Shown: one piece after another, positions 1 to 64,000 of the stretch
How positions within the stretch are numbered: position 1 is the first letter of the stretch
Layout of the letters: the number at the start of each line of letters is the position of its first letter
Source of the DNA: Veillonellales bacterium
Lineage (GTDB): Bacteria > Bacillota > Negativicutes > Veillonellales > Dialisteraceae
NCBI GenBank assembly: GCA_944390485.1
Contig: CALXPQ010000001.1
Location: 62,001 to 126,000, forward strand
DNA: 64,000 bases
Reading direction: 5' to 3'
Translations under genes and position numbers: made by a program
Notes under the pieces: model-generated
Seen by the model: only the letters and a program-made list of their open reading frames with translations
The model's database searches: none
What the model was told of the DNA's origin: nothing

Positions 1-2
1 TC

Positions 3-761
3 GGCGCGCGCCTCGCGGACTGGATGCAGGCGCAGCCGGCGGACCGCCGGGCGGAGCTCCTCATGACGGTGGTCAGCCAGTACGGGAAGCGCCTTGCAGA
101 GCACGAAGGCATCATCATCGAGGTGGGGCGCTTCACGAAGGAAGACATGATCCGCGAGATCGGCGAAAAAGGCGTCACCTGCATCCTCGACTGCAGTCAT
201 CCCTATGCGGCGGCCGTCTCGGAGACGGCGCGGGCCGCCTGCCGGGAAGCGGGCATCGCCTATGTGCGCTACGAGCGGCCGGGCATCGCGCTGCCGGATT
301 ACGACCGCCTTCACGTGGCGGCCAATGAGGAAGAAGCGGCGGAGCTTGCGGGCCGACTCGGGGAGAACATCCTCCTCACCACCGGTTCGAAGACGCTCCC
401 CGTCTTCGTCCATGCGCCGGCGCTCGCGGGGAAGACGATCTGGGCGCGGGTGCTCCCGCTGTCCTCCGTCATCCGCCAGTGCGAGGAGCTGGGCCTGCGG
501 GCGCGGCAGATCATCGCCGTGCAGGGTCCCTTCTCTTATGAGATGAACCGCGCCATGATCCGGGATTATCACGCGGACGTGATGGTCACGAAGAACAGCG
601 GCCTCGTCGGCGGCAGCGATACGAAACTGAAAGCGGCCATGGATGAAGGCATCCATGTGATTGTCATCGACAGACCGAAAGCCCCTGCGGAAGGCGCTCC
701 TGTCTTTTCTTCGCAGGAACAGGTATTGAAATACATGGAGGAACATCATGAATTTTATTAA
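3..761 (+). CDS. cbiJ: Precorrin-6A/cobalt-precorrin-6A reductase, 5' truncated
   Basis: Reduces the corrin ring precursor (cobalt-)precorrin-6A to 6B with a nicotinamide cofactor, a cytoplasmic step of cobalamin synthesis. The frame is open from the window edge. The visible start GARLADW matches the inside of the usual N-terminal Rossmann segment, so the true start lies before base 1 and the ATG at 24 is internal. Family signatures are MTVVSQYGKRL, the DCSHPYAAAVSETA segment, VRYERPG, LLTTGSKTL and VTKNSGLVGGSDTKL. The last 14 bases overlap the next gene, cbiC, so the two are probably translationally coupled. Only about ten N-terminal residues appear to be missing. Confidence 0.93.
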   Translation, partial: GARLADWMQAQPADRRAELLMTVVSQYGKRLAEHEGIIIEVGRFTKEDMIREIGEKGVTCILDCSHPYAAAVSETARAACREAGIAYVRYERPGIALPDYDRLHVAANEEEAAELAGRLGENILLTTGSKTLPVFVHAPALAGKTIWARVLPLSSVIRQCEELGLRARQIIAVQGPFSYEMNRAMIRDYHADVMVTKNSGLVGGSDTKLKAAMDEGIHVIVIDRPKAPAEGAPVFSSQEQVLKYMEEHHEFY

Positions 762-1410
762 GAATCCCAAGGCGATCGAAGAGAACAGCATGGAGATGAT
801 CTATCCCTTCATCAAGGATCTGGATCTCACCGCAGAAGAGATCACCGTGTATTCCCGCATGATCCATGCCTCCGGCGACGTGGATTACGGCCATCTCATC
901 CAGACGAGCAAAGGCGCGGTGGCGGCCGGCATCGAGGCGCTCCGCCGCGGCTGCAACATCTACTGCGACGTCACCATGGTGCAGACGGGCATCAATAAGC
1001 GCGCCCTCTCCGTGCTGGGCGGCGAAGTCTTCTGCCGCATCGCGGACCCGGACGTGGCGAAGCGCGCCAAGGAGAAGAACGTGTCCCGCTCCATGGAGGC
1101 GATGCATTCCTTCGGCTCCGACCTGAACGGCTCCATCATCGCCGTGGGCAACGCGCCCACCGCGCTCTTCGAAGCCATCCGCATGACGAAGGAAGAGGGC
1201 ATCACGCCGGCGCTCATCGTGGGCATCCCCGTAGGCTTCGTCGGCGCGGCGGAATCGAAGGAAGTGCTCATCAAGGAAAGCACCGTCCCGTACATCACCG
1301 TGCGCGGCACGAAAGGCGGCAGCCCCATCGTGGCGTCCGTCATCAACGCGCTGCTGTACAATCTCGTCCGCCGGGACAACATGCTCTACGTGCAGGGCCT
1401 GAAGGACTGA
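748..1410 (+). CDS. cbiC: Precorrin-8X methylmutase
   Basis: Moves a methyl group from C11 to C12 of (cobalt-)precorrin-8X to give (cobyr)hydrogenobyrinate, a cytoplasmic cobalamin step. The 220-residue length is normal. The RMIHASGD motif contains the catalytic histidine (about residue 40), and the C-terminal part has the glycine-rich IVGIPVGFVGAAESK and RGTKGGSPIVASVINAL motifs typical of CbiC/CobH. The start at 748 lies inside the end of cbiJ. It is the last gene of the rightward cobalamin run and ends just before a hairpin terminator shared with convergent cbiK. Confidence 0.95.
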   Translation: MNFIKNPKAIEENSMEMIYPFIKDLDLTAEEITVYSRMIHASGDVDYGHLIQTSKGAVAAGIEALRRGCNIYCDVTMVQTGINKRALSVLGGEVFCRIADPDVAKRAKEKNVSRSMEAMHSFGSDLNGSIIAVGNAPTALFEAIRMTKEEGITPALIVGIPVGFVGAAESKEVLIKESTVPYITVRGTKGGSPIVASVINALLYNLVRRDNMLYVQGLKD

Positions 1411-1432
1411 CCGTTTCATCGGCAGGCAGCAA

Positions 1433-1463
1433 AAAAGCTCCGGTCATTTTGACCGGAGCTTTT
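1433..1463. terminator. Bidirectional Rho-independent terminator between cbiC and cbiK
   Basis: A 14-bp inverted repeat (AAAAGCTCCGGTCA, 3-base loop, TGACCGGAGCTTTT) has A and T tracts on its two sides. It can therefore end both the cbiC transcript and the converging cbiK transcript. Confidence 0.9.
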
Positions 1464-1470
1464 CGTGTGC

Positions 1471-2478
1471 TCATTTTTCTGCGGTTCCCAGCGTGCGCAG
1501 CGCGGCGACGGCCTCGTCCGCCCGCTTCACATAGAGCGCGCGGACGGCGGGGTTCTCGCCGAGGCCGTGGAGCCAGGCGCTGACGGCGAAGCCTTCCGCC
1601 TCGAGGCGGCTCTTGTGGCTGTCCGGGTCCGGGCCGGCCATATCATTCACCGCATGATCGCCGGCCACCAGCATGATGGGCATGAGCGTCACGCGGCGGA
1701 TGCCCGTTTCCTTCAGCCGGGGGATCACGTCGTCCAGATCCGGCCGGCCTTCCACCGAGTAGACGAAGAGATGGTTCAGGCCGAGCTCGCGGATGCGGTC
1801 CTGGATGACGGCGTAGTAGGCGTTGGCCGGATGGGGCGTGCCGTGCGCCATGAGGAGCACCGCTTCTTCCGGGCCGGCGGGCGGGAGCTGGCCGGACAGC
1901 GCGCGGAGGAATTCCACCACCTGATCCGGCCGGCCCTCCGTGCCCTGATAGTACATGAGCGGCGTGGAGAGGGAGAGCGCCTGGAAGCGGTCCGCGTACC
2001 GCCGGACGGCGAGCCGGTTGTAATCGTATTCCAGTCCGGGGATGATATCGAGAGACACCACCGCTGCGCGGGTGTATCCCTCCGCCGCGAGCCGTTCGAG
2101 TGCCTCCTCCGGCGTGAGTTTCCGGATGCCTTCTTTCTTCCAGACCCGGTCGATGATGATGTGGCTCGTGTACGCCTCGAAGACGGGGAAGTCCGGGTGG
2201 GCCCGGCGGATGGCGTCCTCCACCGCTTCGATGGTCTTCGCGCGGGTCTCCCGGTATGTCGTGCCGAACGCGAGGACGAGGACGGCGGTCCGGTTCTCCC
2301 AGCCGGCGAGCGCGGGATTGCCGCCGGTCCACACGCCGATGGAAGCCGCTTCCCGCAGGGCGGGCGTTGCGGTCTTCACGTCTTCGCTGAGAGCGTACGC
2401 GCTGGCCGCGAGGCCCTCGGAGGCGCGGCAGAGGCGGTCCGCCGCGGCGTTCAATTGTATTTTCAGGTCCTGATCCAT
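1471..2478 (-). CDS. cbiK: Sirohydrochlorin cobaltochelatase (anaerobic type)
   Basis: Inserts cobalt into sirohydrochlorin (precorrin-2), the entry step of the early-cobalt cobalamin route. The core holds both metal-binding histidine motifs of the CbiK family: LLMAHGTPHPAN with His212, and VAGDHAVNDMAG with His275. VLAFGTTYRETR and EAYTSHIIIDR form the N-terminal half of the chelatase fold. About 60 residues precede this core and do not look like a signal peptide, so this is probably a cytoplasmic form with an N-terminal extension. The gene converges on cbiC and has its own promoter at 2538-2566. No cobalamin riboswitch is recognisable in its short leader. Confidence 0.92.
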   Translation of the reverse strand: MDQDLKIQLNAAADRLCRASEGLAASAYALSEDVKTATPALREAASIGVWTGGNPALAGWENRTAVLVLAFGTTYRETRAKTIEAVEDAIRRAHPDFPVFEAYTSHIIIDRVWKKEGIRKLTPEEALERLAAEGYTRAAVVSLDIIPGLEYDYNRLAVRRYADRFQALSLSTPLMYYQGTEGRPDQVVEFLRALSGQLPPAGPEEAVLLMAHGTPHPANAYYAVIQDRIRELGLNHLFVYSVEGRPDLDDVIPRLKETGIRRVTLMPIMLVAGDHAVNDMAGPDPDSHKSRLEAEGFAVSAWLHGLGENPAVRALYVKRADEAVAALRTLGTAEK

Positions 2479-2537
2479 GAGGGGGTCTCCTTTTTTGAAA
2501 CGGGCGGCTCGTAGAGGCCGCCGGATGCGATATCTGT

Positions 2538-2566
2538 ATGGTAGAGGCTGAAAGGGAATGTGTCAA
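2538..2566 (-). promoter_or_regulatory. Promoter for cbiK
   Basis: Read on the minus strand this is TTGACA, a 17-base spacer, then TACCAT. The start point would lie about 55 bases upstream of the cbiK ATG. It is back to back with the flavodoxin promoter on the plus strand. Confidence 0.65.
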
Positions 2567-2599
2567 TGCGCCGGCCGGCAGAAACGATACGCCGGAAGC

Positions 2600-2654
2600 A
2601 TACAGCCGTATATGGGATAAGTATTGGAAGCATGGATGTAGATTCTTCTATAAT
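2600..2654 (+). promoter_or_regulatory. Promoter and possible LysR-type operator for the flavodoxin operon
   Basis: A perfect -10 box TATAAT sits at 2649-2654. The best -35 match is TTGGAA at 2624-2629, with a long 19-base spacer suggestive of activator dependence. Just upstream is the palindrome ATAC-agcc-GTAT (2600-2611) and the string AAGTATTG. A similar ATAC-aa-GTAT palindrome followed by AAGTATTTG precedes the flavodoxin gene at 62291. The regulator assignment is inference. Confidence 0.5.
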
Positions 2655-2704
2655 ACAGACATGAAGGATAGCGGAAAAGCTATCATTAGAAAGGAGAAAC
2701 CATC

Positions 2705-3406
2705 ATGAAAAAGTACAGTGCATTGGCAGCCGCCGCGGCGCTGACGCTGGCGCTCACGGCCTGCGCTTCCGGCGGTGCGGAGCCCTCCGCCTCCTCTTCC
2801 GCGGCCCCGGCCGCTTCCGCGCAGCAGACTGCGCAGGTGCCGCAGGGCGCGCACAAGATCCTCATCGCGTACTTCGCCTACGGCGAAAATGCGGAGCTCC
2901 CCGCAGGGGCAGACGCTTCCGCCTCGGCGAGCGTGCAGCCCACCGCGGACGGCATGACGGGCAATACGGGGCTTGTCGCGCGGGACATCCAGAAAGCGGC
3001 CGGCGGCGACCTCTTCTCCATCCGCACGGAAAAGCCCTATCCGCCGACCTATCAGGCCACGGTCGATCTGGGGCGGGAAGAACAGCAGCAGGGCGCCCGC
3101 CCGGCCCTCGCCACGCACATCCAGAATCTGGCGGACTATGACGTGATCTTCCTCGGCTATCCGAACTGGTGGGGCGACATGCCCATGCCGCTCTATACTT
3201 TCCTCGATGAGTACGATCTCTCCGGGAAGACCATCATCCCCTTCTGCACCTCCGGCGGCAGCGCGCTCTCCGATACGGTGGAGGCCATCCGCAAGGCAGA
3301 GCCGAACGCCGTGGTGATGGACGGATTCCATGTGGGGGCGTCTTCGGCAGCGAACGCGGAGAATGCCGTGACGAACTGGGTGAAGTCCCTACACCTGGCG
3401 CAGTAA
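2705..3406 (+). CDS. Flavodoxin-like lipoprotein 1
   Basis: A 233-residue protein with a type II signal peptide (lipobox LALTAC, Cys20), a Ser/Ala/Gln linker to about residue 48, and a flavodoxin fold (Flavodoxin_4 type). The lipid anchor places it outside the cytoplasmic membrane, unlike classical flavodoxins. The first strand reads KILIAYFAYGEN, where the usual phosphate loop (T/S-x-T-G-x-T) is replaced and followed by an insertion. Later family motifs are GGDLFSIRTEKPYPPTY, YDVIFLGYPNWWGDMP and GKTIIPFCTSGGSAL. It opens a run of five closely packed genes. The role is probably electron transfer or quinone/flavin redox at the envelope; the substrate is unknown. Confidence 0.8.
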   Translation: MKKYSALAAAAALTLALTACASGGAEPSASSSAAPAASAQQTAQVPQGAHKILIAYFAYGENAELPAGADASASASVQPTADGMTGNTGLVARDIQKAAGGDLFSIRTEKPYPPTYQATVDLGREEQQQGARPALATHIQNLADYDVIFLGYPNWWGDMPMPLYTFLDEYDLSGKTIIPFCTSGGSALSDTVEAIRKAEPNAVVMDGFHVGASSAANAENAVTNWVKSLHLAQ

Positions 3407-3409
3407 GCT

Positions 3410-4072
3410 ATGAACGGCGCGCGCGTGCGCCGGCTCACGGATGCCGGCATGACGGTCTGCCTGTTCTTCCTCATGGGCTTTCCCTTCTTCGGGATGACGG
3501 CGCATATGGCGGCGGGTCTGGCGTTTTTCCTGCTGCTCGCCTTCCACCACTGGCTGAACCGGCAGTGGGCGCCCTCGCTCCGGCGGGGCCGCTGGAACGC
3601 GGTGCGCCGCCTGCAGGCGGGGTCCAATCTCTGCCTCCTCGCGGTGATCCTGGCTCTTCTCTGGAGCAGCCTCATCCTCGCGCGGCCCACGCTGGATTTC
3701 CTGCCTAGGCTCGGCAGCATGACCCTCGGGCGGGAAATGCACATGGCGGCGGCGTACTGGGGGTTCCTCGTGATGAGCTTCCACGTGGGGCTCCACGGCG
3801 ACATGTTCGCCTCCATGACGCGGAAGGCGGGGCCCCGGCTGAAAAAGGCGCTCTCCCTCGGGGCGGCGCTCCTGGCTCTCTACGGGGCGTGGGCCTTCTG
3901 GAGCCGCGGATGGATCGGCTACCTGTTCCTGCAGAGCGAATTTGTCTTCTTTGATTTCAAGGAATCGAGATTCCTGTTTTATTTCGACCACGCCGCGATC
4001 ATGGCGCTCGGTATCTGGCTGGGCTGGCAGGCCATGGCGCGGGCGCGGCAGATGCAGAGGAGGAAACGATGA
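3410..4072 (+). CDS. DUF4405/cytochrome b-like integral membrane protein
   Basis: A 220-residue membrane protein with four or five hydrophobic helices. Histidines fall at helix-like spacing: His32 and His46/47 in the first pair of helices, and His111, His125 and His129 in the third (HMAAAYWGFLVMSFHVGLH). This pattern fits the DUF4405 family, whose histidines resemble haem b ligands of small membrane cytochromes. It starts three bases after flavodoxin lipoprotein 1 and its last four bases overlap the start of lipoprotein 2. The tight packing suggests it passes electrons across the membrane to the lipoprotein flavodoxins. Haem binding is inferred. Confidence 0.7.
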   Translation: MNGARVRRLTDAGMTVCLFFLMGFPFFGMTAHMAAGLAFFLLLAFHHWLNRQWAPSLRRGRWNAVRRLQAGSNLCLLAVILALLWSSLILARPTLDFLPRLGSMTLGREMHMAAAYWGFLVMSFHVGLHGDMFASMTRKAGPRLKKALSLGAALLALYGAWAFWSRGWIGYLFLQSEFVFFDFKESRFLFYFDHAAIMALGIWLGWQAMARARQMQRRKR

Positions 4073-4752
4073 AACGATGGGCAGCGGCGGCTGCGGCCGC
4101 CCTTCTGGCATTGCAGCTGACGGCGTGCGGAGGAAATCCCGCGCCGGCAGAAAACGGGACGGCGGCCCCGGCGGCGCAGAGCGAGGCACAGGCGGCCCGC
4201 GGCAAAGTCCTCATCGCGTATTTCACCTGGGCGGAGAACGCGCCGGAAGCAGATCCGGCAAAGCTCGACATGGACATGCCCGCTTCGGCGAGCGTCCTCC
4301 TGCCGGGCAATATGGCGAAGATCTCCGGCTGGATCCAGCAGGAGACCGGCGGCGATCTCTTCTCCATCCGCACGGCGGAGCCGTACTCCAATGTGCATGA
4401 GGAAGTCCTCGACCGGGCGGCGGAAGAAGAAGCGGACCGCGCGCGTCCCGCCATCACGGGGACGGTGGACCATATGGCGGATTACGACGTGATCTTCCTC
4501 GCCTATCCGAACTGGTGGAACGATATGCCCATGGCGGTGTACACGTTCCTCGATGCGTATGACCTCACCGGAAAAACCATCATCCCGGTATGCACGTCCG
4601 GCGTGAATGGACTGGCGGAAACAGTGGAGGCGATCCGGCAGGCAGAGCCGGGCGCGTCCGTCATGGAAGGGTATCACCTGAAGTCCACGGACATCCCCTC
4701 TTCGGAACAGGCCGTGAAGGACTGGGTGCATACCGTCTATGTGAAGGGCTGA
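4069..4752 (+). CDS. Flavodoxin-like lipoprotein 2
   Basis: A 227-residue lipoprotein (lipobox LQLTAC, Cys20) with a Flavodoxin_4-type domain. The start overlaps the DUF4405 gene by four bases (ATGA). The domain begins KVLIAYFTWAENAPEAD, followed by an insertion of roughly 25 residues that ends in SASVLLPGNMAKISGW. Then come GGDLFSIRTAEPYSN, YDVIFLAYPNWWNDMP and GKTIIPVCTSGVNGL. It is a close paralogue of the proteins at 2705 and 4772 and keeps the same signal peptide length. It probably acts as an envelope redox carrier; FMN binding is not proven because the phosphate loop is unusual. Confidence 0.8.
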   Translation: MKRWAAAAAAALLALQLTACGGNPAPAENGTAAPAAQSEAQAARGKVLIAYFTWAENAPEADPAKLDMDMPASASVLLPGNMAKISGWIQQETGGDLFSIRTAEPYSNVHEEVLDRAAEEEADRARPAITGTVDHMADYDVIFLAYPNWWNDMPMAVYTFLDAYDLTGKTIIPVCTSGVNGLAETVEAIRQAEPGASVMEGYHLKSTDIPSSEQAVKDWVHTVYVKG

Positions 4753-4771
4753 GCCCCGGAAAGGAGGACCT

Positions 4772-5476
4772 ATGAAACAGTGGATGGCCGCGGCATTGAC
4801 CGCCTGGCTCATGGCGGCGCTCACCGGATGCGGCGCACAGCCGTCGGCTTCGGGACCGGCGGCGCCCGTGCAGACCGCCGAGGCGGCGGAGCCGGCTGGG
4901 ACGGGCGGCGCGCAGAAGCAGGAAGGACACAAAGTCCTCATCGCCTATTTCACCTGGGCGGAAAACACCCATGTGGACGACCCGTCGTCGGTCGATCCGG
5001 ACGCGTCCACGTCGGCGAGCGTGCTCCCGCCGGGCAATACGGCGAAGCTGGCTGGCTGGATCCAGGAGCGGACCGGCGGCGATCTTTTCTCCATCCGCGT
5101 GAAGGAGCCCTATTCCAGCAATTATGACGAATGCCTCGACCGGGCGGCGGAGGAGAAGCAGAGCGGCGCGCGGCCGGAACTCACGGACCACGTAGCCCAT
5201 ATGGACGACTACGATGTGATCTTCCTCGGCTACCCGAACTGGTGGTACACGCTTCCCATGCCGGTGATGACCTTCCTCGAGAGCTATGACTTCTCCGGGA
5301 AGACGGTTATTCCTTTCTGCGCCCACGGTACGGGCGGCCTCGCGGAGAGCGTGGACGACCTGCGGGCAGCGCTGCCGGCCTCGGCGACCGTGGGGCGGCC
5401 CATCGGCGTATACCGTCCTGATGTGGACAGCGCCGAGCCGCGCATCGACGAGTGGCTCGAAAGCGCAGGCTGGTGA
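4772..5476 (+). CDS. Flavodoxin-like lipoprotein 3
   Basis: A 234-residue paralogue with lipobox AALTGC (Cys20) and a long Ala/Pro-rich tether before the flavodoxin domain at about residue 52. Key segments are KVLIAYFTWAENTHVDD, the insertion ending SASVLPPGNTAKLAGW, GGDLFSIRVKEPYSS, YDVIFLGYPNWWYTLPMP and GKTVIPFCAHGTGGL. A good ribosome site (GGAGG) sits eight bases before the ATG. The stop codon TGA overlaps the ApbE start (TGATG), linking this flavodoxin to flavin transfer. Confidence 0.8.
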   Translation: MKQWMAAALTAWLMAALTGCGAQPSASGPAAPVQTAEAAEPAGTGGAQKQEGHKVLIAYFTWAENTHVDDPSSVDPDASTSASVLPPGNTAKLAGWIQERTGGDLFSIRVKEPYSSNYDECLDRAAEEKQSGARPELTDHVAHMDDYDVIFLGYPNWWYTLPMPVMTFLESYDFSGKTVIPFCAHGTGGLAESVDDLRAALPASATVGRPIGVYRPDVDSAEPRIDEWLESAGW

Positions 5477-6495
5477 TGCGCCGGCTCTGGCTCCTCCTCT
5501 GCGCGCTGTGCTTCGTCCTCGCGGGGTGCGGCGGGGAGGCGGCGGAAAAACACAGCCGCGATTTCTTCGCCATGGACACCTACATGACGATGATCGCTTA
5601 CGGCCCGCGGGCGGAGGAAGCCATGCAGGCGGCGGAAGCGCGCATCCGCACGCTGGAGGACGAGCTCTCCGTCACCCGTGAGGGCAGCGACATCTGGCGC
5701 GTGAACCACCGCACGGACGACGCGGTGCCGCTCGGCAGAGACGCTGCCGAAGCGGTGGGCTTCGCGCTTGCCGCGGCAAAAGAGACCGGCGGCGCGCTGG
5801 ACCCGACCATTTATCCCGTCGTGGAAGCGTGGGGCTTCACAAAAGACCATCAGCAGGTGCCGGAAGAAACGGCGCTCCGGGCGGCGCTGGCCCGCACGGG
5901 CTGGACGCGGGTCCGGCTGGACGACGGAAGCCTCACCCTCGAGCCGGGGATGGAGATCGACCTCGGCGCCGTGGGGAAAGGCTACGCCGGCCGGGAAGCG
6001 GGCCAGGTCCTGCGGGACCGCGGCGTGACCTCGGCCATCCTGAGTCTTGGGGGCAACATCGAGGCGGTGGGCAGCCGGCCGGACGGCACGCCCTGGCGGG
6101 TGGGCCTCCGTGCGCCTGATGCGGAAGGCTACGCGGGCATGCTCTCCGTACAGGATGCGGCGGTTGTCACCTCCGGCAGCTACGAGCGGTATTTCACGGA
6201 TGAATCCGGCCGCCGCTGGCACCATATCATCGACCCCGCTACAGGGTATCCCGCGGAGAACGGACTCGTTTCCGTGACCATCGTGGGGCAGGACGGGCTC
6301 GTGTGCGATGCGCTCTCTACGGCGCTCTTCGTGATGGGCAAGGAAAAGGCCGCGGCGTTCTGGCGGGCGCACGGTGGATTTGATATGATCCTCATAGAAG
6401 AAGGCCGGCATATCACGGTGACCGAAGGGCTGGCCGGCCGGTTTTCCATCCTTCCTGACTATACGGAAGAAGAGGCGGAGGTGCTGCGGCGATGA
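5476..6495 (+). CDS. apbE: ApbE-type FAD:protein FMN transferase lipoprotein
   Basis: Cleaves FAD and attaches the FMN part covalently to threonine or serine of periplasmic or surface redox proteins. I start it at ATG 5476, not the in-frame GTG 24 bases earlier, because the ATG overlaps the upstream stop (TGATG) and begins a clean type II signal peptide, MRRLWLLLCALCFVLAGC. Conserved ApbE motifs are FFAMDTYMTM, GGALDPTIYPVVEAWGF, EIDLGAVGKGYAGR (about residues 163-176), SLGGNIEAVG, HHIIDPATGYP (about 249) and the acidic D-A-L-S-T metal site near the C-terminus. The next gene overlaps by four bases. No obvious flavinylation acceptor (FMN_bind domain) is encoded in the window. Confidence 0.93.
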   Translation: MRRLWLLLCALCFVLAGCGGEAAEKHSRDFFAMDTYMTMIAYGPRAEEAMQAAEARIRTLEDELSVTREGSDIWRVNHRTDDAVPLGRDAAEAVGFALAAAKETGGALDPTIYPVVEAWGFTKDHQQVPEETALRAALARTGWTRVRLDDGSLTLEPGMEIDLGAVGKGYAGREAGQVLRDRGVTSAILSLGGNIEAVGSRPDGTPWRVGLRAPDAEGYAGMLSVQDAAVVTSGSYERYFTDESGRRWHHIIDPATGYPAENGLVSVTIVGQDGLVCDALSTALFVMGKEKAAAFWRAHGGFDMILIEEGRHITVTEGLAGRFSILPDYTEEEAEVLRR

Positions 6496-6824
6496 ACGGA
6501 CGGCGGACGATCGGACTGGCGCTTCTCATGAGCGCGGCGCTCCTCACGGGGGCGTGCGGCTCGGAGCCGGCGGGGCAGCGGGCGGAAATCGTGCAGGACG
6601 GCCGGGTGCTCCGCACGGTGGACCTGTCATCCGTCCGGTCGGAAGAGCGCATGACCGTCTCCTGGGAAGGCCATACGAATACCATTTTGATCGCGCCGGG
6701 GGAGATCCGCATGCTCTCGGCGGACTGCCCCGACCAGATCTGCGTGAGATCGGGGAAACTCATCGAAGGCGGACTGCCCATCGTGTGCCTGCCGCATCGG
6801 CTGGTCATCCAGTGGGCGGACTGA
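6492..6824 (+). CDS. NusG domain II-containing lipoprotein
   Basis: A 110-residue protein with lipobox LLTGAC (Cys22) followed by a NusG_II domain. The diagnostic segment is MLSADCPDQICVRSGK then GGLPIVCLPHRLVI, containing the conserved CPDQxCV and IVCLP motifs with two cysteines. This family sits beside ApbE and Gx-family genes in many anaerobes and, as I recall, includes EetA-type proteins of flavin-based extracellular electron transfer loci. It overlaps apbE by four bases. The molecular role is unknown; the paired cysteines could be redox active. Confidence 0.85.
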   Translation: MNGRRTIGLALLMSAALLTGACGSEPAGQRAEIVQDGRVLRTVDLSSVRSEERMTVSWEGHTNTILIAPGEIRMLSADCPDQICVRSGKLIEGGLPIVCLPHRLVIQWAD

Positions 6825-6846
6825 ACGGAAGAAAGGAGGGAACGCC

Positions 6847-7362
6847 ATGTCCATACGGCGGATGAATGCAATGGCCCTGCTCACGGGGCTCTCCCTCATC
6901 CTGTTCGTCATCGAGATGCAGGTGCCCCCGCCGCTGCCGCTTCCCGGAGTGAAGATCGGCTTGGCGAACGTGGTCACCGTCTACGCGGCGTACCGCTTCC
7001 GGCCGGGCGAGGTCCTCATGATTCTCCTCGCGCGCATCTTTCTCGCCGCGATTTTCGCCGGGCAGGCGGCGGCCCTTCTCTACAGCCTCGCCGGCGGGCT
7101 CTGCTGCCTCGCGGGCATGCTTCTCCTGAAGCATGTGCTTCCGCTCCGGCGGCTCTGGCTGACCAGCATCATGGGAGCCGTGCTCCACAATGCAGGCCAG
7201 ATCGCCGCGGCCATTCTCATTCTCGGCACCAGCTCTGTCGCCGCCTATTTTCCCATCCTCGCCCTGACCGGCGCCATCGCCGGCGCTTTCACCGGCCTCA
7301 TCGCCCAGCATATCCTCCTTCGCTGGCCGATGCTCGACCGGTGGGTCAGTGAGACCGTCTGA
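6847..7362 (+). CDS. Gx transporter family membrane protein (heptaprenyl diphosphate synthase component I-like)
   Basis: A 171-residue, very hydrophobic protein with five or six helices and the family signature PLPGVKIGLANVVTVYA, then MILLARIFLAAIFAG and the small-residue helix LTGAIAGAFTGLIAQHILL. It resembles ECF S-components. Despite the common database name it is probably a transporter, not a prenyl synthase. Its neighbours ApbE and NusG_II suggest movement of a flavin or related cofactor across the membrane. The ATG follows a strong GGAGG site 22 bases after the upstream stop. Last gene of the flavodoxin-ApbE run, followed by a terminator. Confidence 0.82.
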   Translation: MSIRRMNAMALLTGLSLILFVIEMQVPPPLPLPGVKIGLANVVTVYAAYRFRPGEVLMILLARIFLAAIFAGQAAALLYSLAGGLCCLAGMLLLKHVLPLRRLWLTSIMGAVLHNAGQIAAAILILGTSSVAAYFPILALTGAIAGAFTGLIAQHILLRWPMLDRWVSETV

Positions 7363-7370
7363 ATTTCCAG

Positions 7371-7394
7371 AGACCGCAAGCGCGGTCTTTTTTT
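7371..7394 (+). terminator. Rho-independent terminator of the flavodoxin/ApbE operon
   Basis: Seven-base-pair stem AGACCGC/GCGGTCT with a four-base loop, followed by eight T residues. Confidence 0.9.
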
Positions 7395-7402
7395 ATGCAG
7401 AA

Positions 7403-7456
7403 AAATCGGGATTCCGATTTATCGGCTTGACAGGCAAAATTTTAGCGGCGCATAAT
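7403..7456 (+). promoter_or_regulatory. Promoter with operator-like inverted repeat for the two-gene system
   Basis: TTGACA (7427-7432), an 18-base spacer, then CATAAT (7451-7456) form a strong promoter. Seven bases upstream of the -35 box is a perfect inverted repeat AAATCGG-gatt-CCGATTT (7403-7420), which could be a repressor or activator site. No regulator gene is adjacent. Confidence 0.65.
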
Positions 7457-7489
7457 AAAGGTGCTTATAACATTTTTTGAGAGGCGTTT

Positions 7490-7672
7490 ATGGACGAGAA
7501 AAAAGAACAGACCTATAACGGCCGAGGCAATGTGCTCCAGTCAGCCAAATATCGGAACCGCAAAACGAAAGAAGAGACCGACGATGTGTTCGGGCTGATT
7601 CCGGAAGAAACGGCAGAATTTGGTGCAGAGGGGGCAGTCAGGAATCTGCGCCGGCTGTTTCCGAAGAAATAG
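7490..7672 (+). CDS. 5' part of the membrane/nuclease-like gene, ended by an apparent frameshift
   Basis: Codes for 60 residues starting MDEKKEQTYNGRGNVLQSAK, with the ribosome site GAGAGG in front and the promoter above. The first 47 residues look like a real, hydrophilic N-terminus. Past the GGGGG run at 7630-7634 the frame that remains protein-like is the one of the gene at 7684: it reads GGSQESAPAVSEEIAAKDM into that gene's first methionine. Adding one G to the run would join both parts into one protein of roughly 625 residues. The cause may be a sequencing error, a real mutation, phase variation or recoding. Confidence 0.55.
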   Translation: MDEKKEQTYNGRGNVLQSAKYRNRKTKEETDDVFGLIPEETAEFGAEGAVRNLRRLFPKK

Positions 7673-7683
7673 CGGCAAAAGAT

Positions 7684-9369
7684 ATGGCACTGTCCTCCGG
7701 GGCAGCGCAGGAAGCGGGGCGGCAGACCGTGGCGCTGAACCGCCTCAATGCGGAGCAGGGCGCGGGCTACGCCGCGGAAATGGCAAACGATTTACTCGAC
7801 CGGATGCACGGCGTAGATTCCCACATTGTGGGTAATGACAATGCAGAAAACGGCGCGGACCGCTGGGTCAATGGTCAGCTTGTGCAGTGTAAATATTGCC
7901 AGAGCGCGGCAGATTCTCTGCGGAATGCATTCAATCCAGGCGGAGGAAAATATCGTTATATTGATAAAGACACAGGGCAGCTTATGCAGGTGGAAGTGCC
8001 CAGTGATCAATATGAGGAAGCTGTCGAGCTCATGCGGAAATATATTCAGGACAATCGTGTGCCCGGTGTAACGAATCCCGATGACGCCGTCAAATTGGTA
8101 CGAAAAGGGCGTATTGATTATAAGACGGCTTGCAATATTGCTAAAGCGGGCAATATTGATTCCATCCTGTTTGATTCGGCAAAAGGGGCAATCGTCGGAT
8201 TGAGTGCGCTGGGAATTTCCGGAGCCATCGTCTTTGCCAAGGCCATCTGGGACGGCGAAGATGTGCAGCAGGCCATGGACGAAGCGCTCGTGTCCGGTTT
8301 GCAGGCGGGCGGCGTGGGATTCGCTTCCTATGTGCTGTCGGCGCAGCTTTTCCGGACCAATGCAGCCAAGTTGCTGCAGGTGCCGGCGCGGGCTATGGTA
8401 GATCTCCTGCCGAAGGGTTCGGCAAAAAAAATGCTGCCTGCACTTCGCAGCGGGAATGCAGCGCAGACGGTCAATAAAGACATGCTGGCGACAGCCATCC
8501 GTTCTCAGGTCATCGCCGCAGCGGCTACGGTGCTCGTCATGTCGTCGGGGGATATTATAAATTGCTTTAGGGGACGTATTTCCGGGAAGCAGTTATTCAA
8601 AAACATGACCATACTTTCAGGGAGCGTCGGGAGCGGTCTACTCGGTGGAGCCGGTGGTGCGTATGCAGGGGCTGCTTTAGGTATGGCTATAGCAGGACCG
8701 GCGGGGATGGCCATCGGAGCAAAAGTGGGAGCTGTAGTGGGTGGTATGACCGGCGGCGCGGCGGGCGGAAGCGCCACGAAAGCCGCCATGGATGCGCTTA
8801 TCGAAGACGATGCGGTACAGATGGTGGGCATCCTCGAGAGCCGCATCGTGCCTCTTACGCAGCAGTACCTTCTGAGTGAAGAAGAATTGTCCATCGTGCT
8901 GGACGATTTGCAGAGGGAGCTTATTCAGGACAAATTGAGGGATATGTACGCGTCGGACAACCGGGAGGCTTTTGCAGACGATTTGTTGACAACGCTCATC
9001 CGCCGGGTGGTTGGCTTCCGCGTGCGGGTGAGAGTACCCCGCGGTCGGGCGGCTGCGCAAAGCCTCGAACGTATCCTTGCGCGGACTGCCGCTGGAAAAA
9101 GCGCGCTGCTTCCGCGGAAAAAAGCGGACCCGCAGGCGGTGGCGCGGGCCGTGCTTGGCCGGGAAGTGTCTAAACCGGCCGCGAAAAAAGCGTGGTACGC
9201 CACAAAGCAGATGCATATCGTCACGAAACAGCAGGAGGGCGACCTTCTGGAAATCAAAAATGCCGAAGCGAAGCATGAGGAAACCATGCGCGTGCTCCGG
9301 GAAAAACAGGCAGAAGCCATGGAACAGATGAAACACTGGACAGAGGGGGAAAAAGAGAATGGCAAATAA
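7684..9369 (+). CDS. Unrecognised protein: nuclease-like N-terminus and glycine-zipper membrane region
   Basis: 561 residues as read; probably the main part of a gene beginning at 7490, since its own ATG has no clear ribosome site. Near the N-terminus, GVDSHIVGNDNAENGADRW leads into VNGQLVQCKYC. The spacing Asp59-x8-Gln68-x-Lys70 resembles the D...QxK core of Mrr-like PD-(D/E)xK nucleases; this is inference. Residues about 163-190 form a hydrophobic helix. Residues about 309-366 are glycine/alanine-rich with repeated G-x3-G spacing (SGLLGGAGGAYAGAALG), a glycine zipper typical of membrane-inserting proteins. The C-terminus is basic and then coiled-coil. It overlaps the next gene by 11 bases. 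I recall similar proteins only as hypothetical. Confidence 0.7.
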   Translation: MALSSGAAQEAGRQTVALNRLNAEQGAGYAAEMANDLLDRMHGVDSHIVGNDNAENGADRWVNGQLVQCKYCQSAADSLRNAFNPGGGKYRYIDKDTGQLMQVEVPSDQYEEAVELMRKYIQDNRVPGVTNPDDAVKLVRKGRIDYKTACNIAKAGNIDSILFDSAKGAIVGLSALGISGAIVFAKAIWDGEDVQQAMDEALVSGLQAGGVGFASYVLSAQLFRTNAAKLLQVPARAMVDLLPKGSAKKMLPALRSGNAAQTVNKDMLATAIRSQVIAAAATVLVMSSGDIINCFRGRISGKQLFKNMTILSGSVGSGLLGGAGGAYAGAALGMAIAGPAGMAIGAKVGAVVGGMTGGAAGGSATKAAMDALIEDDAVQMVGILESRIVPLTQQYLLSEEELSIVLDDLQRELIQDKLRDMYASDNREAFADDLLTTLIRRVVGFRVRVRVPRGRAAAQSLERILARTAAGKSALLPRKKADPQAVARAVLGREVSKPAAKKAWYATKQMHIVTKQQEGDLLEIKNAEAKHEETMRVLREKQAEAMEQMKHWTEGEKENGK

Positions 9370-11227
9370 GAAGGAACTGTCGCTGGTGGATGCGGAAGTG
9401 CTCACGCCGGACGAAAAGACGGAACTCAATACGGAGATCGACCGCATCATCGAAGCGCATAAGGCGAATCGGAAAGAAATCAACCGGCTCGTTTTCGAGA
9501 GCGTATCCGCCATGACTGAAGCGGACGAAGCAGGCGCAAAGCTTGCCGGCAAAGGATTCTTTAGTCGGTTTATCGGCAACATCACCGGCAGCAACCAGAA
9601 ACTGCAGAATAAGATTAACAGCAGCCGCGCCGCGGCGCAGTACGCCTCGCAGCAGACCTTGCAGAAGCTGGCCGAACAGAATCTCATGAGCTTCGACCTC
9701 ATCACGGCGGTGAATAACAAGTTGAATGCATCTATGCAATCCGTGGGCGAGGGCTTCCAGATGATTTTCACAGGGCTGGAAAAATTCTTCAAGCATAACC
9801 GGAACGAAATGGTTCGTCTGGAAATGCGCATGGACAAGGTAGAGCGGAACGTGAAGCTCCTTACGTGGCAGAACTCCATCGAATATCTGGACTTCAACGG
9901 CGAAGAATACACGGATATGGACGACGCGAAGAAAATCGTCTGCCTTGTGCGCGATTTCTATGACATTACCGGCGGCGATTATTCCACATCTGACCTGCTT
10001 CTCCTGAAGGCAGCCATGGCAACTATCGACATTGAGCCGAAGTCGCAGGTGAATTACGGAGCGATTCTGGAAGAAATTGCGGAAAGTGATGTACTGAAAG
10101 ATAAACTCCTCGGCGGGAAACGCATCCGTCCCGTGTCCGACCCGGGCTATCTTATCGCCATGAGCGGCCTCCAGAAAATGGACGCATTGCAGAACGAAGA
10201 AAAATACACGGTAGACACCGTGGCAGATTATGTGTCGAAATACGACAGCACCATCACGGCGGAAACCATCAGCCGCGACCTCACGGCTAGTTACCTTCGC
10301 GACGCGGCGGGCGTGGATGTGAATCTGGAGCTGGACAGCTTCGATATGGTATTGGACCTCCTGTACAATTTGAAACAGGCTGATGAAGAGCATCTTCTCA
10401 TTTCGTTGGAAGACGCAGATACCGTTTTGCTTGAAAGTGAAACTAATGTAAAAGAGAAAGAATTACAAATTTCATCTAAAGCGGAATCGCATGAGGAAGA
10501 AGAGAGTAATAAAGAAGACGTTTTACAATTAAAATCCGCGGAAGAATTCTTTTTTAGTTATCAACTAGAAGAAGCTTATAAAATTTTTACGAAGCTGGCG
10601 GATAGAGGGAATGGTCGTGCTATGTATTTTCTTGGCGAATACTGTGCTTTTGGATATGTGCCAGAAAAGAAAGATCCTGTACAAGCAGATGAATGGTGGC
10701 GAAAAGGCGCAGACGCTGATGATCCACTTGCAATGATTCATTATGCGGTATCACTTCCTAAAACTTCTAATAAAAGGGAAAAACTGTTAGAGGAATGTGT
10801 CGTAGAGATCATAACTTTGGCAGAGAAGGGGGATTTGATGGCCCAGAATGAAGCAGCACAAATGTATAAGCAAGGGTACGGTGTGGAGAAGAATGAAAAG
10901 AAGGTAAAGGAGTGGTTAACGAAATCCGCTGATGAAGGGTTTTGGCTTTCGGAAAATCAGCTTGGAAGTTACTATTATCAAAAAGAAATTTATGACGAAG
11001 CGGTTTCGTGGTTTAAGCAGGCTGCAATGAAAGGTTTTTCTGTAGCGCAAAATAATTTGGGGAAATGTTATTACGAAGGAAATGGCGTAAAGAAAAGCCT
11101 AAAAGAGGCTAGAAAATGGTTTGAAAAAGCAGCAGCGCAGGGAAATAAACGAGCGGCTGATGCCTTAAAACATATGGATAAAGACAAAGTTGTAGTGGTT
11201 GGCGGGTTTTTGTCAGGGATGTTTTGA
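9359..11227 (+). CDS. Unrecognised coiled-coil protein with C-terminal Sel1-like repeats
   Basis: 622 residues, starting 11 bases inside the end of the previous gene, so the two are translated together. Residues 1-345 are mainly helical, with a coiled coil near 142-165 (EMVRLEMRMDKVERNVKLL), and match the GC-rich style of the upstream gene. From about base 10405 base composition drops sharply to AT-rich. The protein passes through an acidic linker (KAESHEEEESNKED) into at least four Sel1-like repeats, for example AQNNLGKCYYEGNGVKKSLK and AMYFLGEYCAFGYVPEKKD. Sel1 repeats usually mediate protein-protein contacts. No enzyme motif or signal peptide is visible. The AT-rich half looks like a separately acquired module. 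Confidence 0.75.
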   Translation: MANKKELSLVDAEVLTPDEKTELNTEIDRIIEAHKANRKEINRLVFESVSAMTEADEAGAKLAGKGFFSRFIGNITGSNQKLQNKINSSRAAAQYASQQTLQKLAEQNLMSFDLITAVNNKLNASMQSVGEGFQMIFTGLEKFFKHNRNEMVRLEMRMDKVERNVKLLTWQNSIEYLDFNGEEYTDMDDAKKIVCLVRDFYDITGGDYSTSDLLLLKAAMATIDIEPKSQVNYGAILEEIAESDVLKDKLLGGKRIRPVSDPGYLIAMSGLQKMDALQNEEKYTVDTVADYVSKYDSTITAETISRDLTASYLRDAAGVDVNLELDSFDMVLDLLYNLKQADEEHLLISLEDADTVLLESETNVKEKELQISSKAESHEEEESNKEDVLQLKSAEEFFFSYQLEEAYKIFTKLADRGNGRAMYFLGEYCAFGYVPEKKDPVQADEWWRKGADADDPLAMIHYAVSLPKTSNKREKLLEECVVEIITLAEKGDLMAQNEAAQMYKQGYGVEKNEKKVKEWLTKSADEGFWLSENQLGSYYYQKEIYDEAVSWFKQAAMKGFSVAQNNLGKCYYEGNGVKKSLKEARKWFEKAAAQGNKRAADALKHMDKDKVVVVGGFLSGMF

Positions 11228-11251
11228 TCAGAACATTCGCGAAAGAATCAT

Positions 11252-11280
11252 TTGACAAAATTTCTCTGTTCCTGTAGTAT
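11252..11280 (+). promoter_or_regulatory. Promoter of the trp operon
   Basis: TTGACA, 17-base spacer, TAGTAT (with TG in front of the -10 box). The transcript would begin about 11287 and run into the T-box leader. Confidence 0.75.
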
Positions 11281-11299
11281 GAGAACAACTTCATACAAC

Positions 11300-11590
11300 A
11301 ATACCTATTTCTTCTGAGAAATCGGAAGAGAAACCGCAGAGGCGGAGATAACGGCGGATCGTGCACTTACAGGGAGCTGGGAGAATGAGAATCCAGCAGA
11401 ACGCAGACTGTCAAATGGACCGCTGAGGGCGCAGGGGAAAGGGAACGAGTATCCTGCGACGTGAGGCTTACGTCAGTAGCCGGGGATATGATGGTATCCC
11501 GACAAAGTGCAGGAGTCAAATCCTGAAGCAAGGTGGCACCGCGGAGATACTGTATCCGTCCTTGACAAGATTGTCAGGGACGGATTTTTT
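11300..11590 (+). promoter_or_regulatory. T-box leader, tryptophan specific, upstream of trpD
   Basis: The T-box sequence AGGTGGCACCGCGGA lies at 11531-11545 and is followed by a terminator hairpin CCGTCCTTGAC/GTCAGGGACGG with a T run (11556-11589). Upstream, a stem I-like hairpin GCTGG/CCAGC is followed by TGG at 11416-11418, a tryptophan codon in the place expected for the specifier. Stem III may be GGGATA/TATCCC. Uncharged tRNA-Trp should favour the antiterminator and switch on trpDCBA. The T-box itself is certain; the exact specifier is inferred. Confidence 0.9.
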
Positions 11591-11693
11591 GTTGGCCGTC
11601 CCGGAAGGGAGAGCAGCATGGATGCGATGAGACGATGGCCGGGCTTCTTTTATGAAAGGCGGAACGATTTTGTAAAAGAAAGGACGGCATATC

Positions 11694-12722
11694 ATGATTA
11701 CCGAAGCAATCAGATTACTGGCAGAGAAACGGGACCTTGACTTCCGGCAGGCGGAGGCGAGCGTCTATGAGATGATGGATGGCACGGTGAGCGCGGCGCG
11801 GACGGCGGCGTTCCTCACGGCGATGAAGCTCAAGGGGGAGACGCCGGAAGAGATCGCCGGCGCGGCATCAGGCATGCGGGCCCACGCGCTCCCCATGTCG
11901 TACCCCGGGCGGCTCCTCGAGATCGTCGGCACCGGCGGGGACGGGTCGAATTCGTTCAATATTTCCACCACGGCGGCGTTCGTCACCGCGGCGGGCGGCG
12001 TAAAGGTGTCGAAGCACGGGAACCGCGCGGCGTCGTCGAAGTGCGGTGCGGCGGACGTGCTGGAGGCACTGGGCGCGAATATCCGGCAGGAGCCGGATGC
12101 GGCGGCGCACCTGCTGGACACGGTGGGCATGTGTTTCTTCTTCGCCCCGCTGTACCACCGGGCGATGAAATATGTGGGGCCGGTGCGGAAGGAGCTGGGC
12201 ATCCGGACGATCTTCAATATTCTCGGGCCGCTCACGAATCCGGCCCGCGCGGCGTATGACTGCATCGGCGTGTACGATGCGGCGCTGGTGGAGCCCATGG
12301 CGGAGGTGCTGGACCGGCTGGGGACGGAGCGGGCGCTCGTCTTCTACGGGCTGGACGGCATGGACGAGATCTCGCCGTCGGCGGAGACGAAGGTGTGCGA
12401 GCTGAATCACGGCGCGCGCCGGACGTACAGGCTCCGGCCGGAGGATTTCGGCCTCGCCCGCGGGCGGAAGGAAGACCTCGTCGGCGGGGACGCGGCGGAG
12501 AATGCGGCCATCACGGAAGCAGTGCTCTCCGGCCGGCGGGACGGGGTGTACGAGACACGGCGGAACGCGGTGCTTCTCAATGCGGGGGCGGCGTTCTACG
12601 TGAGCGGACGCACGGCGTCCATCGCGCGGGGCGTGTCGCTGGCGGCGGCACTCATCGACAGCGGCCGGGCGCGGGAGACGATGCACGCCTTTGTCCGGGC
12701 GTCGCAGGAGGCGGCCGTATGA
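11694..12722 (+). CDS. trpD: Anthranilate phosphoribosyltransferase
   Basis: Joins anthranilate to PRPP, the second step of tryptophan synthesis. 342 residues, normal length. The glycine-rich PRPP site reads EIVGTGGDGSNSFNIST, followed by KHGNRAASSKCGAADVLEALG and the ELGIRTIFNILGPLTNPA segment. It is the first gene of trpDCBA, about 105 bases after the T-box terminator, with a good GGA ribosome site. The usual upstream genes trpE and trpG are not present here. The last four bases overlap trpC. Confidence 0.97.
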   Translation: MITEAIRLLAEKRDLDFRQAEASVYEMMDGTVSAARTAAFLTAMKLKGETPEEIAGAASGMRAHALPMSYPGRLLEIVGTGGDGSNSFNISTTAAFVTAAGGVKVSKHGNRAASSKCGAADVLEALGANIRQEPDAAAHLLDTVGMCFFFAPLYHRAMKYVGPVRKELGIRTIFNILGPLTNPARAAYDCIGVYDAALVEPMAEVLDRLGTERALVFYGLDGMDEISPSAETKVCELNHGARRTYRLRPEDFGLARGRKEDLVGGDAAENAAITEAVLSGRRDGVYETRRNAVLLNAGAAFYVSGRTASIARGVSLAAALIDSGRARETMHAFVRASQEAAV

Positions 12723-13525
12723 TCCTAGAACGGCTGGCGGCAGCGTCCCGGCGGCGCGCCGCAGAGATGAAAAGAGACGGGCGGGCCGCGCGCCTCCATG
12801 AAGCGGCGGAAGGATTCCGCACGGACGGCGGGCGGCGCTTCCGGGAGCGGATCGCCGCGCCGGGGCTGTCCCTCCTGTGCGAGCTGAAGAAGGCGTCCCC
12901 CTCGAAGGGCGTCATCGCGGAGGATTTTCCATATCTGGCCATCGCGAAAGAGTATGAGGCGGCGGGAGCGGCAGCAGTATCATGCCTCACGGAGCCGGAC
13001 CATTTCCTCGGCTCTCTGACGTATCTGCGGGAAACGGCCGCCGCAGTGGCTATCCCGGTGCTGCGGAAGGATTTCCTCACGGACGAATGCCAGATCGAGG
13101 AGGCGGCGCTCGCCGGGGCGTCGGCGGTGCTCCTCATCGCGGCGATGCTTACGGACGGAGAGCTGGTCCGCCTGCTCCGCCGGGCGGAAACGCTGGGCCT
13201 CGCGGCGCTCACGGAGGTGCACAGCGAAGGAGAGCTTTACCGGGTGCTCGCCGCCGGGGCGGATATCGTGGGCATCAATCACAGGGACCTGCGGGATTTC
13301 TCGCTGGACCTGTCGCTCACGGAGCGGCTGCGGCCGCAGGTCCCGCAGGGCGTCCTCGTCGTCGCCGAGAGCGGGCTCATGAGCCGGGACGACGTGCGGC
13401 GCATGAGGGAGGCCGGAGCGGACGCAGTGCTCATGGGCGAGGTGCTCATGCGGGCGGCGGACCGGGGTACGCTGCTCCGGCAGCTGATCGAAGAGAATCG
13501 GGAAGAACGGAGGGAAAACAGATGA
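12719..13525 (+). CDS. trpC: Indole-3-glycerol-phosphate synthase
   Basis: Closes the indole ring from CdRP, the fourth tryptophan step. The start ATG at 12719 overlaps the trpD stop (ATGA), giving 268 residues, the usual size for a single-function TrpC. Signature segments are [15 protein letters not shown] (catalytic lysine region), [33 protein letters not shown] and [10 protein letters not shown]. There is no fused TrpF domain; trpF is found separately at 25595. Its stop overlaps the trpB start. Confidence 0.96.
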
Positions 13526-14700
13526 AGGGGAGATTCGGACTATTCGGCGGGCAGTATGTGCCGGAGACGCTCATGAGCGAGGTGCTCCGCGTCGAAGAGG
13601 CGTATGAAACGTATAAAAACGATCCGCAGTTCCTGGCGGAGCTCGCGGACCTGAACCGGAATTACACGGGGCGGCCGTCCCTCCTGTACGAGGCGAAACG
13701 CCTGTCCGCCGACCTCGGCGTGAAGGTGTACCTGAAGCGGGAGGACCTGAACCACACGGGAGCGCACAAGATCAACAACTGCATCGGGCAGGCGCTGCTC
13801 GCGCGGCGCATGGGAAAGACGCGGCTCATCGCGGAGACCGGCGCGGGCCAGCACGGTGTGGCGGCGGCGACGGTGGCGGCGCTCTTCGGCATGGAGTGCG
13901 AGGTCTACATGGGCGAGATCGACACGGAACGGCAGGCGCTCAACGTGTACCGCATGCGGCTCCTCGGCGCGAAGGTCCACGCGGTGAAGACCGGCTCCCG
14001 CGTGCTGAAGGATGCGGTGAACGCGGCGATGCAGGACTGGAGCGCCCGTTGCGGGGACACGCATTATCTCATCGGCTCGGCGGTGGGGCCGGCGCCGTTC
14101 CCGGAGATGGTGCGGGATTTCCAGAGTTGCATCGGCCGGGAGATGCGGGAAGAGCTCCTCCGCCGGGAAGGGCGGCTCCCCGACGCGGTGGTGGCCTGCG
14201 TAGGCGGCGGGAGCAACGCCATCGGCACGTTCTATCCCTTCGTGCAGGATGAAGGCGTGCGGCTCGTGGGCTGCGAGGCCGGCGGGAAGGGCGTGGACAC
14301 GCCGTACCATGCGGCGACCATGGCGCGGGGCCGCACGGGCGTCTTCCACGGCATGAAATCGCTCTTCTGCCAGGATGAGGACGGAAATATCACGGAAGTA
14401 TATTCCATCTCCGCAGGGCTGGACTACCCGGGCGTCAGCCCGGAGCACGCCGAGCTCCATAGGGCGGGCCGGGCGGAGTACATCGCCGTCACGGACGAAG
14501 AAGCGGTCGCGGCCTTCGAATACCTGGCGCGCACGGAGGGCATCATCTGCGCCATCGAGAGCGCGCACGCCGTGGCGGGAGCCGTCCGCACCGCGAAGAC
14601 GCTGCCGCCGGGGAGCGTCATGGCCGTTACGATTTCCGGCCGCGGGGACAAAGATGTGGCGGCCATCGCCCGCTACCGCGGGGAAGCATTGCGGGACTGA
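13522..14700 (+). CDS. trpB: Tryptophan synthase beta chain
   Basis: Condenses indole with serine using PLP. 392 residues from ATG 13522, which overlaps the trpC stop by four bases. The PLP lysine motif is [11 protein letters not shown], the indole tunnel segment is [11 protein letters not shown], and the phosphate-binding loop is [20 protein letters not shown] at the N-terminus is the classical TrpB1 start. It partners TrpA, encoded ten bases downstream. Confidence 0.97.
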
Positions 14701-14710
14701 GGAGGGCATC

Positions 14711-15499
14711 ATGAACGAACTGAAACAGGCTTTTGAAAACGGGAAAGCGCTCATCGCCTTCCTGACGGCGGGCGATCCGTCCATCGAGGACAGCGTGCGC
14801 TATGTGAAGGTCATGGAGGAGGCCGGCGCGGACATCATCGAGATCGGCGTGCCGTTTTCTGACCCCGTCGCGGACGGGCCGGTCATCATGGAGGCGGACG
14901 TGCGGGCGCTCGCGCACCACATCCACCTGCCGCAGGCGCTGGATGAGGCGCGGGCCATCCGGAAGGCGTCGTCCATCCCGCTGGTCTTCCTCACGTATTA
15001 TAATCCGGTCTTCTCCTACGGCGCGGAGCGCTTCTTCCGGGAGTGCGCGGCCATCGGCGTCTCCGGTGTCATCATCCCGGACCTGCCGCTGGAGGAGCAG
15101 GGCGAGGTGCGGCCCCATGCGGACCGCTTCGGCGTCTCCCTCATCCAGCTCATCGCTCCCACGTCCCGGGAGCGGGTCCAGGCGATCGCCCGGGCGGCGT
15201 CGGGCTTCGTGTACCTCGTGTCGTCCATGGGCGTCACGGGCATGCGGGACGGATTTTCCGGCGGCGTGGAGGAAATGGCGGCGGCCGTGCGCGAGGTGAC
15301 GGACGTGCCCTGCGCGGTGGGCTTCGGCATCCACACGCCGGCGCAGGCCAGGCAGATGGCGGCCCTCGCGGACGGCGTCATCACCGGGAGCGGCGTGGTG
15401 GACCTCATCGGGAAGCACGGCGCGTCGGCGGACGAGGCGCTCAGCGCGTATATCCGGGGCCTGAAAGACGCGGTGCGGGACCTTCCGCCGCGCTTGTAA
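14711..15499 (+). CDS. trpA: Tryptophan synthase alpha chain
   Basis: Splits indole-3-glycerol phosphate to indole and glyceraldehyde-3-phosphate. 262 residues, standard size, start preceded by GGAGG. The catalytic glutamate is in [16 protein letters not shown] and the catalytic aspartate segment is [12 protein letters not shown]. The phosphate site includes [11 protein letters not shown] and [11 protein letters not shown]. Its stop codon overlaps the -35 box of the rpsO promoter, and no terminator separates it from rpsO. Confidence 0.97.
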
Positions 15500-15522
15500 T
15501 TTCCGCAGAGAGCGTGTATAAT
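15494..15522 (+). promoter_or_regulatory. Promoter of rpsO
   Basis: TTGTAA (15494-15499), 17-base spacer, TATAAT (15517-15522). The -35 box coincides with the trpA stop codon. The roughly 80-base leader before rpsO is long enough for S15 autoregulation, but no known S15-binding motif was confirmed. Confidence 0.8.
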
Positions 15523-15609
15523 CTGCTTGTATGTGAACTGTGTCCCGGTTTTTCGAGTACTCCGACGAATTACAGAGATACAGCAATTTCCCGACAGGAG
15601 GAGAAACTT

Positions 15610-15879
15610 ATGCTGACTGCAGAACAGAAAAAAGAAGTCATCGAACAGTACGCCACCCATGAAGGCGACACCGGATCCCCGGAAGTACAGATCGCGATCC
15701 TCACGAAGCGGATCGTCATCCTCACCGAACATCTGAAAGAACACAAGAAAGACCATCATTCCCGCCGCGGCCTGCTGAAAATGGTCGGCCAGCGCAGAAA
15801 CATGCTCGACTACTTGCGCCGTACGGACATCGAACGCTACAGAACGCTCGGCGCGAAGCTCGGTCTCCGTCTGAAATAA
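15610..15879 (+). CDS. rpsO: 30S ribosomal protein S15
   Basis: Primary 16S rRNA-binding protein of the small subunit. 89 residues with the family motifs [36 protein letters not shown] and [12 protein letters not shown] strong AGGAGG site precedes the ATG at 15610. It is followed directly by a terminator. Confidence 0.98.
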
Positions 15880-15888
15880 GACGCGCGA

Positions 15889-15916
15889 ACAGCATCCTTT
15901 CCGGGTGCTGTTTTTG
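15889..15916 (+). terminator. Rho-independent terminator after rpsO
   Basis: ACAGCATCC and GGGTGCTGT form a nine-pair stem (one G-T pair), followed by a T run. Confidence 0.85.
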
Positions 15917-15932
15917 ATTGCGCCCGTTCGGG

Positions 15933-15961
15933 TTTACGGTCAGTTTTTATTATGCTATGAT
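15933..15961 (+). promoter_or_regulatory. Promoter of the 2-hydroxyacid dehydrogenase gene
   Basis: TTTACG, 17-base spacer, TATGAT with an extended TG element just before the -10 box. Confidence 0.65.
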
Positions 15962-16020
15962 AATTACATTCTATATGTTTTTTGATGAGAGCCGCCGGAC
16001 GGCGTGAAGGAGGAAATGAA

Positions 16021-16989
16021 ATGGCAGAGAAAAAAGTAACGATCGGCGTACTGGGCGCGGGCCACGTAGGCGCGCATGTGGCGTTCGTACTGGGGACGCT
16101 CGGCATCGCGGACGTGGTGAAGATCTGCGACCCGAAGGAAGCGAAGGTCGTGAGCGAACGGCAGGACCTGATGGATGCGGTGTATTTCATGCCGCACCGC
16201 GTGGATTACCAGATTTCGGACTATGCGGGCCTGGCGGACTGCGACATCATCATCAACGCGATGGGCGATGTGTCTCTCTGCGCGACGGGCAGCCGCGACG
16301 ACGAGATGCACTTCACCGTGCGCCAGGTGGCGGACTCCATCCCGAAGGTCATGGCCGGCGGTTTTAACGGCATCTTCATCAACGTGACGAACCCCTGCGA
16401 CGTGGTGACGCACCTCATTTCCAAATTGAGCGGCTTCCCGAAAGGCCGCGTCTTCGGCACGGGGACGCTCCTCGACTCGTCCCGCCTCATCAGCGCCATC
16501 GCGCAGCAGACGGGCATCGAGCATCATTCGTTCAACGCGTTCATGATGGGCGAGCACGGCGACCGCCAGATGGTGCCGTGGTCCCTCGTGAATTTCCGCG
16601 GCAAGCCGCTGGTTCAGATGGAAGCGGACCCGCGCTTCCAGTTCGACAAGGAAGACATCCGCACGAAGACCATCCGTGCGGGCTGGGTGACGTACAGCGG
16701 CAAGTTCTGCACGGAATACGGCATCTGCCTCGCCGCGGCGACGCTGGCGAGAGCAGTGCTCCACGATGAACGGAAGATCTATCCGTGCAGCTGCCCGCTG
16801 GACGGCGAATACGGCGAGAAGGACATCTTCTGCGGCGTGCCGGCGCTCATCGGCAAAAACGGCGTGGAGGAAGTCATGGAATACGAACTGCCCGACGACG
16901 AAAAAGCGGAATTCAAGGCATGCTGCGACACGGTCCGCGCGAACATCGCCCGGGCGAAAGCCTTCCTTGAAAGCGGAGAGAACGCCTGA
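16021..16989 (+). CDS. L-lactate/L-2-hydroxyisocaproate dehydrogenase family protein
   Basis: NAD-dependent reduction of a 2-keto acid to an L-2-hydroxy acid, in the cytoplasm. 322 residues from ATG 16021, chosen for the AGGAGG site seven bases upstream. Rossmann motif IGVLGAGHVGAHVAF at the N-terminus; catalytic histidine segment MMGEHGDRQMVPWS. The substrate loop reads ATGSRDDEMHFT, closer to L-HicDH enzymes (TGDRFAELKFT type) than to the GETR loop of lactate dehydrogenase, so branched or larger 2-keto acids are likely. INVTNPCDVVTHLI and VFGTGTLLDSSR also fit this group. Confidence 0.85.
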   Translation: MAEKKVTIGVLGAGHVGAHVAFVLGTLGIADVVKICDPKEAKVVSERQDLMDAVYFMPHRVDYQISDYAGLADCDIIINAMGDVSLCATGSRDDEMHFTVRQVADSIPKVMAGGFNGIFINVTNPCDVVTHLISKLSGFPKGRVFGTGTLLDSSRLISAIAQQTGIEHHSFNAFMMGEHGDRQMVPWSLVNFRGKPLVQMEADPRFQFDKEDIRTKTIRAGWVTYSGKFCTEYGICLAAATLARAVLHDERKIYPCSCPLDGEYGEKDIFCGVPALIGKNGVEEVMEYELPDDEKAEFKACCDTVRANIARAKAFLESGENA

Positions 16990-16996
16990 GGCCGCG

Positions 16997-17158
16997 ATGG
17001 ACGAAAAGGACGAAGCGAGGATCGAGGAGGCCATGCGCCGGCTTCTGCAGGACCCGGTGATGGTGCGGGAAGTGGCGAAGCTCCGCGACCGCGGCCTGTC
17101 GGAAACCTATGTGCAGAACTGGCTCCGCCAGATCGCGCTGCTCAACATGAAAAAGTAA
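16997..17158 (+). CDS. Small hypothetical protein (53 aa)
   Basis: MDEKDEARIEEAMRRLLQDP onward, a charged helical protein of 53 residues ending NMKK. It begins eight bases after the dehydrogenase stop and ends just before a terminator, so it would be cotranscribed. The segment RDRGLSETYVQNWLRQIALL looks like an amphipathic helix. No family recognised; codon use is like its neighbours. Confidence 0.55.
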   Translation: MDEKDEARIEEAMRRLLQDPVMVREVAKLRDRGLSETYVQNWLRQIALLNMKK

Positions 17159-17170
17159 ATACGAAAAGGC

Positions 17171-17205
17171 AAAAGCCGGACGGTGCAGGACGTCCGGCTT
17201 TTGCG
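17171..17205 (+). terminator. Terminator after the dehydrogenase operon
   Basis: AAAAGCCGGACG and CGTCCGGCTTTT form a 12-bp stem with A and T tracts on either side; it may work in both directions. Confidence 0.85.
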
Positions 17206-17326
17206 CGTCCGCATTCAGTCAGGGCATGCGCCGCGATTCTGTATAAGCATTATGCATGGAGGCCGTTCTGCGGTATAACGAAGACAGGAAAAGCGCCGGC
17301 CGGCGCGGAAAGGACGGGAGACCATC

Positions 17327-18178
17327 ATGGATACAGTGACATTGAACAGCGGCGCCGTGATGCCCATGCTGGGGCTGGGCGTCTTTCAGGTGACGGAGGA
17401 GGCGGTCTGCCGGGAGGCGGTACTGCACGCGCTGCGGACCGGCTACCGCATGATCGACACGGCGGCCTGCTACGGCAACGAACGCGCCGTGGGCGAAGCG
17501 GTGCGGGAGAGCGGCATCCCGAGAGAGGAGCTCTTCCTCGTCTCGAAGGTGTGGATCCAGGACGCGGGCTACGAGCGGACGATGGCGTCTTTCCGGAAGA
17601 CGCTCGCCAATCTGGGGACGGAGTATCTCGACCTGTACCTCATCCACATGCCATACGGCGACTACCACGGGAGCTGGCGCGCCATGGAGGATCTCCTCTC
17701 AGACGGGAAGGTCCGCGCCATCGGTGTGTGCAATTTCCTCGAGGACCGGCTGGCGGATCTCATCCTGAGCCACCGCACCGCGCCGGCGGTGGACCAGATG
17801 GAGATTCATCCGTTCTGCCAGCGAAAGGAGCTGCGCCGCCTCATGGCGGAGTACGGCGTGCAGCCCATGGCGTGGGCGCCCTTTGCGGAAGGGCAGCGGG
17901 GGATCTTCACGGACCCGGTGCTTGCGGCCATCGGCGCGAAATACGGAAAGACGCCTGCGCAGGTGGTGCTCCGCTGGCTCCGGCAGAGCGGGATCATCGC
18001 CATCCCGAAGTCGGTGCATCCGGAGCGCATCGAAGAGAATTTCGCCGTGGAGGACTTCTCGCTCAGCGGGGAGGACATGGCGCGCATCGAAGCGATGGAT
18101 GCGGGGAAATGGCTCATCCTCGATATCCCGAGCCTGTCGGAAGTGTACCGGCTCCACGGCATCCGCTTCGAACAGTGA
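17327..18178 (+). CDS. Aldo/keto reductase (2,5-diketo-gluconate reductase type)
   Basis: NADPH-dependent reduction of aldehydes or ketones. 283 residues, usual for bacterial AKR5-like enzymes. Catalytic tetrad: Asp and Tyr in YRMIDTAACYGNE, Lys in LFLVSKVW, His in DLYLIHMPYG. Cofactor-binding elements are AIGVCNF and IIAIPKSVHPERIEENF. The substrate is not predictable. It is first in a run of six genes (17.3-20.9 kb) with gaps of 10-16 bases, mostly flavin or redox proteins. Confidence 0.92.
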   Translation: MDTVTLNSGAVMPMLGLGVFQVTEEAVCREAVLHALRTGYRMIDTAACYGNERAVGEAVRESGIPREELFLVSKVWIQDAGYERTMASFRKTLANLGTEYLDLYLIHMPYGDYHGSWRAMEDLLSDGKVRAIGVCNFLEDRLADLILSHRTAPAVDQMEIHPFCQRKELRRLMAEYGVQPMAWAPFAEGQRGIFTDPVLAAIGAKYGKTPAQVVLRWLRQSGIIAIPKSVHPERIEENFAVEDFSLSGEDMARIEAMDAGKWLILDIPSLSEVYRLHGIRFEQ

Positions 18179-18193
18179 AGGGAGGAAGACCAG

Positions 18194-18703
18194 ATGAAAC
18201 GATGGACAGCCGCGCTGTGCGCGCTCTTCGCCGCGGCGGCGCTCACGGGATGCAGTGCTGAAGAAGCGCAGAAACCGGCCGCAGCAGCGCAGCCGGCAGC
18301 GCAGCAGACAGAGACGGCGCAGGAGGCGGCGCCTGTACACGAAGCAGCCGAAGCGCGGGTCATCCGCGTCGCCGACAGCGCGGGGAACATGGTGCTCTTC
18401 ACGCTGAACGGGACGCCGGCGGCGGATTCGCTGTACCGCCAGCTCCCGCTCACGGTGCCGGTGGATGATTTCAGCACCAATGAAAAGATCTTTTATCCGG
18501 AGGCGCTGGATCTTCGGGATACGCCCCATCCGAAGATGGAGATCGGCACGCTCGCTTATTACGCGCCGTGGGGCAATGTGGTGATGTTCTTCGACCGGTA
18601 CAACGCGAACAGCGACCTGTACGAGCTGGGGCATGCCTCGGCGGGGCTGGATCAGATTTCTCAGCTCACGGGGACGATCACGATCGAAGCGGTGAAAGAA
18701 TAA
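18194..18703 (+). CDS. Cyclophilin-like fold lipoprotein
   Basis: 169 residues. Lipobox AALTGC at Cys20, then an Ala/Gln-rich tether to about residue 53, then a cyclophilin-like barrel (Cyclophil_like type): VLFTLNGTPAADSLYRQLPL, GTLAYYAPWGNVVMFF and a C-terminal beta strand. This family is not a proven prolyl isomerase. It is repeatedly linked with flavodoxins: the next gene is a flavodoxin, and the protein at 62291 carries a flavodoxin and a half-barrel like this one in a single chain. An envelope partner or cofactor-binding role is inferred. Confidence 0.75.
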   Translation: MKRWTAALCALFAAAALTGCSAEEAQKPAAAAQPAAQQTETAQEAAPVHEAAEARVIRVADSAGNMVLFTLNGTPAADSLYRQLPLTVPVDDFSTNEKIFYPEALDLRDTPHPKMEIGTLAYYAPWGNVVMFFDRYNANSDLYELGHASAGLDQISQLTGTITIEAVKE

Positions 18704-18719
18704 GGAAGGAGAATGCAGC

Positions 18720-19193
18720 ATGAGCAGAAAACTGGTGGCTTATTTTTCCGCGACGGGCACGACGCGCCGCGCGGCGGCCGCTCTGGCGGAAGCAGCCGGA
18801 GCCGACCTGTACGAGATCCGGCCGGCGGCGCCGTATACCGCGGCCGATCTGAAATGGACGGACAAGAATGCCCGGAGCACGGCGGAATCGAGAGACGACG
18901 CCGCGCGTCCGGCGCTGGCGGACACGAAGGCGGACATCGCGGGGCACGACGTGATTTTCCTCGGATTCCCCATCTGGTGGTACACCGCGCCGAAGATCAT
19001 CCGCACGTTCCTTGAAAGCTATGATTTCTCCGGGAAGAAAGTGGTGCTCTTCGCTACGTCCGGCGGCAGCAGCCTCGGGAATACGCGCCGCGATCTCGCG
19101 CCGTACTGCCCGGGCGCCGTCCTGACAGACGGGAAAATGTTCCGCGGCCGGGAAGCGGCCGATTCGCTCCGCCGGTGGGCGGACAGCTTCTGA
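18720..19193 (+). CDS. Flavodoxin (cytoplasmic)
   Basis: 157 residues, no signal peptide. Unlike the lipoprotein paralogues it keeps a canonical FMN phosphate loop, AYFSATGTTRRAA. Further motifs are ADLYEIRPAAPYTAADLKW, HDVIFLGFPIWWYTAP and FSGKKVVLFATSGGSSLG. It is probably an FMN electron carrier or NAD(P)H:quinone-type flavodoxin. It starts 16 bases after the cyclophilin-like gene and ends ten bases before the FMN reductase gene. Confidence 0.88.
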   Translation: MSRKLVAYFSATGTTRRAAAALAEAAGADLYEIRPAAPYTAADLKWTDKNARSTAESRDDAARPALADTKADIAGHDVIFLGFPIWWYTAPKIIRTFLESYDFSGKKVVLFATSGGSSLGNTRRDLAPYCPGAVLTDGKMFRGREAADSLRRWADSF

Positions 19194-19203
19194 GGAGGCG
19201 GCC

Positions 19204-19737
19204 ATGAATATCCTCGTACTGGAAGGCAGCCCGAACCGGAACGGCTCGTCCAACCTGCTGGCCGGAGAATTCATCCGCGGCGCGGAAGAAGCGGGCCACA
19301 CCGTGCGCGTGGTGGACGCGGCGCACGCCCGCATCCATCCCTGCACGGGCTGCGTCCGCTGCGGCTATGAAGGGCCGTGCGTGCAAAAAGACGACATGGA
19401 GACCATCCGTCCGCAGATCCTCGCGGCGGACATGCTCGTCTTCGTGACGCCGCTCTACTACTACGGCATGTCGGCCCAGCTGAAGACGCTCATCGACCGG
19501 TTCTGCGCGTTCAACAGCAGCATCCAGGGCCGCCGCATGCAGGCCGCGCTCATCGCCGCCGCATGGAACAGCGACAGCTGGACGTTCGACGCGCTTTCCG
19601 CGCATTACCGGACGCTCGTGCGGTACCTGCGCCTCCGCAACCGGGGCATGGTGCTCGGCGAAGGCTGCGGCACGCCGGGCATGACGCGCCGGTCCGATGC
19701 CATGCGCCAGGCCTACGAACTGGGCCGGAGCCTCTGA
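19204..19737 (+). CDS. NADPH-dependent FMN reductase/flavodoxin-fold oxidoreductase
   Basis: 177 residues. The N-terminus LVLEGSPNRNGSSNLLAGEF is the FMN phosphate site of the FMN_red family. The cysteine motif CTGCVRCGYEGPC resembles the cysteine cluster of iron-sulfur flavoproteins, so a small Fe-S site is possible but not certain. VFVTPLYYYGMSAQLKTLIDR is the family's flavin-contact and dimer segment. Likely a soluble flavin-dependent reductase. Confidence 0.85.
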   Translation: MNILVLEGSPNRNGSSNLLAGEFIRGAEEAGHTVRVVDAAHARIHPCTGCVRCGYEGPCVQKDDMETIRPQILAADMLVFVTPLYYYGMSAQLKTLIDRFCAFNSSIQGRRMQAALIAAAWNSDSWTFDALSAHYRTLVRYLRLRNRGMVLGEGCGTPGMTRRSDAMRQAYELGRSL

Positions 19738-19750
19738 GGGAGGCGGGACC

Positions 19751-20689
19751 GTGCAGGAAAAGATCGATTTTCACAGCCATTATTTTCCGCCGGCGTACAG
19801 AGCGCTCCTCGCGCGGCATCACATCGATGCGCCGGACGGCGTGAAAGCGCCGGAGTGGTCGGCCGAACGGCAGCAGGCCTGCATGGAGCGGCTTTCGGTT
19901 TCCTTTGCCCTGCTGTCCGTCTCGTCGCCGCATCTCCACATGGGGGACCGGGAGGAAGCGCGGGATACGGCCCGGGCCTGCAATGAGTACGGCGCGGCGC
20001 TGGCGGCGGCCTGCCCGGATCGGTACGGCATTCTGGCGAGCCTGCCGCTTCCGGAGACGGAAGACAGCATCCGGGAGATCCGGTACTGCCGGGAGCATCT
20101 CGGCATCCGCGGATTCGCGCTGCTCACTTCCTGCCGGGGCGTCTATCTCGGCGATCCGCGGCTCGATCCGGTGATGGAGGAGCTGGACCGGGAGCCGGCG
20201 GTGGTGACGATCCATCCCACCGCACCGCCTGCGCCGGCTCCCGGAGCGGAAGCAGTCCCCGCGCCGATCATGGACTATTTCTTCGAGACCACCCGGGCGG
20301 TGACGAATCTGCTCATTACGGGGGCCGTGCGGAAATACGGAAACATCCGGTTCGTCGTGCCGCACGGGGGCGCGTTCCTCACGCTCCTGTCCGACCGGCT
20401 GGCCGCGCTCGGTGCCGTGCTTCTCCGGGACCGGCCCCTCGACGTGGCGGGGGATCTCTCGAAGCTCTATTACGATCTGGCCGGCTTTTCCATGCCGAAG
20501 CAGTACGGCCTGCTGCGGCAGGTGACAGACGAGGCGCACCTGCTCTATGGGAGCGACAGCCCGTTCACAGCGCTGCCCGCCGCGGTGCGGCTGGCGGAAA
20601 GCATGGAGGCGCAGCTGCCGGCAGCCATGGCGGAGAAGGTGTTCCGGGACAATCCGATGGCGCTTCTCCGGGGAACGGGAATCAGATAA
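19751..20689 (+). CDS. Amidohydrolase family protein (ACMSD-like)
   Basis: 312 residues from GTG 19751, chosen because GGGAGG lies about seven bases upstream and the ACMSD-like N-terminus begins directly after it. Metal ligands: FHSHYFPP near the start, a histidine in VTIHPTAP (about residue 154), VVPHGGAFL (about 203) and LLYGSDSPF (about 265) with the catalytic aspartate. These match the 2-amino-3-carboxymuconate-6-semialdehyde decarboxylase branch (zinc-dependent C-C cleavage). With a tautomerase gene next to it, a small aromatic or enol acid degradation route is possible. Confidence 0.85.
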   Translation: MQEKIDFHSHYFPPAYRALLARHHIDAPDGVKAPEWSAERQQACMERLSVSFALLSVSSPHLHMGDREEARDTARACNEYGAALAAACPDRYGILASLPLPETEDSIREIRYCREHLGIRGFALLTSCRGVYLGDPRLDPVMEELDREPAVVTIHPTAPPAPAPGAEAVPAPIMDYFFETTRAVTNLLITGAVRKYGNIRFVVPHGGAFLTLLSDRLAALGAVLLRDRPLDVAGDLSKLYYDLAGFSMPKQYGLLRQVTDEAHLLYGSDSPFTALPAAVRLAESMEAQLPAAMAEKVFRDNPMALLRGTGIR

Positions 20690-20702
20690 AGGAGGAAGAC
20701 TT

Positions 20703-20900
20703 ATGCCTGTGATCACGCTGGAAGCGGCGCATCTCACGAAGGAGCAGAAGCGGCAGCTCGTCCGCGAATTTACGGAGAGCGCATCCCGCATCATGCAGAT
20801 GCCCGCGCCGCTGTTCTACGTTTTCCTGAAGGAAAGCGAACTGGACAATATCGGCGTCGGGGGAGAGCTCCTGAGCGACACAAAAAAAGAAGAAAAATAA
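20703..20900 (+). CDS. 4-oxalocrotonate tautomerase family protein
   Basis: 65 residues. After removal of Met the N-terminal residue is Pro (MPVITLEAAHLTKEQKRQLV), the catalytic base of this family. PLFYVFLKESELDNIGVGG is the second strand. Such enzymes interconvert enol and keto forms of 2-hydroxymuconate-like acids. It ends the redox operon and is followed by two terminator hairpins. Confidence 0.85.
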   Translation: MPVITLEAAHLTKEQKRQLVREFTESASRIMQMPAPLFYVFLKESELDNIGVGGELLSDTKKEEK

Positions 20901-20903
20901 TAA

Positions 20904-20954
20904 AGAGGGCCGCGGCCCTCTTTTTAATTGCGCCCTTTGCAGGGCGCTGTTTTT
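20904..20954 (+). terminator. Two tandem terminators
   Basis: The first hairpin AGAGGGCCGCGGCCCTCT (20904-20921) is followed by five T. The second, GCGCCCT/AGGGCGC (20930-20947), is followed by seven T. They isolate the redox operon from the phosphoethanolamine transferase gene. Confidence 0.85.
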
Positions 20955-21054
20955 TTACAAGAATGTGATACAATAAAAAACGGACAAAAAACTGACAGAA
21001 TTTTGATATACAGAGCGAATTGTCAAATTCATTTTACCTATCGGAGACGAAAAA

Positions 21055-22986
21055 ATGCTGAGATATGTGAAACGGATGCGCCTCCTGTGGTGTGCGGCGA
21101 CGCTGATCCCCTTTGCCGTGGCGTTCCTGCTGAGCTGGCTGTTCGGCTCGCCCGGGGGATGGCAGATCTCTTCCCAGCTGAAGATGTTCTTCCTTTTCCT
21201 GCAGATCGGATTCATCACGGCCTTTTTCTGCAGCCGGCACCTGTACAAGGCGGCGGCCAGCCTGTGGGCGACGATCATCTTTCTGTGGATGCTGTCGCTC
21301 GTCGTGCCGTACCTGGCGTCGCAGACGAATCATATCCTCGATATGGCGGACACCACGTTCGAGATGTCGACGCCGCTCTATCTCTTCCTGTCGTGCCTCA
21401 CGGCGGCATGGCTCCTGCCCGGGCGCGGCCGCATGCCGGCGCGCGTGATCTGCCTCTGCCTGATCTTCCTGTATATTTTCATACAATTTACATACATCGG
21501 GTACTATATGGTTGCCCATTCGCTGCTCTCCATCAATATGATGCTGGCGCTGGCGCAGACCAATGTGTCCGAAGCGATGGAATATATCCGGGTGAACATC
21601 CCCTATGCGGGCCTGGCAGCGGCAGTCGTCGCGCTCATCTGCCTGGGCTGGATGCTCTTCCGCATGAGCCGCCTCTCCTTCATCCGCATGCGGCGCATGT
21701 CGCTGGCGGAGCGCATCATCGTGCTGGGGCTCTTCCTCACGAACTGCGGCATCGCCGCGCTGTCCGCCGCGGGGACGCAGCTGGCCCACGTGGTGTATGA
21801 GACGAAAGAGACGCTGGACAGTTTCCGGGATTATCAGAAGATCCTGGAGAACCGGAAGCACATGCGCGTCACGGACCCGGCGGTGCTGGAGGAGCTGCGG
21901 TCGGTGCCGGACGGGGTGTACATCCTCGTCATCGGCGAATCGCTGAACCGGGATCATATGAATGTGTACGGCTATCCGCGGAAGACGACGCCTTTCCAGA
22001 CGGAAGCGTCGCAGGACTGGCACTACACGTTCTTCGACAACGCCTACGCCTGCTACACCCAGACGGTGCAGGTGCTGACCTACGCGCTCACGGAGAAGAA
22101 CCAGTACAACGACATCGCGCTGGCGGACGCGTATTCCATCATCGATATGGCGCGGGCCGCCGGATTCAAGACGACCTGGATCTCGAACCAGTCGCGGTAC
22201 GGCGTGTGGGATACGCCCATCGGGGCCATCGGCTCCACGTGCGATACGCAGTACTGGGTGAATGAGTACATCGGCACGAACGTCATCACGAAGGACTACG
22301 ACGAAGTGCTCATCCCGTACCTGCAGAAAGTCGATCCGGAGAACCGCCGCCAGCTCATCGTGATCCATCTCATGGGGAGCCACGTGAGCTACTGGGACCG
22401 GTACCCGAGCTCGTTCTATCATTATCCCATCGACATGAACAAAGAGCGCTCTGGCGCGCAGATCATGACGGACGAGTACGACAACTCCGTCCTGTACAAT
22501 GACTACGTGATGCAGGGCATCATGACGACGGCGGTGAATCAGCTCCGCGCGGACGGCGTGCTCTATTTCTCCGACCACGGGGAACAGGTGACGGAGCGTC
22601 CCGGCCACAATGCGGACATGTTCGATTTCACCATGGTGCATGTGCCGCTCTGGGTCTATACGTCGGACGCGTATCAGGAAAATCATCCGGAGACGATGGA
22701 GTGGATCAAGCATCGCGTCCATACGCCCTTCACGAACGATATGCTGTACGACACCTTCCTCGGCTTCATGGGGCTCCGCGCCGTCCATTACGACAGCCAT
22801 GCGGACCTCTTCAGCGAGGGGTACAACAAGATGCCGGAGCAGCTCATGACCATGTACGGCAATATCTGGGTTTCGGATGACGAGGAAGGCCTGAAATTCG
22901 GGAACCGGGCCATCCGGGCGCTCACGTTCCCGGAGGACGAGGTCACCGAGCCGGAGCCGGTCTACCCGGAGCCTTCCGGAGCCTGA
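21055..22986 (+). CDS. Phosphoethanolamine transferase (EptA/sulfatase family)
   Basis: 643 residues. Five or so N-terminal membrane helices (to about residue 240) are followed by a periplasmic alkaline phosphatase-type domain. Motifs: VLVIGESLNRDHMNVYGYP (about 290) with the first metal ligands, a threonine-rich segment CYTQTVQVLTYALTE (about 333-347) holding the likely phospho-acceptor Thr, HLMGSHVSYWDRYP, and YFSDHGEQV (about 502). It transfers phosphoethanolamine from phosphatidylethanolamine to lipid A or other envelope glycans, and so is evidence for an outer membrane. It stands alone between terminators and trmB. Confidence 0.88.
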   Translation: MLRYVKRMRLLWCAATLIPFAVAFLLSWLFGSPGGWQISSQLKMFFLFLQIGFITAFFCSRHLYKAAASLWATIIFLWMLSLVVPYLASQTNHILDMADTTFEMSTPLYLFLSCLTAAWLLPGRGRMPARVICLCLIFLYIFIQFTYIGYYMVAHSLLSINMMLALAQTNVSEAMEYIRVNIPYAGLAAAVVALICLGWMLFRMSRLSFIRMRRMSLAERIIVLGLFLTNCGIAALSAAGTQLAHVVYETKETLDSFRDYQKILENRKHMRVTDPAVLEELRSVPDGVYILVIGESLNRDHMNVYGYPRKTTPFQTEASQDWHYTFFDNAYACYTQTVQVLTYALTEKNQYNDIALADAYSIIDMARAAGFKTTWISNQSRYGVWDTPIGAIGSTCDTQYWVNEYIGTNVITKDYDEVLIPYLQKVDPENRRQLIVIHLMGSHVSYWDRYPSSFYHYPIDMNKERSGAQIMTDEYDNSVLYNDYVMQGIMTTAVNQLRADGVLYFSDHGEQVTERPGHNADMFDFTMVHVPLWVYTSDAYQENHPETMEWIKHRVHTPFTNDMLYDTFLGFMGLRAVHYDSHADLFSEGYNKMPEQLMTMYGNIWVSDDEEGLKFGNRAIRALTFPEDEVTEPEPVYPEPSGA

Positions 22987-23050
22987 ACGCAGGACAGCCT
23001 GTCCCGCCGGGTCTAACGAATCAGTAAGCAGTCAATCAAAGGAGAACAAC

Positions 23051-23716
23051 GTGCGTCTTCGCAGAAAACCATGGATCGATGAAGCCATCAAGGCTTATGG
23101 AGATTTTCTTTTCCTCGCGCCGCCGGAAGGCATCGCCGGCCGCTGGCGCAGCCTTTTCCCGCATCCGGAAAATCCGCTCCACGTGGAGATCGGCACGGGG
23201 AAGGGTCAGTTCATCGCCCGCATGGCGGCCATGCATCCCGATGTGAATTATATCGGCATCGAGAGGGAAGCGGGCGTCCTCTACTACGCGGGCAAAAAAG
23301 TCGCCGAATCGGACCCGCATCTGGACAATGTGCGGCTCCTCCTCATCGACGCGGAGGAGCTGTCCGCGCTCTTCGCGCCGGGAGAGGTGGACTGCTTCTA
23401 CCTGAATTTCAGCGATCCCTGGCCGAAGAAGCGCCATTACAAGCGCCGCCTCACATACCGCGGGTACCTCGCGCAGTATGCGAAGCTCCTGAAGAAGGAC
23501 GGCGAGCTCCGGTTCAAGACAGACAACACGGGGCTCTTCGCGTTCTCCATCGACGAATTCGCCGCGATGCGCTGGCGCTTCCTGAGCGTCACGTTCGATC
23601 TGCATGCCCATCCCGTGGAAGGGGATGCGCAGACGGAGTATGAAGAGAAGTTCAGCAGAAAGGGGAACCGCATATGCCGTCTCGCAGCCATGATACCGGA
23701 GACGGAGAACGGATAA
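23051..23716 (+). CDS. trmB: tRNA (guanine-N7-)-methyltransferase
   Basis: Adds the N7 methyl to G46 in the tRNA variable loop using SAM. 221 residues from GTG 23051, supported by AAAGGAG seven bases upstream. SAM site HVEIGTGKGQFI, then NYIGIEREAGVL, and the signature YLNFSDPWPKKRHYKRRL. The 3' end overlaps ftsW/rodA by 43 bases. Confidence 0.95.
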   Translation: MRLRRKPWIDEAIKAYGDFLFLAPPEGIAGRWRSLFPHPENPLHVEIGTGKGQFIARMAAMHPDVNYIGIEREAGVLYYAGKKVAESDPHLDNVRLLLIDAEELSALFAPGEVDCFYLNFSDPWPKKRHYKRRLTYRGYLAQYAKLLKKDGELRFKTDNTGLFAFSIDEFAAMRWRFLSVTFDLHAHPVEGDAQTEYEEKFSRKGNRICRLAAMIPETENG

Positions 23717-24993
23717 GCAATCCGGTCCTGATCCGCTGGTTTTACCTGGCCGCCGCCATGCTGTGCGTCATCGGCCTGCTCAATGTGTACAGCTCCACGT
23801 TCTACATGAATCTGGAGAATCACGTGAGCCCGTACAATCACGTGCTGCGCCATCTGGCGTATTTTGCGGCGGGCGCCGCCGGCTGGTGGACCTGCCGGTA
23901 TATCCTGTCGCTGGAGCAGCTGCGCCGGTGGAAACGGATGCTGACGCTCCCCATCTTCGCGCTGTTCATCCTCGTCATGGCCGCGGGGCCCGTGGTGAAC
24001 GGGGCGCAGCGCTGGTTTTATTTCGGCTCGGTGGGGATCCAGCCTTCCGAGTTCGCCAAGGTGGTGGCCATCATCTGGGCGGCGGCCTGCCTGAGCGACC
24101 GGGTGAAGGAAGGCCGGCCCGTGTCGTTCCTGAGCGGGTTCGTCCATTACGCGTTCCAGCAGCCGTTCCACGGGAAGCGGCAGCAGTGGACGGATGTGGC
24201 GGACGGCTACGTGCCGCTCGCGGTGCCGGTCCTCTTCGCGGGATTCGTCATCCTCCAGCCGGATATGGGGACGGCGGCGCTCATCCTCGGATTCCCCGTC
24301 TTCCTGTACGTCCTGTGCGGCGCGCCGTGGAAGGACGTGCTGTGGTCGGGGGCGCTGGCGTTTTGCGGCCTGTTCCTCCTCGCCTATATCGAGCCGTACC
24401 GCTGGGAACGGGTGAAGGTGCTCTTCGATCCCTTCGCCTATGCGAGCGATCAGGGCTATCAGGTGGTGCAGAGCCTCATCGCCGTGGGGTCCGGCGGCCT
24501 GACCGGGCAGGGGGCCGGCGAAGGGCTGTCGAAATTCCTGTACCTGCCGGAGCAGTACACGGATTTTGCCTTCGCTGTGTGGAGCCAGGAATGGGGCTTT
24601 GCCGGAGCGGCCGTCGTGCTCGGCCTCTTCTGCGTCCTGCTGTGCCTGGGCTTCTCCATGGCGCGGCAGATCCCCCGCCTGTATCCGGCGCTCCTCGTGT
24701 ACGGCCTGTCCATGCTCATCGCGGTGGAAGGGTTCCTGAATATGGCCATGGTCATCGGCATCTTCCCCGTGACGGGGGTGCCGCTGCCTTTCATCAGCTA
24801 CGGCGGAACGTCGCTGTTCACGAATCTCTGTGCGGTGGGGCTCATCGGCAACGCGGTGAACTTCGGGGAGAAGGCCCGGGCGCAGGACGAGCGGAAGCGG
24901 AAGCTGGCGGAGCTGGTGGGCGAGCCCGTGTCCCTGCGGAAACTGTCCGGCGCAGTATTCGAGCCGCCGCAGGCTCCGTGGGAGCGGAGGTGA
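23674..24993 (+). CDS. ftsW: FtsW/RodA/SpoVE family peptidoglycan glycosyltransferase
   Basis: SEDS-family enzyme that polymerises lipid II in division or elongation. 439 residues, about ten membrane helices. Motifs: GAQRWFYFGSVGIQPSEFAKV, ILQPDMGTAALI with the conserved acidic residue, QGYQVVQSLIAVGSGGLTGQG, and FPVTGVPLPFISYGGTSL near the C-terminus. A roughly 25-residue region around 152-175 (HYAFQQPFHGKRQQW) is longer than usual between two helices. I cannot separate FtsW from RodA by sequence alone. It is not near mreBCD or a mur cluster but between trmB and an unknown gene coupled to trpF. Confidence 0.88.
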   Translation: MPSRSHDTGDGERISNPVLIRWFYLAAAMLCVIGLLNVYSSTFYMNLENHVSPYNHVLRHLAYFAAGAAGWWTCRYILSLEQLRRWKRMLTLPIFALFILVMAAGPVVNGAQRWFYFGSVGIQPSEFAKVVAIIWAAACLSDRVKEGRPVSFLSGFVHYAFQQPFHGKRQQWTDVADGYVPLAVPVLFAGFVILQPDMGTAALILGFPVFLYVLCGAPWKDVLWSGALAFCGLFLLAYIEPYRWERVKVLFDPFAYASDQGYQVVQSLIAVGSGGLTGQGAGEGLSKFLYLPEQYTDFAFAVWSQEWGFAGAAVVLGLFCVLLCLGFSMARQIPRLYPALLVYGLSMLIAVEGFLNMAMVIGIFPVTGVPLPFISYGGTSLFTNLCAVGLIGNAVNFGEKARAQDERKRKLAELVGEPVSLRKLSGAVFEPPQAPWERR

Positions 24994-24998
24994 CCGCT

Positions 24999-25598
24999 AT
25001 GGCGGCAGGAAACGGCAGAAATCACACGGGGCAGTCCGGACAGACGGAAGGATGGACGATCCCCGCGCTGGCGGCTGAGCTCCGCCGGGCGTGCGGAACG
25101 CAGCCTGTGATGGACGGCCTCAGCCTCGCCGGTACGTTTGCAGAGGAGGAACGGACCGTGCTGGACGGGCTCCTCACGGCGTGCGGCGCAGGGCCCGTCT
25201 TCTGGCATCCCGCGCGCGGCGGCTGGGACACTCTCGTGCAGGCGCCGTTCGCGGCACCCTGCCGGGGCGCGGCTGTCCTGTACCGGGCGGCGTTGCCGGA
25301 AGAGGCGGGCTGTGCGGCGCTCACAGCGGAGGAAGCCGGTCTGCGGGGCGCGGCGGTGTGCTTCCTGCCCGGCGGGGCGGCGCTCCTGACTTCGTTCGGC
25401 GGCGGGACCGCATCGGCGGTGGTCCGCCCGGAAGACGCGGCCTTTCCGCCGGGAGCCGCGCAGTCCTTTGCTTTCGAAGCGGCGCTTTTCCTGTACGGCG
25501 CAGAGCAGGAGGCGGCTCTTCTCGCCGCGGCGGACCGGGTGCGGCGCGCGCTGCGGGAGAGGGCAGGAGCAGACGGGAAAGAAAGGAAGCGTCCATGA
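24999..25598 (+). CDS. Hypothetical protein between ftsW/rodA and trpF
   Basis: 199 residues from ATG 24999, which has a near-perfect GGAGGTGA ribosome site at 24986-24993. It is alanine/glycine rich, with no membrane segment or signal peptide and no recognised domain. The centre (PVFWHPARGGWDTLVQAPF, AAVCFLPGGAALLTSFGGG) looks like short beta strands. It overlaps trpF by ATGA, so it is translated together with it. No function assigned. Confidence 0.7.
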   Translation: MAAGNGRNHTGQSGQTEGWTIPALAAELRRACGTQPVMDGLSLAGTFAEEERTVLDGLLTACGAGPVFWHPARGGWDTLVQAPFAAPCRGAAVLYRAALPEEAGCAALTAEEAGLRGAAVCFLPGGAALLTSFGGGTASAVVRPEDAAFPPGAAQSFAFEAALFLYGAEQEAALLAAADRVRRALRERAGADGKERKRP

Positions 25599-26203
25599 CC
25601 AAGATCAAATTATGCGGGCTGACCCGGGTGGAAGACGCGGAGTCCGCCAATCTGGCAGGGCCGGACTGGGTGGGCTTCGTCTTCGACGCGGGCCGCCATT
25701 TCCTGACGGACGAGGCGGCCGCGGCCATCCGGAAGGCGCTGCGGCCGGACATCCCGGCTGTGGGGGTCTTCGTGAACGACGATCCGGCGCACATCGAGGC
25801 GCTCGCCGCGCGCGGCGTCATTCAGGCGGTGCAGCTCCACGGGAACGAGCCGGAAGACTATCTGCGCGCGCTCCGGCGGAAGCTCCGCTGCCCCTTCATC
25901 CGGGTGGTGTCGGTGAAGTCCACGGAAGACGTGCTGCGCTGGCAGGACACGGCGGCTGACTATCTGCTCCTCGACCACGGGAAAGGCGGCACGGGGCGCT
26001 CCTTCGACTGGGCGCTCATCCCGCCCATGAAGAAGCCCTGGTTCATGGCGGGCGGCATCGGCCTGGACAATCTGGAAGCGGCGCTCGCGTATCACCCGTG
26101 GGGCGTGGACATTTCCAGCGGCGCGGAGACGGACGGACTGAAAGACCGGAAGAAAATGATCCGCCTCGTAGAGACCGTGCGCCGCTTCCCGGAGGGCATA
26201 TAA
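25595..26203 (+). CDS. trpF: Phosphoribosylanthranilate isomerase
   Basis: Converts PRA to CdRP, the third tryptophan step. 202 residues from ATG 25595, overlapping the upstream stop. Signature: KIKLCGLTR with the catalytic cysteine, DWVGFVFDAGRHF, AVQLHGNEP, DHGKGGTGRSFDW (catalytic Asp region) and MAGGIGLDNL. It lies 10 kb away from trpDCBA and has no T-box of its own. Confidence 0.96.
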   Translation: MTKIKLCGLTRVEDAESANLAGPDWVGFVFDAGRHFLTDEAAAAIRKALRPDIPAVGVFVNDDPAHIEALAARGVIQAVQLHGNEPEDYLRALRRKLRCPFIRVVSVKSTEDVLRWQDTAADYLLLDHGKGGTGRSFDWALIPPMKKPWFMAGGIGLDNLEAALAYHPWGVDISSGAETDGLKDRKKMIRLVETVRRFPEGI

Positions 26204-26210
26204 CCATTAA

Positions 26211-26240
26211 AAAAGACCATATCGCAGGGTATGGTCTTTT
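26211..26240. terminator. Bidirectional terminator after trpF
   Basis: AAAAGACCATA and TATGGTCTTTT form an 11-bp stem with an eight-base loop and A/T flanks. It also serves the small minus-strand gene converging on trpF. Confidence 0.85.
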
Positions 26241-26460
26241 ATCGTTTCAGCAAGCGGCACAGGAGGCGCCATGTGAGCGCCGCCGACCGGAAGCACAGGT
26301 ACGCCTGGAAGGCGCGCTTCGGATGCCGCAGGAGAGAGAGCCAGGAGAAGGGCGGGAGGAACCACACGAGCTCCGGCGCATTCCGCCGCGCGGCGCGGAC
26401 GGCGCGGGAGGCCGCCTCTTTCCGGAGCGCGGTCCACAGGAGGGAAATGAGAAATCGCAT
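26239..26460 (-). CDS. Small basic hypothetical protein (73 aa)
   Basis: Starts MRFLISLLWTALRKEAASRA and ends in CRLLKR. Strongly basic, with a hydrophobic start and a second hydrophobic stretch (FLPPFSWLSLL). The ATG has a clear AAAGGAG ribosome site six bases upstream on the minus strand, and the gene ends at the shared terminator. It could be a small membrane-associated protein. No family recognised. Confidence 0.5.
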   Translation of the reverse strand: MRFLISLLWTALRKEAASRAVRAARRNAPELVWFLPPFSWLSLLRHPKRAFQAYLCFRSAALTWRLLCRLLKR

Positions 26461-26554
26461 GGCAGGCTCCTTTCTTCAGCACATCGTTTTCTTCATTGTA
26501 GCACGGGACGCGGGCCCGGCGCAGCGGGGAATGTTTCCATCTTGTGAGATGTGA

Positions 26555-26560
26555 TATAAT
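26555..26560 (+). promoter_or_regulatory. Extended -10 promoter for the CydB-like gene
   Basis: TGATATAAT gives a perfect -10 with a TG extension; no convincing -35 box. It lies 62 bases before the start codon. Confidence 0.5.
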
Positions 26561-26621
26561 TTGGAAGGATAATGCATCGATGCGGCCTCCGGGCCGATCA
26601 AATACAGAAGGAGAGGATCAT

Positions 26622-27566
26622 ATGGAGGCATCTGTAGTGGCTTTGCTGCTGCCGTCCTGTTTTTTTGCGCTGTATCTCGTGCTGGAGGCGGCGGACTGGG
26701 GGCTCTGCCTCGCCGCGCCGCTGGTGGCGCGCGACCGGGAGGAGAACCGGGCGGTGCTGTCGCTGCTGCGGCCCTGCCTGGACGGGAATGAACTGTGGTT
26801 CTTCATGGGCTTTTTCATGCTGAGCATCTGCCTGCCGGACGTGCAGGGCACCGGGCTCCACGCGTGGTATATCACGATGATCGTGCTGGTGGGCGGCGGA
26901 GCGCTGCTCCGCATGGCCGCGGTCTTCCTGACGAAGCAGTGCTCTTCGCCGGCCATGATGAAGGGGCTCAGCGTCTTCGCGCTGGTGGCGCTTTTCCTGA
27001 CGGGCCTGCTCGGCACGGCCATCCTCATGACAGACGGCAGCCTCTTCACGCTGGCGGGCGTCTTCTGCGCTGTATGGACGGTGCTGGCGTGCTTCCAGAT
27101 CGGCAGCCTCTACGGCGCGGTGAAAGTGGTGAATCCGCTCGGCGAGCGGTTCCGGGCGGCGTTCCTCGTCTCGAGCTGCCTCTCCGTGGTGGCGTATATC
27201 ATTTTCGCCATATCGCTCCGCGTCACGCTGGGCGAGAGCTGGGACGCAGGCGGCTATTTCTGGATGAGCCTCATCGCGACGGCGATCCTGTTCGCGGCGG
27301 CCTTCGTCCTCACCCGGAGCCGCCATCCCGCGTCCGGTCTGGCCGCGGCCTACGCGTCGTCGTTCTTTGCGATGGCCATCTATTTCTCGGCGTACGTCAT
27401 GGTGATTCCGAAGATCCACCCGCTGGATCTGGCCGCGCTGAAAGCGGGCATGGACGCCGTGCCGGCCACGATCTATCTGGGCGTGGCCGCCGTGTGGACG
27501 CTTTCCGTCTTCGTGTGGCGGCTGTTCCGCAAAAAAGTGGTGTATCAGTGGAAGGATCATATCTGA
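26622..27566 (+). CDS. Cytochrome bd oxidase subunit II-like membrane protein
   Basis: 314 residues with about nine helices. The N-terminus (FFALYLVLEAADWGLCLAAP) and the motif CLDGNELWFFMG correspond to CydB's LxGFDLG and GPVWDGNEVW regions. CydB normally pairs with haem-bearing CydA; no cydA is present here, and the next gene is a small soluble-type protein. It may work with a CydA encoded elsewhere, or be a diverged membrane protein. The ATG at 26622 follows AGGAGAGG. Confidence 0.72.
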   Translation: MEASVVALLLPSCFFALYLVLEAADWGLCLAAPLVARDREENRAVLSLLRPCLDGNELWFFMGFFMLSICLPDVQGTGLHAWYITMIVLVGGGALLRMAAVFLTKQCSSPAMMKGLSVFALVALFLTGLLGTAILMTDGSLFTLAGVFCAVWTVLACFQIGSLYGAVKVVNPLGERFRAAFLVSSCLSVVAYIIFAISLRVTLGESWDAGGYFWMSLIATAILFAAAFVLTRSRHPASGLAAAYASSFFAMAIYFSAYVMVIPKIHPLDLAALKAGMDAVPATIYLGVAAVWTLSVFVWRLFRKKVVYQWKDHI

Positions 27567-27576
27567 GGAGGCTGCT

Positions 27577-27741
27577 ATGGGAGAATTGTTCAAGAGCACC
27601 TATACCATCGACGACATGCTCGACCGCATGGGCGTGAAGATCGTGCTGGACGGCACGCAGATGTCGGAAGAAGATAAAAAGGAAGCCGAGAAGAACGGCG
27701 ATATCGTGGAAGCCGGTCCGGAGAAAAAAGAAAAGGAATGA
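27577..27741 (+). CDS. Small acidic hypothetical protein (54 aa)
   Basis: MGELFKSTYTIDDMLDRMGV onward, ending KKEKE; 54 residues, highly charged with no membrane segment, so it is not a CydX-type subunit. It begins 11 bases after the CydB-like gene with a GAGG ribosome site and ends before a hairpin. Likely cotranscribed with the CydB-like gene. Confidence 0.6.
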   Translation: MGELFKSTYTIDDMLDRMGVKIVLDGTQMSEEDKKEAEKNGDIVEAGPEKKEKE

Positions 27742-27746
27742 CAGAT

Positions 27747-27770
27747 GGCAGGCTCTCGGGCCTGCCTTTT
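27747..27770 (+). terminator. Terminator after the CydB-like pair
   Basis: GGCAGGC/GCCTGCC stem with a six-base loop and a short T run; likely only partly efficient ahead of dnaE. Confidence 0.65.
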
Positions 27771-27792
27771 CTGATGGGAGTCGGAGGAAATC

Positions 27793-30700
27793 ATGGATCC
27801 ATTTGTTCATCTGCACGTCCACACGGAGTACAGCCTGTTCGACGGCATCAGCCGCATCCCCGATCTGGTGTCGTACGTGAAGAGCCTCGGCCAGACGGCG
27901 CTGGCCATCACGGACCACGGGGTCATGTACGGCGCGGTGTACCTGTACAAGGAGTGCCTGAAGCAGGGCATCCATCCAGTCATCGGGTGCGAAGTGTACG
28001 TCACCCGGGGAAGCCGTTTCGAGAAGACCGGCCGGGAGAAGCTGGGGCACCTCATCCTGCTGGCGGAGACCAATGAGGGCTACCGGAATCTCATCAAGAT
28101 CTGCTCGAAGGGATGGACCGAGGGCTATTACCATCGGCCCCGCGTGGACCACGAGGTGATTTCCCGCTATCACGAGGGCATCATCGCTCTGTCCGCCTGC
28201 GTGGCGGGCGAGCTGCCGGCGGCCATCCTGGACGGCGACATGGAGGAGGCGCGGAAGGTCATCGAATACTACATCGACACCTTCGGCAGGGACTCTTATT
28301 TCATCGAGCTCCAGAACCACGGCCTGCCGGAAGAGGCGGCGGTGCGGCCCGTGCTGGCGAAGCTGGCGGAAGAATACGGCCTCGGCCTCGTGGCGACGAA
28401 CGATTTCCACTATGTGCGGAAGGAGGACGCCCGCAGCCAGGAGATCAAGCTGTGCATCTCCACAGGGAAAACGCTGGACGATCCCGACCATTTCCATTTT
28501 GCAAACGACGAATTTTACTGCAAGAGCGGCGAGGAGATGGAAGCCATCCTCGGGCAGTTCCCCGGCGCGATCGAGAACACGAAGAAGATCGCCGACCGCT
28601 GCCAGGTGACGTTCGCCTTCGGCGAGCACAAGCTGCCCTCTTTCGCCGTGCCGGAAGGGGAGACGGCCCGCTCGTACCTGCGGAAGCTCTGCGAGGCCGC
28701 GCTGCCCGAGCGGTATCACCCCGTGACGGACCGGGAGCGGGAGCGGCTCGACTACGAGCTCGGCGTCATCGACCGCATGGGCTTCTCCGACTATTTCCTC
28801 ATCGTCATGGATTTCATCCACTATGCGAAATCCCACGGCATCCCCATCGGGCCGGGCCGCGGAAGCGCGGCGGGGAGCATCGTGTCGTACCTGCTGCACA
28901 TCACGGAGCTGGACCCGCTGCGGTTCGATCTCCTGTTTGAACGTTTCCTGAATCCGGAGCGCGTGTCCATGCCGGATATCGACACGGACCTGTGCTACCG
29001 CCGCCGGGGAGAGGTCATCGAGTATCTGGCGCGGAAGTACGGGCAGGACCATGTGGCGCAGATCATCACCTTCGGGACGCTCGCCGCCAAGGCGGTCATC
29101 CGGGACGTCGGGCGCGTCATGGGGCGGCCCCTCGGCGAGGTGGATCAGATCGCGAAGATGGTGCCTTCCGGCCCCGGCGTGACGCTCCGGAAAACGCTCG
29201 ACGGGTCGCACGAGTTCCGCGCGCTCTACGAGCAGGACAGCACCGTCCACGCCATGATCGATCACTGCCTCCGGCTGGAGGGGCTGTCCCGCCAGTCCGG
29301 CACGCATGCGGCGGGCGTGGTGATCTGCTCGTCGCCGGTGGACGACTATGTGCCCATCCAGCTCACGCAGGACGGTTTCCTCCAGACGCAGTATGAAAAA
29401 GATCTGGACGAGGAGCTGGGCCTCCTCAAGATGGACCTTCTCGGCCTCAGGAACCTCACGGTCATCCACGACGCGCTGGAGATGATCCGGGAGAACCGGG
29501 GAATCGACCTCGACATCGACGCGCTTCCCAGCCGGGACGAGGCCACCTGCCGGATGCTCTGCGCGGGCGATACGGTGGGGGTCTTCCAGTCGGAGTCGCC
29601 GGGATTCACGAGCCTTCTCATGCAGCTCGAGCCGGAGTGCTTCGAAGACCTCATCCCGATGGTGGCGCTGTACCGCCCGGGGCCGCTCGGCAGCGGCATG
29701 GCGGAAGATTTCATCAACCGGAAGCACGGGAAGATCCCTGTGGAATATCCGCATCCGCTGGTGGAGCCCATTCTGAAGGAGACTTACGGCGTCATCCTGT
29801 ATCAGGAACAGGTCATGCGCATCGCCTCCGTCATGGGCGGATTCAGCCTCGGACAGGCAGATCTGCTCCGCCGCGCCATGGGGCACAAGGAGCCGGAAGT
29901 GCTGCAGAAGCAGCGCGACCTCTTCGTGGACGGCTCGCTGAAAAACGGCGTGGACCGGGACACGGCGAACCATATCTTCGACCTGATGGTGCATTTCGCA
30001 GGGTACGGCTTCAACAAGTCGCACAGCGTGTGCTACGGCTGGATCGCCTGGCAGACCGCCTATCTCAAGGCGCACTTCCGGCCGGAATTCATGGCGGCCA
30101 TGATGACCTGCTACAACGGGGACAAGAACAAGGTGAGCCGCTACATCGAGGACTGCCGCCGCCACCAGGTGGAGATCGCCGCGCCGGACATCAATCGAAG
30201 CGAGGCGACCTTCACCGCCGAAGGGCAGCGCATCCTCTTCGGGCTGGCCGGTGTGCAGAACGTGGGGGACAGCGCGGTGGACGCCATCATCGCCGCCCGG
30301 AAAGAGGGCGGGCCGTTCCTGTCGCTGTCGGATTTCCTCGAGCGCATCGACGAGCGCACCCTGAACAGCCGGGCCTGCGAGAGCCTCATCCGCTGCGGGG
30401 CGATGGATTCCCTCGGGCAGAACCGGCAGCAGCTCCTCGCCGTGCTGCCCGAGGCGATGGCCGGCGCGTCCGCCGCCCGGAAGGACCGCGAGTCCGGCCA
30501 GCTCAGCCTCTTCGGGGAGGAGACGCAGGCGAAGGCCCTCGTCTATCCGGATGTGCCGGACATGGACGCGTCCGAGAAGATCCACTGGGAAAAGAGTCTC
30601 CTCGGCTTCTACGTGAGCGGCCACCCGCTCGACGATTATAAAAAGGTGCTCGAGCGGTGCACGCCCATCAGCGAGATCAACGGGCACGCCATGAAGTACG

Positions 30701-31209
30701 ACGGAAAGCTGGTCTCCATCGGCGGGACGGTGGCCCGGGTGAAAGGGAAGATCACGAAGAAAGGGCAGCCCATGGGGTACGCCACCATCGAGGACTACGA
30801 CGACGCCGTGGAAGTGGTGCTCTTCCCCTCGGTCTGGGCGAAGGCGAAGCCGGTCCTCGACAAGATGGACGCCATCGTCTACGTGCGGGGCCGCGTGCAG
30901 GCCAATGAAAAGGACGTGCGCCTCCTCGCAGAAGAGCTCCTGCCTCTGGGACAGGCGGGGCAGACCGTGCGGTATCCCGTGTCGGAAGTGCACCTCTATG
31001 TGGACCCGCGCCATGAGACGCAGGCGGTGAGCGACGGCCTCGCGCGCCTCCTCGCGGCGCATCACGGGGGCACGCCGGTTTTCCTCCATATCGAGAGCAC
31101 CCGGCAGGAGATCGCCATGGACCCGCAGTTCTATCTGGACTACACGGACGAGGCGGAGCGGGAGCTGAAGCTCCTCCTCGGGAGCCGCGCGGTGGACGGC
31201 CGCCGGTAA
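27793..31209 (+). CDS. dnaE: DNA polymerase III subunit alpha (DnaE)
   Basis: Replicative DNA polymerase, 1138 residues. Order of parts: PHP domain ([25 protein letters not shown]), polymerase palm ([16 protein letters not shown], then [12 protein letters not shown] with the catalytic aspartates), the [20 protein letters not shown] segment, helix-hairpin-helix, and an OB fold near 980-1050 ([31 protein letters not shown]). The C-terminus is short, as in DnaE1 proteins. The start at ATG 27793 has GGAGG upstream. Followed by a terminator. Confidence 0.97.
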
Positions 31210-31216
31210 GGCGGAG

Positions 31217-31239
31217 AGCGCCCGGCAGGGCGCTTTTTG
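31217..31239 (+). terminator. Terminator after dnaE
   Basis: AGCGCCC/GGGCGCT stem, four-base loop, five T. Confidence 0.85.
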
Positions 31240-31270
31240 CATGCCCTGCCGCCGCGGAGAGAACGTCTTA

Positions 31271-31279
31271 TGATATAAT
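31271..31279 (+). promoter_or_regulatory. Extended -10 promoter of lepA
   Basis: TGATATAAT, a perfect TGnTATAAT element; -35 region poor. The leader to the lepA ATG is about 60 bases. Confidence 0.55.
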
Positions 31280-31346
31280 GATTTCTGATATACAGTTTAC
31301 GGAAAGGCGGGCGGCGGCCCGCTCAGGATTCGCACAGGAGACACCG

Positions 31347-33135
<1,789 letters not shown>

Positions 33136-33143
<8 letters not shown>

Positions 33144-34290
33144 TACGCTGGGACTGTACCTGCATATCCCCTTCTGCCGGAGCCGGTGCCGGTACTGCGG
33201 CTTCTATTCGAACGCCGCCCTGCCGCCGGACGCCTATGTGGAGGCCATGCTCCGGGAGATGGAGGGATACCGCAGGTCTTTTTCCATGGAGGTGGACACG
33301 GTGTACCTCGGCGGCGGCACGCCGTCCGCGCTTTCCGCCGCGCAGCTCGCGCGCCTCATGGATGGCGTGCGCCGCTCTTTCGCCGTGCGGGACGATGCGG
33401 AGATCACCATGGAGATGAATCCCTGCGACATGACGGAGGGCTATCTCTCGTGCGCCCGCGCGCTCGGCATCAACCGCCTCTCCGTGGGGGTCCAGTCGAA
33501 AGACGACCGGCTCCTCCGCATCATCGGGCGGCGGCACACCGCGGCGGAAGCGGAGCAGGCGGTGAAGCGGGCCTTCCTGGCGGGATTCAGAAATATCAGC
33601 ATCGACCTCATGTACGAGCTGCCCGGCCAGAGCCCCGCGGATTTCGAGCGGTCGCTCCTCTGGGCGATGCACCTGCCCGTGACGCACCTCTCCGTATACA
33701 GCCTCATCCTCGAAGAGGGGACGCGCTTCGCCCAGCTCGCGGACGAAGGGAAGCTGCCCCGGCCCTCGGAAAGCGGGAGCTGGGCCATGTACCAGGCCAT
33801 GTGCCGCATCCCGCCCCATTACGGGTTCCGGCGCTACGAGATCTCCAGCTTCGCCCGGCCCGGCTTCGAGTCCCGGCACAACCGGAAATACTGGCGGCTC
33901 GACCCGTACCTCGGCCTCGGCCCGTCGGCGTGCTCCCGCATCGGCCGCGAACGGTGGCAGGTGCTGCCCGGTACGCGGCGCTATATGAAGGAGCTCCTCG
34001 CCGGCCGCGGCGCGCCCATGGAGAAAGACCGGCTCTCGGAAGCGGAGGAGATGGAAGAGTACTGCTTCCTGCACCTGCGCATGCGGGAAGGCATCGGCCG
34101 CGCGGATTTCGAGGCGCGGTACGGCGCGCCCATCGAGCGCTGGTACGGGCGGGAGCTGGCTCTGCTGAAAAAAGAAAAGCTCCTCGCGGAGAAGGACGGG
34201 CAGATCTTCCTCACGTACCGCGGCGCGGCGCTGGGGAATACGGTCTTCGAAGCGTTCCTCCGGAGCGATGAAGAGGATGGGAATATTTGA
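33136..34290 (+). CDS. hemW: HemW, radical SAM haem chaperone (coproporphyrinogen III oxidase-like)
   Basis: 384 residues. The radical SAM cluster motif is [10 protein letters not shown] preceded by YLHIPF, followed by [15 protein letters not shown] and [21 protein letters not shown]. The [10 protein letters not shown] form and the lepA-hemW order are typical of HemW rather than true HemN. It probably carries or inserts haem; it fits the haem-type membrane proteins elsewhere in the window. Starts within the end of lepA. Confidence 0.92.
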
Positions 34291-34296
34291 AACAGG

Positions 34297-34321
34297 CAGC
34301 GTCTGCGGGCGCTGTTTTTTT
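34297..34321 (+). terminator. Terminator after hemW
   Basis: CAGCG/CGCTG stem extended by outer A-T pairs, followed by seven T. Confidence 0.75.
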
Positions 34322-34478
34322 GTGCGCGTTTCCGCCGGCACATGCATTTCCGGTATCGCAGATATAAAAAATGGACATAGCCGCTTTTCTTTTTGCCTCG
34401 TTCGGGCTATGATGGGCATATACTTTTTATAACTATTTCTGCCGGGCCGGAAGGCCGGGGCAGTAAGGAGGTCTTTGT

Positions 34479-35579
34479 ATGCCGGTTTCTGAAATCCGAA
34501 TCAATCTGTCCGCGCTCCGTCACAATATGCGGGTCATCCGCGAACATCTGCCGAAAGAAGTGAACGTGCTGGCCGTAGTGAAGGCGAACGCCTATGGACA
34601 CGGCGCGGTGCAGGCGCTCCGCATCGCCCTCGAGGAAGGGTACTGCGCCGCGGCCGTCGCCCGCGTGGAAGAAGGGCAGGAGCTCCGGGAAGCGGGCTTC
34701 ACCTGCCCGATCTACGTGCTCGGCCTGCCGCTGGCGGAAGACATGCCCACTGCGGTCAATAACGATCTCATCGTCCCCGTGGACGACACGGTCGACCTCG
34801 ACGCCTACGAAGCCGTCGCGGCCGCGGCGGGGAAGGTCATGGACGTGTGGATTGCCGTCGACACCGGCATGAACCGCATCGGCGTCCATCCGGCGGACGT
34901 GCCCGCCCTCTGGGACAAGCTGGAGAGCCTGCCCCATCTCCACATCCGCGGCACGTTCACCCACATGGCGACCGCCGACCACAAGGAAAAGGATGCAGCT
35001 CTCGCGCAGCTCGACCGGTTCGACGAAGCGCTGTCCCACATGAAGATCACGGAAGACTTCGTCGTCTCCTCCGCGAACAGCGCCGGCGTCATCGACATCC
35101 CGCGGAGCTGGCACAATCTGGCGCGCCCGGGCATCATCCTCTACGGCCCGCAGCCGTCGGACGTGATGACGAATACGCTCCCGCTCCGGTACGTCATGTC
35201 CCTCGTCTCCCACGTGACCCACGTGCAGACCCTCCGCAAGGGCGAAGCCATCGGCTACGGCGGCACCTATGTGGCCGACCACGACATGAAGACCGCCACC
35301 ATCCCGATCGGCTATGCCGACGGCTACCACCGCGCGCTCTCCAATAAGGGCGAAGTCCTCATCGGCGGCAAACGCTGCCCCATCGTGGGCCGCATCTGCA
35401 TGGACCAGTTCATGGTGGCCTGCGGCGACGACGTCCAGCCCGGCGACGAAGCGGTCCTCATCGGCCGGCAGGGCGATGAAGAGATCACCATCGACGAAGT
35501 CACCGCCAAAGCCGGCACCATCCCGCACGAGATCCTCTGCGACTTGAAGCGCGTGCCGAAAGTCTGGGTGGAAGACTGA
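34479..35579 (+). CDS. alr: Alanine racemase
   Basis: PLP enzyme making D-alanine for peptidoglycan. 366 residues. The PLP lysine is in AVVKANAYGHGA; ARPGIILYGPQPS and the catalytic tyrosine segment EAIGYGGTYVADHD follow; IGYADGYHRALSNKG and GRICMDQFM are conserved. AAGGAGG lies nine bases before the ATG. A -10-like TATGAT sits at 34408-34413. Followed by a terminator hairpin at 35602-35627. Confidence 0.96.
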   Translation: MPVSEIRINLSALRHNMRVIREHLPKEVNVLAVVKANAYGHGAVQALRIALEEGYCAAAVARVEEGQELREAGFTCPIYVLGLPLAEDMPTAVNNDLIVPVDDTVDLDAYEAVAAAAGKVMDVWIAVDTGMNRIGVHPADVPALWDKLESLPHLHIRGTFTHMATADHKEKDAALAQLDRFDEALSHMKITEDFVVSSANSAGVIDIPRSWHNLARPGIILYGPQPSDVMTNTLPLRYVMSLVSHVTHVQTLRKGEAIGYGGTYVADHDMKTATIPIGYADGYHRALSNKGEVLIGGKRCPIVGRICMDQFMVACGDDVQPGDEAVLIGRQGDEEITIDEVTAKAGTIPHEILCDLKRVPKVWVED

Positions 35580-35601
35580 ATTTTCGGATACATAAATAGA
35601 C

Positions 35602-35639
35602 AGCCCGTCCTCACGGCCGTGGGGGCTGGCTGTTTTTTT
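35602..35639 (+). terminator. Terminator after alr
   Basis: An imperfect stem AGCCCgtCCtCAC/GTGgGGGCT with a short loop, followed by the sequence ggctg and seven T. Confidence 0.7.
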
Positions 35640-35670
35640 CGTTTTCCGCTACAATGGATGCAAAATAAAA

Positions 35671-35702
35671 ATCAGGAAATCAGGAAATCAGGAAATCAGG
35701 AG
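35671..35702 (+). repeat. 8-bp tandem repeat, four units, before the restriction-modification gene
   Basis: ATCAGGAA is repeated three times and followed by ATCAGGAG, ending eight bases before the ATG at 35711. A TACAAT -10-like box lies just upstream at 35650-35655. Each unit carries AGGA, so the array supplies the ribosome site and sets the promoter-to-start distance. Copy number changes by slippage could alter expression of the downstream enzyme. Confidence 0.9.
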
Positions 35703-35710
35703 ACTTTGCG

Positions 35711-38494
35711 ATGATGACAGATACCGAACAGCGCGCCGCCGCGAAAAAATTTGCCGCCTACTGGAAAGGGAAGGGCTATGAGAAAGGACAGAGCCAGCCC
35801 TTCTGGCTGTCTCTCCTTCGGGACGTGTACGGCGTAGCGGAACCCGAAGCGTACATCGAATTTGAAGACAAGGTCATGCTCGACCACACGAGCTTCATCG
35901 ACGGCATGATCCCCGCCACGCACGTCCTCATCGAGCAGAAAGAGCTCGGCAAGAATCTGCGCAAGGCCATCCCGCAGTCCGACGGCTCGCTCCTGTCGCC
36001 GTACCAGCAGGCCCTGCGCTACTCGGCGAACCTGCCCTACTCGAAGCGGCCCCGGTACATCGTGACGTGCAACTTCTCCTCCTTCCTCGTGTACGACATG
36101 GAGCATCCTCAGTCCGAGCCGGAAGAGATCCTGCTGGAAAATCTGCCGAAGGAATATTACCGGCTGAATTTCCTCGTGGATAGCGGGGACGACCACCTGA
36201 AAAAAGAGCTGGAAGTGTCCGTCGCCGCTGGCGACCTCGTGGGCCGCCTCTACGACGCACTCCTCAAAAAATATATCGACCCCGAAAAGGAAGAGACGCT
36301 GAAAAGCCTGAACGTGCTCTGCGTGCGCCTCGTCTTCTGCCTCTACGCGGAGGACGCGGGCATCTTCGGCGGGCGCGCCATGTTCCACGACTACCTCGAA
36401 GGCTTCCGCCCGGAAAACATGCGCACCGCCCTCATCGACCTCTTCCAGATGCTCGACACGAAAGAAGAAGACCGCGACCCCTACGAGAAAGAAGAGCTCC
36501 TCGCCTTTCCCTACGTGAACGGCGGCCTCTTCTCCGATGAGCACATCACCATCCCGCGTCTCGACGACGACATCCGCACCCTCCTCCTGGACGAATGCAG
36601 CGAAGGCTTCGACTGGAGCGAGATCAGCCCCACCATCTTCGGGGCCGTCTTCGAGAGCACCCTGAACCCGGAGACGCGCCGCCACGGCGGGATGCATTAC
36701 ACCTCCATCGAGAACATCCACAAAGTCATCGACCCGCTCTTCCTGACAGATCTGAAAAAGGAACTGGACCGCATCCTCCGGGAGCCGGCGAAGCGCACCC
36801 GCCACGCGCATCTCCGGGCGTATCAGGAAAAGCTGGCGGGCCTCCGCTTCCTCGACCCGGCGTGCGGCTCCGGGAATTTCCTCACCGAGACCTATCTTTC
36901 CCTCCGGCGGCTCGAGAACCGCGTCATCGATGAGCTCACCGGCGGGCAGATGGTGCTGGGCGAGCTGGCCAATCCCATCCGCGTCTCCATCAGCCAGTTT
37001 TACGGCATCGAGATCAACGACTTCGCCGTCACCGTCGCGAAGACCGCCCTCTGGATCGCCGAGAGCCAGATGATGAAAGAGACGGAAGCCATCGTTCACA
37101 TGGAGCTCGACTTCCTGCCCCTCAAGACGAATGCCTACATCCACGAAGGGAACGCTCTCCGCATAGACTGGGAGACCGTTGTCCCGACAGGGGAGCTTTC
37201 CTACATCATGGGTAATCCGCCATTCGTTGGCGGCATGTACATGAGTACTGAACAGAAAAAAGAAATTCGTGAATTATTTCCAAAAGTAAAAGGAGCAGGG
37301 GAATTTGATTATGTTACGGGGTGGTATAAAAAGGCTGTGGAATTTGCAGCGCCATTACAGGTAAAATGTGCTTTTGTATCAACAAACAGTATTTGTCAGG
37401 GAAGTCATGTAATTACTTTCTGGAAATATTTAATGACAACTTTTCCCATTCATATTGATTTTGCTTATGATACTTTTATCTGGGAAAGTGAATCAAAAAG
37501 CAAAGCAAGTGTCTATTGTGTGATTGTGGGATTTTCAGGACCTTTTAGTAAGGAAAATGAAAAACTTTTATTTGCAGATAATGGGAAGTACAAAAAATGC
37601 ATTCATATTAGTCCGTATTTGATGGATACACCGACAGTTTTTATTGATTCAAGAAGCACTCCATTATGTGATGTTCCTAAAATGCGATTTGGTAGCATGC
37701 CAAGAGATGGAGGGGGATTTATTCTTTCGGAGTCAGAAAAAGCTGAATTGATAGAAAAGGAACCGATAGCGGAGAAATGGATTCATTTATATCTTGGCGG
37801 GAATGAATTTATTAAAGGGAAAAAACGTTATTGTTTATGGTTAGTGAATGCGAATCCAGCAGAAATTAATAAATGTCCAAGTGTAAAAAAACGGATTGAA
37901 CAGGTAAGGGATATGCGTTTGGCATCTAAAGCGGCGGCCACTCGCAAATTTGCGGAAACACCGACGTTATTTTGCCAGATTGCTCAGCCGGATTGTGATT
38001 ATTTAATGGTACCGGAAACATCTTCGGAACGAAGACGGTATATCCCTATGGGATTTATGAGTAAGGATGTAATCGCAAGCAATGCGGCATATTTGATTCC
38101 TGGGGTAAATAAATTTCATTTTGGTGTTTTAACATCCAATGTGCATATGGCATGGATGCGCGTTGTCGCGGGACGGCTGAAAAGCGATTACCGGTATTCG
38201 AAGGATATCGTGTACAACAATTTCCCCTGGCCGGAGCCGGACGAGGCGCACCGCGCCGCCATCGAGCGGACCGCGCAGGGCATACTCGACGCGCGGGCGC
38301 GCTATCCCGACGCGAGCCTTGCTGACCTCTACGACGAGCTCACCATGCCGCCGGACCTGCGCCGCGCCCATCAGGAAAACGACAAGGCCGTCATGACCGC
38401 CTACGGGTGGAACTGGCGGGGCATGACCGAATCCGACTGCGTGGCCGAGCTCATGAAACTCTATCAGAAGCTCGCCGCCGCGGCGGACCGGTGA
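35711..38494 (+). CDS. MmeI-like single-chain restriction-modification enzyme (type IIL/IIG)
   Basis: 927 residues combining nuclease and methyltransferase. The N-terminal PD-(D/E)xK site is Asp64-x10-Glu75-Gln-Lys77 (in DGMIPATHVLIEQK), as in MmeI. A helical connector follows, then the gamma-class adenine methyltransferase: SAM motif LDPACGSGNFL at about 381 and catalytic NPPF at about 502. The target recognition region follows. Bases roughly 37190-38155 (residues about 494-815) are strikingly AT-rich, while both ends are GC-rich, so this part has been exchanged or acquired. The C-terminus is intact (NNFPWPEPDEAHRAAIE). Such enzymes methylate one strand and cut outside the site. The 8-bp repeat lies just upstream. 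Confidence 0.9.
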   Translation: MMTDTEQRAAAKKFAAYWKGKGYEKGQSQPFWLSLLRDVYGVAEPEAYIEFEDKVMLDHTSFIDGMIPATHVLIEQKELGKNLRKAIPQSDGSLLSPYQQALRYSANLPYSKRPRYIVTCNFSSFLVYDMEHPQSEPEEILLENLPKEYYRLNFLVDSGDDHLKKELEVSVAAGDLVGRLYDALLKKYIDPEKEETLKSLNVLCVRLVFCLYAEDAGIFGGRAMFHDYLEGFRPENMRTALIDLFQMLDTKEEDRDPYEKEELLAFPYVNGGLFSDEHITIPRLDDDIRTLLLDECSEGFDWSEISPTIFGAVFESTLNPETRRHGGMHYTSIENIHKVIDPLFLTDLKKELDRILREPAKRTRHAHLRAYQEKLAGLRFLDPACGSGNFLTETYLSLRRLENRVIDELTGGQMVLGELANPIRVSISQFYGIEINDFAVTVAKTALWIAESQMMKETEAIVHMELDFLPLKTNAYIHEGNALRIDWETVVPTGELSYIMGNPPFVGGMYMSTEQKKEIRELFPKVKGAGEFDYVTGWYKKAVEFAAPLQVKCAFVSTNSICQGSHVITFWKYLMTTFPIHIDFAYDTFIWESESKSKASVYCVIVGFSGPFSKENEKLLFADNGKYKKCIHISPYLMDTPTVFIDSRSTPLCDVPKMRFGSMPRDGGGFILSESEKAELIEKEPIAEKWIHLYLGGNEFIKGKKRYCLWLVNANPAEINKCPSVKKRIEQVRDMRLASKAAATRKFAETPTLFCQIAQPDCDYLMVPETSSERRRYIPMGFMSKDVIASNAAYLIPGVNKFHFGVLTSNVHMAWMRVVAGRLKSDYRYSKDIVYNNFPWPEPDEAHRAAIERTAQGILDARARYPDASLADLYDELTMPPDLRRAHQENDKAVMTAYGWNWRGMTESDCVAELMKLYQKLAAAADR

Positions 38495-38530
38495 GTTTTC
38501 CACAGCGTGGAAGGAAAGGAGGGGATGACC

Positions 38531-40060
38531 ATGGACAGGAAAGCCGTTCATGACTTTGCGGGACAGTTTCTGAGCGTCTATCGCGGGTCTTCGCCCGCGC
38601 TGCCGATTTCTTTTTATCTCAATGAAGCCTTCGGGGAGAGCTGCGAGCGGCTGGGCTTTGTCATGGATTGCGGCGAAGCGTTCATCCGGGCGTATTCGTC
38701 CCGCGCATTTTTCAAGGCGAAGGAGCTGGCGCTAAGAATCAACAGCATACACGATGCGGCGCTGCTCGGCTCGGCGATTTTTTCGAAATGGCGGTATCTC
38801 ACCCGCTGGTGCACCGATCCTTCCATGCAGGAGGAAGAAGAGGAGCGGTGGTTCATCCTCGCTTTTCTGCGTCTCGAGCAGCTCACGGCGGGACCGGAGG
38901 CACGTCCCTGTTTCCGCGGGCGGGTAAGAAAATTCTGCCTGACTTCGTCGGCGGGCGGCTTCCGGGCACGGACAGCCGGATACAAGGTCAGGGAACGGCT
39001 CACGGTGCACGAAGACGGCCGGGTGCGCCGCACGGAAATTTTCGAAGCGGAAGAACGCGGCGCGTATCGGAAAAAAAGAACAGAGTGGACGGTCTCGACA
39101 CGGCACAAATGGAAGCTGCTCTTCGCTGTGCTCACGCTCTTTGCACGGATTGACGCAGAGGAGAGGGGCTGGGGCGTGCTTGGGTTCGACTGCGGCAGAT
39201 GGAAAATCAAGCTCTGGAATCAGAATAGAGAGACGGTGGAGCACATCGGCTGCCTGTGGGCAGGGCTCGGCGCGGTGGATTTGTCCGAACTGGTGAGAGA
39301 GGCGCTCGGCCGTTCCGATTTGTGGGCCTTTGAGGAAAGAGGCAGGGAATGGGACCTGCGCCGTGTGGAGATGGTCTATTGCCCCGCGCAGGGCGAAGTG
39401 CCGGCGCCGTTCCGCAGGAACGCGCGGGACGGCATGGAACGGCTCACCGTAGACGGAGAGACCGATGCGATGACCTATGTCCGCTGTGCGGCCGGCGATA
39501 AACGGACCGTTACGCTGCGCGGAGGCGTGAAGGAGTGGCTGCGTCAGTGGGATGTGTACGCGCCGTTCCGGAAAAAGAACGGGACGCCGCCGGACACCGC
39601 GCCGGATGCCGTCCAGCCCGTGATCCTCGGAAACGCTTCACGGGCGGGCAGGCAGGGAACGTATCGGCTCACGGCGTATTACCGGGGCGCGCCGCAATCC
39701 GTATGGGAGGGACATTTCCAGGCAGACGAACTTCCGGAGGACTGGGAATCCTTTGCGGAAATGCTGTGCGAGGTCTTCGGCCGGGCTGTCTGCGGGCGTC
39801 TGCTCGACCCTGTGTGGTATACCTGGCGGCCGCGCCGGCCGGGGGAGTCCATCTACTGCCATGTGTCGTTCGAAGAGGGCGGGAAGCTGTACTGCTACCG
39901 CACGGAGGACGAGTCCATCCGGCCGGGTGACCGGGTCCTCGTGCCGGCGGGACCGGAGAACGAGACGAAGGCGGTCACGGTAGTCCGCGTGGAGTATGTG
40001 CGCCCGGAGGACGCGCCCTATCCGCCGGCGAAGACGAAGATCATCCTAGGGAAGGTCTGA
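38531..40060 (+). CDS. Unrecognised 509-aa protein downstream of the restriction enzyme
   Basis: Start ATG 38531 is chosen because AAGGAGGGG ends about seven bases before it; an ATG six bases earlier abuts that site. No known catalytic motif. The N-terminal half is helical and rich in aromatic and charged residues; a mid part reads RWKIKLWNQNRETVEHIGCLW. The C-terminal 75 residues (YCHVSFEEGGKLYCYRTED, RPGDRVLVPAGPENETKAV) form a small beta module I recall at the end of many hypothetical proteins in gut bacteria. It follows the restriction gene by 36 bases on the same strand, so an accessory role is possible but unproven. Followed by the serS leader. Confidence 0.6.
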   Translation: MDRKAVHDFAGQFLSVYRGSSPALPISFYLNEAFGESCERLGFVMDCGEAFIRAYSSRAFFKAKELALRINSIHDAALLGSAIFSKWRYLTRWCTDPSMQEEEEERWFILAFLRLEQLTAGPEARPCFRGRVRKFCLTSSAGGFRARTAGYKVRERLTVHEDGRVRRTEIFEAEERGAYRKKRTEWTVSTRHKWKLLFAVLTLFARIDAEERGWGVLGFDCGRWKIKLWNQNRETVEHIGCLWAGLGAVDLSELVREALGRSDLWAFEERGREWDLRRVEMVYCPAQGEVPAPFRRNARDGMERLTVDGETDAMTYVRCAAGDKRTVTLRGGVKEWLRQWDVYAPFRKKNGTPPDTAPDAVQPVILGNASRAGRQGTYRLTAYYRGAPQSVWEGHFQADELPEDWESFAEMLCEVFGRAVCGRLLDPVWYTWRPRRPGESIYCHVSFEEGGKLYCYRTEDESIRPGDRVLVPAGPENETKAVTVVRVEYVRPEDAPYPPAKTKIILGKV

Positions 40061-40085
40061 TGAACGGGACGCCGGCCGGCGGGTG

Positions 40086-40114
40086 TTGCCAAACCGCAGG
40101 GAAATGGCTATAAT
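40086..40114 (+). promoter_or_regulatory. Promoter of serS
   Basis: TTGCCA, 17-base spacer, TATAAT. The transcript begins about 40121 and enters the T-box leader. Confidence 0.75.
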
Positions 40115-40120
40115 GAATGC

Positions 40121-40332
40121 AACGCAGAGAAGGAGAAAATCTTCTGTCAGAACCTGTCAGAGAGCAGGCGGCCGGTGCGAGCCTGCAGGGAAGGGAGAAG
40201 TTTCCGCTCCGGAGCGGCCGGCGATGAGCCGGACGGGGTATCCGATATCGTACACAGAGCTGGCAGAAATGCAATTTGGGTGGCACCGCGAAGTCTTTCG
40301 TCCCTTGGGAAGAAAGACTTTTTTTGCGGCCG
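40121..40332 (+). promoter_or_regulatory. T-box leader, serine specific, upstream of serS
   Basis: T-box core TTGGGTGGCACCGCGAA at 40276-40292, then a terminator AAGTCTTTCGTCCC/GGGAAGAAAGACTT with a T run (40291-40327). The 5' part has AGAGAG and the hairpin CAGGC/GCCTG with GGTG in its loop, typical of stem I. TCC at 40208-40210 sits in the position matching the proposed specifiers of the trp and thrS leaders, fitting serine. Uncharged tRNA-Ser would promote readthrough into serS. Confidence 0.88.
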
Positions 40333-40364
40333 CCGGACAATTTTGAAACAGAGGGGCGAATACG

Positions 40365-41669
40365 ATGCTGGACATGAAATTCATCAGAGAACATGCGGAC
40401 GAGGTCAAAGAGAACCTGAAGAACCGACACAACCCGTTCGATCTGGACGAAGTGCTGAAGCTGGACGAGGCGCGCCGCGCGCTGCTGCAGCAGACGGAGG
40501 CGCTGAAGAGCCAGCGCAACGCGGAGACGAAGAAGATCGCCATGGCGAAGAAGAACGGCGAAGACGCGTCGGCCGCCATCGCGGAAATGAAGGAAGTGGG
40601 GGATAAGATCGCCGCCATCGATGCGGAGCTGAAGGAGACGGAAGACCGGCTTCACGCGCTGCTCCTCCGCATCCCGAACATGACGGACAAGACGGTGCCG
40701 GTCGGCAAGGACGACAGCGAGAATCCGGAAGTCCGCCGCTGGGGCGAGATCCCGACGTTCGATTTCCCCATCAAGGCGCATTATGAACTGGGCGAAGAGC
40801 TGGGCATCCTCGATTCCGAACGGGCGGGAAAGGTCTCCGGCGCGCGGTTCTATTTCTATCTCGGCGCGGCGGCCCGTCTGGAACGCGCCATCTACAACCT
40901 GATGCTCGACATGCACACGCAGGAGAACGACTACACGGAAGTCATCCCGCCGTACATCATCAACGGCACGTCCATGACCGGCACGGGCCAGCTCCCGAAG
41001 TTCGCCGAAGACATGTACAAGGTGGAAGGGGAAGACATGTACATGACCCCGACGGCGGAAGTGCCGCTCACGAACTATTTCGCCGGGGAGATCCTCGATG
41101 GGAAAGACCTGCCGGTCCATGTGACGGCCTTCACCCCGTGCTTCCGCAAGGAGGCGGGCTCCGCGGGCAAGGATACGCGCGGCCTCATCCGCCAGCATCA
41201 GTTCCACAAGGTGGAAATGGTGAAGTACTGCAAGCCGGAAGACAGCTGGGATGAGCTGGAAAGCCTCACCGCCGAAGCGGAGCGGGTGCTCCAGCGCCTT
41301 GGCCTGCCGTACCATGTGGTGTGCCTCTGCACGGGCGACATCGGCTTCTCCTCCGCGAAGACCTACGATCTGGAAGTGTGGATGCCGGCGCAGAACAAGT
41401 ACCGCGAGATCTCTTCCTGCTCGAACTGCCTCGACTTCCAGGCGCGCCGCGCGAACATCCGCTTCCGCCGCCATCCGGGCGACAAGCCGGAATTCGTGCA
41501 CACGCTGAACGGCTCCGGCCTCGCCGTGGGCCGCACGGTAGCCGCCATCATGGAAAACTACCAGCAGGCAGACGGCTCCATCGTGATCCCGGAAGCGCTC
41601 CGTCCGTACATGGGCGGCCAGACGGTCATCACGAAGCGCGAAGGCTTCAAGAGCTCTAAAGGCGAATAA
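40365..41669 (+). CDS. serS: Serine-tRNA ligase
   Basis: Class II aminoacyl-tRNA synthetase, 434 residues. The N-terminal coiled-coil arm (about 30-100) binds the long variable arm of tRNA-Ser. Motif 2 is [25 protein letters not shown] and motif 3 lies in [20 protein letters not shown]. The start at 40365 follows GAGGGG. The gene is controlled by the T-box leader in front and closed by a terminator. Confidence 0.97.
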
Positions 41670-41680
41670 GACGCAGTGAA

Positions 41681-41713
41681 AAAAGGGCAGTGCATGGGAC
41701 ACTGTCCTTTTTC
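41681..41713 (+). terminator. Terminator after serS
   Basis: AAAAAGGGCAGTG/CACTGTCCTTTTT stem (one G-T pair), seven-base loop, T run. Confidence 0.85.
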
Positions 41714-41814
41714 CTGAGCGGCGGAGGCCCGGGAAATTAACGGGAATTTTACAGACAGCCCGCGGGGGCTGTGGTAGAATAAAAAATATATGTTTTGGCA
41801 GGAGGTGAATCTGT

Positions 41815-42186
41815 TTGAACGAGCTTGTCGGTTTTGTGGAGATGTTCTGGCCTTTCCTGGTGCTCATCGCGGTCTTCTATGTCTTTATGTACCGGCCGCA
41901 GAAGAAGCAGGAAAAGGAGCGGAACGCGTTCCTCAGCTCGCTGAAAAAAGGAGATCACGTGATCACTGCCGGCGGCATCTACGGCACCATCCGGTCCATC
42001 CGGGACAATACGGCGATGCTGGAGATCGCGCCGAAGGTGGTCATCACCATCGATAAGGCATCCGTCATGAGAAGCGCGGACGCGGCCGCAGAGGAAAAGC
42101 CTGCGGAGAAGCCGGAGAAGAAGTCCGGCGAAGAAAACGCGGAAGAAGCGGAAAAGGCGGATGAATCCGGAGAGGAAAAGGCATGA
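41815..42186 (+). CDS. yajC: Preprotein translocase subunit YajC
   Basis: Small membrane partner of SecDF. 123 residues from TTG 41815, supported by GGAGGTGA about seven bases upstream. One membrane helix (FWPFLVLIAVFYVFMYRPQKKQ) is followed by the YajC core LKKGDHVITAGGIYGTIRSI. The C-terminal 35 residues are a Lys/Glu-rich tail (EKPAEKPEKKSGEE). First of yajC, formyl-THF cyclo-ligase, secD, secF with overlaps; a weak -10-like TAGAAT sits at 41775. Confidence 0.93.
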   Translation: MNELVGFVEMFWPFLVLIAVFYVFMYRPQKKQEKERNAFLSSLKKGDHVITAGGIYGTIRSIRDNTAMLEIAPKVVITIDKASVMRSADAAAEEKPAEKPEKKSGEENAEEAEKADESGEEKA

Positions 42187-42770
42187 GCCCGGCCTCCGGA
42201 GAGAAAAAAGCGCTGCGGCAGAAGATACTCGCCCTCCGGCGGGCTCTTTCTGCTGAGGAGACGGCGGTGATGGCCCGCGGCCTGACGGAGCGGGTGCTGG
42301 CGCTTCCCGCGTACCGGGCGGCGCGGCGCCTCCTGGCGTACCTGGCCCTCCCCGGCGAAGCGGACCTGGACGGCGTGATCCGGCAGGCCCTCGCCGACGG
42401 GAAGGAAGTGTACGTGCCGGTGTGCCTGCCGGAACGGGCCATGACGGCGGGACGGCTCCTCGACATGGAGCATTTCACGGAAGGCCCGTACGGGCTCCGG
42501 GATCTGCCGCCGGGCTATGAGACGGCGGAGCCGGAGGCGATGGATCTGGTGCTGGTGCCGGCGGTCGCCTGCGACGGCGAAGGGCACCGGCTCGGCCACG
42601 GCGCCGGCTACTATGACCGGTATCTCCCCCGCGTGGCGGAGGAGCGGCGGATCGCGGCGCTCTGGGATTTCCAGATCGTCCCGTTGGTGCCGGCGGATGA
42701 ATTTGACCAGCGCATGGGTGGCTTCGTCACGGAAAAGCGGACGGTGTCCATACGCGCTGAAAGGGTGTGA
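42183..42770 (+). CDS. 5-formyltetrahydrofolate cyclo-ligase
   Basis: Recycles 5-formyl-THF to 5,10-methenyl-THF using ATP. 195 residues, start overlapping yajC by ATGA. The N-terminal helix has KKALRQKILALRRALS and the signature near the end is DGEGHRLGHGAGYYDRYL. It is inserted between yajC and secD, so it is cotranscribed with the secretion genes. Confidence 0.92.
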   Translation: MSPASGEKKALRQKILALRRALSAEETAVMARGLTERVLALPAYRAARRLLAYLALPGEADLDGVIRQALADGKEVYVPVCLPERAMTAGRLLDMEHFTEGPYGLRDLPPGYETAEPEAMDLVLVPAVACDGEGHRLGHGAGYYDRYLPRVAEERRIAALWDFQIVPLVPADEFDQRMGGFVTEKRTVSIRAERV

Positions 42771-42774
42771 AGTT

Positions 42775-44025
42775 TTGAAAGACAATGGAAAGAAGGCGAG
42801 TGTCCGCACAGGGGCGCTCGTCCGGTTCTGGGTGGTGATCGGCGCGATCATCGCCGTATTCTGCGCGACCATCGGCGGACTGGCGGGCAGTATCCGCCAG
42901 GGGCTCGACCTGCAGGGCGGCACGCACATCGTCATGCAGGCGGAGGACACCGAGCAGAACGCGGTGACGCAGGAGGCCATAACGCAGGTCATCGCCATCA
43001 TGCAGCAGCGCATCAATGAGATGGGCCTCACGGAACCGCTGATCCAGCAGGAAGGGGCGAACCGCATCATCATCGAGCTGCCGGGCGAGAAGGACCCGCA
43101 GCGCGCCATCGATACGATCGGCAAGACGGCCGTGCTGGAATTCAAGGATGAAGAAGGCAATACAGCGCTCACTGGGGAAGACCTGCGGGACGCGCGAGAA
43201 CAGATGGATCAGGGCAAGAACCCGGTGGTCGCGCTGGAATTCACCGAAGAGGGCGGCGACAAATTCGCGGCGCTCACGGAAGCGAACATCGGCCGGCACA
43301 TCGGCATCTATCTGGACGGCGAGCTCCTCACGGACCCGGTGGTGAATGAAGCCATCACGGGCGGGCGCGCGGTCATCACGGGCCAGCGCACGCTGGATGA
43401 GGCGAAGGATCTGGCCATCCTCCTCCGGAGCGGCGCGCTCCCGGTGAAGATGTCCGTCATGGAAGTGCGGACGGTCGGCCCGACGCTCGGGCAGGACTCG
43501 AAAGATAAATCAGTCACGGCCTTCACCATCGGTCTCTCGCTGGTGGTGCTCTTCATGCTCGCCATGTACCGCATGGCCGGTTTCGTGGCGGACGTGGCGC
43601 TCCTCGTATACGTGCTGATCCTGCTGGGCATCCTGTACGGGCTCTCGGCGACGCTCACGCTCCCGAGCATCGCCGGCATCATCCTGTCCATAGGCATGGC
43701 GGTCGATGCGAATATCCTGATCTTCGAACGGTTCAAGGAAGAGATCGCCTCCGGCAAGATCCTCCGGCTGGCCATCCAGGCGGGCTTCAAGCGCGCCTTC
43801 ACGACGATCTTCGACGCGAATATGACGGTCATCATCACGTCGGCGATCCTCTTCTTCCTGGGCAGCGGCACGGTGAAGGGCTTTGCCTTCACGCTGGGCC
43901 TCGGCGTCGCGGTGAGCATGTTCACCGCCATCACCGTGAGCCGGACGCTCCTCATGTTCCTCATCGACGCATCGTGGATCCATAACCCCTGGTGGTTCGG
44001 CGGCAAAAGGGGGTATGACAGATGA
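42775..44025 (+). CDS. secD: Protein translocase subunit SecD
   Basis: Uses the proton gradient to help pull proteins out of SecYEG. 416 residues from TTG 42775, four bases after the upstream stop, with AAGGGTGTGA acting as ribosome site; this start gives the expected short cytoplasmic N-terminus before the first helix. Motifs: GLDLQGGTHIVM, QRINEMGLTEPLIQQEG, LRSGALPVKM and the C-terminal helices with GMAVDANILIFERFKEE. Compact like other SecD proteins encoded next to a separate secF. Overlaps secF by ATGA. Confidence 0.94.
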   Translation: MKDNGKKASVRTGALVRFWVVIGAIIAVFCATIGGLAGSIRQGLDLQGGTHIVMQAEDTEQNAVTQEAITQVIAIMQQRINEMGLTEPLIQQEGANRIIIELPGEKDPQRAIDTIGKTAVLEFKDEEGNTALTGEDLRDAREQMDQGKNPVVALEFTEEGGDKFAALTEANIGRHIGIYLDGELLTDPVVNEAITGGRAVITGQRTLDEAKDLAILLRSGALPVKMSVMEVRTVGPTLGQDSKDKSVTAFTIGLSLVVLFMLAMYRMAGFVADVALLVYVLILLGILYGLSATLTLPSIAGIILSIGMAVDANILIFERFKEEIASGKILRLAIQAGFKRAFTTIFDANMTVIITSAILFFLGSGTVKGFAFTLGLGVAVSMFTAITVSRTLLMFLIDASWIHNPWWFGGKRGYDR

Positions 44026-44942
44026 AACATTTCAACGTAGTGCGCCATTTCAAATACTGGTTCGCGCTGTCAGGATTCCTCGTCATCATTTCTCTGGCGT
44101 CCATCCTCATGAACGGATTCAATTTCGGGATCGACTTCACGGGGGGCACCATCCTCGACGTGTCGTACCAGCAGCCGGTGACGGTGGCGGACGTGCGCGA
44201 CGGGCTGGCGAAGCGCGGCCTCGAGACGAGCGTCATCCAGCTCTCCGGCGACGCGCAGGAGGAGTCGGGACGGAACGTCATCATCCGCACGCGGAACCTC
44301 TCTGCGGAGGAATCGCAGCAGGTCGTGGCGGATATCAGCCTGCCGGATAATCCGGCGGAAATGAACCGCATCGAGACGGTGGGCGCGGTCATCGGCTCGG
44401 AAGTGACGAAGAACACACTCCTCAATGTGGTGCTGTCCTTCGGCTTCCTCATCGCGTACATGTCGTTCCGGTTCGAACACCGCATCGCCATCTCGGCGAT
44501 CACCGCCATCTGCCATGATATCCTCATGGTGCTCGGCATCTTCGCGTTTTTCCAGCTGGAGATCGACGGGTCGTTCCTCGCGGCCATCCTGACGGTCCTG
44601 GGCTACTCCATGAATGAGTCGGTGGTCATCTTCGACCGCATCCGCGAGAATCTCCACACGCACCGGAAGACGGACAGCTACGAGGTGCTGGCGAACGACT
44701 CCATCCGGCAGACCATCCGCCGGAGCTGCTACACCCTGACGACGACCATGTTCGCCGTGGCGTCACTCTATTTCTTCGGCGGCGACACCACGAAGAATTT
44801 CGCTCTCGTCATGATGATCGGCTTCATCAGCGGCGCGTATTCTTCCATCTGCGTGGCCACGTCCATCTGGGTGAAGTGGCACGAGCACGGCCACAGCGCG
44901 CGGAACGCGAACCTCCACAAGGCGGACGCGGAAAACGCATAA
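44022..44942 (+). CDS. secF: Protein translocase subunit SecF
   Basis: Partner of SecD. 306 residues with six helices. [20 protein letters not shown] is the SecF signature after the first helix, and [17 protein letters not shown] the conserved helix-4 motif. Start overlaps secD. Followed by a strong terminator. Confidence 0.95.
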
Positions 44943-44955
44943 GGAATATTTTCAT

Positions 44956-44989
44956 GAGCTCTGATGCTTCGCATCGGGGCTCTTTTTTT
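44956..44989 (+). terminator. Terminator after secF
   Basis: A two-part stem GAGC/GCTC and GATGC/GCATC with a TTC loop, followed by seven T. Confidence 0.85.
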
Positions 44990-45115
44990 CATGTGGACAG
45001 CGGGCCGCGGCCGTGCAATTTCCGGCGGGGCAGGTTACAATACAGGCAGGCAGAGGCGTCCGGGGCAGTCCGGAGCCGTGCCGGTGGGCCGGAGGCGGCC
45101 CGGAAAAGAGGAACC

Positions 45116-45934
45116 ATGAAAAAAATCGCATTTTACGGGAAGGGCGGCATCGGGAAATCGACCACCGCTTCCAATGTATCGGCGGCGCTCAGCCTGATGG
45201 GGAAGCGGGTGTGCCAGATCGGGTGCGACCCGAAGAACGATTCCACGCGGCTCCTTCTGGGGCATATCTGTCGGGAGACGGTGCTCGACAAGGTGCGCAC
45301 GTCGGAGCCGGAAGACATCCGGCCGGAGGATATCGTCCACACCGGATGGAACGGCATCACCTGCGTGGAGGCCGGCGGGCCGGAGCCGGGCGTGGGCTGC
45401 GCGGGCCGGGGCATCATCGTGGCGCTGCAGCTGCTGGACCGGATGAAGGCGCTCCCCGAGGCGGATCTCACGCTGTACGACGTGCTGGGCGATGTGGTGT
45501 GCGGCGGCTTCGCCATGCCGATCCGCGAGGGCTACGCCACGGACATCTACATCGTGTCGTCCGGCGAGCTCATGTCGCTCTACGCGGCGAACAACATCGC
45601 CAAAGGGGTGCGGCGTTTCGCCGCGCGGGGCAAAGTGCGCCTCGCCGGCCTCATCGGGAACAGCCGGAATACGCCCGGCGAGAAGGAGCTGCTCCTCGAA
45701 TTTGCGGAGATGCTCCACACGCAGCTCATCGCCTTCATCCCGCGGGACCGGATCGTGAATCTGGCGGAAAACAACCGGCAGACGGTGCTGCAGTATGCGC
45801 CGGAGTCCCCGCAGGCAGACGTGTACCGGCGCCTGGCGGAGGCCATCTGGGAGAATACGTCTCTCACGGTGCCCACGCCGGTCACGTTCGATGAACTGGA
45901 AGCGCTGGTGATGAAGTATGGCACTGAAAACTAA
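45116..45934 (+). CDS. NifH-like reductase (nitrogenase iron protein family)
   Basis: 272 residues. ATP-binding loop [13 protein letters not shown] at 8-20. The two cysteines that hold the shared [4Fe-4S] cluster of the homodimer are Cys95 (GVGCAGRG) and Cys129 ([13 protein letters not shown]). [13 protein letters not shown] is also conserved. It should pass electrons at low potential, with ATP use, to the two component-1-like proteins encoded next (17-base overlap with the first). No NifB, NifE/N, BchNB or cofactor synthesis gene is nearby, so true nitrogen fixation is unlikely; the substrate is unknown. A weak TACAAT box lies at 45036. Confidence 0.88.
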
Positions 45935-47210
45935 GTGGCTCCTCACGAAGAACCAGTCCGTGAGCTGCGTCATGCCCGGCGTGTACCGGGCGCTCGCCTT
46001 CTGCGAGGGCTGCGCGGTGGTTTTCCACAGCCCGAAAGGGTGCGCGCAGATCGCGTCCACCATGGACGCGGGGAGCCAGTTCCGCATGGTCGGCGAAGGG
46101 CGGAAAGAATGGCTGGACGGCGTGCCGCTGCTGTCGTCCCATCTGCGGGAGAAGGACTGCATCTTCGGCGGGACGGACCGGCTGCGGGACGTGCTCCGCT
46201 ACACGGCGGAGACGTATCATCCGGAATGCATCGCGGTGGCCGTTTCCTGTATGGCGGGCGTCATCGGGGACGATGTGGAAGCGGTGTGCGAAGACGCGGA
46301 AGCGGAGCTGGGCATCCCGATCCTGCTCTCGCCGGCGGCAGGCTTCCTCGGCGGAGGCTATGAGGACGGCTACCGCGCCATGATCGATCAGATCATCCGG
46401 CGCTTCTTCCGGCCGCAGGCGCACGTGCCGGGCCGGGTGCTCCTCCTCGGCGACCAGATGGGGCCGTGGGGGCAGTACGCGATGGAAGTGAAGGACATGC
46501 TCGGCTGGTTCGGGCTGGACGCGAAGTGGCAGTTCCCGGGCTATGTGCCGTTCCGGGAGTGGCCGGAGATCCCGTCGGCCTCGCTGGGGATCATCCTCGG
46601 CAGCGCGGGTCAGACGAACGGCGTGCTGGAAGACACCGCGGCAAAACTGGAAAAGGACTTCGGCATTTCTTTTCTGCCGCCGGTCTATCCCATCGGCTGG
46701 GAAAATACGAGGCGCTTCATCCATGCGCTGGCCGCGCATCTGGGGCGCGAAGCGGACGGGGAGGCGCTCCTCCGGAAGAAAGAAGAGGAGCTGGGCGCTT
46801 TCGTGCAGTCCGTGCTTCCCGTGACGGAGGGAAAGACGGCGGTCATCGGCATCGGCCGCGGGCCGCAGCATTACGACCCGGCGGACACGCTCCATTCCGT
46901 GGAGCGGCTCCATATGAACGTGAGCGCGGTCGTGCTGTATGACAATCTGTCCGGCGAAGACCGGCAGAAAATGACAGAACTTGTCCGGAAGAGCTGCGCC
47001 GCGCCGGTGCTCTCCGCCGACGATGGGCGGGAGGCCGTCCGGAGTGCGGACATCCTGCTCACGACGGACGAGCTGCTCGACCCGGGGACGAAGCAGCTCT
47101 TCATCCCTATGGTGGCGCTCATCGGAACGTCCGGGGAGATCGCCATGCTCCGCGGCATCTACCGGCTGCTCTGCCGGTACGGGAACAAAGGAGGGATCGC
47201 CTATGTCTGA
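45918..47210 (+). CDS. Nitrogenase component 1-like protein, subunit A
   Basis: 430 residues of the oxidoreductase/nitrogenase component 1 family. The N-terminal cysteines Cys17, Cys29, Cys32 and Cys42 ([20 protein letters not shown], then SPKGCAQ) and Cys111 ([13 protein letters not shown]) are candidates for an interface Fe-S cluster. The protein lacks the obvious C-terminal cofactor-binding segment of NifD. It overlaps the NifH-like gene and the next gene, giving a compact three-gene unit. It may form a heterodimer with the protein at 47203. Confidence 0.8.
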
Positions 47211-48483
47211 CAGGGAATGGGAAGCGGCGTGCCATCACACGGACACGTGCGCGCTGACCGGCTCGGCGGCCTTTTTCATGGGCATCCCGAAGAGCCACGT
47301 CCTCGTGAACGGGCCGCTGTGGTGCTATTATTATGCGCTGCGCTATCTGGAAAACGCGGCGGGGTATCTCTCGTCGCACATGACCTGCACGCAGCCTTCG
47401 GGGAAAGCGGTCGTATACGGCACGGAGGAGGATTTGCTCCGCGGGTTCGACAACATCCGCCGCATGGACGCGCCGGAGCGGGTCTTCGTGGAGAACAACT
47501 GCAGCATCAGCATGATCGGCGACGACATCGCGGGCATCGCGGAAGCGGCAGATCTGCCGTGGCCGGTGTACGCCATGGACAGCGGCGGCGTGCGCGGCGG
47601 CTTCGCCGGCGGCTACGCCCGGGGCCTGCTCCGCGTGGAAGCGGAGATGAAGCCGCAGGAGCGGATGCCCGGCACGGTGAATGTGCTCGGCCTCACGCCG
47701 TTCCTGCTGAAAGGGCGGCAGGACGCGGACGAGATCCGGCGGCTCCTCGCGGCCTGCGGCATCCGGGTGCTCTCCATGCCCGGCGCCGGCAGTCCGTGGG
47801 AGGAGATCCTCCGCGCACCGGCGGCGTCGCTCAATCTGGTGGTGCGGGACGAGCTGGCGCTCGACGCGGCGCGGCAGATGGAGAAGGATTTCGGCGTGCC
47901 GTACCTCTCTGCGGGCCTGCCGTACGGCATGCAGGGCACGGAGCGGTGGCTGCGCCGCATCGCGGATGCCCTCGGCGGCGCAGACCTCGCGGCGGTCTCC
48001 GGAGAGATCCGTGAACGGAACACGCACATGCGCCACATCGCCATGGATCTGGAATCGCTGTGGGGACCGCTGTGGTTCGACCGCATCCTCGTGGCGGCGC
48101 TCCCGTCGGAGGCGGCGGGCCTCGCGGAAGCGGTGCGCGGCGAATGGGCGGACACGGAGCAGCTCACGGTGCACCTGCAGCACCCGTCCGGGACGCCCAT
48201 TCCCGCGGCGGATGCGGTGATGACCTGCGGGCAGGACGACGCGGCGATCGGCGCGTATTACCATTCGTGGGCGGGCGGGCTCCTCCTCGGGAGCGCGCAC
48301 GAAGAGTCGCGCCTCCTGCGGCTGGGAAAGCCGTTCACGCCGTGCCTCATCGCCTATCCCACAACGGACCGGCTCTTCCTGACGGACCTGCCGTTCTGCG
48401 GCATCCGCGGCGCGGAGTACCTGTACGAGCGGCTGTGGAATGCGAAACTGTCCGAACAGGTGCGGGCGTACAAACATCAATGA
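47203..48483 (+). CDS. Nitrogenase component 1-like protein, subunit B
   Basis: 426 residues from ATG 47203, overlapping the previous stop by eight bases, with AGGAGG upstream. Cysteines Cys10, Cys16, Cys41, Cys62 and Cys100 (TDTCALTGSAAFFMGI, VNGPLWCYYYA, FVENNCSISMIGDD) are placed like those of the NifK/NifE type fold. No FeMo-cofactor ligand pattern could be identified. It forms the third gene of the set and ends at a terminator. Confidence 0.8.
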   Translation: MSDREWEAACHHTDTCALTGSAAFFMGIPKSHVLVNGPLWCYYYALRYLENAAGYLSSHMTCTQPSGKAVVYGTEEDLLRGFDNIRRMDAPERVFVENNCSISMIGDDIAGIAEAADLPWPVYAMDSGGVRGGFAGGYARGLLRVEAEMKPQERMPGTVNVLGLTPFLLKGRQDADEIRRLLAACGIRVLSMPGAGSPWEEILRAPAASLNLVVRDELALDAARQMEKDFGVPYLSAGLPYGMQGTERWLRRIADALGGADLAAVSGEIRERNTHMRHIAMDLESLWGPLWFDRILVAALPSEAAGLAEAVRGEWADTEQLTVHLQHPSGTPIPAADAVMTCGQDDAAIGAYYHSWAGGLLLGSAHEESRLLRLGKPFTPCLIAYPTTDRLFLTDLPFCGIRGAEYLYERLWNAKLSEQVRAYKHQ

Positions 48484-48492
48484 AGCATGCGG

Positions 48493-48519
48493 AGCGCGTC
48501 CTGCGGGGCGCGCTTTTTG
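48493..48519 (+). terminator. Terminator after the nitrogenase-like genes
   Basis: AGCGCG/CGCGCT stem with a ten-base loop and five T. Confidence 0.75.
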
Positions 48520-48538
48520 CGTGCCGGCTGCCGCGGAG

Positions 48539-48567
48539 TTGGCTTTTGCGGAAAATCCGCATACAAT
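48539..48567 (+). promoter_or_regulatory. Promoter of the ABC exporter gene
   Basis: TTGGCT, 17-base spacer, TACAAT. Confidence 0.6.
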
Positions 48568-48605
48568 GAAAAAATAAGCGCGGCGGTGCGGAAAGGAGGG
48601 AAGGC

Positions 48606-50342
48606 ATGAGACGGTGGCTGCATTATTATAAAAATTACCGGAGCATCCTGGCGGGCGTCATCTTCGGCACCTTCGCCTCCTCGGCGCTGGACCTGCTCTT
48701 CCCGGCGGTGGTGAGAGACCTCATCGCCCGCGTGCTCCCCGCCGGGGACAGGGACGCGCTGCTCGCCGGCTCGGCGGTCCTCCTCGCGCTCTACGCGGCC
48801 AGCTTCGCCGTGCAGTACGCTGTGTCCTACTGGGGACACGTGATGAGCGCAGGCATCGAGCACGACATGCGGCGGGACCTGTTCGCGCACATCGAAGGGC
48901 TGTCTTTCCGGTATTTCGACCGCGAGAAGGTGGGGCAGCTCCTGTCGCGCATCACCGGGGACATCACGGAGATGAGCGAGCTGTCCTTCCGCGGGCCGAA
49001 CGATTTCCTCATCTGTTTCGTCACCATGGCGGGAACGCTCGTCATCCTGTTCGCGATGAATGGGAAGCTGGCCCTCCTCATCGGGGCGCTCCTTCTCGTC
49101 AAGACAGCGCAGGCGGTGCACACGAACCGGAAGATGAAGGCGGCCTTCCGGCAGAACCGCGCGAAGATGGGCGAGGTGAGCGCCCGCATCGAGGAGAGCC
49201 TGTCTGGCGTGCGGCTCACGAAGGCTTTCGCGCGGGAGCCTTACGAGCTGGCCCGGTTCAGCGGGAAAAGCGACGAGCTGCGGCGGACGCGGTGCGCGTC
49301 GTACCGGCTCGTGGCGGCTTTCACGGCGGGCATCAATTTCTTCACGAATCTCGTGAATGTGGCGGTGCTCCTGGCGGGCGGCCTCATGATCGCCGCGGGA
49401 GAGCTGGCCTTTTCGGATTTCGTGGCGTTCCTCCTGTACGTGCACATTTTCATGAAGCCCATCTTCCGGCTCACCATCCTGATGGAGATCTACCAGCGGG
49501 GCATGGCGGGCTGCCGGCGCTTCGAGGAGATCATGGAGACGCAGCCGGACATCCGGGACCCGGCGCGGCCCGTGCCCGTGCCGCCGCTCCGGCAGGGCAT
49601 CCGCTTCGAGCACGTGACCTTCGGCTACGATCCGGCGCGCCCGGTCCTCTCCGATCTGGACTTCACCATCGAGGCGGGAAAGACCACGGCCTTCGTAGGA
49701 GAGACCGGCGCGGGGAAGAGCACGCTCGTGAACCTGCTGCTCCGCTTCTACGATCCGCAGGCGGGGCGCATCACGTTCGACGGGACGGACATCCGGGACA
49801 TGGCCCAGCGCGCGCTCCGGCAGGCCGTGGGCATCGTCCAGCAGGACGTGTTCCTCTTCTCGGACTCCGCGGCGGAGAACATCGCCTACGGGAGGGAAGG
49901 GGCGTCCCGGGAGGAGATCGAGGCGGCGGCGAAGCAGGCGGCGGCCGACGGATTTCTCCGCGCGCTGCCGGACGGCTACGATACGGAAGTGGGCGAGCGG
50001 GGCGTGAAGCTCTCCGGCGGGCAGAAGCAGCGCATCGCCATCGCGCGGGTCTTCCTGAAGGACCCGCCGGTGGTCATCTGGGACGAGGCCACGTCCGCGC
50101 TGGACACGCAGACCGAGGAGCAGATCACGCGCGCATTCCGCACGCTCGCCGCGGGCCGCACGACGATCCTCATCGCGCACCGCCTCTCCACCGTGCGGAA
50201 GGCGGACCGGATCATCGTGCTCGACCGGGGACGCATCCTCGAGGAGGGCACCCACGAGGCGCTCCTCGCGCGGCGGGGCAAATATTTCCGGCTCTGGGAG
50301 GCACAGCGCCGAAGCGGGCCCGCGGAGGAAATTTTTTCTTGA
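48606..50342 (+). CDS. ABC exporter, fused permease and ATPase
   Basis: 578 residues: six helices (about 1-310), then a nucleotide-binding domain with Walker A GETGAGKST, Q-loop GIVQQDVFLF, signature LSGGQKQRIAIARV, Walker B VVIWDEATSALD and switch IAHRLSTV. This is the type IV (MsbA/LmrA-like) exporter layout, working as a homodimer. The substrate, lipid or drug, cannot be told. It has its own promoter after a terminator, so it is probably separate from the nitrogenase-like genes. The stop codon lies within the thrS promoter -35 box. Confidence 0.92.
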   Translation: MRRWLHYYKNYRSILAGVIFGTFASSALDLLFPAVVRDLIARVLPAGDRDALLAGSAVLLALYAASFAVQYAVSYWGHVMSAGIEHDMRRDLFAHIEGLSFRYFDREKVGQLLSRITGDITEMSELSFRGPNDFLICFVTMAGTLVILFAMNGKLALLIGALLLVKTAQAVHTNRKMKAAFRQNRAKMGEVSARIEESLSGVRLTKAFAREPYELARFSGKSDELRRTRCASYRLVAAFTAGINFFTNLVNVAVLLAGGLMIAAGELAFSDFVAFLLYVHIFMKPIFRLTILMEIYQRGMAGCRRFEEIMETQPDIRDPARPVPVPPLRQGIRFEHVTFGYDPARPVLSDLDFTIEAGKTTAFVGETGAGKSTLVNLLLRFYDPQAGRITFDGTDIRDMAQRALRQAVGIVQQDVFLFSDSAAENIAYGREGASREEIEAAAKQAAADGFLRALPDGYDTEVGERGVKLSGGQKQRIAIARVFLKDPPVVIWDEATSALDTQTEEQITRAFRTLAAGRTTILIAHRLSTVRKADRIIVLDRGRILEEGTHEALLARRGKYFRLWEAQRRSGPAEEIFS

Positions 50343-50367
50343 CAAGGCCGCGCATTTCTTCTATAGT
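50339..50367 (+). promoter_or_regulatory. Promoter of thrS
   Basis: TTGACA, 17-base spacer, TATAGT; it overlaps the end of the ABC exporter gene. Confidence 0.85.
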
Positions 50368-50373
50368 AGTCTC

Positions 50374-50603
50374 AATAAATGCAGTGACAGAGACATGACG
50401 GCAGGAGACAGACCGGCAGAGAGTCCATGGCTGGTGAAAATGGACGGGATGCCCTGTGCGCTACCCCTCTGGAGCAGGAGCGCGGAAAGTCAGTATGCGC
50501 TTCCGGTTGGCCGCGTTACCGGCTGAAGAGTGATCCTGCGGGATCAATTTGGGTGGAACCACGGAAGACAGCTTTCGTCCCTTGCGGACGGGAGCTTTTT
50601 TAT
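50374..50603 (+). promoter_or_regulatory. T-box leader, threonine specific, upstream of thrS
   Basis: T-box core TGGGTGGAACCACGG at 50550-50564. The terminator is AGCTTTCGTCC/GGACGGGAGCT with six T (50570-50602). AGAGAG and the hairpin TCCAT/ATGGA with GGTG in the loop mark stem I. ACC at 50462-50464 is the likely specifier codon for threonine, in register with the proposed specifiers of the other two leaders. Confidence 0.9.
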
Positions 50604-50656
50604 TGGTCAGGAAAGAGGGCGCCCCAGGTCCGATTTCCCCAGAAAGGAAGACACAG

Positions 50657-52564
50657 ATGATCAAAATTTTTCTGAAAGACGGAAAAGAAAAAGACTTTGA
50701 AAGCGCCGTGCCGCTGTTCGAAGCCGCGAAAGCCATTTCCAACAGCCTCGGCCGGGATGCGGTCGCCGCCGGCGTGGACGGAGAGCTGACCGATCTCCGC
50801 GAACCGATCAGGGACGGCTCGCATGTGGAATTCTACACGAAGGAAGACAAGGAAGGCCTCTTCACGCTGCGCCATACCTGCTCCCACATCCTGGCGCAGG
50901 CGCTCCAGCACCTCTATCCGGGCATCAAATTCGCCATCGGCCCGGCCATTGACACCGGCTTCTACTATGACGTGGACTGCGACCACGTATTCAGCCAGGA
51001 CGACTTCGCCGCCATCGAAGCGGAAATGGCGAAGATCATCAAGGAAAATCTCCCGCTGGAAAAAAAGATCCTCTCCCGGGAAGAAGCCATCGCTTATTTC
51101 AAGGCGCAGAACCAGGACTACAAGGTCATGCTCATCGAAGACCTGCCGGAGGACGCGGTGATCTCCCTCTATACGCAGGGCGACTTCACCGATCTCTGCG
51201 CGGGCCCGCACGTCCGCTCCACCGGCAAGGTGAAAGCCTTCAAGCTGATGACCGTGGCCGGCGCATACTGGAGAGGCGACGAGCACAACAAGATGCTCCA
51301 GCGCATCTACGGCACCGCGTTCTACACGAAGGAAGATCTGGATCATTTCCTCTTCGTCCGCGCGGAAGCGGAGAAGCGCGACCACCGCAAGCTGGGCCGG
51401 CAGCTCGACCTCTTCAGCTTCCATGAAGAAGGCCCGGGCTTCCCGTTCTTCCACCCGAAGGGCATGGTCCTCCGGAACCTCCTCATGGACTATGAACGGG
51501 AACTCTTCAAGAAATACGATTATGAAGAGATCATGACCCCGATCATCCTGTCGAAGAAGCTCTGGATCCAGTCCGGCCACTGGGACCACTACCGTGAAAA
51601 CATGTACTTCACCCAGATCGACGGCGAAGATTACGCGGTGAAGCCGATGAACTGCCCCGGCGGCATCCTCTACTTCAAGACGAAGCAGAGAAGCTACAAG
51701 GAACTGCCGAAGCGCGTGGGCGAATTCGGCCTCGTACACCGCCACGAGCTGCACGGCGCGCTGCACGGCCTCTTCCGCGTGCGCTGCTTCACGCAGGACG
51801 ACGCGCACATCTTCATGACGCCGGACCAGATGGAGAAGGAAGTCATCGGCACGCTCCATATGTATCAGGACCTGTACAGCGTCTTCGGCCTCCAGTACCA
51901 TGTGGAACTCTCCACTCGTCCGGAAAACTCCATGGGCTCCGATGAGCTGTGGGAAATCTCCACGAACGCGCTCCGCCACGCCATCGAACAGGCGGGCGTG
52001 CCCTACGTCATCAATGAAGGGGACGGCGCGTTCTACGGGCCGAAGCTGGACTTCCACATCGAAGACTCCCTCGGACGCACCTGGCAGTGCGGCACCATCC
52101 AGATGGATATGCAGCTGCCGGAACGGTTCGACGTGAACTACATTGGCGAGGACGGCGAGAAGCACCGCGCCGTCATGATCCACCGCGCGGGCTACGGCAG
52201 CCTGGAACGCTTCCTGGGCATCCTCATCGAACACTTCGCCGGCGCATTCCCCACCTGGTTCGCTCCGGTGCAGGTGAAGGTCATCCCCGTGGCGCAGTCC
52301 CACATGGAATACGCGAAGGATGTGGCCGACATGCTGGCGGAATCCAATATCCGCGTGGAGCTGGAAGAAGCGAACGAGACGCTGGGCTACAAGATCCGCA
52401 AGGCGCAGACGGAAAAGGTGCCGTACATGCTCATCATCGGCGACAAGGAAATCAAGAGCCGCACCGTCTCCGTCCGCACGAGAAGCGGCGGCGACGAAGG
52501 CAGCCAGATGCTGCCGGTCTTCATCGCACAGCTCATTCGTGAAATCAAAGAACGGAGCCTGTGA
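50657..52564 (+). CDS. thrS: Threonine-tRNA ligase
   Basis: 635 residues from ATG 50657 (AAAGGAAG upstream), usual length. Parts: N-terminal TGS domain (KIFLKDGKEKDFES), editing domain with HTCSHILAQALQ and the DLCAGPHV motif, catalytic core with MNCPGGILYFK and RVRCFTQDDAHIF, and the C-terminal anticodon domain. The editing histidines and cysteine are present. Its stop overlaps the hutP-like gene. Confidence 0.97.
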   Translation: MIKIFLKDGKEKDFESAVPLFEAAKAISNSLGRDAVAAGVDGELTDLREPIRDGSHVEFYTKEDKEGLFTLRHTCSHILAQALQHLYPGIKFAIGPAIDTGFYYDVDCDHVFSQDDFAAIEAEMAKIIKENLPLEKKILSREEAIAYFKAQNQDYKVMLIEDLPEDAVISLYTQGDFTDLCAGPHVRSTGKVKAFKLMTVAGAYWRGDEHNKMLQRIYGTAFYTKEDLDHFLFVRAEAEKRDHRKLGRQLDLFSFHEEGPGFPFFHPKGMVLRNLLMDYERELFKKYDYEEIMTPIILSKKLWIQSGHWDHYRENMYFTQIDGEDYAVKPMNCPGGILYFKTKQRSYKELPKRVGEFGLVHRHELHGALHGLFRVRCFTQDDAHIFMTPDQMEKEVIGTLHMYQDLYSVFGLQYHVELSTRPENSMGSDELWEISTNALRHAIEQAGVPYVINEGDGAFYGPKLDFHIEDSLGRTWQCGTIQMDMQLPERFDVNYIGEDGEKHRAVMIHRAGYGSLERFLGILIEHFAGAFPTWFAPVQVKVIPVAQSHMEYAKDVADMLAESNIRVELEEANETLGYKIRKAQTEKVPYMLIIGDKEIKSRTVSVRTRSGGDEGSQMLPVFIAQLIREIKERSL

Positions 52565-52998
52565 TGGAACGGGAACTGCAGAGCGCCGACGTGGGGCGCG
52601 CCGCGCTCCGCATGGCGCTCTCCGAGACGCGGGCCGATGAGAACGTGCTCCGCGGGCAGCTCGCGCAGAACGGCATCCGCGCGGTGGCCGTGAATTTCGG
52701 CGGCCGCTTCCCGGATATCCTGCCGAAGATCTTCGAGTCGGCCATCGTGGCGGCGCAGCGGCAGCACGTGGTCTCCGACACCCACGTGGGCGACGGAGCC
52801 GTGCTCGGCGCGGTGGAATCGGCCATCGAGCAGATCAAGCTGAAGGCGCTCGGCATGAACGTGGGCGGCAAGATCGGCATCGCCCGGTGGAACGAGCATC
52901 TCTGCGTGGCGGTGTACGTCGGCGTGGGCGTGCTCCGCTTCAACGAGGTGGCGGTGGGCATGGCGCACCGTGCCCTGCGGAACGATCTCACCGACTGA
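52564..52998 (+). CDS. hutP: HutP-family RNA-binding regulator
   Basis: 144 residues from ATG 52564, which overlaps the thrS stop (TGATG); GTG 52561 is possible. Family motifs: NGIRAVAVNFGGRF, ESAIVAAQRQHVV, THVGDGAVLGAVESAI, ALGMNVGGKIGIARWNEHL and FNEVAVGMAHRA, including the histidines that bind Mg2+ and L-histidine in Bacillus HutP. HutP opens an antiterminator in histidine-use operons there. No hut gene is near. Being coupled to thrS, it may instead regulate another RNA or respond to another amino acid; this is inference. Confidence 0.88.
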   Translation: MERELQSADVGRAALRMALSETRADENVLRGQLAQNGIRAVAVNFGGRFPDILPKIFESAIVAAQRQHVVSDTHVGDGAVLGAVESAIEQIKLKALGMNVGGKIGIARWNEHLCVAVYVGVGVLRFNEVAVGMAHRALRNDLTD

Positions 52999-53003
52999 AA
53001 TGA

Positions 53004-53040
53004 AAACTCTCCCTGTCCGGAAAGGATGGGGAGAGTTTTT
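53004..53040 (+). terminator. Terminator after hutP
   Basis: AAACTCTCCC/GGGAGAGTTT stem followed by further T. Confidence 0.85.
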
Positions 53041-53072
53041 GCGTGCGGGGAAAAGGCAGGCGGCAGTAATGT

Positions 53073-53126
53073 AGTTAATAAAAAGGATTGTATTCAAAGA
53101 TAAAATCATTTATAATGAAATTAACT
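53073..53126 (+). promoter_or_regulatory. Promoter of the PadR gene with flanking inverted repeat
   Basis: TTGTAT (53088-53093), 17-base spacer, TATAAT (53111-53116). The promoter is bracketed by AGTTAAT (53073-53079) and ATTAACT (53120-53126), a perfect inverted repeat that could bind PadR for autoregulation. Confidence 0.65.
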
Positions 53127-53197
53127 GAAAGACACGGGACGGAACGAAAGGGCAGAGACGATGCGGACGCATCGTTTTTTCGGGGAAGGAGGACATC

Positions 53198-53611
53198 ATG
53201 GAAAAAGAGGAACTGGAAACGGCTGTGCCGGAATACAAGGACGAGATAGACGAGCTGGCCCGCCGGCGCCAGTGGAAGCGCCTCCTCACGGCGACGTTTG
53301 TGCTGGATATCCTCACGCAGGAAAGCAACTACGGCAACCGCATCGAGCGGGAGATCTACGAGCGCACGAACAATGTGTACCGCCCGAACCCGAACGAGCT
53401 GTATCCCGTGCTCCGGTACATGGAGAGCAAGCATTTCGTGGAGAGCCGGTGGGATTCGCCGGACAAGCGGAGCAAGCGCATCTACAGCATCACCGACAAA
53501 GGACGCGCCGCCGTGCCGTACATGAAGGAGCAGGTGCTGGACTGGCTGGTGACGCTCCGCGCCTTCATCAGCACGATCCAGGAGCAGTTCGGCGAACCGG
53601 AAGAAAAATGA
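53198..53611 (+). CDS. PadR-family transcriptional regulator
   Basis: 137 residues. Winged helix-turn-helix at about 28-100: TATFVLDILTQESNYGNRIE, NPNELYPVLRYMESKHFV, SITDKGRAAV. A C-terminal helix for dimerisation follows. PadR proteins usually repress themselves and a transporter or membrane gene. The EamA transporter gene downstream is a possible target but has its own promoter. Confidence 0.9.
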   Translation: MEKEELETAVPEYKDEIDELARRRQWKRLLTATFVLDILTQESNYGNRIEREIYERTNNVYRPNPNELYPVLRYMESKHFVESRWDSPDKRSKRIYSITDKGRAAVPYMKEQVLDWLVTLRAFISTIQEQFGEPEEK

Positions 53612-53617
53612 GACGAG

Positions 53618-53648
53618 ACCGCAGGGACGGAAAGCCCTGCGGTTTTCT
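53618..53648 (+). terminator. Terminator after padR
   Basis: ACCGCAGGG/CCCTGCGGT nine-bp stem followed by TTTC. Confidence 0.75.
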
Positions 53649-53687
53649 GCGCTTGTCCTGCCGGAGGGACGGCGGCGGAGCCTCGCC

Positions 53688-53800
53688 TTTACGAACCGGA
53701 AGAGACATGCTATCATAAGCGCAGGTGCCGCCGGGTACAAAACGTTCGCGCGCATATCGTCAGGCCTCAGAAGATATGCGCGCGGGCGCTTTTCTTTTTT
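53688..53800 (+). promoter_or_regulatory. Promoter and attenuator-like leader of the EamA transporter gene
   Basis: TTTACG, 17-base spacer, TATCAT (53711-53716, with TG before it) predicts a start near 53723. About 25 bases into the transcript a perfect 12-bp inverted repeat, CGCGCGCATATC (53749-53760) and GATATGCGCGCG (53772-53783), is followed by GGCGCTTTTC and eight T. That is a strong terminator before the coding region, so either the leader controls transcription or a short RNA of about 75 bases is made. I could not match it to a known riboswitch. Confidence 0.6.
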
Positions 53801-53846
53801 TTACGGAATATGATACGATGGCGGCAGGGAAGGGGGAATAGGGCCG

Positions 53847-54755
53847 ATGGAAAAACTGGCGCTGATTTTCTGCATGACCGCCGGCGTGATGTGGGCGGGG
53901 AGCGGCGTGGCGGCGCAGCATTTCTTCGCGCACAGCGAGCTCGACGCCATGGATCTCACCACGTTCCGCATGTTCTGCACGAGCTTCATCATGGCGGCGG
54001 TGACGCTGTCCCGGGGCCACTGGCGGAGGAACTGGGCGGTGATGAAGCGGGAGCCGAAGCTCTGGGGCGAGATCCTGTTCTACGGGCTGGTAGGGCTCAT
54101 GGCCATGCACTTCGCCTATTTCGAGGCGATCGATCTGGGGAACGCCGCGGTGGTGACCGTGCTCCAGTACACCTGCCCGGCCATGGTCATCTGCTGGCTG
54201 GCCTTCCGGCAGCGCCGCCTCCCGGAGCCCGGTTCGGCCGTGGCGGTGGTCATGGCGATCCTCGGGACGTTCTTCCTCGTCACGGGCGGGCGGCTGGATG
54301 CGCTCTCCGTATCGCGGGAGTGCCTGGCCTGGTCCATGGCGTCCGCCGTCTTCTATGCGGTGGCCGCGGTGTATCCGAAACACCTCGTGGGCCGGCTGGA
54401 CAATTCCTTCCTCCTCACGTGGGGGATGCTGTTCGGTGCCATCGCTTCGTGGCTCATGACGGACCACCTGAATTTCCTCGATTTCTTCCATGCGGACATC
54501 CTGTTCGACCTGTTCGTCATCGTCGTGTGCGGCACGGCGGTGGCCTTCATCTGCTACAATGCGGGGCTGTCCTACCTCTCCGCCGATCAGGCGAGCCTGA
54601 CGACGACCGTGGAGCCGGTCGCTTCCGTGGTCATGTCCTACATCCTTTTCGGGACGACCTTCGGCTTCGTCCAGGCCGGCGGCATCGTTCTCATCGTCGC
54701 GGCAATCGCCGTGCCGGTCCTGTGGAAGCGGCACATTGCTTCCCGTCCGAAATGA
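53847..54755 (+). CDS. EamA/DMT superfamily transporter
   Basis: 302 residues, ten helices in two EamA repeats. GVAAQHFFAHSELDAMDL and MHFAYFEAIDLGNAAVVTVL belong to the first repeat, and GTAVAFICYNAGLSYLSADQ then TTVEPVASVVMSYILFG to the second. Likely exports amino acids or other metabolites. The ATG is preceded by AGGGGG. It ends at a terminator (54769-54790). Confidence 0.9.
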   Translation: MEKLALIFCMTAGVMWAGSGVAAQHFFAHSELDAMDLTTFRMFCTSFIMAAVTLSRGHWRRNWAVMKREPKLWGEILFYGLVGLMAMHFAYFEAIDLGNAAVVTVLQYTCPAMVICWLAFRQRRLPEPGSAVAVVMAILGTFFLVTGGRLDALSVSRECLAWSMASAVFYAVAAVYPKHLVGRLDNSFLLTWGMLFGAIASWLMTDHLNFLDFFHADILFDLFVIVVCGTAVAFICYNAGLSYLSADQASLTTTVEPVASVVMSYILFGTTFGFVQAGGIVLIVAAIAVPVLWKRHIASRPK

Positions 54756-54768
54756 TACAGGCGCAGAG

Positions 54769-54792
54769 GCCTCCCTCATGGGAGGCTTTTTT
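54769..54792 (+). terminator. Terminator after the EamA gene
   Basis: GCCTCCC/GGGAGGC stem, TCAT loop, six T. Confidence 0.9.
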
Positions 54793-54841
54793 CATGCGGC
54801 GGACGGGAAAGCAGAGGGGGATTTTTCCAGGTCTCTGCATA

Positions 54842-55069
54842 TTGCTTATTCTTATTTCTTATGGTATGATACCCACAGAGGAATAACAATATCTTATCCA
54901 ATCATAAGGAATGCGGTACAGACAGAGCGATTCCTGCGGATGAGAATTGGATTCCGGATCATTCAACGGGAACAGGTCTTGGATGGATCCATGAAACACC
55001 CCCTCTTATTTTCTTTCTCCTGTATTTCCGTAAACAGAAAAGCCTCTTTTCAGGTAGGGGCTTTTTTGT
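54842..55069 (+). ncRNA. Candidate non-coding RNA between the EamA gene and the ABC importer
   Basis: In a 500-base stretch without a convincing gene there is a promoter (TTGCTT, 17 bases, TATGAT at 54865-54870). About 190 bases later a terminator stem AAAAGCCTC/GGGGCTTTT ends in six T (55038-55066). The interval is less GC-rich than its surroundings and contains the hairpin CTTAT/ATAAG. A short open frame from 54940 lacks a ribosome site. From 55070 to 55226 I see nothing certain. No known RNA family recognised. Confidence 0.4.
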
Positions 55070-55226
55070 TTTGCCCGGATATTTTGGGAGGACCGGCCGG
55101 GATGCATAAATTTGCAGCGGAGACCGGACGGCATGCCGGCCCTTCCGGGGAGAGAGAACGGCCGGAAAGAATGCCGGAAATATCGGCAGGGAGCCTGCCG
55201 GACGGCACGGCGGCGCGGCGCTTCCG

Positions 55227-55255
55227 TTGACATGGGTGAATAAATATGCTAATAT
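55227..55255 (+). promoter_or_regulatory. Promoter of the amino acid ABC importer operon
   Basis: TTGACA, 17-base spacer, TAATAT; start codon about 25 bases downstream of the expected transcript start. Confidence 0.8.
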
Positions 55256-55285
55256 GCGGTATACAATTATAGGGAGAGGGACAGA

Positions 55286-56038
55286 ATGAGCGAGAACGAA
55301 AATATCATCTACGACATTCGACATATCAAAAAGAACTTCGGCAAGCTGGAAGTGCTGAAGGATATCAGCATGCAGATCCGGAACGGCGAGGTGGTGACCA
55401 TCATCGGCCCGTCCGGCTCCGGGAAGAGCACCTTTCTGCGGTGCCTGAACCTGCTGGAGACGCCGACCGCGGGCGAGCTGTGGTTCGAGGGGAAGAAGAT
55501 CGATTCCTCCACGGACGTGAAGATGCTCCGCCGCGACGTGGGCATGGTGTTCCAGCAGTTCAATCTGTTTCCCATGTTTTCCGTGCTGAAGAACGTCATG
55601 TACGCGCCGATGCATATCCGCAAGACGCCGGAGAACGAAGCGCGGGAGCAGGCCATGGAGCTGCTGTCGCAGGTCGGCATGGAGGACCACGCCGATTTCT
55701 ATCCGGAACAGCTCTCCGGCGGCCAGCAGCAGCGCGTGGCGATCGCCCGTGCCCTGGCGATGAAGCCGAAGATGCTTCTCTTCGATGAACCGACATCGGC
55801 GCTCGATCCGGAGCTGGTAGGCGACGTGCTGGAAGTCATGAAGGAAGTGGCCCAGCGCGGGATGACCATGGCGGTGGTGACGCACGAGATGCAGTTCGCC
55901 CGGTCGGTGGCCGACCGCGTGGTCTTCATGGACAAGGGGTACATCGTCGAGGAAGGCGACCCGAAGGACATTTTCACGCATCCGAAGGAAGAACGGACGC
56001 AGACATTCCTGAAGCGCCTGCTTCATGCGGATATTTAA
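55286..56038 (+). CDS. Polar amino acid ABC importer, ATP-binding protein
   Basis: 250 residues of the GlnQ/HisP type. Walker [11 protein letters not shown]-loop [18 protein letters not shown], signature [15 protein letters not shown], Walker [17 protein letters not shown]-loop VVTHEM. First gene of a three-gene importer with permease (15-base gap) and binding lipoprotein. Confidence 0.95.
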
Positions 56039-56053
56039 GGAGGATGCGGCAAA

Positions 56054-56746
56054 ATGGATATGGTCATCGATACAGCAATCAAATATAACGATATATTCAT
56101 GTCCGGGATCAAGGTGACGATCGTCATTTCGATCATGTCCTGCTTCTTCGGACTTCTGCTGGGCATCATCCTGGCATTCATGAAGATCTCCGGCGTGAAG
56201 GTCCTCCAGTTCATCGCGACCGCCTATGTGGAAATCATCCGCGGCACGCCGATCCTGGTGCAGATCTCGCTGGTCTTCTTCGGGCTGCCGTTCCTCGGCA
56301 TCCATTTCCCGAGCTTCCAGATCATGGGCGTGGACTTTGAACGGCTGTCCGCCGGCATCCTGGCGCTGATCATCAATTCCGGCGCGTACGAATGCGAGAT
56401 CGTCCGCTCGGGCATCCAGTCCATCGGGAAGGGCCAGCTGGAAGGGGCGATGTCTCTCGGCTTCTCCAAGTGGGAATCCATGGTGCGCATCATCATCCCG
56501 CAGGCCATCAAAAATATCCTGCCGGTCATCGGCAATGAATTCGTCACGCTGATCAAGGAGTCCTCGCAGGTCTCCGTTATCGGCATGGCCGACCTGATGT
56601 ACACGGCGACCACCATTCAGGGGATCAGCTTCCAGCCGTTCCCGCCGCTGGTCATCGTTGCCGTCTATTACTTCATCCTCACATTCGCCGTGTCCAACGT
56701 GCTGCGCGCGCTGGAATGGAAATTCAAGATCAAGGCGGTGCGGTAA
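56054..56746 (+). CDS. Polar amino acid ABC importer, permease
   Basis: 230 residues, five helices, with the HEAT-type family motif EIIRGTPILVQISLVFFGLP and the cytoplasmic coupling loop EGAMSLGFSKWESMVRIIIP. A single permease gene suggests a homodimer. It is preceded by AAGGAGG. Confidence 0.94.
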   Translation: MDMVIDTAIKYNDIFMSGIKVTIVISIMSCFFGLLLGIILAFMKISGVKVLQFIATAYVEIIRGTPILVQISLVFFGLPFLGIHFPSFQIMGVDFERLSAGILALIINSGAYECEIVRSGIQSIGKGQLEGAMSLGFSKWESMVRIIIPQAIKNILPVIGNEFVTLIKESSQVSVIGMADLMYTATTIQGISFQPFPPLVIVAVYYFILTFAVSNVLRALEWKFKIKAVR

Positions 56747-56780
56747 GGCCGCCGGTTCAAAAAGAAAGACAGGAGACAGC

Positions 56781-57626
56781 ATGAAATACGCACGTAAAGC
56801 CGCCTTGGCGGCTCTCATGGCAGCCGGCGCCTTCGGACTCGCCGGATGCGGCGGAGACAAAGCCGCCGACAGCCAGCCCGCTGCGCAGAGCGCCTCTCAG
56901 GGGAATCTGATGCAGCGCATCAAAGAGAAAGGCACCCTCGTGGTGGGGACCGCTTCCGGCTTCCCGCCCTATGAATTCCTCGATACGTCCAAGAGCGACA
57001 AGACCGTCGTGGGCATCGACATCGCGCTGGCGCAGAAGATCGCCGATAAGCTCGGCGTGAAGCTCGTCGTGCAGGATATGAATTTCTCCGCCCTGCTCTC
57101 GTCCATCGCCGCGGACAAGATCGACATCGCCATTTCCGCGATCAACGCGACGGAAGAGCGCAAAAAAGCGGTGGATTTCTCTGAATCGTACATGCACAGC
57201 CCGCACATCCTGCTCATCCGCAAGGAAGACGCCGGCAAGTACAAGACGCTGGAAGACTTCCGGGGCAAGACCATCGGCGCGCAGAAAGCCACGCTGCAGG
57301 AAGATCTGGCCCGCACCCAGATCCCCGAGGCCAAGGTGGTCGCGCTGGACCGCATCCCGGACATCCTGATCGAGCTGGATCACGGCAAGCTGGACGCGGT
57401 GGCGTCGCAGGGCGTCGTGGCGAAGCAGTACCTCATCATGAATCCGGAGCTGGCCGACTCGGGCGTCAAGTTTGAAAACGTGAGAAGCTCGTCCTGCGTA
57501 GCTATCCCGAAGGGCAACGAAGATCTGGTGAAGCTTGTGAATGAGGTCATCGAGGAGAACAAGGACAACATTCCGAACTGGATCGAGGAATACAGCGAGC
57601 TCGCCGTGGCGAACGCAAAGAAATAA
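56781..57626 (+). CDS. Polar amino acid ABC importer, substrate-binding lipoprotein
   Basis: 281 residues from ATG 56781 (AGGAGA upstream). Lipobox GLAGC with Cys23, then an SBP_bac_3 domain: GTLVVGTASGFPPYEFLD, VVGIDIALAQKIADKLG, DIAISAINATEERKKAVDFS and KTIGAQKATLQEDLA. The arginine of the ligand pocket is in TEERKKAVDFS. The ligand is a polar amino acid, but which one is not clear from sequence. Confidence 0.93.
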   Translation: MKYARKAALAALMAAGAFGLAGCGGDKAADSQPAAQSASQGNLMQRIKEKGTLVVGTASGFPPYEFLDTSKSDKTVVGIDIALAQKIADKLGVKLVVQDMNFSALLSSIAADKIDIAISAINATEERKKAVDFSESYMHSPHILLIRKEDAGKYKTLEDFRGKTIGAQKATLQEDLARTQIPEAKVVALDRIPDILIELDHGKLDAVASQGVVAKQYLIMNPELADSGVKFENVRSSSCVAIPKGNEDLVKLVNEVIEENKDNIPNWIEEYSELAVANAKK

Positions 57627-57645
57627 TTTCATACCTTGGGGAAGG

Positions 57646-57676
57646 ACCGCCGTTCAGTATCCGGCGGTTTCTTTTT
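57646..57676 (+). terminator. Terminator after the importer operon
   Basis: ACCGCCG/CGGCGGT stem with a nine-base loop, followed by TTTCTTTTTC. Confidence 0.8.
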
Positions 57677-57680
57677 CTCA

Positions 57681-57709
57681 TTTACTTTGAAAAAAATCAA
57701 TGTTATACT
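57681..57709 (+). promoter_or_regulatory. Promoter of the lysA-type gene
   Basis: TTTACT, 17-base spacer, TATACT. Confidence 0.55.
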
Positions 57710-57746
57710 GAATCAACTGTTTCCATTCAGAGGGGGAGAAATCGAT

Positions 57747-59024
57747 ATGTCTGTGAAAACCTTACCGTGCAGCGATGAAAAACTTCGTGAAATTGCCGCC
57801 GTCTACGGCACGCCGTTCCATCTGTATGATGAGAAGGGCATCGTGAACTGTGTGAAATCCTTCCAGAAAGCCTTCGCGTGGAATCCGAACTTCCACGAAT
57901 ATTTCGCCGTGAAAGCGACGCCGAATCCGTGGCTGATGAAGCTCCTGAAGGAACAGAACGTGGGCGCGGACTGCAGCTCCATGGCGGAGCTGGTCCTCTC
58001 CGAGACGGTGGGGCTCCGCGGCGACGACATCGTCCTGTCTTCCAACGATACGGCGGATGGAGAGTTCCTGAAAGCAAAGGAACTGGGGGCGATCATCAAT
58101 CTGGACGACATCTCCAATCTGGACGACATGGAGCGCCTCGGCATCGTGCCGGAGAAGATCTGCTTCCGCTACAACCCGGGGCCGGAGCTGACCCGCGGCA
58201 ACGCCATCATCGGCAAGCCGGAGGAAGCGAAGTACGGCATGACCCACGACCAGCTCATGCAGTGCGTGGAATGGGCGAAAGAAAAGGGCATTACCTGGAT
58301 CGGCATCCACACCATGGTCATCTCCTGCGAACTGGCGCTCGAAGGTCTGCTCGGGACGATCAATATGATGTTCGACCTGGCCAACGAGATCCGCGAGAAG
58401 CACGGCGTGACGGTGAGCTTCATCGACTTCGGCGGCGGCGTGGGCATCCCCTACCGTCCGGAAGAAGAACCGGTGGACATCGCTGCGTTGGGCGAAGGGG
58501 CGCGGAAGCTCTATGAAGAAAAAATGCAGGGCTTCGACCATACCCGCATCTCCTTCGAATGCGGCCGCGTCATCACCGGCCCTTACGGCTACCTCGTGGC
58601 CAAAGCCATCCATTACAAGAACATTTACCGCAAGTACATCGGCCTCGACGCCTGCATGGCCGACCTGATGCGCCCGGCGATCTACGGCTCCTACCATCAC
58701 ATCACCGTGGTGGGCAAGGAGAACGAACCGGCCACCGAAGTCTACGACGTGACCGGCTCCCTCTGCGAGAACAACGACAAGTTCGCCATCCAGAGACCGC
58801 TCCCGAAGATCGAGACGGGCGACCTCATCGTCATCCACGACGCGGGCGCGCACGGCCACAGCATGGGCTTCAACTACAACGGCAAGCTCCGCCATCAGGA
58901 GCTCCTGCTCCACGAGGACGGCACGGTGACGCAGATCCGCCGGAACGAGACGCTGTCCGATCTCTTTGCAACGCTCGACTTCCCCGGCCTCAAGGAGAAT
59001 GCGGAGAAAGCAGACAGGAAATAA
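57747..59024 (+). CDS. lysA: Diaminopimelate decarboxylase family protein
   Basis: PLP-dependent fold III decarboxylase, 425 residues from ATG 57747 (AGGGGGAG upstream). The PLP lysine is in YFAVKATPNPWLM; SFIDFGGGVGIPY is the glycine-rich phosphate loop; ISFECGRVITGPYGYLV carries the substrate arginine region; the catalytic cysteine/aspartate segment is DVTGSLCENND. It most likely makes lysine from meso-diaminopimelate. It stands alone between terminators, next to an amino acid importer. Confidence 0.88.
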   Translation: MSVKTLPCSDEKLREIAAVYGTPFHLYDEKGIVNCVKSFQKAFAWNPNFHEYFAVKATPNPWLMKLLKEQNVGADCSSMAELVLSETVGLRGDDIVLSSNDTADGEFLKAKELGAIINLDDISNLDDMERLGIVPEKICFRYNPGPELTRGNAIIGKPEEAKYGMTHDQLMQCVEWAKEKGITWIGIHTMVISCELALEGLLGTINMMFDLANEIREKHGVTVSFIDFGGGVGIPYRPEEEPVDIAALGEGARKLYEEKMQGFDHTRISFECGRVITGPYGYLVAKAIHYKNIYRKYIGLDACMADLMRPAIYGSYHHITVVGKENEPATEVYDVTGSLCENNDKFAIQRPLPKIETGDLIVIHDAGAHGHSMGFNYNGKLRHQELLLHEDGTVTQIRRNETLSDLFATLDFPGLKENAEKADRK

Positions 59025-59044
59025 GGGCGCTGTCCCGCCATACG

Positions 59045-59076
59045 AAAAAGCAGACCGCACAGGCAGTCTGCTTTTT
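59045..59076. terminator. Bidirectional terminator between lysA and the beta-lactamase
   Basis: AAAAAGCAGAC/GTCTGCTTTTT 11-bp stem with A and T tracts, placed between converging genes. Confidence 0.88.
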
Positions 59077-59101
59077 GCGTAGGGAGGCACCATAAAAACG
59101 A

Positions 59102-59986
59102 TCAGAAGGGCAGGACATCCCTTCGCGTCCGGATGATGGAGAGCGCGATCTGTTTCGCGGCGGCGCTGGTGGAAGCGGGATTGTCCGGATCGTCCAGCCG
59201 GACCGCGAAATAGACAGGATGGCCGTTGCGGGTATAGAAGCCGACGAACCAGGCGTCAACAGGTTTTCCGTCAGTTACTCCGAAGCCGGTTTTTCCGTAC
59301 ACCGCGAGGCTGTTCTTTTCATCGGATTCCACAAGCATGATGGATTTCATCACTGCCTGTGCCGCTTGCTTCCGGGGATCCGGTGATTCTGCGAAAATCC
59401 GGCTCAGGACTTCGGTCTGTTCTCTCGGGGAAATTTTCAGAGACGATTCGATCCAGAAGCCTTTCAGGTCATACAGCGGCTCGTTCGTATTGAGAGCGCC
59501 GCTCCAGTCGGAGCAGTCCCGGTTGCCATAGGACAGGCGGTCCAGATACGACTGCACGGCATCCGGCCCCATATCGTCGATGACTTGACGGAAATACCAG
59601 ATGCAGGAACAGCCGAAAGCCTCTTTCAGGGAAATATCTTTGTTCCACTGCTCCAGCCAGTATGTAGTGCCGTTCCAGCGGCGAAGCGAGTGAGCAGGAT
59701 CGATAACGCCGGTCATCAGGCCGGCATATGCGGAAACAATCTTGAACGTGGAGCAGGGAGAGGACTGCTTCTCGCTGAGCGCCGGCTGATAGACGGCGTA
59801 TCGGGTGCGAGCCGGGTCGTAAAAAACGGCCGTGCCGTTCAGTGCACCGAACTCGTCGGAAAAATCGACGGTTTCCATCTGGCTGGCAGAGACCGGCACG
59901 ACAGCGGACTGCGCCTGGCAGAAAGAAGCGGGGACTGGGGCAATCGACACGGCGAGGCCGAGCAGAAGGGCTATGGATTTCATCAT
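59102..59986 (-). CDS. Class D (OXA-type) beta-lactamase
   Basis: 294 residues from the ATG at 59986, chosen for GGAG six bases upstream and because it opens a signal peptide (MMKSIALLLGLAVSIAPVPA). Active-site motifs of class D: Ser79-T-F-Lys82 (PCSTFKI), Ser127-C-Ile129 in place of the usual S-x-V, Tyr153-G-N155, and KTGFG in the C-terminal part. It would act in the periplasm as a serine penicillinase. No blaI/blaR or mobile element is adjacent. Divergent from the gene at 60118, with a shared control region of about 130 bases. Confidence 0.9.
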   Translation of the reverse strand: MMKSIALLLGLAVSIAPVPASFCQAQSAVVPVSASQMETVDFSDEFGALNGTAVFYDPARTRYAVYQPALSEKQSSPCSTFKIVSAYAGLMTGVIDPAHSLRRWNGTTYWLEQWNKDISLKEAFGCSCIWYFRQVIDDMGPDAVQSYLDRLSYGNRDCSDWSGALNTNEPLYDLKGFWIESSLKISPREQTEVLSRIFAESPDPRKQAAQAVMKSIMLVESDEKNSLAVYGKTGFGVTDGKPVDAWFVGFYTRNGHPVYFAVRLDDPDNPASTSAAAKQIALSIIRTRRDVLPF

Positions 59987-60077
59987 GGAATTCTCCTTTC
60001 CAGAAAACAACAGCTTTATTTTGCAGGAATGGCCGGGAACTGTCAATGCAGGACAGGAGCCATTGAAAAATTCATCT

Positions 60078-60085
60078 GCTATAAT
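60078..60085 (+). promoter_or_regulatory. Extended -10 promoter for the secreted-protein pair
   Basis: TGCTATAAT contains a perfect TATAAT (60080-60085) with a TG extension. The -35 region is poor. It lies 33 bases before the ATG at 60118. Confidence 0.5.
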
Positions 60086-60117
60086 GAACATAAGAGTAAC
60101 GGGAAAGAGGAGATCAT

Positions 60118-60615
60118 ATGAAAGGATATGCATGCCTGCTGGCGGCGGGACTGGCGCTCGGCCTGTGGACCGGCGCGGCGGCCTATCCCGGGGAGCCGGA
60201 CGGATTCGGCGATATGCGCTGGGGCGATTCGGTCAAAAAGGTGAGCGAACGCTACGCGTCACAGTATCTGGAGGATACGCTCGGCGGCGGCGCGCTCTAC
60301 GCGGTCCATTTCACCGACTTCACGGAGCAGATGGGCATCCGGGGGCCGCTCGTGGTGACCGCCGCTTTCGACCGGGGAAAGCTCGTGCAGATCAATGTGC
60401 CGCTGGCGCTGGAGAGCGCGGAAGAGACGGAAAAAGCGTTTGCGGCGTATACGGCCCGTCTGGAAGCCCAGTGCGGCGCGCCGGACGAGCATACGGACGA
60501 CACGGCGCTCTGGGTCGGCAGGAAGACGAGCCTGTATGTGCAGAAAACAGAGGAAGGGCTTCTGGTGTGCTTCATGGACGCAGACCGGATGAAAAAGGCC
60601 TTGTCCGGGAAATAA
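60118..60615 (+). CDS. Secreted hypothetical protein (165 aa)
   Basis: A signal peptide of about 22 residues (LLAAGLALGLWTGAAAYPG) is followed by a small alpha/beta domain beginning GFGDMRWGDSVKKVSERY. That opening, an aromatic G-D-W-G-x-S motif followed by a helix, recalls small periplasmic proteins that assess calcium or ligands, but no family can be named safely. One internal pair of cysteines (Cys115 and Cys143 approximately). Strong GAGGAG site in front. Cotranscribed with the next gene. Confidence 0.65.
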   Translation: MKGYACLLAAGLALGLWTGAAAYPGEPDGFGDMRWGDSVKKVSERYASQYLEDTLGGGALYAVHFTDFTEQMGIRGPLVVTAAFDRGKLVQINVPLALESAEETEKAFAAYTARLEAQCGAPDEHTDDTALWVGRKTSLYVQKTEEGLLVCFMDADRMKKALSGK

Positions 60616-60627
60616 AAGGAGGAACGT

Positions 60628-61170
60628 ATGGAAAAACGTAAAATAGCGGCGGCGCTCTGTCTGGCCGCGGCGCTGCTGGCAGTATCGCCGGCGCTGGCAA
60701 GAGGCGGACGGGCGGGCGGCCGCATGGGCGGCGCATCCATCACGCGCACCGCGCCGCGCGCCGTGCCGTCTCCGGCGAGACCGGCGCAGCAGGCCCGGCC
60801 GCAGCAGCCGGCGGGGAACGACGGACAGGCGGGGCAGCGGACGGCGGACCGCCCCATCGATCAGGGCATCGATCCGAAGGATTACGGAAAGCGTAATACG
60901 TCCGGGAACGCGGGCAGCGCAGGCGGCAGTGCCCAGCGGCCCGGACAGACCGCGCCCGCGCAGAACAACTTCACCGGCGGGGGCGGCGGATTCTTCAGCG
61001 GCTTCTCCCTCTGGCCGTGGCTGTGGTTCGCGGGGCACGGCTCTTCGGGCGCCAGCGACGGCACGGACAATGCAGAGGCAGAAGAGCAGGAGCCGGAGAG
61101 CCTGAGCGCCATGCTCGGCCGCTGGTGGGACAGCGTGATCGCCTTCTTCCAGTCGCTCTTCTCGTTCTGA
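60628..61170 (+). CDS. Secreted low-complexity protein (180 aa)
   Basis: Signal peptide to about residue 25 (LLAVSPALARGG), then about 85 residues rich in Gly, Arg, Pro and Gln. These are followed by FTGGGGGFFSGFSLWPWLW and a C-terminal amphipathic stretch (RWWDSVIAFFQSLFSF). It looks like a disordered envelope or surface protein with an aromatic membrane-associating tail. No family recognised. It starts 12 bases after the previous gene (AGGAGG site). Confidence 0.6.
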   Translation: MEKRKIAAALCLAAALLAVSPALARGGRAGGRMGGASITRTAPRAVPSPARPAQQARPQQPAGNDGQAGQRTADRPIDQGIDPKDYGKRNTSGNAGSAGGSAQRPGQTAPAQNNFTGGGGGFFSGFSLWPWLWFAGHGSSGASDGTDNAEAEEQEPESLSAMLGRWWDSVIAFFQSLFSF

Positions 61171-61224
61171 CGGAGGACGCGGAGCGGCGGCCGGAGGACC
61201 GCGGGATTCGGAAAGGAGCGGAGT

Positions 61225-62124
61225 ATGGAACTACGGGTATTGGAATATTTTCTGGCCATCGCGCAGACGGAGACCATCAGCCGGGCGGCGGAAGTGCTCC
61301 ACGTGACGCAGCCCACCCTGAGCCGGCAGATGGCGCAGATGGAGCGGGAGCTGGGCGTGAAGCTTTTCCTGCGGGGCCGGAAGAAGATCACTCTCACCGC
61401 GGAAGGCATGCTGCTCCGGAGCCGGGCAGAAGAAATCCTGGAACTGGTGGACAAGACGGAGACGGATCTGATCCAGTCGGAAACATCGCTCGCCGGCACG
61501 GTGGCCATCGGCTGTGGCGATCTGGCGGCGGTGCAGCAGCTCCCTGCGCTGTGCCGGTCCTTTCATGAAAAATATCCGCAGGTGAGGTTCGATCTGCACA
61601 CGGGGACGGCGGACCAGATCCAGGAGCGGCTGGACCGGGGGCTGGCTGACGTGGGGCTTCTGCTGGAGCCGGTCAACGTGGCGAAGTACGCTTTCATCCG
61701 CCTGAAGCAGAAGGAGCAGTGGGTCGCGGCGATGCGTCCGGATTCGCCGCTGGCCCGTCTGGAAGCGGTATCGCCAGCGGACCTGAAAGACGTGCCGCTC
61801 ATCCTGCCGCAGCGCCTGAATGTGCAGAGCGAGCTGGCGCACTGGTTCGGGGATCTGTATCCGAAGCTTCACGTGCTCTTTACGGCCAATCTGCCGTCGA
61901 GCAGTTCGGTGATGGTCCGGGAGGGGTTGGCCTGTTCGCTCATCATCCGGGGGTCGATCGCATTCTGGGATGAGAAAGCGGTCGTCTGCCGGCCGCTCCG
62001 TCCGGCGCTGAACGCGTCCTGTCTGCTCGCCTGGCGCCGACTGCAGCCGATGAGCCGCGCGGCGGAAGCTTTCGTGGCGCACGCTCAGTCGTATTTCGCA
62101 GAAGAAGAGAGGAAAGAACCATAG
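61225..62124 (+). CDS. LysR-family transcriptional regulator
   Basis: 299 residues. N-terminal winged HTH (1-60): LEYFLAIAQTETISRAAEVL, VTQPTLSRQMAQMERELGVK, then a periplasmic-binding-like effector domain. It lies directly upstream of the flavodoxin-cyclophilin gene on the same strand and probably controls it. A palindrome in the gap (62150-62159) is a candidate site. Confidence 0.92.
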   Translation: MELRVLEYFLAIAQTETISRAAEVLHVTQPTLSRQMAQMERELGVKLFLRGRKKITLTAEGMLLRSRAEEILELVDKTETDLIQSETSLAGTVAIGCGDLAAVQQLPALCRSFHEKYPQVRFDLHTGTADQIQERLDRGLADVGLLLEPVNVAKYAFIRLKQKEQWVAAMRPDSPLARLEAVSPADLKDVPLILPQRLNVQSELAHWFGDLYPKLHVLFTANLPSSSSVMVREGLACSLIIRGSIAFWDEKAVVCRPLRPALNASCLLAWRRLQPMSRAAEAFVAHAQSYFAEEERKEP

Positions 62125-62149
62125 CCTGCGGGCATGGTAGTTCCATAAA

Positions 62150-62188
62150 ATACAAGTATTTGTCATAGAAGTCGGAAATTTTTATCAT
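62150..62188 (+). promoter_or_regulatory. Promoter and palindrome for the flavodoxin-cyclophilin gene
   Basis: TTGTCA (62160-62165), 17-base spacer, TATCAT (62183-62188). The palindrome ATAC-aa-GTAT (62150-62159) abuts the -35 box, a typical LysR-type activation position. The leader is about 95 bases and contains CATGC...GCATG (62200-62227), function unknown. Confidence 0.6.
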
Positions 62189-62290
62189 GTAAGTGTCAAC
62201 ATGCGGTATCGCAGGATGACGCTTGCATGATTTTTTTATGCCGGCCGCGGGGTGAGAGGCCGGGTGGAGACGAAGGGAAGGAGGATTTCC

Positions 62291-63181
62291 ATGAAACGAA
62301 TCGCTGTATGCATGGCGGCGCTGGCCGCCGGGCTACTGCTGACGGCCTGTCAGGGACAGGAACCGACGGCCGGGGCGGCCGCCGTGCAGGAGGCGGCTCC
62401 GGGGACGAAACAGGCGGCGCACAGCCGCGTGCTGATTGCTTATTTCTCACTGGAGCAGAACGCGCCGTGGCCTGAAGATATGGACGCCAGCACATCGGCC
62501 AGCGTGATGCGGGACGGCGGCGAACGGATCGGCACGACGGAGTCCATGGCGCGCCTCATCGGACGGATGACCGGCGGGGACCTGTACGCCATCCGGACGG
62601 AGGCGCCGTATCCGGCGGATGTGCGGGCGGTAATCGATCAGAACCATCAGGAGATGGCGGACGGCACGCTGCCGGCGCTCACGGGGAGTTTGCCCGACCT
62701 GACCGGCTACGATACGGTCTTCATCGGCTATCCGGTGTGGGCGACGAAAGCGCCGCAGGCCATCCTGACTTTCCTTTCCCAGGCGGACTTCTCGGGAAAG
62801 ACGGTGATCCCTTTCTGCACGCATGACGGCTACGGCCCCGGGATCAGTTACGATCAGATCGCGGCGGCGTCCGGCGCGGAAGTGAAGGAAGGGCTGGACC
62901 TGGACGCGGGAGACGTGTCCGGCGGAGAAGCTGCGGTGCGGCAGTGGCTGGAGCGCATCGGAGAGGCTGCGCCGGCAGGGGCGCGGGAAGCGGAAGGGCA
63001 GCTCACGTTTGAAGAGGGAGACATCACCTACTGCCGGACGAACAATACGATCGCGATTTTCTATTCGAAAGAGGAGATGCCGGACCTGACGATGGAAGTG
63101 GTGCCCATCGGCCGGCTGACCTCGGACCCGTCTGCGCTGCGGGCATGGCCCGGACAGGTGGACGCGACATTTTCACTGTAA
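62291..63181 (+). CDS. Flavodoxin-cyclophilin-like fusion lipoprotein
   Basis: 296 residues from ATG 62291 (GAAGGAGG upstream). Lipobox LLLTAC at Cys20, tether, then a flavodoxin domain (VLIAYFSLEQNAPWPED, GGDLYAIRTEAPYPADV, YDTVFIGYPVWATKAP, GKTVIPFCTHDGYG). From about residue 240 a cyclophilin-like half-barrel follows (LTFEEGDITYCRTNNTIAIF, VPIGRLTSD). The flavodoxin part resembles the 2.7-5.5 kb lipoproteins, including the altered phosphate loop. The second part matches the end of the lipoprotein at 18194. LysR control is likely. Confidence 0.8.
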   Translation: MKRIAVCMAALAAGLLLTACQGQEPTAGAAAVQEAAPGTKQAAHSRVLIAYFSLEQNAPWPEDMDASTSASVMRDGGERIGTTESMARLIGRMTGGDLYAIRTEAPYPADVRAVIDQNHQEMADGTLPALTGSLPDLTGYDTVFIGYPVWATKAPQAILTFLSQADFSGKTVIPFCTHDGYGPGISYDQIAAASGAEVKEGLDLDAGDVSGGEAAVRQWLERIGEAAPAGAREAEGQLTFEEGDITYCRTNNTIAIFYSKEEMPDLTMEVVPIGRLTSDPSALRAWPGQVDATFSL

Positions 63182-63235
63182 GGGGGGAAAGGCCGGACGG
63201 GCCGGCCGCCTCCCGATAAGAAAGGAGAACACAAA

Positions 63236-64000
63236 ATGGAACAGGAAATGATGAAGGCCGCCGTGCTCACAGGACCGCGGCAGATCACGATGAAGGACGT
63301 GCCGGTCCCGGCGATGGGGCCGGGGCTGCTGAAAATCAAAGTGAACGCCTGCGGCGTATGCGGCAGCGACATCCACATGTGGAAAGCGGGGAAAGGATGG
63401 GCGCCCGGCACGGAAGGTTCGTTCATCATGGGCCACGAATTCTGCGGCACCGTGACGGACCCGGGCGACAGCCATTTCAAAAAAGGCGACCGGGTGGTCT
63501 TCTGGGCGAACCTGTACTGCGGCCAGTGCGATATGTGCCGCGCGGGACAGGAACAGCTCTGCCGGGAAGTGAACGGCACGAAGTATATCGGCTTCGTCTG
63601 CAGCGGCGCGTATGCCGAACAGTTTGTGGGCAAGGCATCCAACGCGTACCTCCTGCCGGATGCGGTGTCCGACGTGGCGGCCGGGCTGATCGATCCGCTC
63701 ATGGTGGCCTACCATGCGGTGAAGCACTCCAGCCTGCGCCTCCACGGGAAAGTCCTCGTCGTGGGGAGCGGCATCATCGGACAGCTCATCGGCACGCTGA
63801 CGAAACGGGCGGGCGCGTCTTATGTGGCCATGTCCAAGGTGAATGACCGGAAGATCGCCAAGGCGAAGGAAATCGGCGACTTCGACGAATACTTCGACGG
63901 GAATGCGCCCGATCGGGCGGCGGTGATGCGCGCCGCGTCGGACGGCGGCTTCGACGTGGTCTTCGAAGCGGTCGGCTCGGGCGAGACGCTGGAGACGGCG
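63236..64000 (+). CDS. Zinc-dependent alcohol dehydrogenase family protein, 3' truncated by window end
   Basis: 255 residues visible; the frame runs off the window. Medium-chain dehydrogenase fold: catalytic zinc ligands Cys42 (CGVCGSDIH) and His67-Glu68 (MGHEFCG); structural zinc cysteines 95, 98, 101 and 109 (YCGQCDMCRAGQEQLC); NAD site VLVVGSGIIGQLIG. The start at 63236 has AAAGGAG in front. It resembles threonine or polyol dehydrogenases; the substrate is unclear. It follows the fusion lipoprotein by about 55 bases and may share its transcript. Confidence 0.9.
   Translation, partial: MEQEMMKAAVLTGPRQITMKDVPVPAMGPGLLKIKVNACGVCGSDIHMWKAGKGWAPGTEGSFIMGHEFCGTVTDPGDSHFKKGDRVVFWANLYCGQCDMCRAGQEQLCREVNGTKYIGFVCSGAYAEQFVGKASNAYLLPDAVSDVAAGLIDPLMVAYHAVKHSSLRLHGKVLVVGSGIIGQLIGTLTKRAGASYVAMSKVNDRKIAKAKEIGDFDEYFDGNAPDRAAVMRAASDGGFDVVFEAVGSGETLETA

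Follow-up and report, generated by a model that had tools for sequence, protein, structure and literature searches.

A Mobile Two-Gene Locus Pairing a Putative Membrane-Held Nuclease With a Sel1-Repeat Protein, a Candidate Immunity Module

Two overlapping genes, here called A and B, were analyzed in a 64,000-nucleotide stretch of a Veillonellales bacterium contig (the window). We favor, with slightly better than even confidence, the reading that A and B form a horizontally spread immunity module, probably acting against phages or plasmids, in which A is a membrane-held nuclease that is triggered through B. The evidence comes from the predicted fold of A and its invariant residues, its glycine zipper and C-terminal tail, the linkage of B to A, the mobility of the pair and the neighbors of the relatives of A.

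Layout of the A-B Locus

Gene A (positions 7684..9369) encodes 561 amino acids counted from the first in-frame ATG, comprising a nuclease domain, a hydrophobic glycine-zipper region and a helical tail, and gene B (9359..11227) encodes 622 amino acids. The two genes share 11 bases where A ends and B starts, as described in an earlier sequence-only reading of the window, and both, like the other features whose coordinates are written with two dots, are on the forward strand. That reading had also proposed a strong private promoter with an operator-like repeat. A sigma-70-like promoter, TTGACA-18-CATAAT (11/12), is indeed present at 7427..7456 as the sole site found in the interval, where 0.4 sites would be expected, and it is conserved in the loci of relatives, being retained in an alignment 5' of both A-B copies of the sister genome G001 and 5' of the remnant in another, G002. 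The repeat was also found, immediately 5' of the -35 box, as an imperfect inverted repeat (7397-7426, no strand assigned) with 13-nt arms (7397-7409/7414-7426) that are 85% complementary; it was not seen 5' of the G001 copies in the same upstream alignment. An intrinsic terminator-like site at 7369..7390 belongs to the upstream gene, and Rfam at gathering thresholds returned no RNA within 7000-11800. Downstream, at about 11290-11590, the leader before trpD looks T-box-like (AAGGTGGCACCGCGG, then a terminator-like stem); this leader is conserved in G001 and G002 and has no Rfam match at gathering thresholds.

The sequence-only reading overlooked the true N-terminus of A, which is encoded by a 60-codon ORF at 7490..7672 with the motif GNVLQSAKYRNRK, in a different frame from the remainder of the gene. 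In the relatives, a conserved peptide, GNVLxNxKYRKQ, at the start is in the same frame as the nuclease domain, and the reading frame of the window gene is interrupted between 7490 and 7684. A run of G residues at 7630-7634 is situated in the region of this break and would be consistent with a mutation or with an assembly error. The window gene may be broken, may restart at 7684 or may contain an assembly error, all three being compatible with the sequence, and as a consequence of the break the window copy may be non-functional. We do not claim programmed frameshifting, since in the relatives a single frame encodes both the motif and the nuclease. In one G001 copy, too, the N-terminus of A is out of frame, by a different change, and B contains a stop codon; the second G001 copy has A whole in a single frame. 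An ORF called 5' of A in another locus (L065) was discarded because of its internal stops.

Protein A Has a Predicted PD-(D/E)xK-Type Nuclease Domain

Pfam gave no match for A at E 1, and Foldseek searches of the whole protein against PDB and BFVD gave no useful match; since the latter were uninformative, the nuclease domain was folded by itself. Residues 25-155 (7756..8148) had formed a confident alpha/beta fold in the full-length AlphaFold model, and the domain-only model (pLDDT 86), in which a helix is followed by three strands and then a helix, predicted a PD-(D/E)xK-type core, the outcome for which the sequence-only reading had proposed such modeling as a check. The best neighbors of the domain-only model were PaqCI (Z 5.8), XisH (5.5), a Pyrococcus repair endonuclease (5.2) and Hjc (5.1), with MspJI, VRR_NUC, BglII, FokI and HindIII at lower ranks and the contact-dependent toxin nuclease CdiA-CT also among the fold matches. 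Though all the matches are weak (best Z 5.8; no Foldseek E < 0.1), the list is consistent, the neighbors being mostly PD-(D/E)xK enzymes. When the nuclease domain was used as a profile against PDB sequences, only chance matches resulted.

Four residues of this domain, E32, D59, Q68 and K70, are unchanged in 72/72 relatives, which represent many phyla and are ~30-60% identical; three of them make up the motif D59-x8-Q68-x-K70. An alpha/beta core, conserved acidic residues and a (D/E/Q)xK element, the features of the PD-(D/E)xK superfamily, are thus all present, and based on sequence and model together A is probably a DNA-cutting enzyme. The motif had previously been likened to that of Mrr-type nucleases. 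The motif and the PD-(D/E)xK fold stand, but the more specific Mrr assignment does not, as the Mrr_cat profile of Pfam was unmatched by A and the Mrr family was absent from the Pfam matches of 73 A relatives.

The Zipper Region and the C-Terminal Tail

The nuclease domain is followed by a hydrophobic helical region (residues 158-373; 8155..8802) in which hydrophobic stretches begin near residues 165-171, 267-277 and 319-335. This region includes the hydrophobic helix and long G-x3-G zipper noted in the sequence-only reading: there are 11 GxxxG pairs in the 76 residues from 300 to 375, a number reached by 0/2000 shuffles (mean best ~2.5). The zipper (residues 315-373) has low model confidence (pLDDT < 50) and is conserved in composition, not in exact sequence. 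It resembles the zippers of tape-measure proteins, as seen in PHROGs matches, which we took to be look-alikes rather than a sign of kinship. We infer that the zipper region anchors A in the membrane.

A further helical part separates the zipper from the C-terminal tail of the window protein (residues 450-561; 9031..9366). Detectable homology to this tail was confined to A proteins with a B partner and one truncated by a contig end. In the A tree, six B-paired proteins and the contig-end protein form a 100/100 clade, and one further B-paired protein is in a second small group. The tail is therefore a candidate for the part of A onto which B docks.

Protein B and Its Linkage to A

Protein B consists of a conserved N-terminal half of about 345 amino acids without a known family (9359..10393) and a low-GC, less conserved half of Sel1-like repeats (10514..11170; Pfam PF08238, E 8.9e-23). 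The expectation that these repeats are variable was borne out: repeat number and sequence differ among B proteins, and between the window protein and its G001 counterpart the Sel1 half is 46% identical vs. 68% for the N-terminal half. The GC3 of the Sel1 half is 0.33, that of the N-terminal half 0.69, and these contrasts in identity and GC3 fit a separately acquired, fast-changing sensor half.

To assess linkage, B was searched for independently of A in 380 Negativicutes genomes and was found in 21. This neighborhood search, which the earlier reading had suggested, placed A directly 5' of 16/18 close B copies, in 14/15 genomes, often with overlapping ORFs; the exceptions were two B copies in G002, a genome without A. 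Some loci have two B genes for one A, situated before and behind A in L018 (8200-9903, 11640-13691) and in tandem in L141 (8314-10506, 10546-12261), the former being the only locus seen in which B precedes A. Most A relatives, however, have no B, which implies that B is not a constant component and is not needed everywhere. The proposal of a two-gene system accordingly holds for the close B copies and not for the A family at large.

The Window Copy is a Foreign Insertion

In G001, trpD and the transporter-like gene upstream are separated by ~500 nt without A-B, i.e., the interval is an empty site, and the two A-B copies of this genome are at other places. In G002 the same interval has a B gene with a broken frame and no A. 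The two G002 B genes (L132 5975-8089 on G002:C1 and L131 6004-7941 on G002:C19) differ in condition, as one is the start-broken gene in this interval and the other is apparently intact with its own promoter-like upstream region. The GC3 of A is 0.61 and that of both halves of B, given above, is likewise below that of the flanking genes (0.82-0.88), and the A tree crosses phyla. On this comparative sequence evidence the window copy is a mobile, foreign insertion. The pair had been described as sitting between housekeeping operons with no mobile genes, a view we revise because, given the empty site in a sister genome, the pair itself is the inserted element.

A Belongs to a Large Family That Includes YeeR

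More than 80 A relatives were recovered from one scan of genome contigs, and by sequence A is a member of a large, horizontally spread, uncharacterized family that includes full-length Escherichia coli YeeR. YeeR, encoded on CP4-44 and related islands, has the same order of nuclease core and glycine-zipper helical region, is 37% identical to the window protein over the N-terminal 284 amino acids and has the identical invariant residues. It differs in having ~400 additional N-terminal residues with membrane segments, an extension not present in A, which starts near the nuclease domain, and in having no B partner. A YeeR match was found in 2,560/5,426 complete E. coli genomes (about half), 1,780 of which have a near-full gene, and the K-12 yeeR is truncated, with ~60% of the gene carried (PMC6480617).

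The N-terminal parts of the family vary: there may be none, a domain shared with BnzA, a long membrane part, or a zinc-ribbon with Sel1 repeats. The last is found in L049, where the Sel1 repeats are fused to the A core, and in L085 a separate Sel1 gene adjoins the core. Members of the family occur on phages (L010 and IMG/VR contigs), plasmids (Selenomonas, Lactococcus) and E. coli CP4-type islands; in L010, an Oscillospirales phage, the A relative (9416-11368) is an extra gene after the endolysin. A small family of about 112-158 amino acids, which may be another partner, is encoded directly behind four A relatives (L023 11365-11838, L040 1871-2233, L041 6011-6346, and L059 11370-11795).

Relationship to Known Defense Systems

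Among the systems compared, the PADLOC phage-defense candidate PDC-M09B has its parts in the order seen in A, with a D-x8-QxK motif (ADYMIDGVDVQSK) and, after it, a glycine zipper. Its profile matches A relatives with E values down to 2.8e-12, and in L097 full-length PDC-M09A and PDC-M09B are followed, after 37 nt, by a YeeR-type A in the same operon. The A family is distantly related to PDC-M09B. At E 1 the window protein itself was not matched by PDC-M09B. The partner gene, M09A, is dissimilar to B and is not adjacent to the window A, and B had no match in PADLOC. No test of PDC-M09 was found in the literature searched.

Bunzi, a reported anti-phage system, is linked to the family through the N-terminal ~130 amino acids of BnzA (6-145), which match the extension of the clostridial A relatives with E values down to 2.4e-23. 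The window A has no such domain, the remainder of BnzA is unmatched by A, and full-length BnzA had no match in the window A (PADLOC) or in the relatives. The resemblance to LeoBC of PADLOC (E 6.5e-4) does not extend to the whole protein and covers only the zipper and the adjoining helical flank (A residues 307-455 on profile positions 447-570 of 601). With regard to B, Avs5 is reportedly activated through a C-terminal TPR/Sel1 repeat domain, and in Avs5 and other TPR/Sel1-repeat sensors the repeat domain is the proposed sensor (PMC12931631), as we propose for B. Unlike the Avs/STAND sensors, neither A nor B had a STAND ATPase domain in a Pfam search.

The neighbors of A relatives match PADLOC models for BREX, Dnd, Iet, DRT, Abi proteins and WYL regulators. 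In L050 a SIR2-TPR protein of 1064 amino acids (11337-14531) overlaps the end of the A relative by ~28 bases, and among the A-B loci, L139 has an EcoP15I-like restriction subunit and L144 a Type I-like helicase immediately downstream of B. That A relatives occur among defense genes, as the sequence-only reading anticipated, was found, but a near-vs.-far PADLOC comparison gave no separation: genes 6-10 kb from A relatives match defense models too, which is attributed to both sets being within the same islands. Some of the 46 window ORFs also match defense models, making them a poor null. As the survey has no fair null, the defense context is suggestive only. The window also has a full-length MmeI-like Type IIG restriction-modification enzyme at 35711-38494 (PDB 5hr4, E 3.2e-194; PADLOC REase_MTase_IIG, E 0).

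Proposed Mechanism and Alternatives

In the mechanism we favor, A would be a PD-(D/E)xK-type nuclease held at the inner membrane by its hydrophobic glycine-zipper region, and B would dock onto the C-terminal tail of A via its conserved N-terminal half. The fast-changing Sel1 repeats would read a phage or plasmid protein, upon which B would release or assemble A, which would then cut DNA near the membrane.

The zipper could instead be the killing part, with a signal from B causing A to oligomerize and permeabilize the membrane in abortive infection, and the nuclease fold merely binding nucleic acid in sensing. The extreme number of GxxxG pairs and the matches to tape-measure zippers and to the LeoB C-terminus in PADLOC are in keeping with such a pore. 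We consider it rather unlikely, however, as a mere binder would not need the invariance of E, D, Q and K in every relative compared, and it is the zipper that retains composition rather than exact sequence. The locations of A-family members on phages, plasmids and CP4-type islands could also reflect upkeep of the mobile element itself and not host defense, whether by stabilizing a plasmid or prophage or by superinfection or entry exclusion, and phage-borne defense genes would look identical. Many members, however, are chromosomal and near restriction and other defense genes, and we regard upkeep as unlikely.

A toxin-antitoxin pair or inter-bacterial toxin, with B as immunity protein or antitoxin, would account for the tight overlap of the genes, the CdiA-CT match and the joint decay of both genes in one G001 copy. 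An obligate partner gene, as expected of toxin-antitoxin systems, is nevertheless not seen, since no B accompanies most A relatives, among them YeeR in about 2,500 E. coli genomes. Moreover, B persists without A in G002 and precedes A only in L018, where a B is also behind A. We consider this explanation very unlikely.

Beyond the immunity module proposed for A and B, we suggest tentatively, with confidence somewhat short of even, that A represents a new class of immunity effectors, very widespread membrane-tethered nucleases (YeeR/PDC-M09B-like) in which one core, cutting DNA at the membrane, is plugged into interchangeable sensor parts: a BnzA-like domain, a membrane domain with a zinc-ribbon-like motif, fused Sel1 repeats, or a separate Sel1 partner like B. 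One nuclease-zipper core would then connect the candidate PDC-M09, the domain shared with Bunzi and the Sel1-repeat partner proteins. This offers a testable function for a family whose genes occur in many phyla and in about half of the complete E. coli genomes, and the truncation of the laboratory K-12 copy suggests a reason why the function of YeeR may have escaped notice.

Follow-up and report, generated by a model that had tools for sequence, protein, structure and literature searches.

The reactions of only a few nitrogenase-like enzymes are known, and for several groups no reaction is known at all. The question raised by the 64,000-nucleotide stretch of DNA from a Dialister-like gut bacterium of the Veillonellales analysed here (the window) is what the product of one such gene set, which we call nflHDK, reduces. 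The set comprises three genes:

45116..45934, + strand: nflH, a NifH-type ATP-dependent Fe-S reductase of 272 aa with the P-loop GKGGIGKST and the cluster cysteines Cys95 and Cys129.
45918..47210, + strand: nflD, a component-1 alpha-like subunit of 430 aa with P-cluster-type Cys17/42/111 and no Cys at the position of NifD Cys275.
47203..48483, + strand: nflK, a component-1 beta-like subunit of 426 aa with P-cluster-type Cys16/41/100 and, by structure prediction, a fold nearest to that of the DPOR subunit BchB.

The original prediction of an overlapping, nitrogenase-like three-gene set was confirmed by the reading frames (nflH and nflD share 17 bp, nflD and nflK 8 bp), by Pfam (Fer4_NifH for NflH at 369 bits; Oxidored_nitro for NflD and NflK at 176 and 180 bits) and by the cluster ligands; a NifH-type ATPase with two cluster cysteines and PF00148 subunits place the set in the nitrogenase superfamily. 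Comparison with the same-genus relative, the nearest available, gave dN/dS values of 0.06 (H), 0.17 (D) and 0.18 (K), indicating that the genes are real and maintained under purifying selection.

The genes are flanked by secDF upstream and by an ABC exporter and thrS downstream, and both species seen of the window's genus carry a stand-alone nfl operon with secDF on one side and the ABC exporter on the other. The claim that no nifB/E/N, bch or F430 genes lie nearby holds for the neighbours scanned, that is, secDF, the ABC exporter and thrS. Three putative transcription signals surround nflHDK:

44956..44989, + strand: terminator-like hairpin with a T-run in the gap between secF and nflH, read from the sequence, with a matching hairpin in the same-genus relative.
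45030..45047, + strand: promoter-like block GCAGGTTACAATACAGG, conserved in the alignment with the same-genus relative and a candidate for nflHDK's own promoter.
48493..48518, + strand: terminator-like hairpin with a T-run past nflK, read from the sequence.

The hairpin after secF and the conserved promoter-like block suggest that nflHDK is a separate transcription unit. Further along the window, a T-box leader (50375-50585), the sole RNA family match near this nfl copy, immediately precedes thrS, and a gene for a HutP-domain protein (52561-52998) lies immediately 3' of thrS. On the other side, in a region of lower G+C (0.51) that looks acquired (35711-40060), a 517-aa ORF without Pfam match follows an MmeI-type restriction-methylase gene (927 aa).

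That nflHDK encodes a true nitrogenase or a cofactor maturase has virtually no probability. NflH does come near the NCBIfam nifH cut-off (385 versus 394 bits), but NflD and NflK score far under the cut-offs for NifD, NifK, NifE and NifN, as they do for BchN/B/Z and CfbD. Moreover, in the window organism's genome, which is 94% complete, we found no match to NifB, no second strong NifH match and no second DK pair, a K probe matching only K and D themselves. In nitrogenase, NifD Cys275 holds the active-site cofactor, and its equivalent in MarD is Cys270. This position is Cys in none of 64 clade rows and Gly in 52 of them, an absence that also characterizes BchN and BchY; MarD C270 aligns to NflD T233. 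N2-fixing nitrogenases (Nif/Vnf/Anf), for which the cofactor ligands alpha-Cys275/His442 together with NifB and NifEN served as the criterion, were rejected on the Gly or Asn found at the Cys275 equivalent in the clade and on the lack of NifB and of a second DK pair. Chlorophyll and F430 synthesis were discarded together with diazotrophy on cut-offs, the missing anchor cysteine and the lack of NifB: the NCBIfam scores fell short for DPOR (BchL 225 versus 345, BchN 42 versus 420, BchB 69 versus 490), for COR (BchX 184 versus 331, BchZ 36 versus 529) and for CfbC (NflH 363.7 versus 402) and CfbD (NflD 50 versus 268), and CfbCD was additionally set aside because a K gene is present.

The remaining ligands are well conserved. 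NflH C95 and C129 are invariant in an alignment of seven sequences; NflD C17/C42/C111, which align with NifD Cys62/88/154, are conserved as Cys in all 64 rows; and of the NflK cysteines at positions 16, 41 and 100, which align with the P-cluster ligands of NifK, the first two are Cys in all 63 rows and the third in 57. This pattern, from which cluster identity is read here, would predict one [4Fe-4S] cluster in H and a P-cluster-type cluster in DK, with no nitrogenase cofactor expected. The six rows with Ser at K Cys100 are exactly the second Selenomonas/Centipeda copies (L083, L084, L086, L089, L092 and L094), which are second nflDK copies without adjacent nflH: a diverged paralogue, perhaps with a different cluster.

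To place the subunits, we used only Nif, Vnf, Bch and Mar-type references, drawn from a plasmid collection, which itself contained five records at about 25% identity to D and no close relative. The D rows formed one clade (SH-aLRT 93) and so did the K rows (100), both outside all of these references, with 15-24% sequence identity to any full-length reference; the closest sequences to the window D and K outside the genus were Dialister and Succiniclasticum copies. AlphaFold models support a component-1 fold (mean pLDDT 87 for D and 91 for K). The K model matched BchB first (Z 40.5, rmsd 2.7, 406 aligned residues), ahead of MarK (37.8) and nitrogenase beta chains (about 33-36), a modest preference for BchB over MarK, while for the D model Mar, Bch and Nif were nearly tied at Z 22-25 and the families did not separate. 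The initial description of an unassigned nitrogenase-like reductase is thus upheld: D and K lie outside the Nif, Vnf, Bch and Mar-type references, none of whose proven-reaction clades takes them in, and the cysteines at the expected component-1 interface align with the P-cluster ligands of NifD and NifK with none lost. G028, a relative from the same order, has sequences (L033, L035) that group with NifD/NifE/NifK and VnfD, beside other nitrogenase-like sets, and further relatives have paired, very divergent nitrogenase-like sets with ORFs of 764-805 aa between them (L034, L036, L037) that lie far from the window clade.

MarD (9fmg/9d9u) is the best solved-structure sequence match of D and also its top fold, tied with BchB, and this would be compatible with a Mar/Isr-type reductase that breaks C-S bonds in sulfur compounds. 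Yet we consider such an activity very improbable, since the MarD Cys270 equivalent is found in 0/64 rows, the window genome has no NifB match, the tree sets nfl apart from the Mar-type sequences and no sulfur-assimilation family recurs around the clade loci among the first 25 families; D, unlike Isr, also retains three P-cluster cysteines (PMC11423573). MarHDK was rejected on the missing Cys270 equivalent and the lack of a NifB match, and IsrHDK on the presence of three of three P-cluster cysteines in 64/64 rows and of secF, rather than IsrB, upstream of nflH.

A scan that covered about 85,000 genomes and relied on short conserved patterns, so that absence elsewhere is not proof, returned 63 nfl loci, nearly all from Negativicutes, the others from Pelotomaculum and from a MAG with the label Acholeplasmataceae. 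Neighbours were sought within stretches of about 20 kb and labelled by BLAST to seeds whose identity came from Pfam and NCBIfam; for stand-alone loci, the genome-wide check covered CobN alone. Among the 44 loci with more than 14 kb of flank, CobN, FecCD and a periplasmic binding protein each occurred at 27, a TonB receptor and ChlD at 21, ChlI and CbiZ at 18 and a radical SAM protein at 14, and 72 further neighbouring ORFs included 11 CbiK and four corrinoid adenosyltransferases. Some of these genes sit very close: the adenosyltransferase gene of Pelotomaculum ends 36 nt before nflH, and CbiK lies just 5' of nflH in Schwartzia. The binding protein scored in one operon fitted none of the haem, B12 and siderophore models well.

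CobN was found elsewhere in 18 of the 22 tested genomes whose nfl locus has no adjacent CobN; the four exceptions are the window genus, the genome with locus L049, Pelosinus propionicus and Veillonella ratti. As the last two keep nfl beside transporters and CbiZ, CobN is not required, and corrinoid handling remains. In a survey of 60 relatives and the window's own genome, nine genomes held the nfl clade: CbiZ was present in all nine versus 37/60 counted (one-sided p 0.008) and CobN in seven of nine versus 23/60 counted (p 0.012), in a sample that is not phylogenetically independent, and CbiD occurred in eight of nine, the exception being a genome 75% complete. CobN cassettes were also present in 16/51 clade-negative relatives; because they occur without nfl, we regard nfl as accessory.

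Several loci have further peculiarities. At L041, L047, L049, L050, L052, L059 and L075, nflDK stands without a NifH motif in the stretch, and close relatives have nflH directly upstream. A TTRAGA-N5-TCTTAA-like palindrome, a possible operator of some regulator, lies within 100 nt 5' of nflH near the promoter at L042, L044, L046, L048, L051 and L060, which are Succiniclasticum/Acidaminococcaceae loci plus one Dialister copy. In Sporomusa ovata (L065:12219-15011), genes for a NapH-type ferredoxin protein and for a double-cubane reductase and its ATPase activator come after nflHDK, the latter two being a second ATP-driven low-potential system.

Regulatory RNAs point in the same direction as the gene company. 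Rfam (RF00174) identified cobalamin riboswitches in three of the seven loci first scanned, and a second model, built from ten Rfam-found switches and that of L030, found 33 among 78 sources. At seven independent loci, 74-190 nt separate the end of a same-strand upstream cobalamin riboswitch from nflH: Phascolarctobacterium faecium (L053), Anaerospora (L063), Acidaminococcaceae (L064), Sporomusa ovata (L065), Negativicutes (L070), Veillonellaceae (L030/L078, one genome counted once) and L100. A hairpin with a U-run sits between switch and nflH at all four loci checked (L053, L063, L065 and L070), and this layout is that of a putative B12-repressed transcription switch. With a riboswitch directly upstream and a terminator, nfl falls, at the level of the clade, within the B12 regulon, whereas the window copy falls outside it, no cobalamin riboswitch being found near its nflH; nor did we find one at the Dialister and Succiniclasticum copies. 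In the open-access literature we found no report that connects cobalamin riboswitches or CobN salvage to nitrogenase-like genes.

A B12 riboswitch directly before its genes gives an orphan clade a concrete substrate class. On the basis that relatives of nflHDK lie among B12 genes, some of them behind a B12-sensing switch, we hold that the clade very probably belongs to B12/corrinoid metabolism and that its substrate is most likely not nitrogen but a B12-type, cobalt-containing ring. The original prediction had named corrinoid limitation only as one condition under which to check expression; corrinoid metabolism is now the leading assignment of the clade. Riboswitch repression alone would also fit a B12-independent stand-in, in which NflHDK takes the place of some B12-dependent enzyme and would for that reason be under B12 repression, as metE-type genes are, but this has little probability because nfl keeps company with genes that handle corrinoids (import, chelation, salvage, adenosylation) rather than with a B12-dependent pathway that it could replace.

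Haem use is the chief competing reading for the clade: TonB and FecCD would import haem for anaerobic acquisition of porphyrin iron, a CobN-family de-chelatase of the HmuS type would act on it and NflHDK would reduce haem or porphyrin. HmuS is indeed a CobN-family de-chelatase of gut commensals (PMC12583661), the DPOR family reduces porphyrin-type rings, and the L063 TonB receptor gives a slightly better score against the haem model (120.5 bits) than against that for B12 (108.6 bits), although haem, B12 and siderophore models are about equal there and all below cut-off. Against this, cobalamin riboswitches precede nflH; the neighbouring genes include those for CbiK, CbiZ and corrinoid adenosyltransferase; the CobN scored passes the NCBIfam cobaltochelatase cut-off (971.5 versus 822); and V. 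ratti and P. propionicus keep nfl, transporters and CbiZ without any CobN. We therefore judge haem use rather improbable.

From the gene company of nfl a pathway can be read, but no particular reaction. Co(I), a state that is difficult to attain, is required for adenosylation, and superfamily members of known reaction that lack the anchor cysteine mostly reduce tetrapyrroles (DPOR, COR, CfbCD), Isr being the exception. Taken together with the company of a salvage cassette, these considerations lead us to propose that NflHDK is an ATP-dependent corrinoid or cobalt-tetrapyrrole reductase made when B12 is short, to which we assign a probability of roughly 60%; that the substrate is a corrinoid or cobalt-tetrapyrrole is probable to the same degree. 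An NflH dimer with one [4Fe-4S] cluster would pass electrons to an NflDK heterotetramer, where they would travel via the P-cluster-type cluster to a substrate held at the site of nitrogenase's cofactor, and the nfl system would be part of the Negativicutes cobalamin regulon for corrinoid uptake and salvage under B12 shortage. The likeliest single step would be the conversion, at very low potential, of a Co(II)-corrinoid to Co(I) before adenosylation, coupled to nucleotide hydrolysis, itself a doubtful choice and only slightly ahead of reduction of the ring itself (corrin or cobalt-sirohydrochlorin) by analogy with DPOR and CfbCD, which is nearly as likely. Tentatively, and at somewhat less than even odds, NflHDK may be dedicated to cobalt-tetrapyrroles: a corrinoid reductase driven by ATP and belonging to the B12 regulon, which represents a further reaction class of the nitrogenase superfamily and serves an ultra-low-potential step in anaerobic B12 salvage, its product possibly being a corrinoid in reduced form or an F430 analogue with cobalt.

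How far this role carries over to the window copy is less certain than the role of the clade. No B12 gene lies beside the copy, and CobN was found neither in the window genome nor anywhere else among the genomes seen of the window's genus (G000 and G001). Two tandem cobalamin riboswitches are present in the window genome on another contig. Since the copy has no riboswitch and its genome no CobN but CbiZ and CbiD, the role is assigned by orthology only. The set may have drifted to another role in this genus after loss of CobN and the riboswitch, as the stand-alone operon between secDF and the ABC exporter in both species seen and the lack of CobN in G000 and G001 would allow. We nevertheless consider drift unlikely, because purifying selection is strong and all ligands are kept, because the close kin are Dialister copies that sit with CobN (next door at the nfl loci of Dialister succinatiphilus and DNF00626) and because G000 and G001 retain CbiZ, CbiD and cobalamin riboswitches. 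If corrinoid reduction is true, it would tie nitrogenase-type chemistry to the B12 economy of gut, oral and rumen bacteria (Dialister, Phascolarctobacterium, Veillonella, Selenomonas and Succiniclasticum), whose corrinoid cross-feeding shapes communities, and would bear on tetrapyrrole reduction as a recurring use of the nitrogenase fold.

Among known systems, DPOR and COR (BchLNB, BchXYZ) share with nfl the H-D-K make-up, an alpha subunit without the cofactor-anchor cysteine and, in BchB, the fold nearest to K; in Sulfitobacter, a CobN-family gene between bchB and bchL echoes the association of nfl with CobN. They differ in forming separate clades at 16-19% identity, in the ligand set of BchB where NflK has three cysteines, and in that nfl has no chlorophyll genes and has corrinoid genes and a riboswitch instead. 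CfbCD acts on a metal-tetrapyrrole, reducing it at a step that adjoins a chelatase reaction, and its NifH-type partner resembles NflH (363.7 bits to CfbC, below the cut-off). However, CfbD is homodimeric (PMC12176620), whereas nfl D and K are two genes.

Mar and Isr are, like nfl, Group-IV-type three-gene reductases, and nfl has full P-cluster ligands as in Mar. MarD Cys270 anchors [Fe8S9C], with MarB, and the radical SAM gene isrB lies upstream of isrH. By contrast, nfl has neither the [Fe8S9C] anchor cysteine nor a NifB-like partner, and no sulfur genes were seen near it; NflD has three P-cluster cysteines, whereas IsrD retains one of three (PMC11423573). HmuS, which removes iron from haem, resembles the nfl loci in that a CobN-family protein lies beside TonB uptake in gut bacteria, but it belongs to an iron/haem system of Bacteroidota for which no nitrogenase-like partner or cobalamin riboswitch is mentioned (PMC12583661). 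Finally, corrinoid operon-2 of Dehalobacter restrictus, although no nitrogenase-like genes are mentioned in it, combines a cobalamin riboswitch, a Fep/Btu (FepBCD/BtuCD) transporter, CbiZ, CobN and Mg-chelatase subunits, and this cassette, which rises 346-fold on corrinoid starvation, was taken to serve corrinoid salvage (PMC4285132); the nfl genes would be an addition to a riboswitch, transporter, CbiZ, CobN and Mg-chelatase-subunit cassette of this kind.
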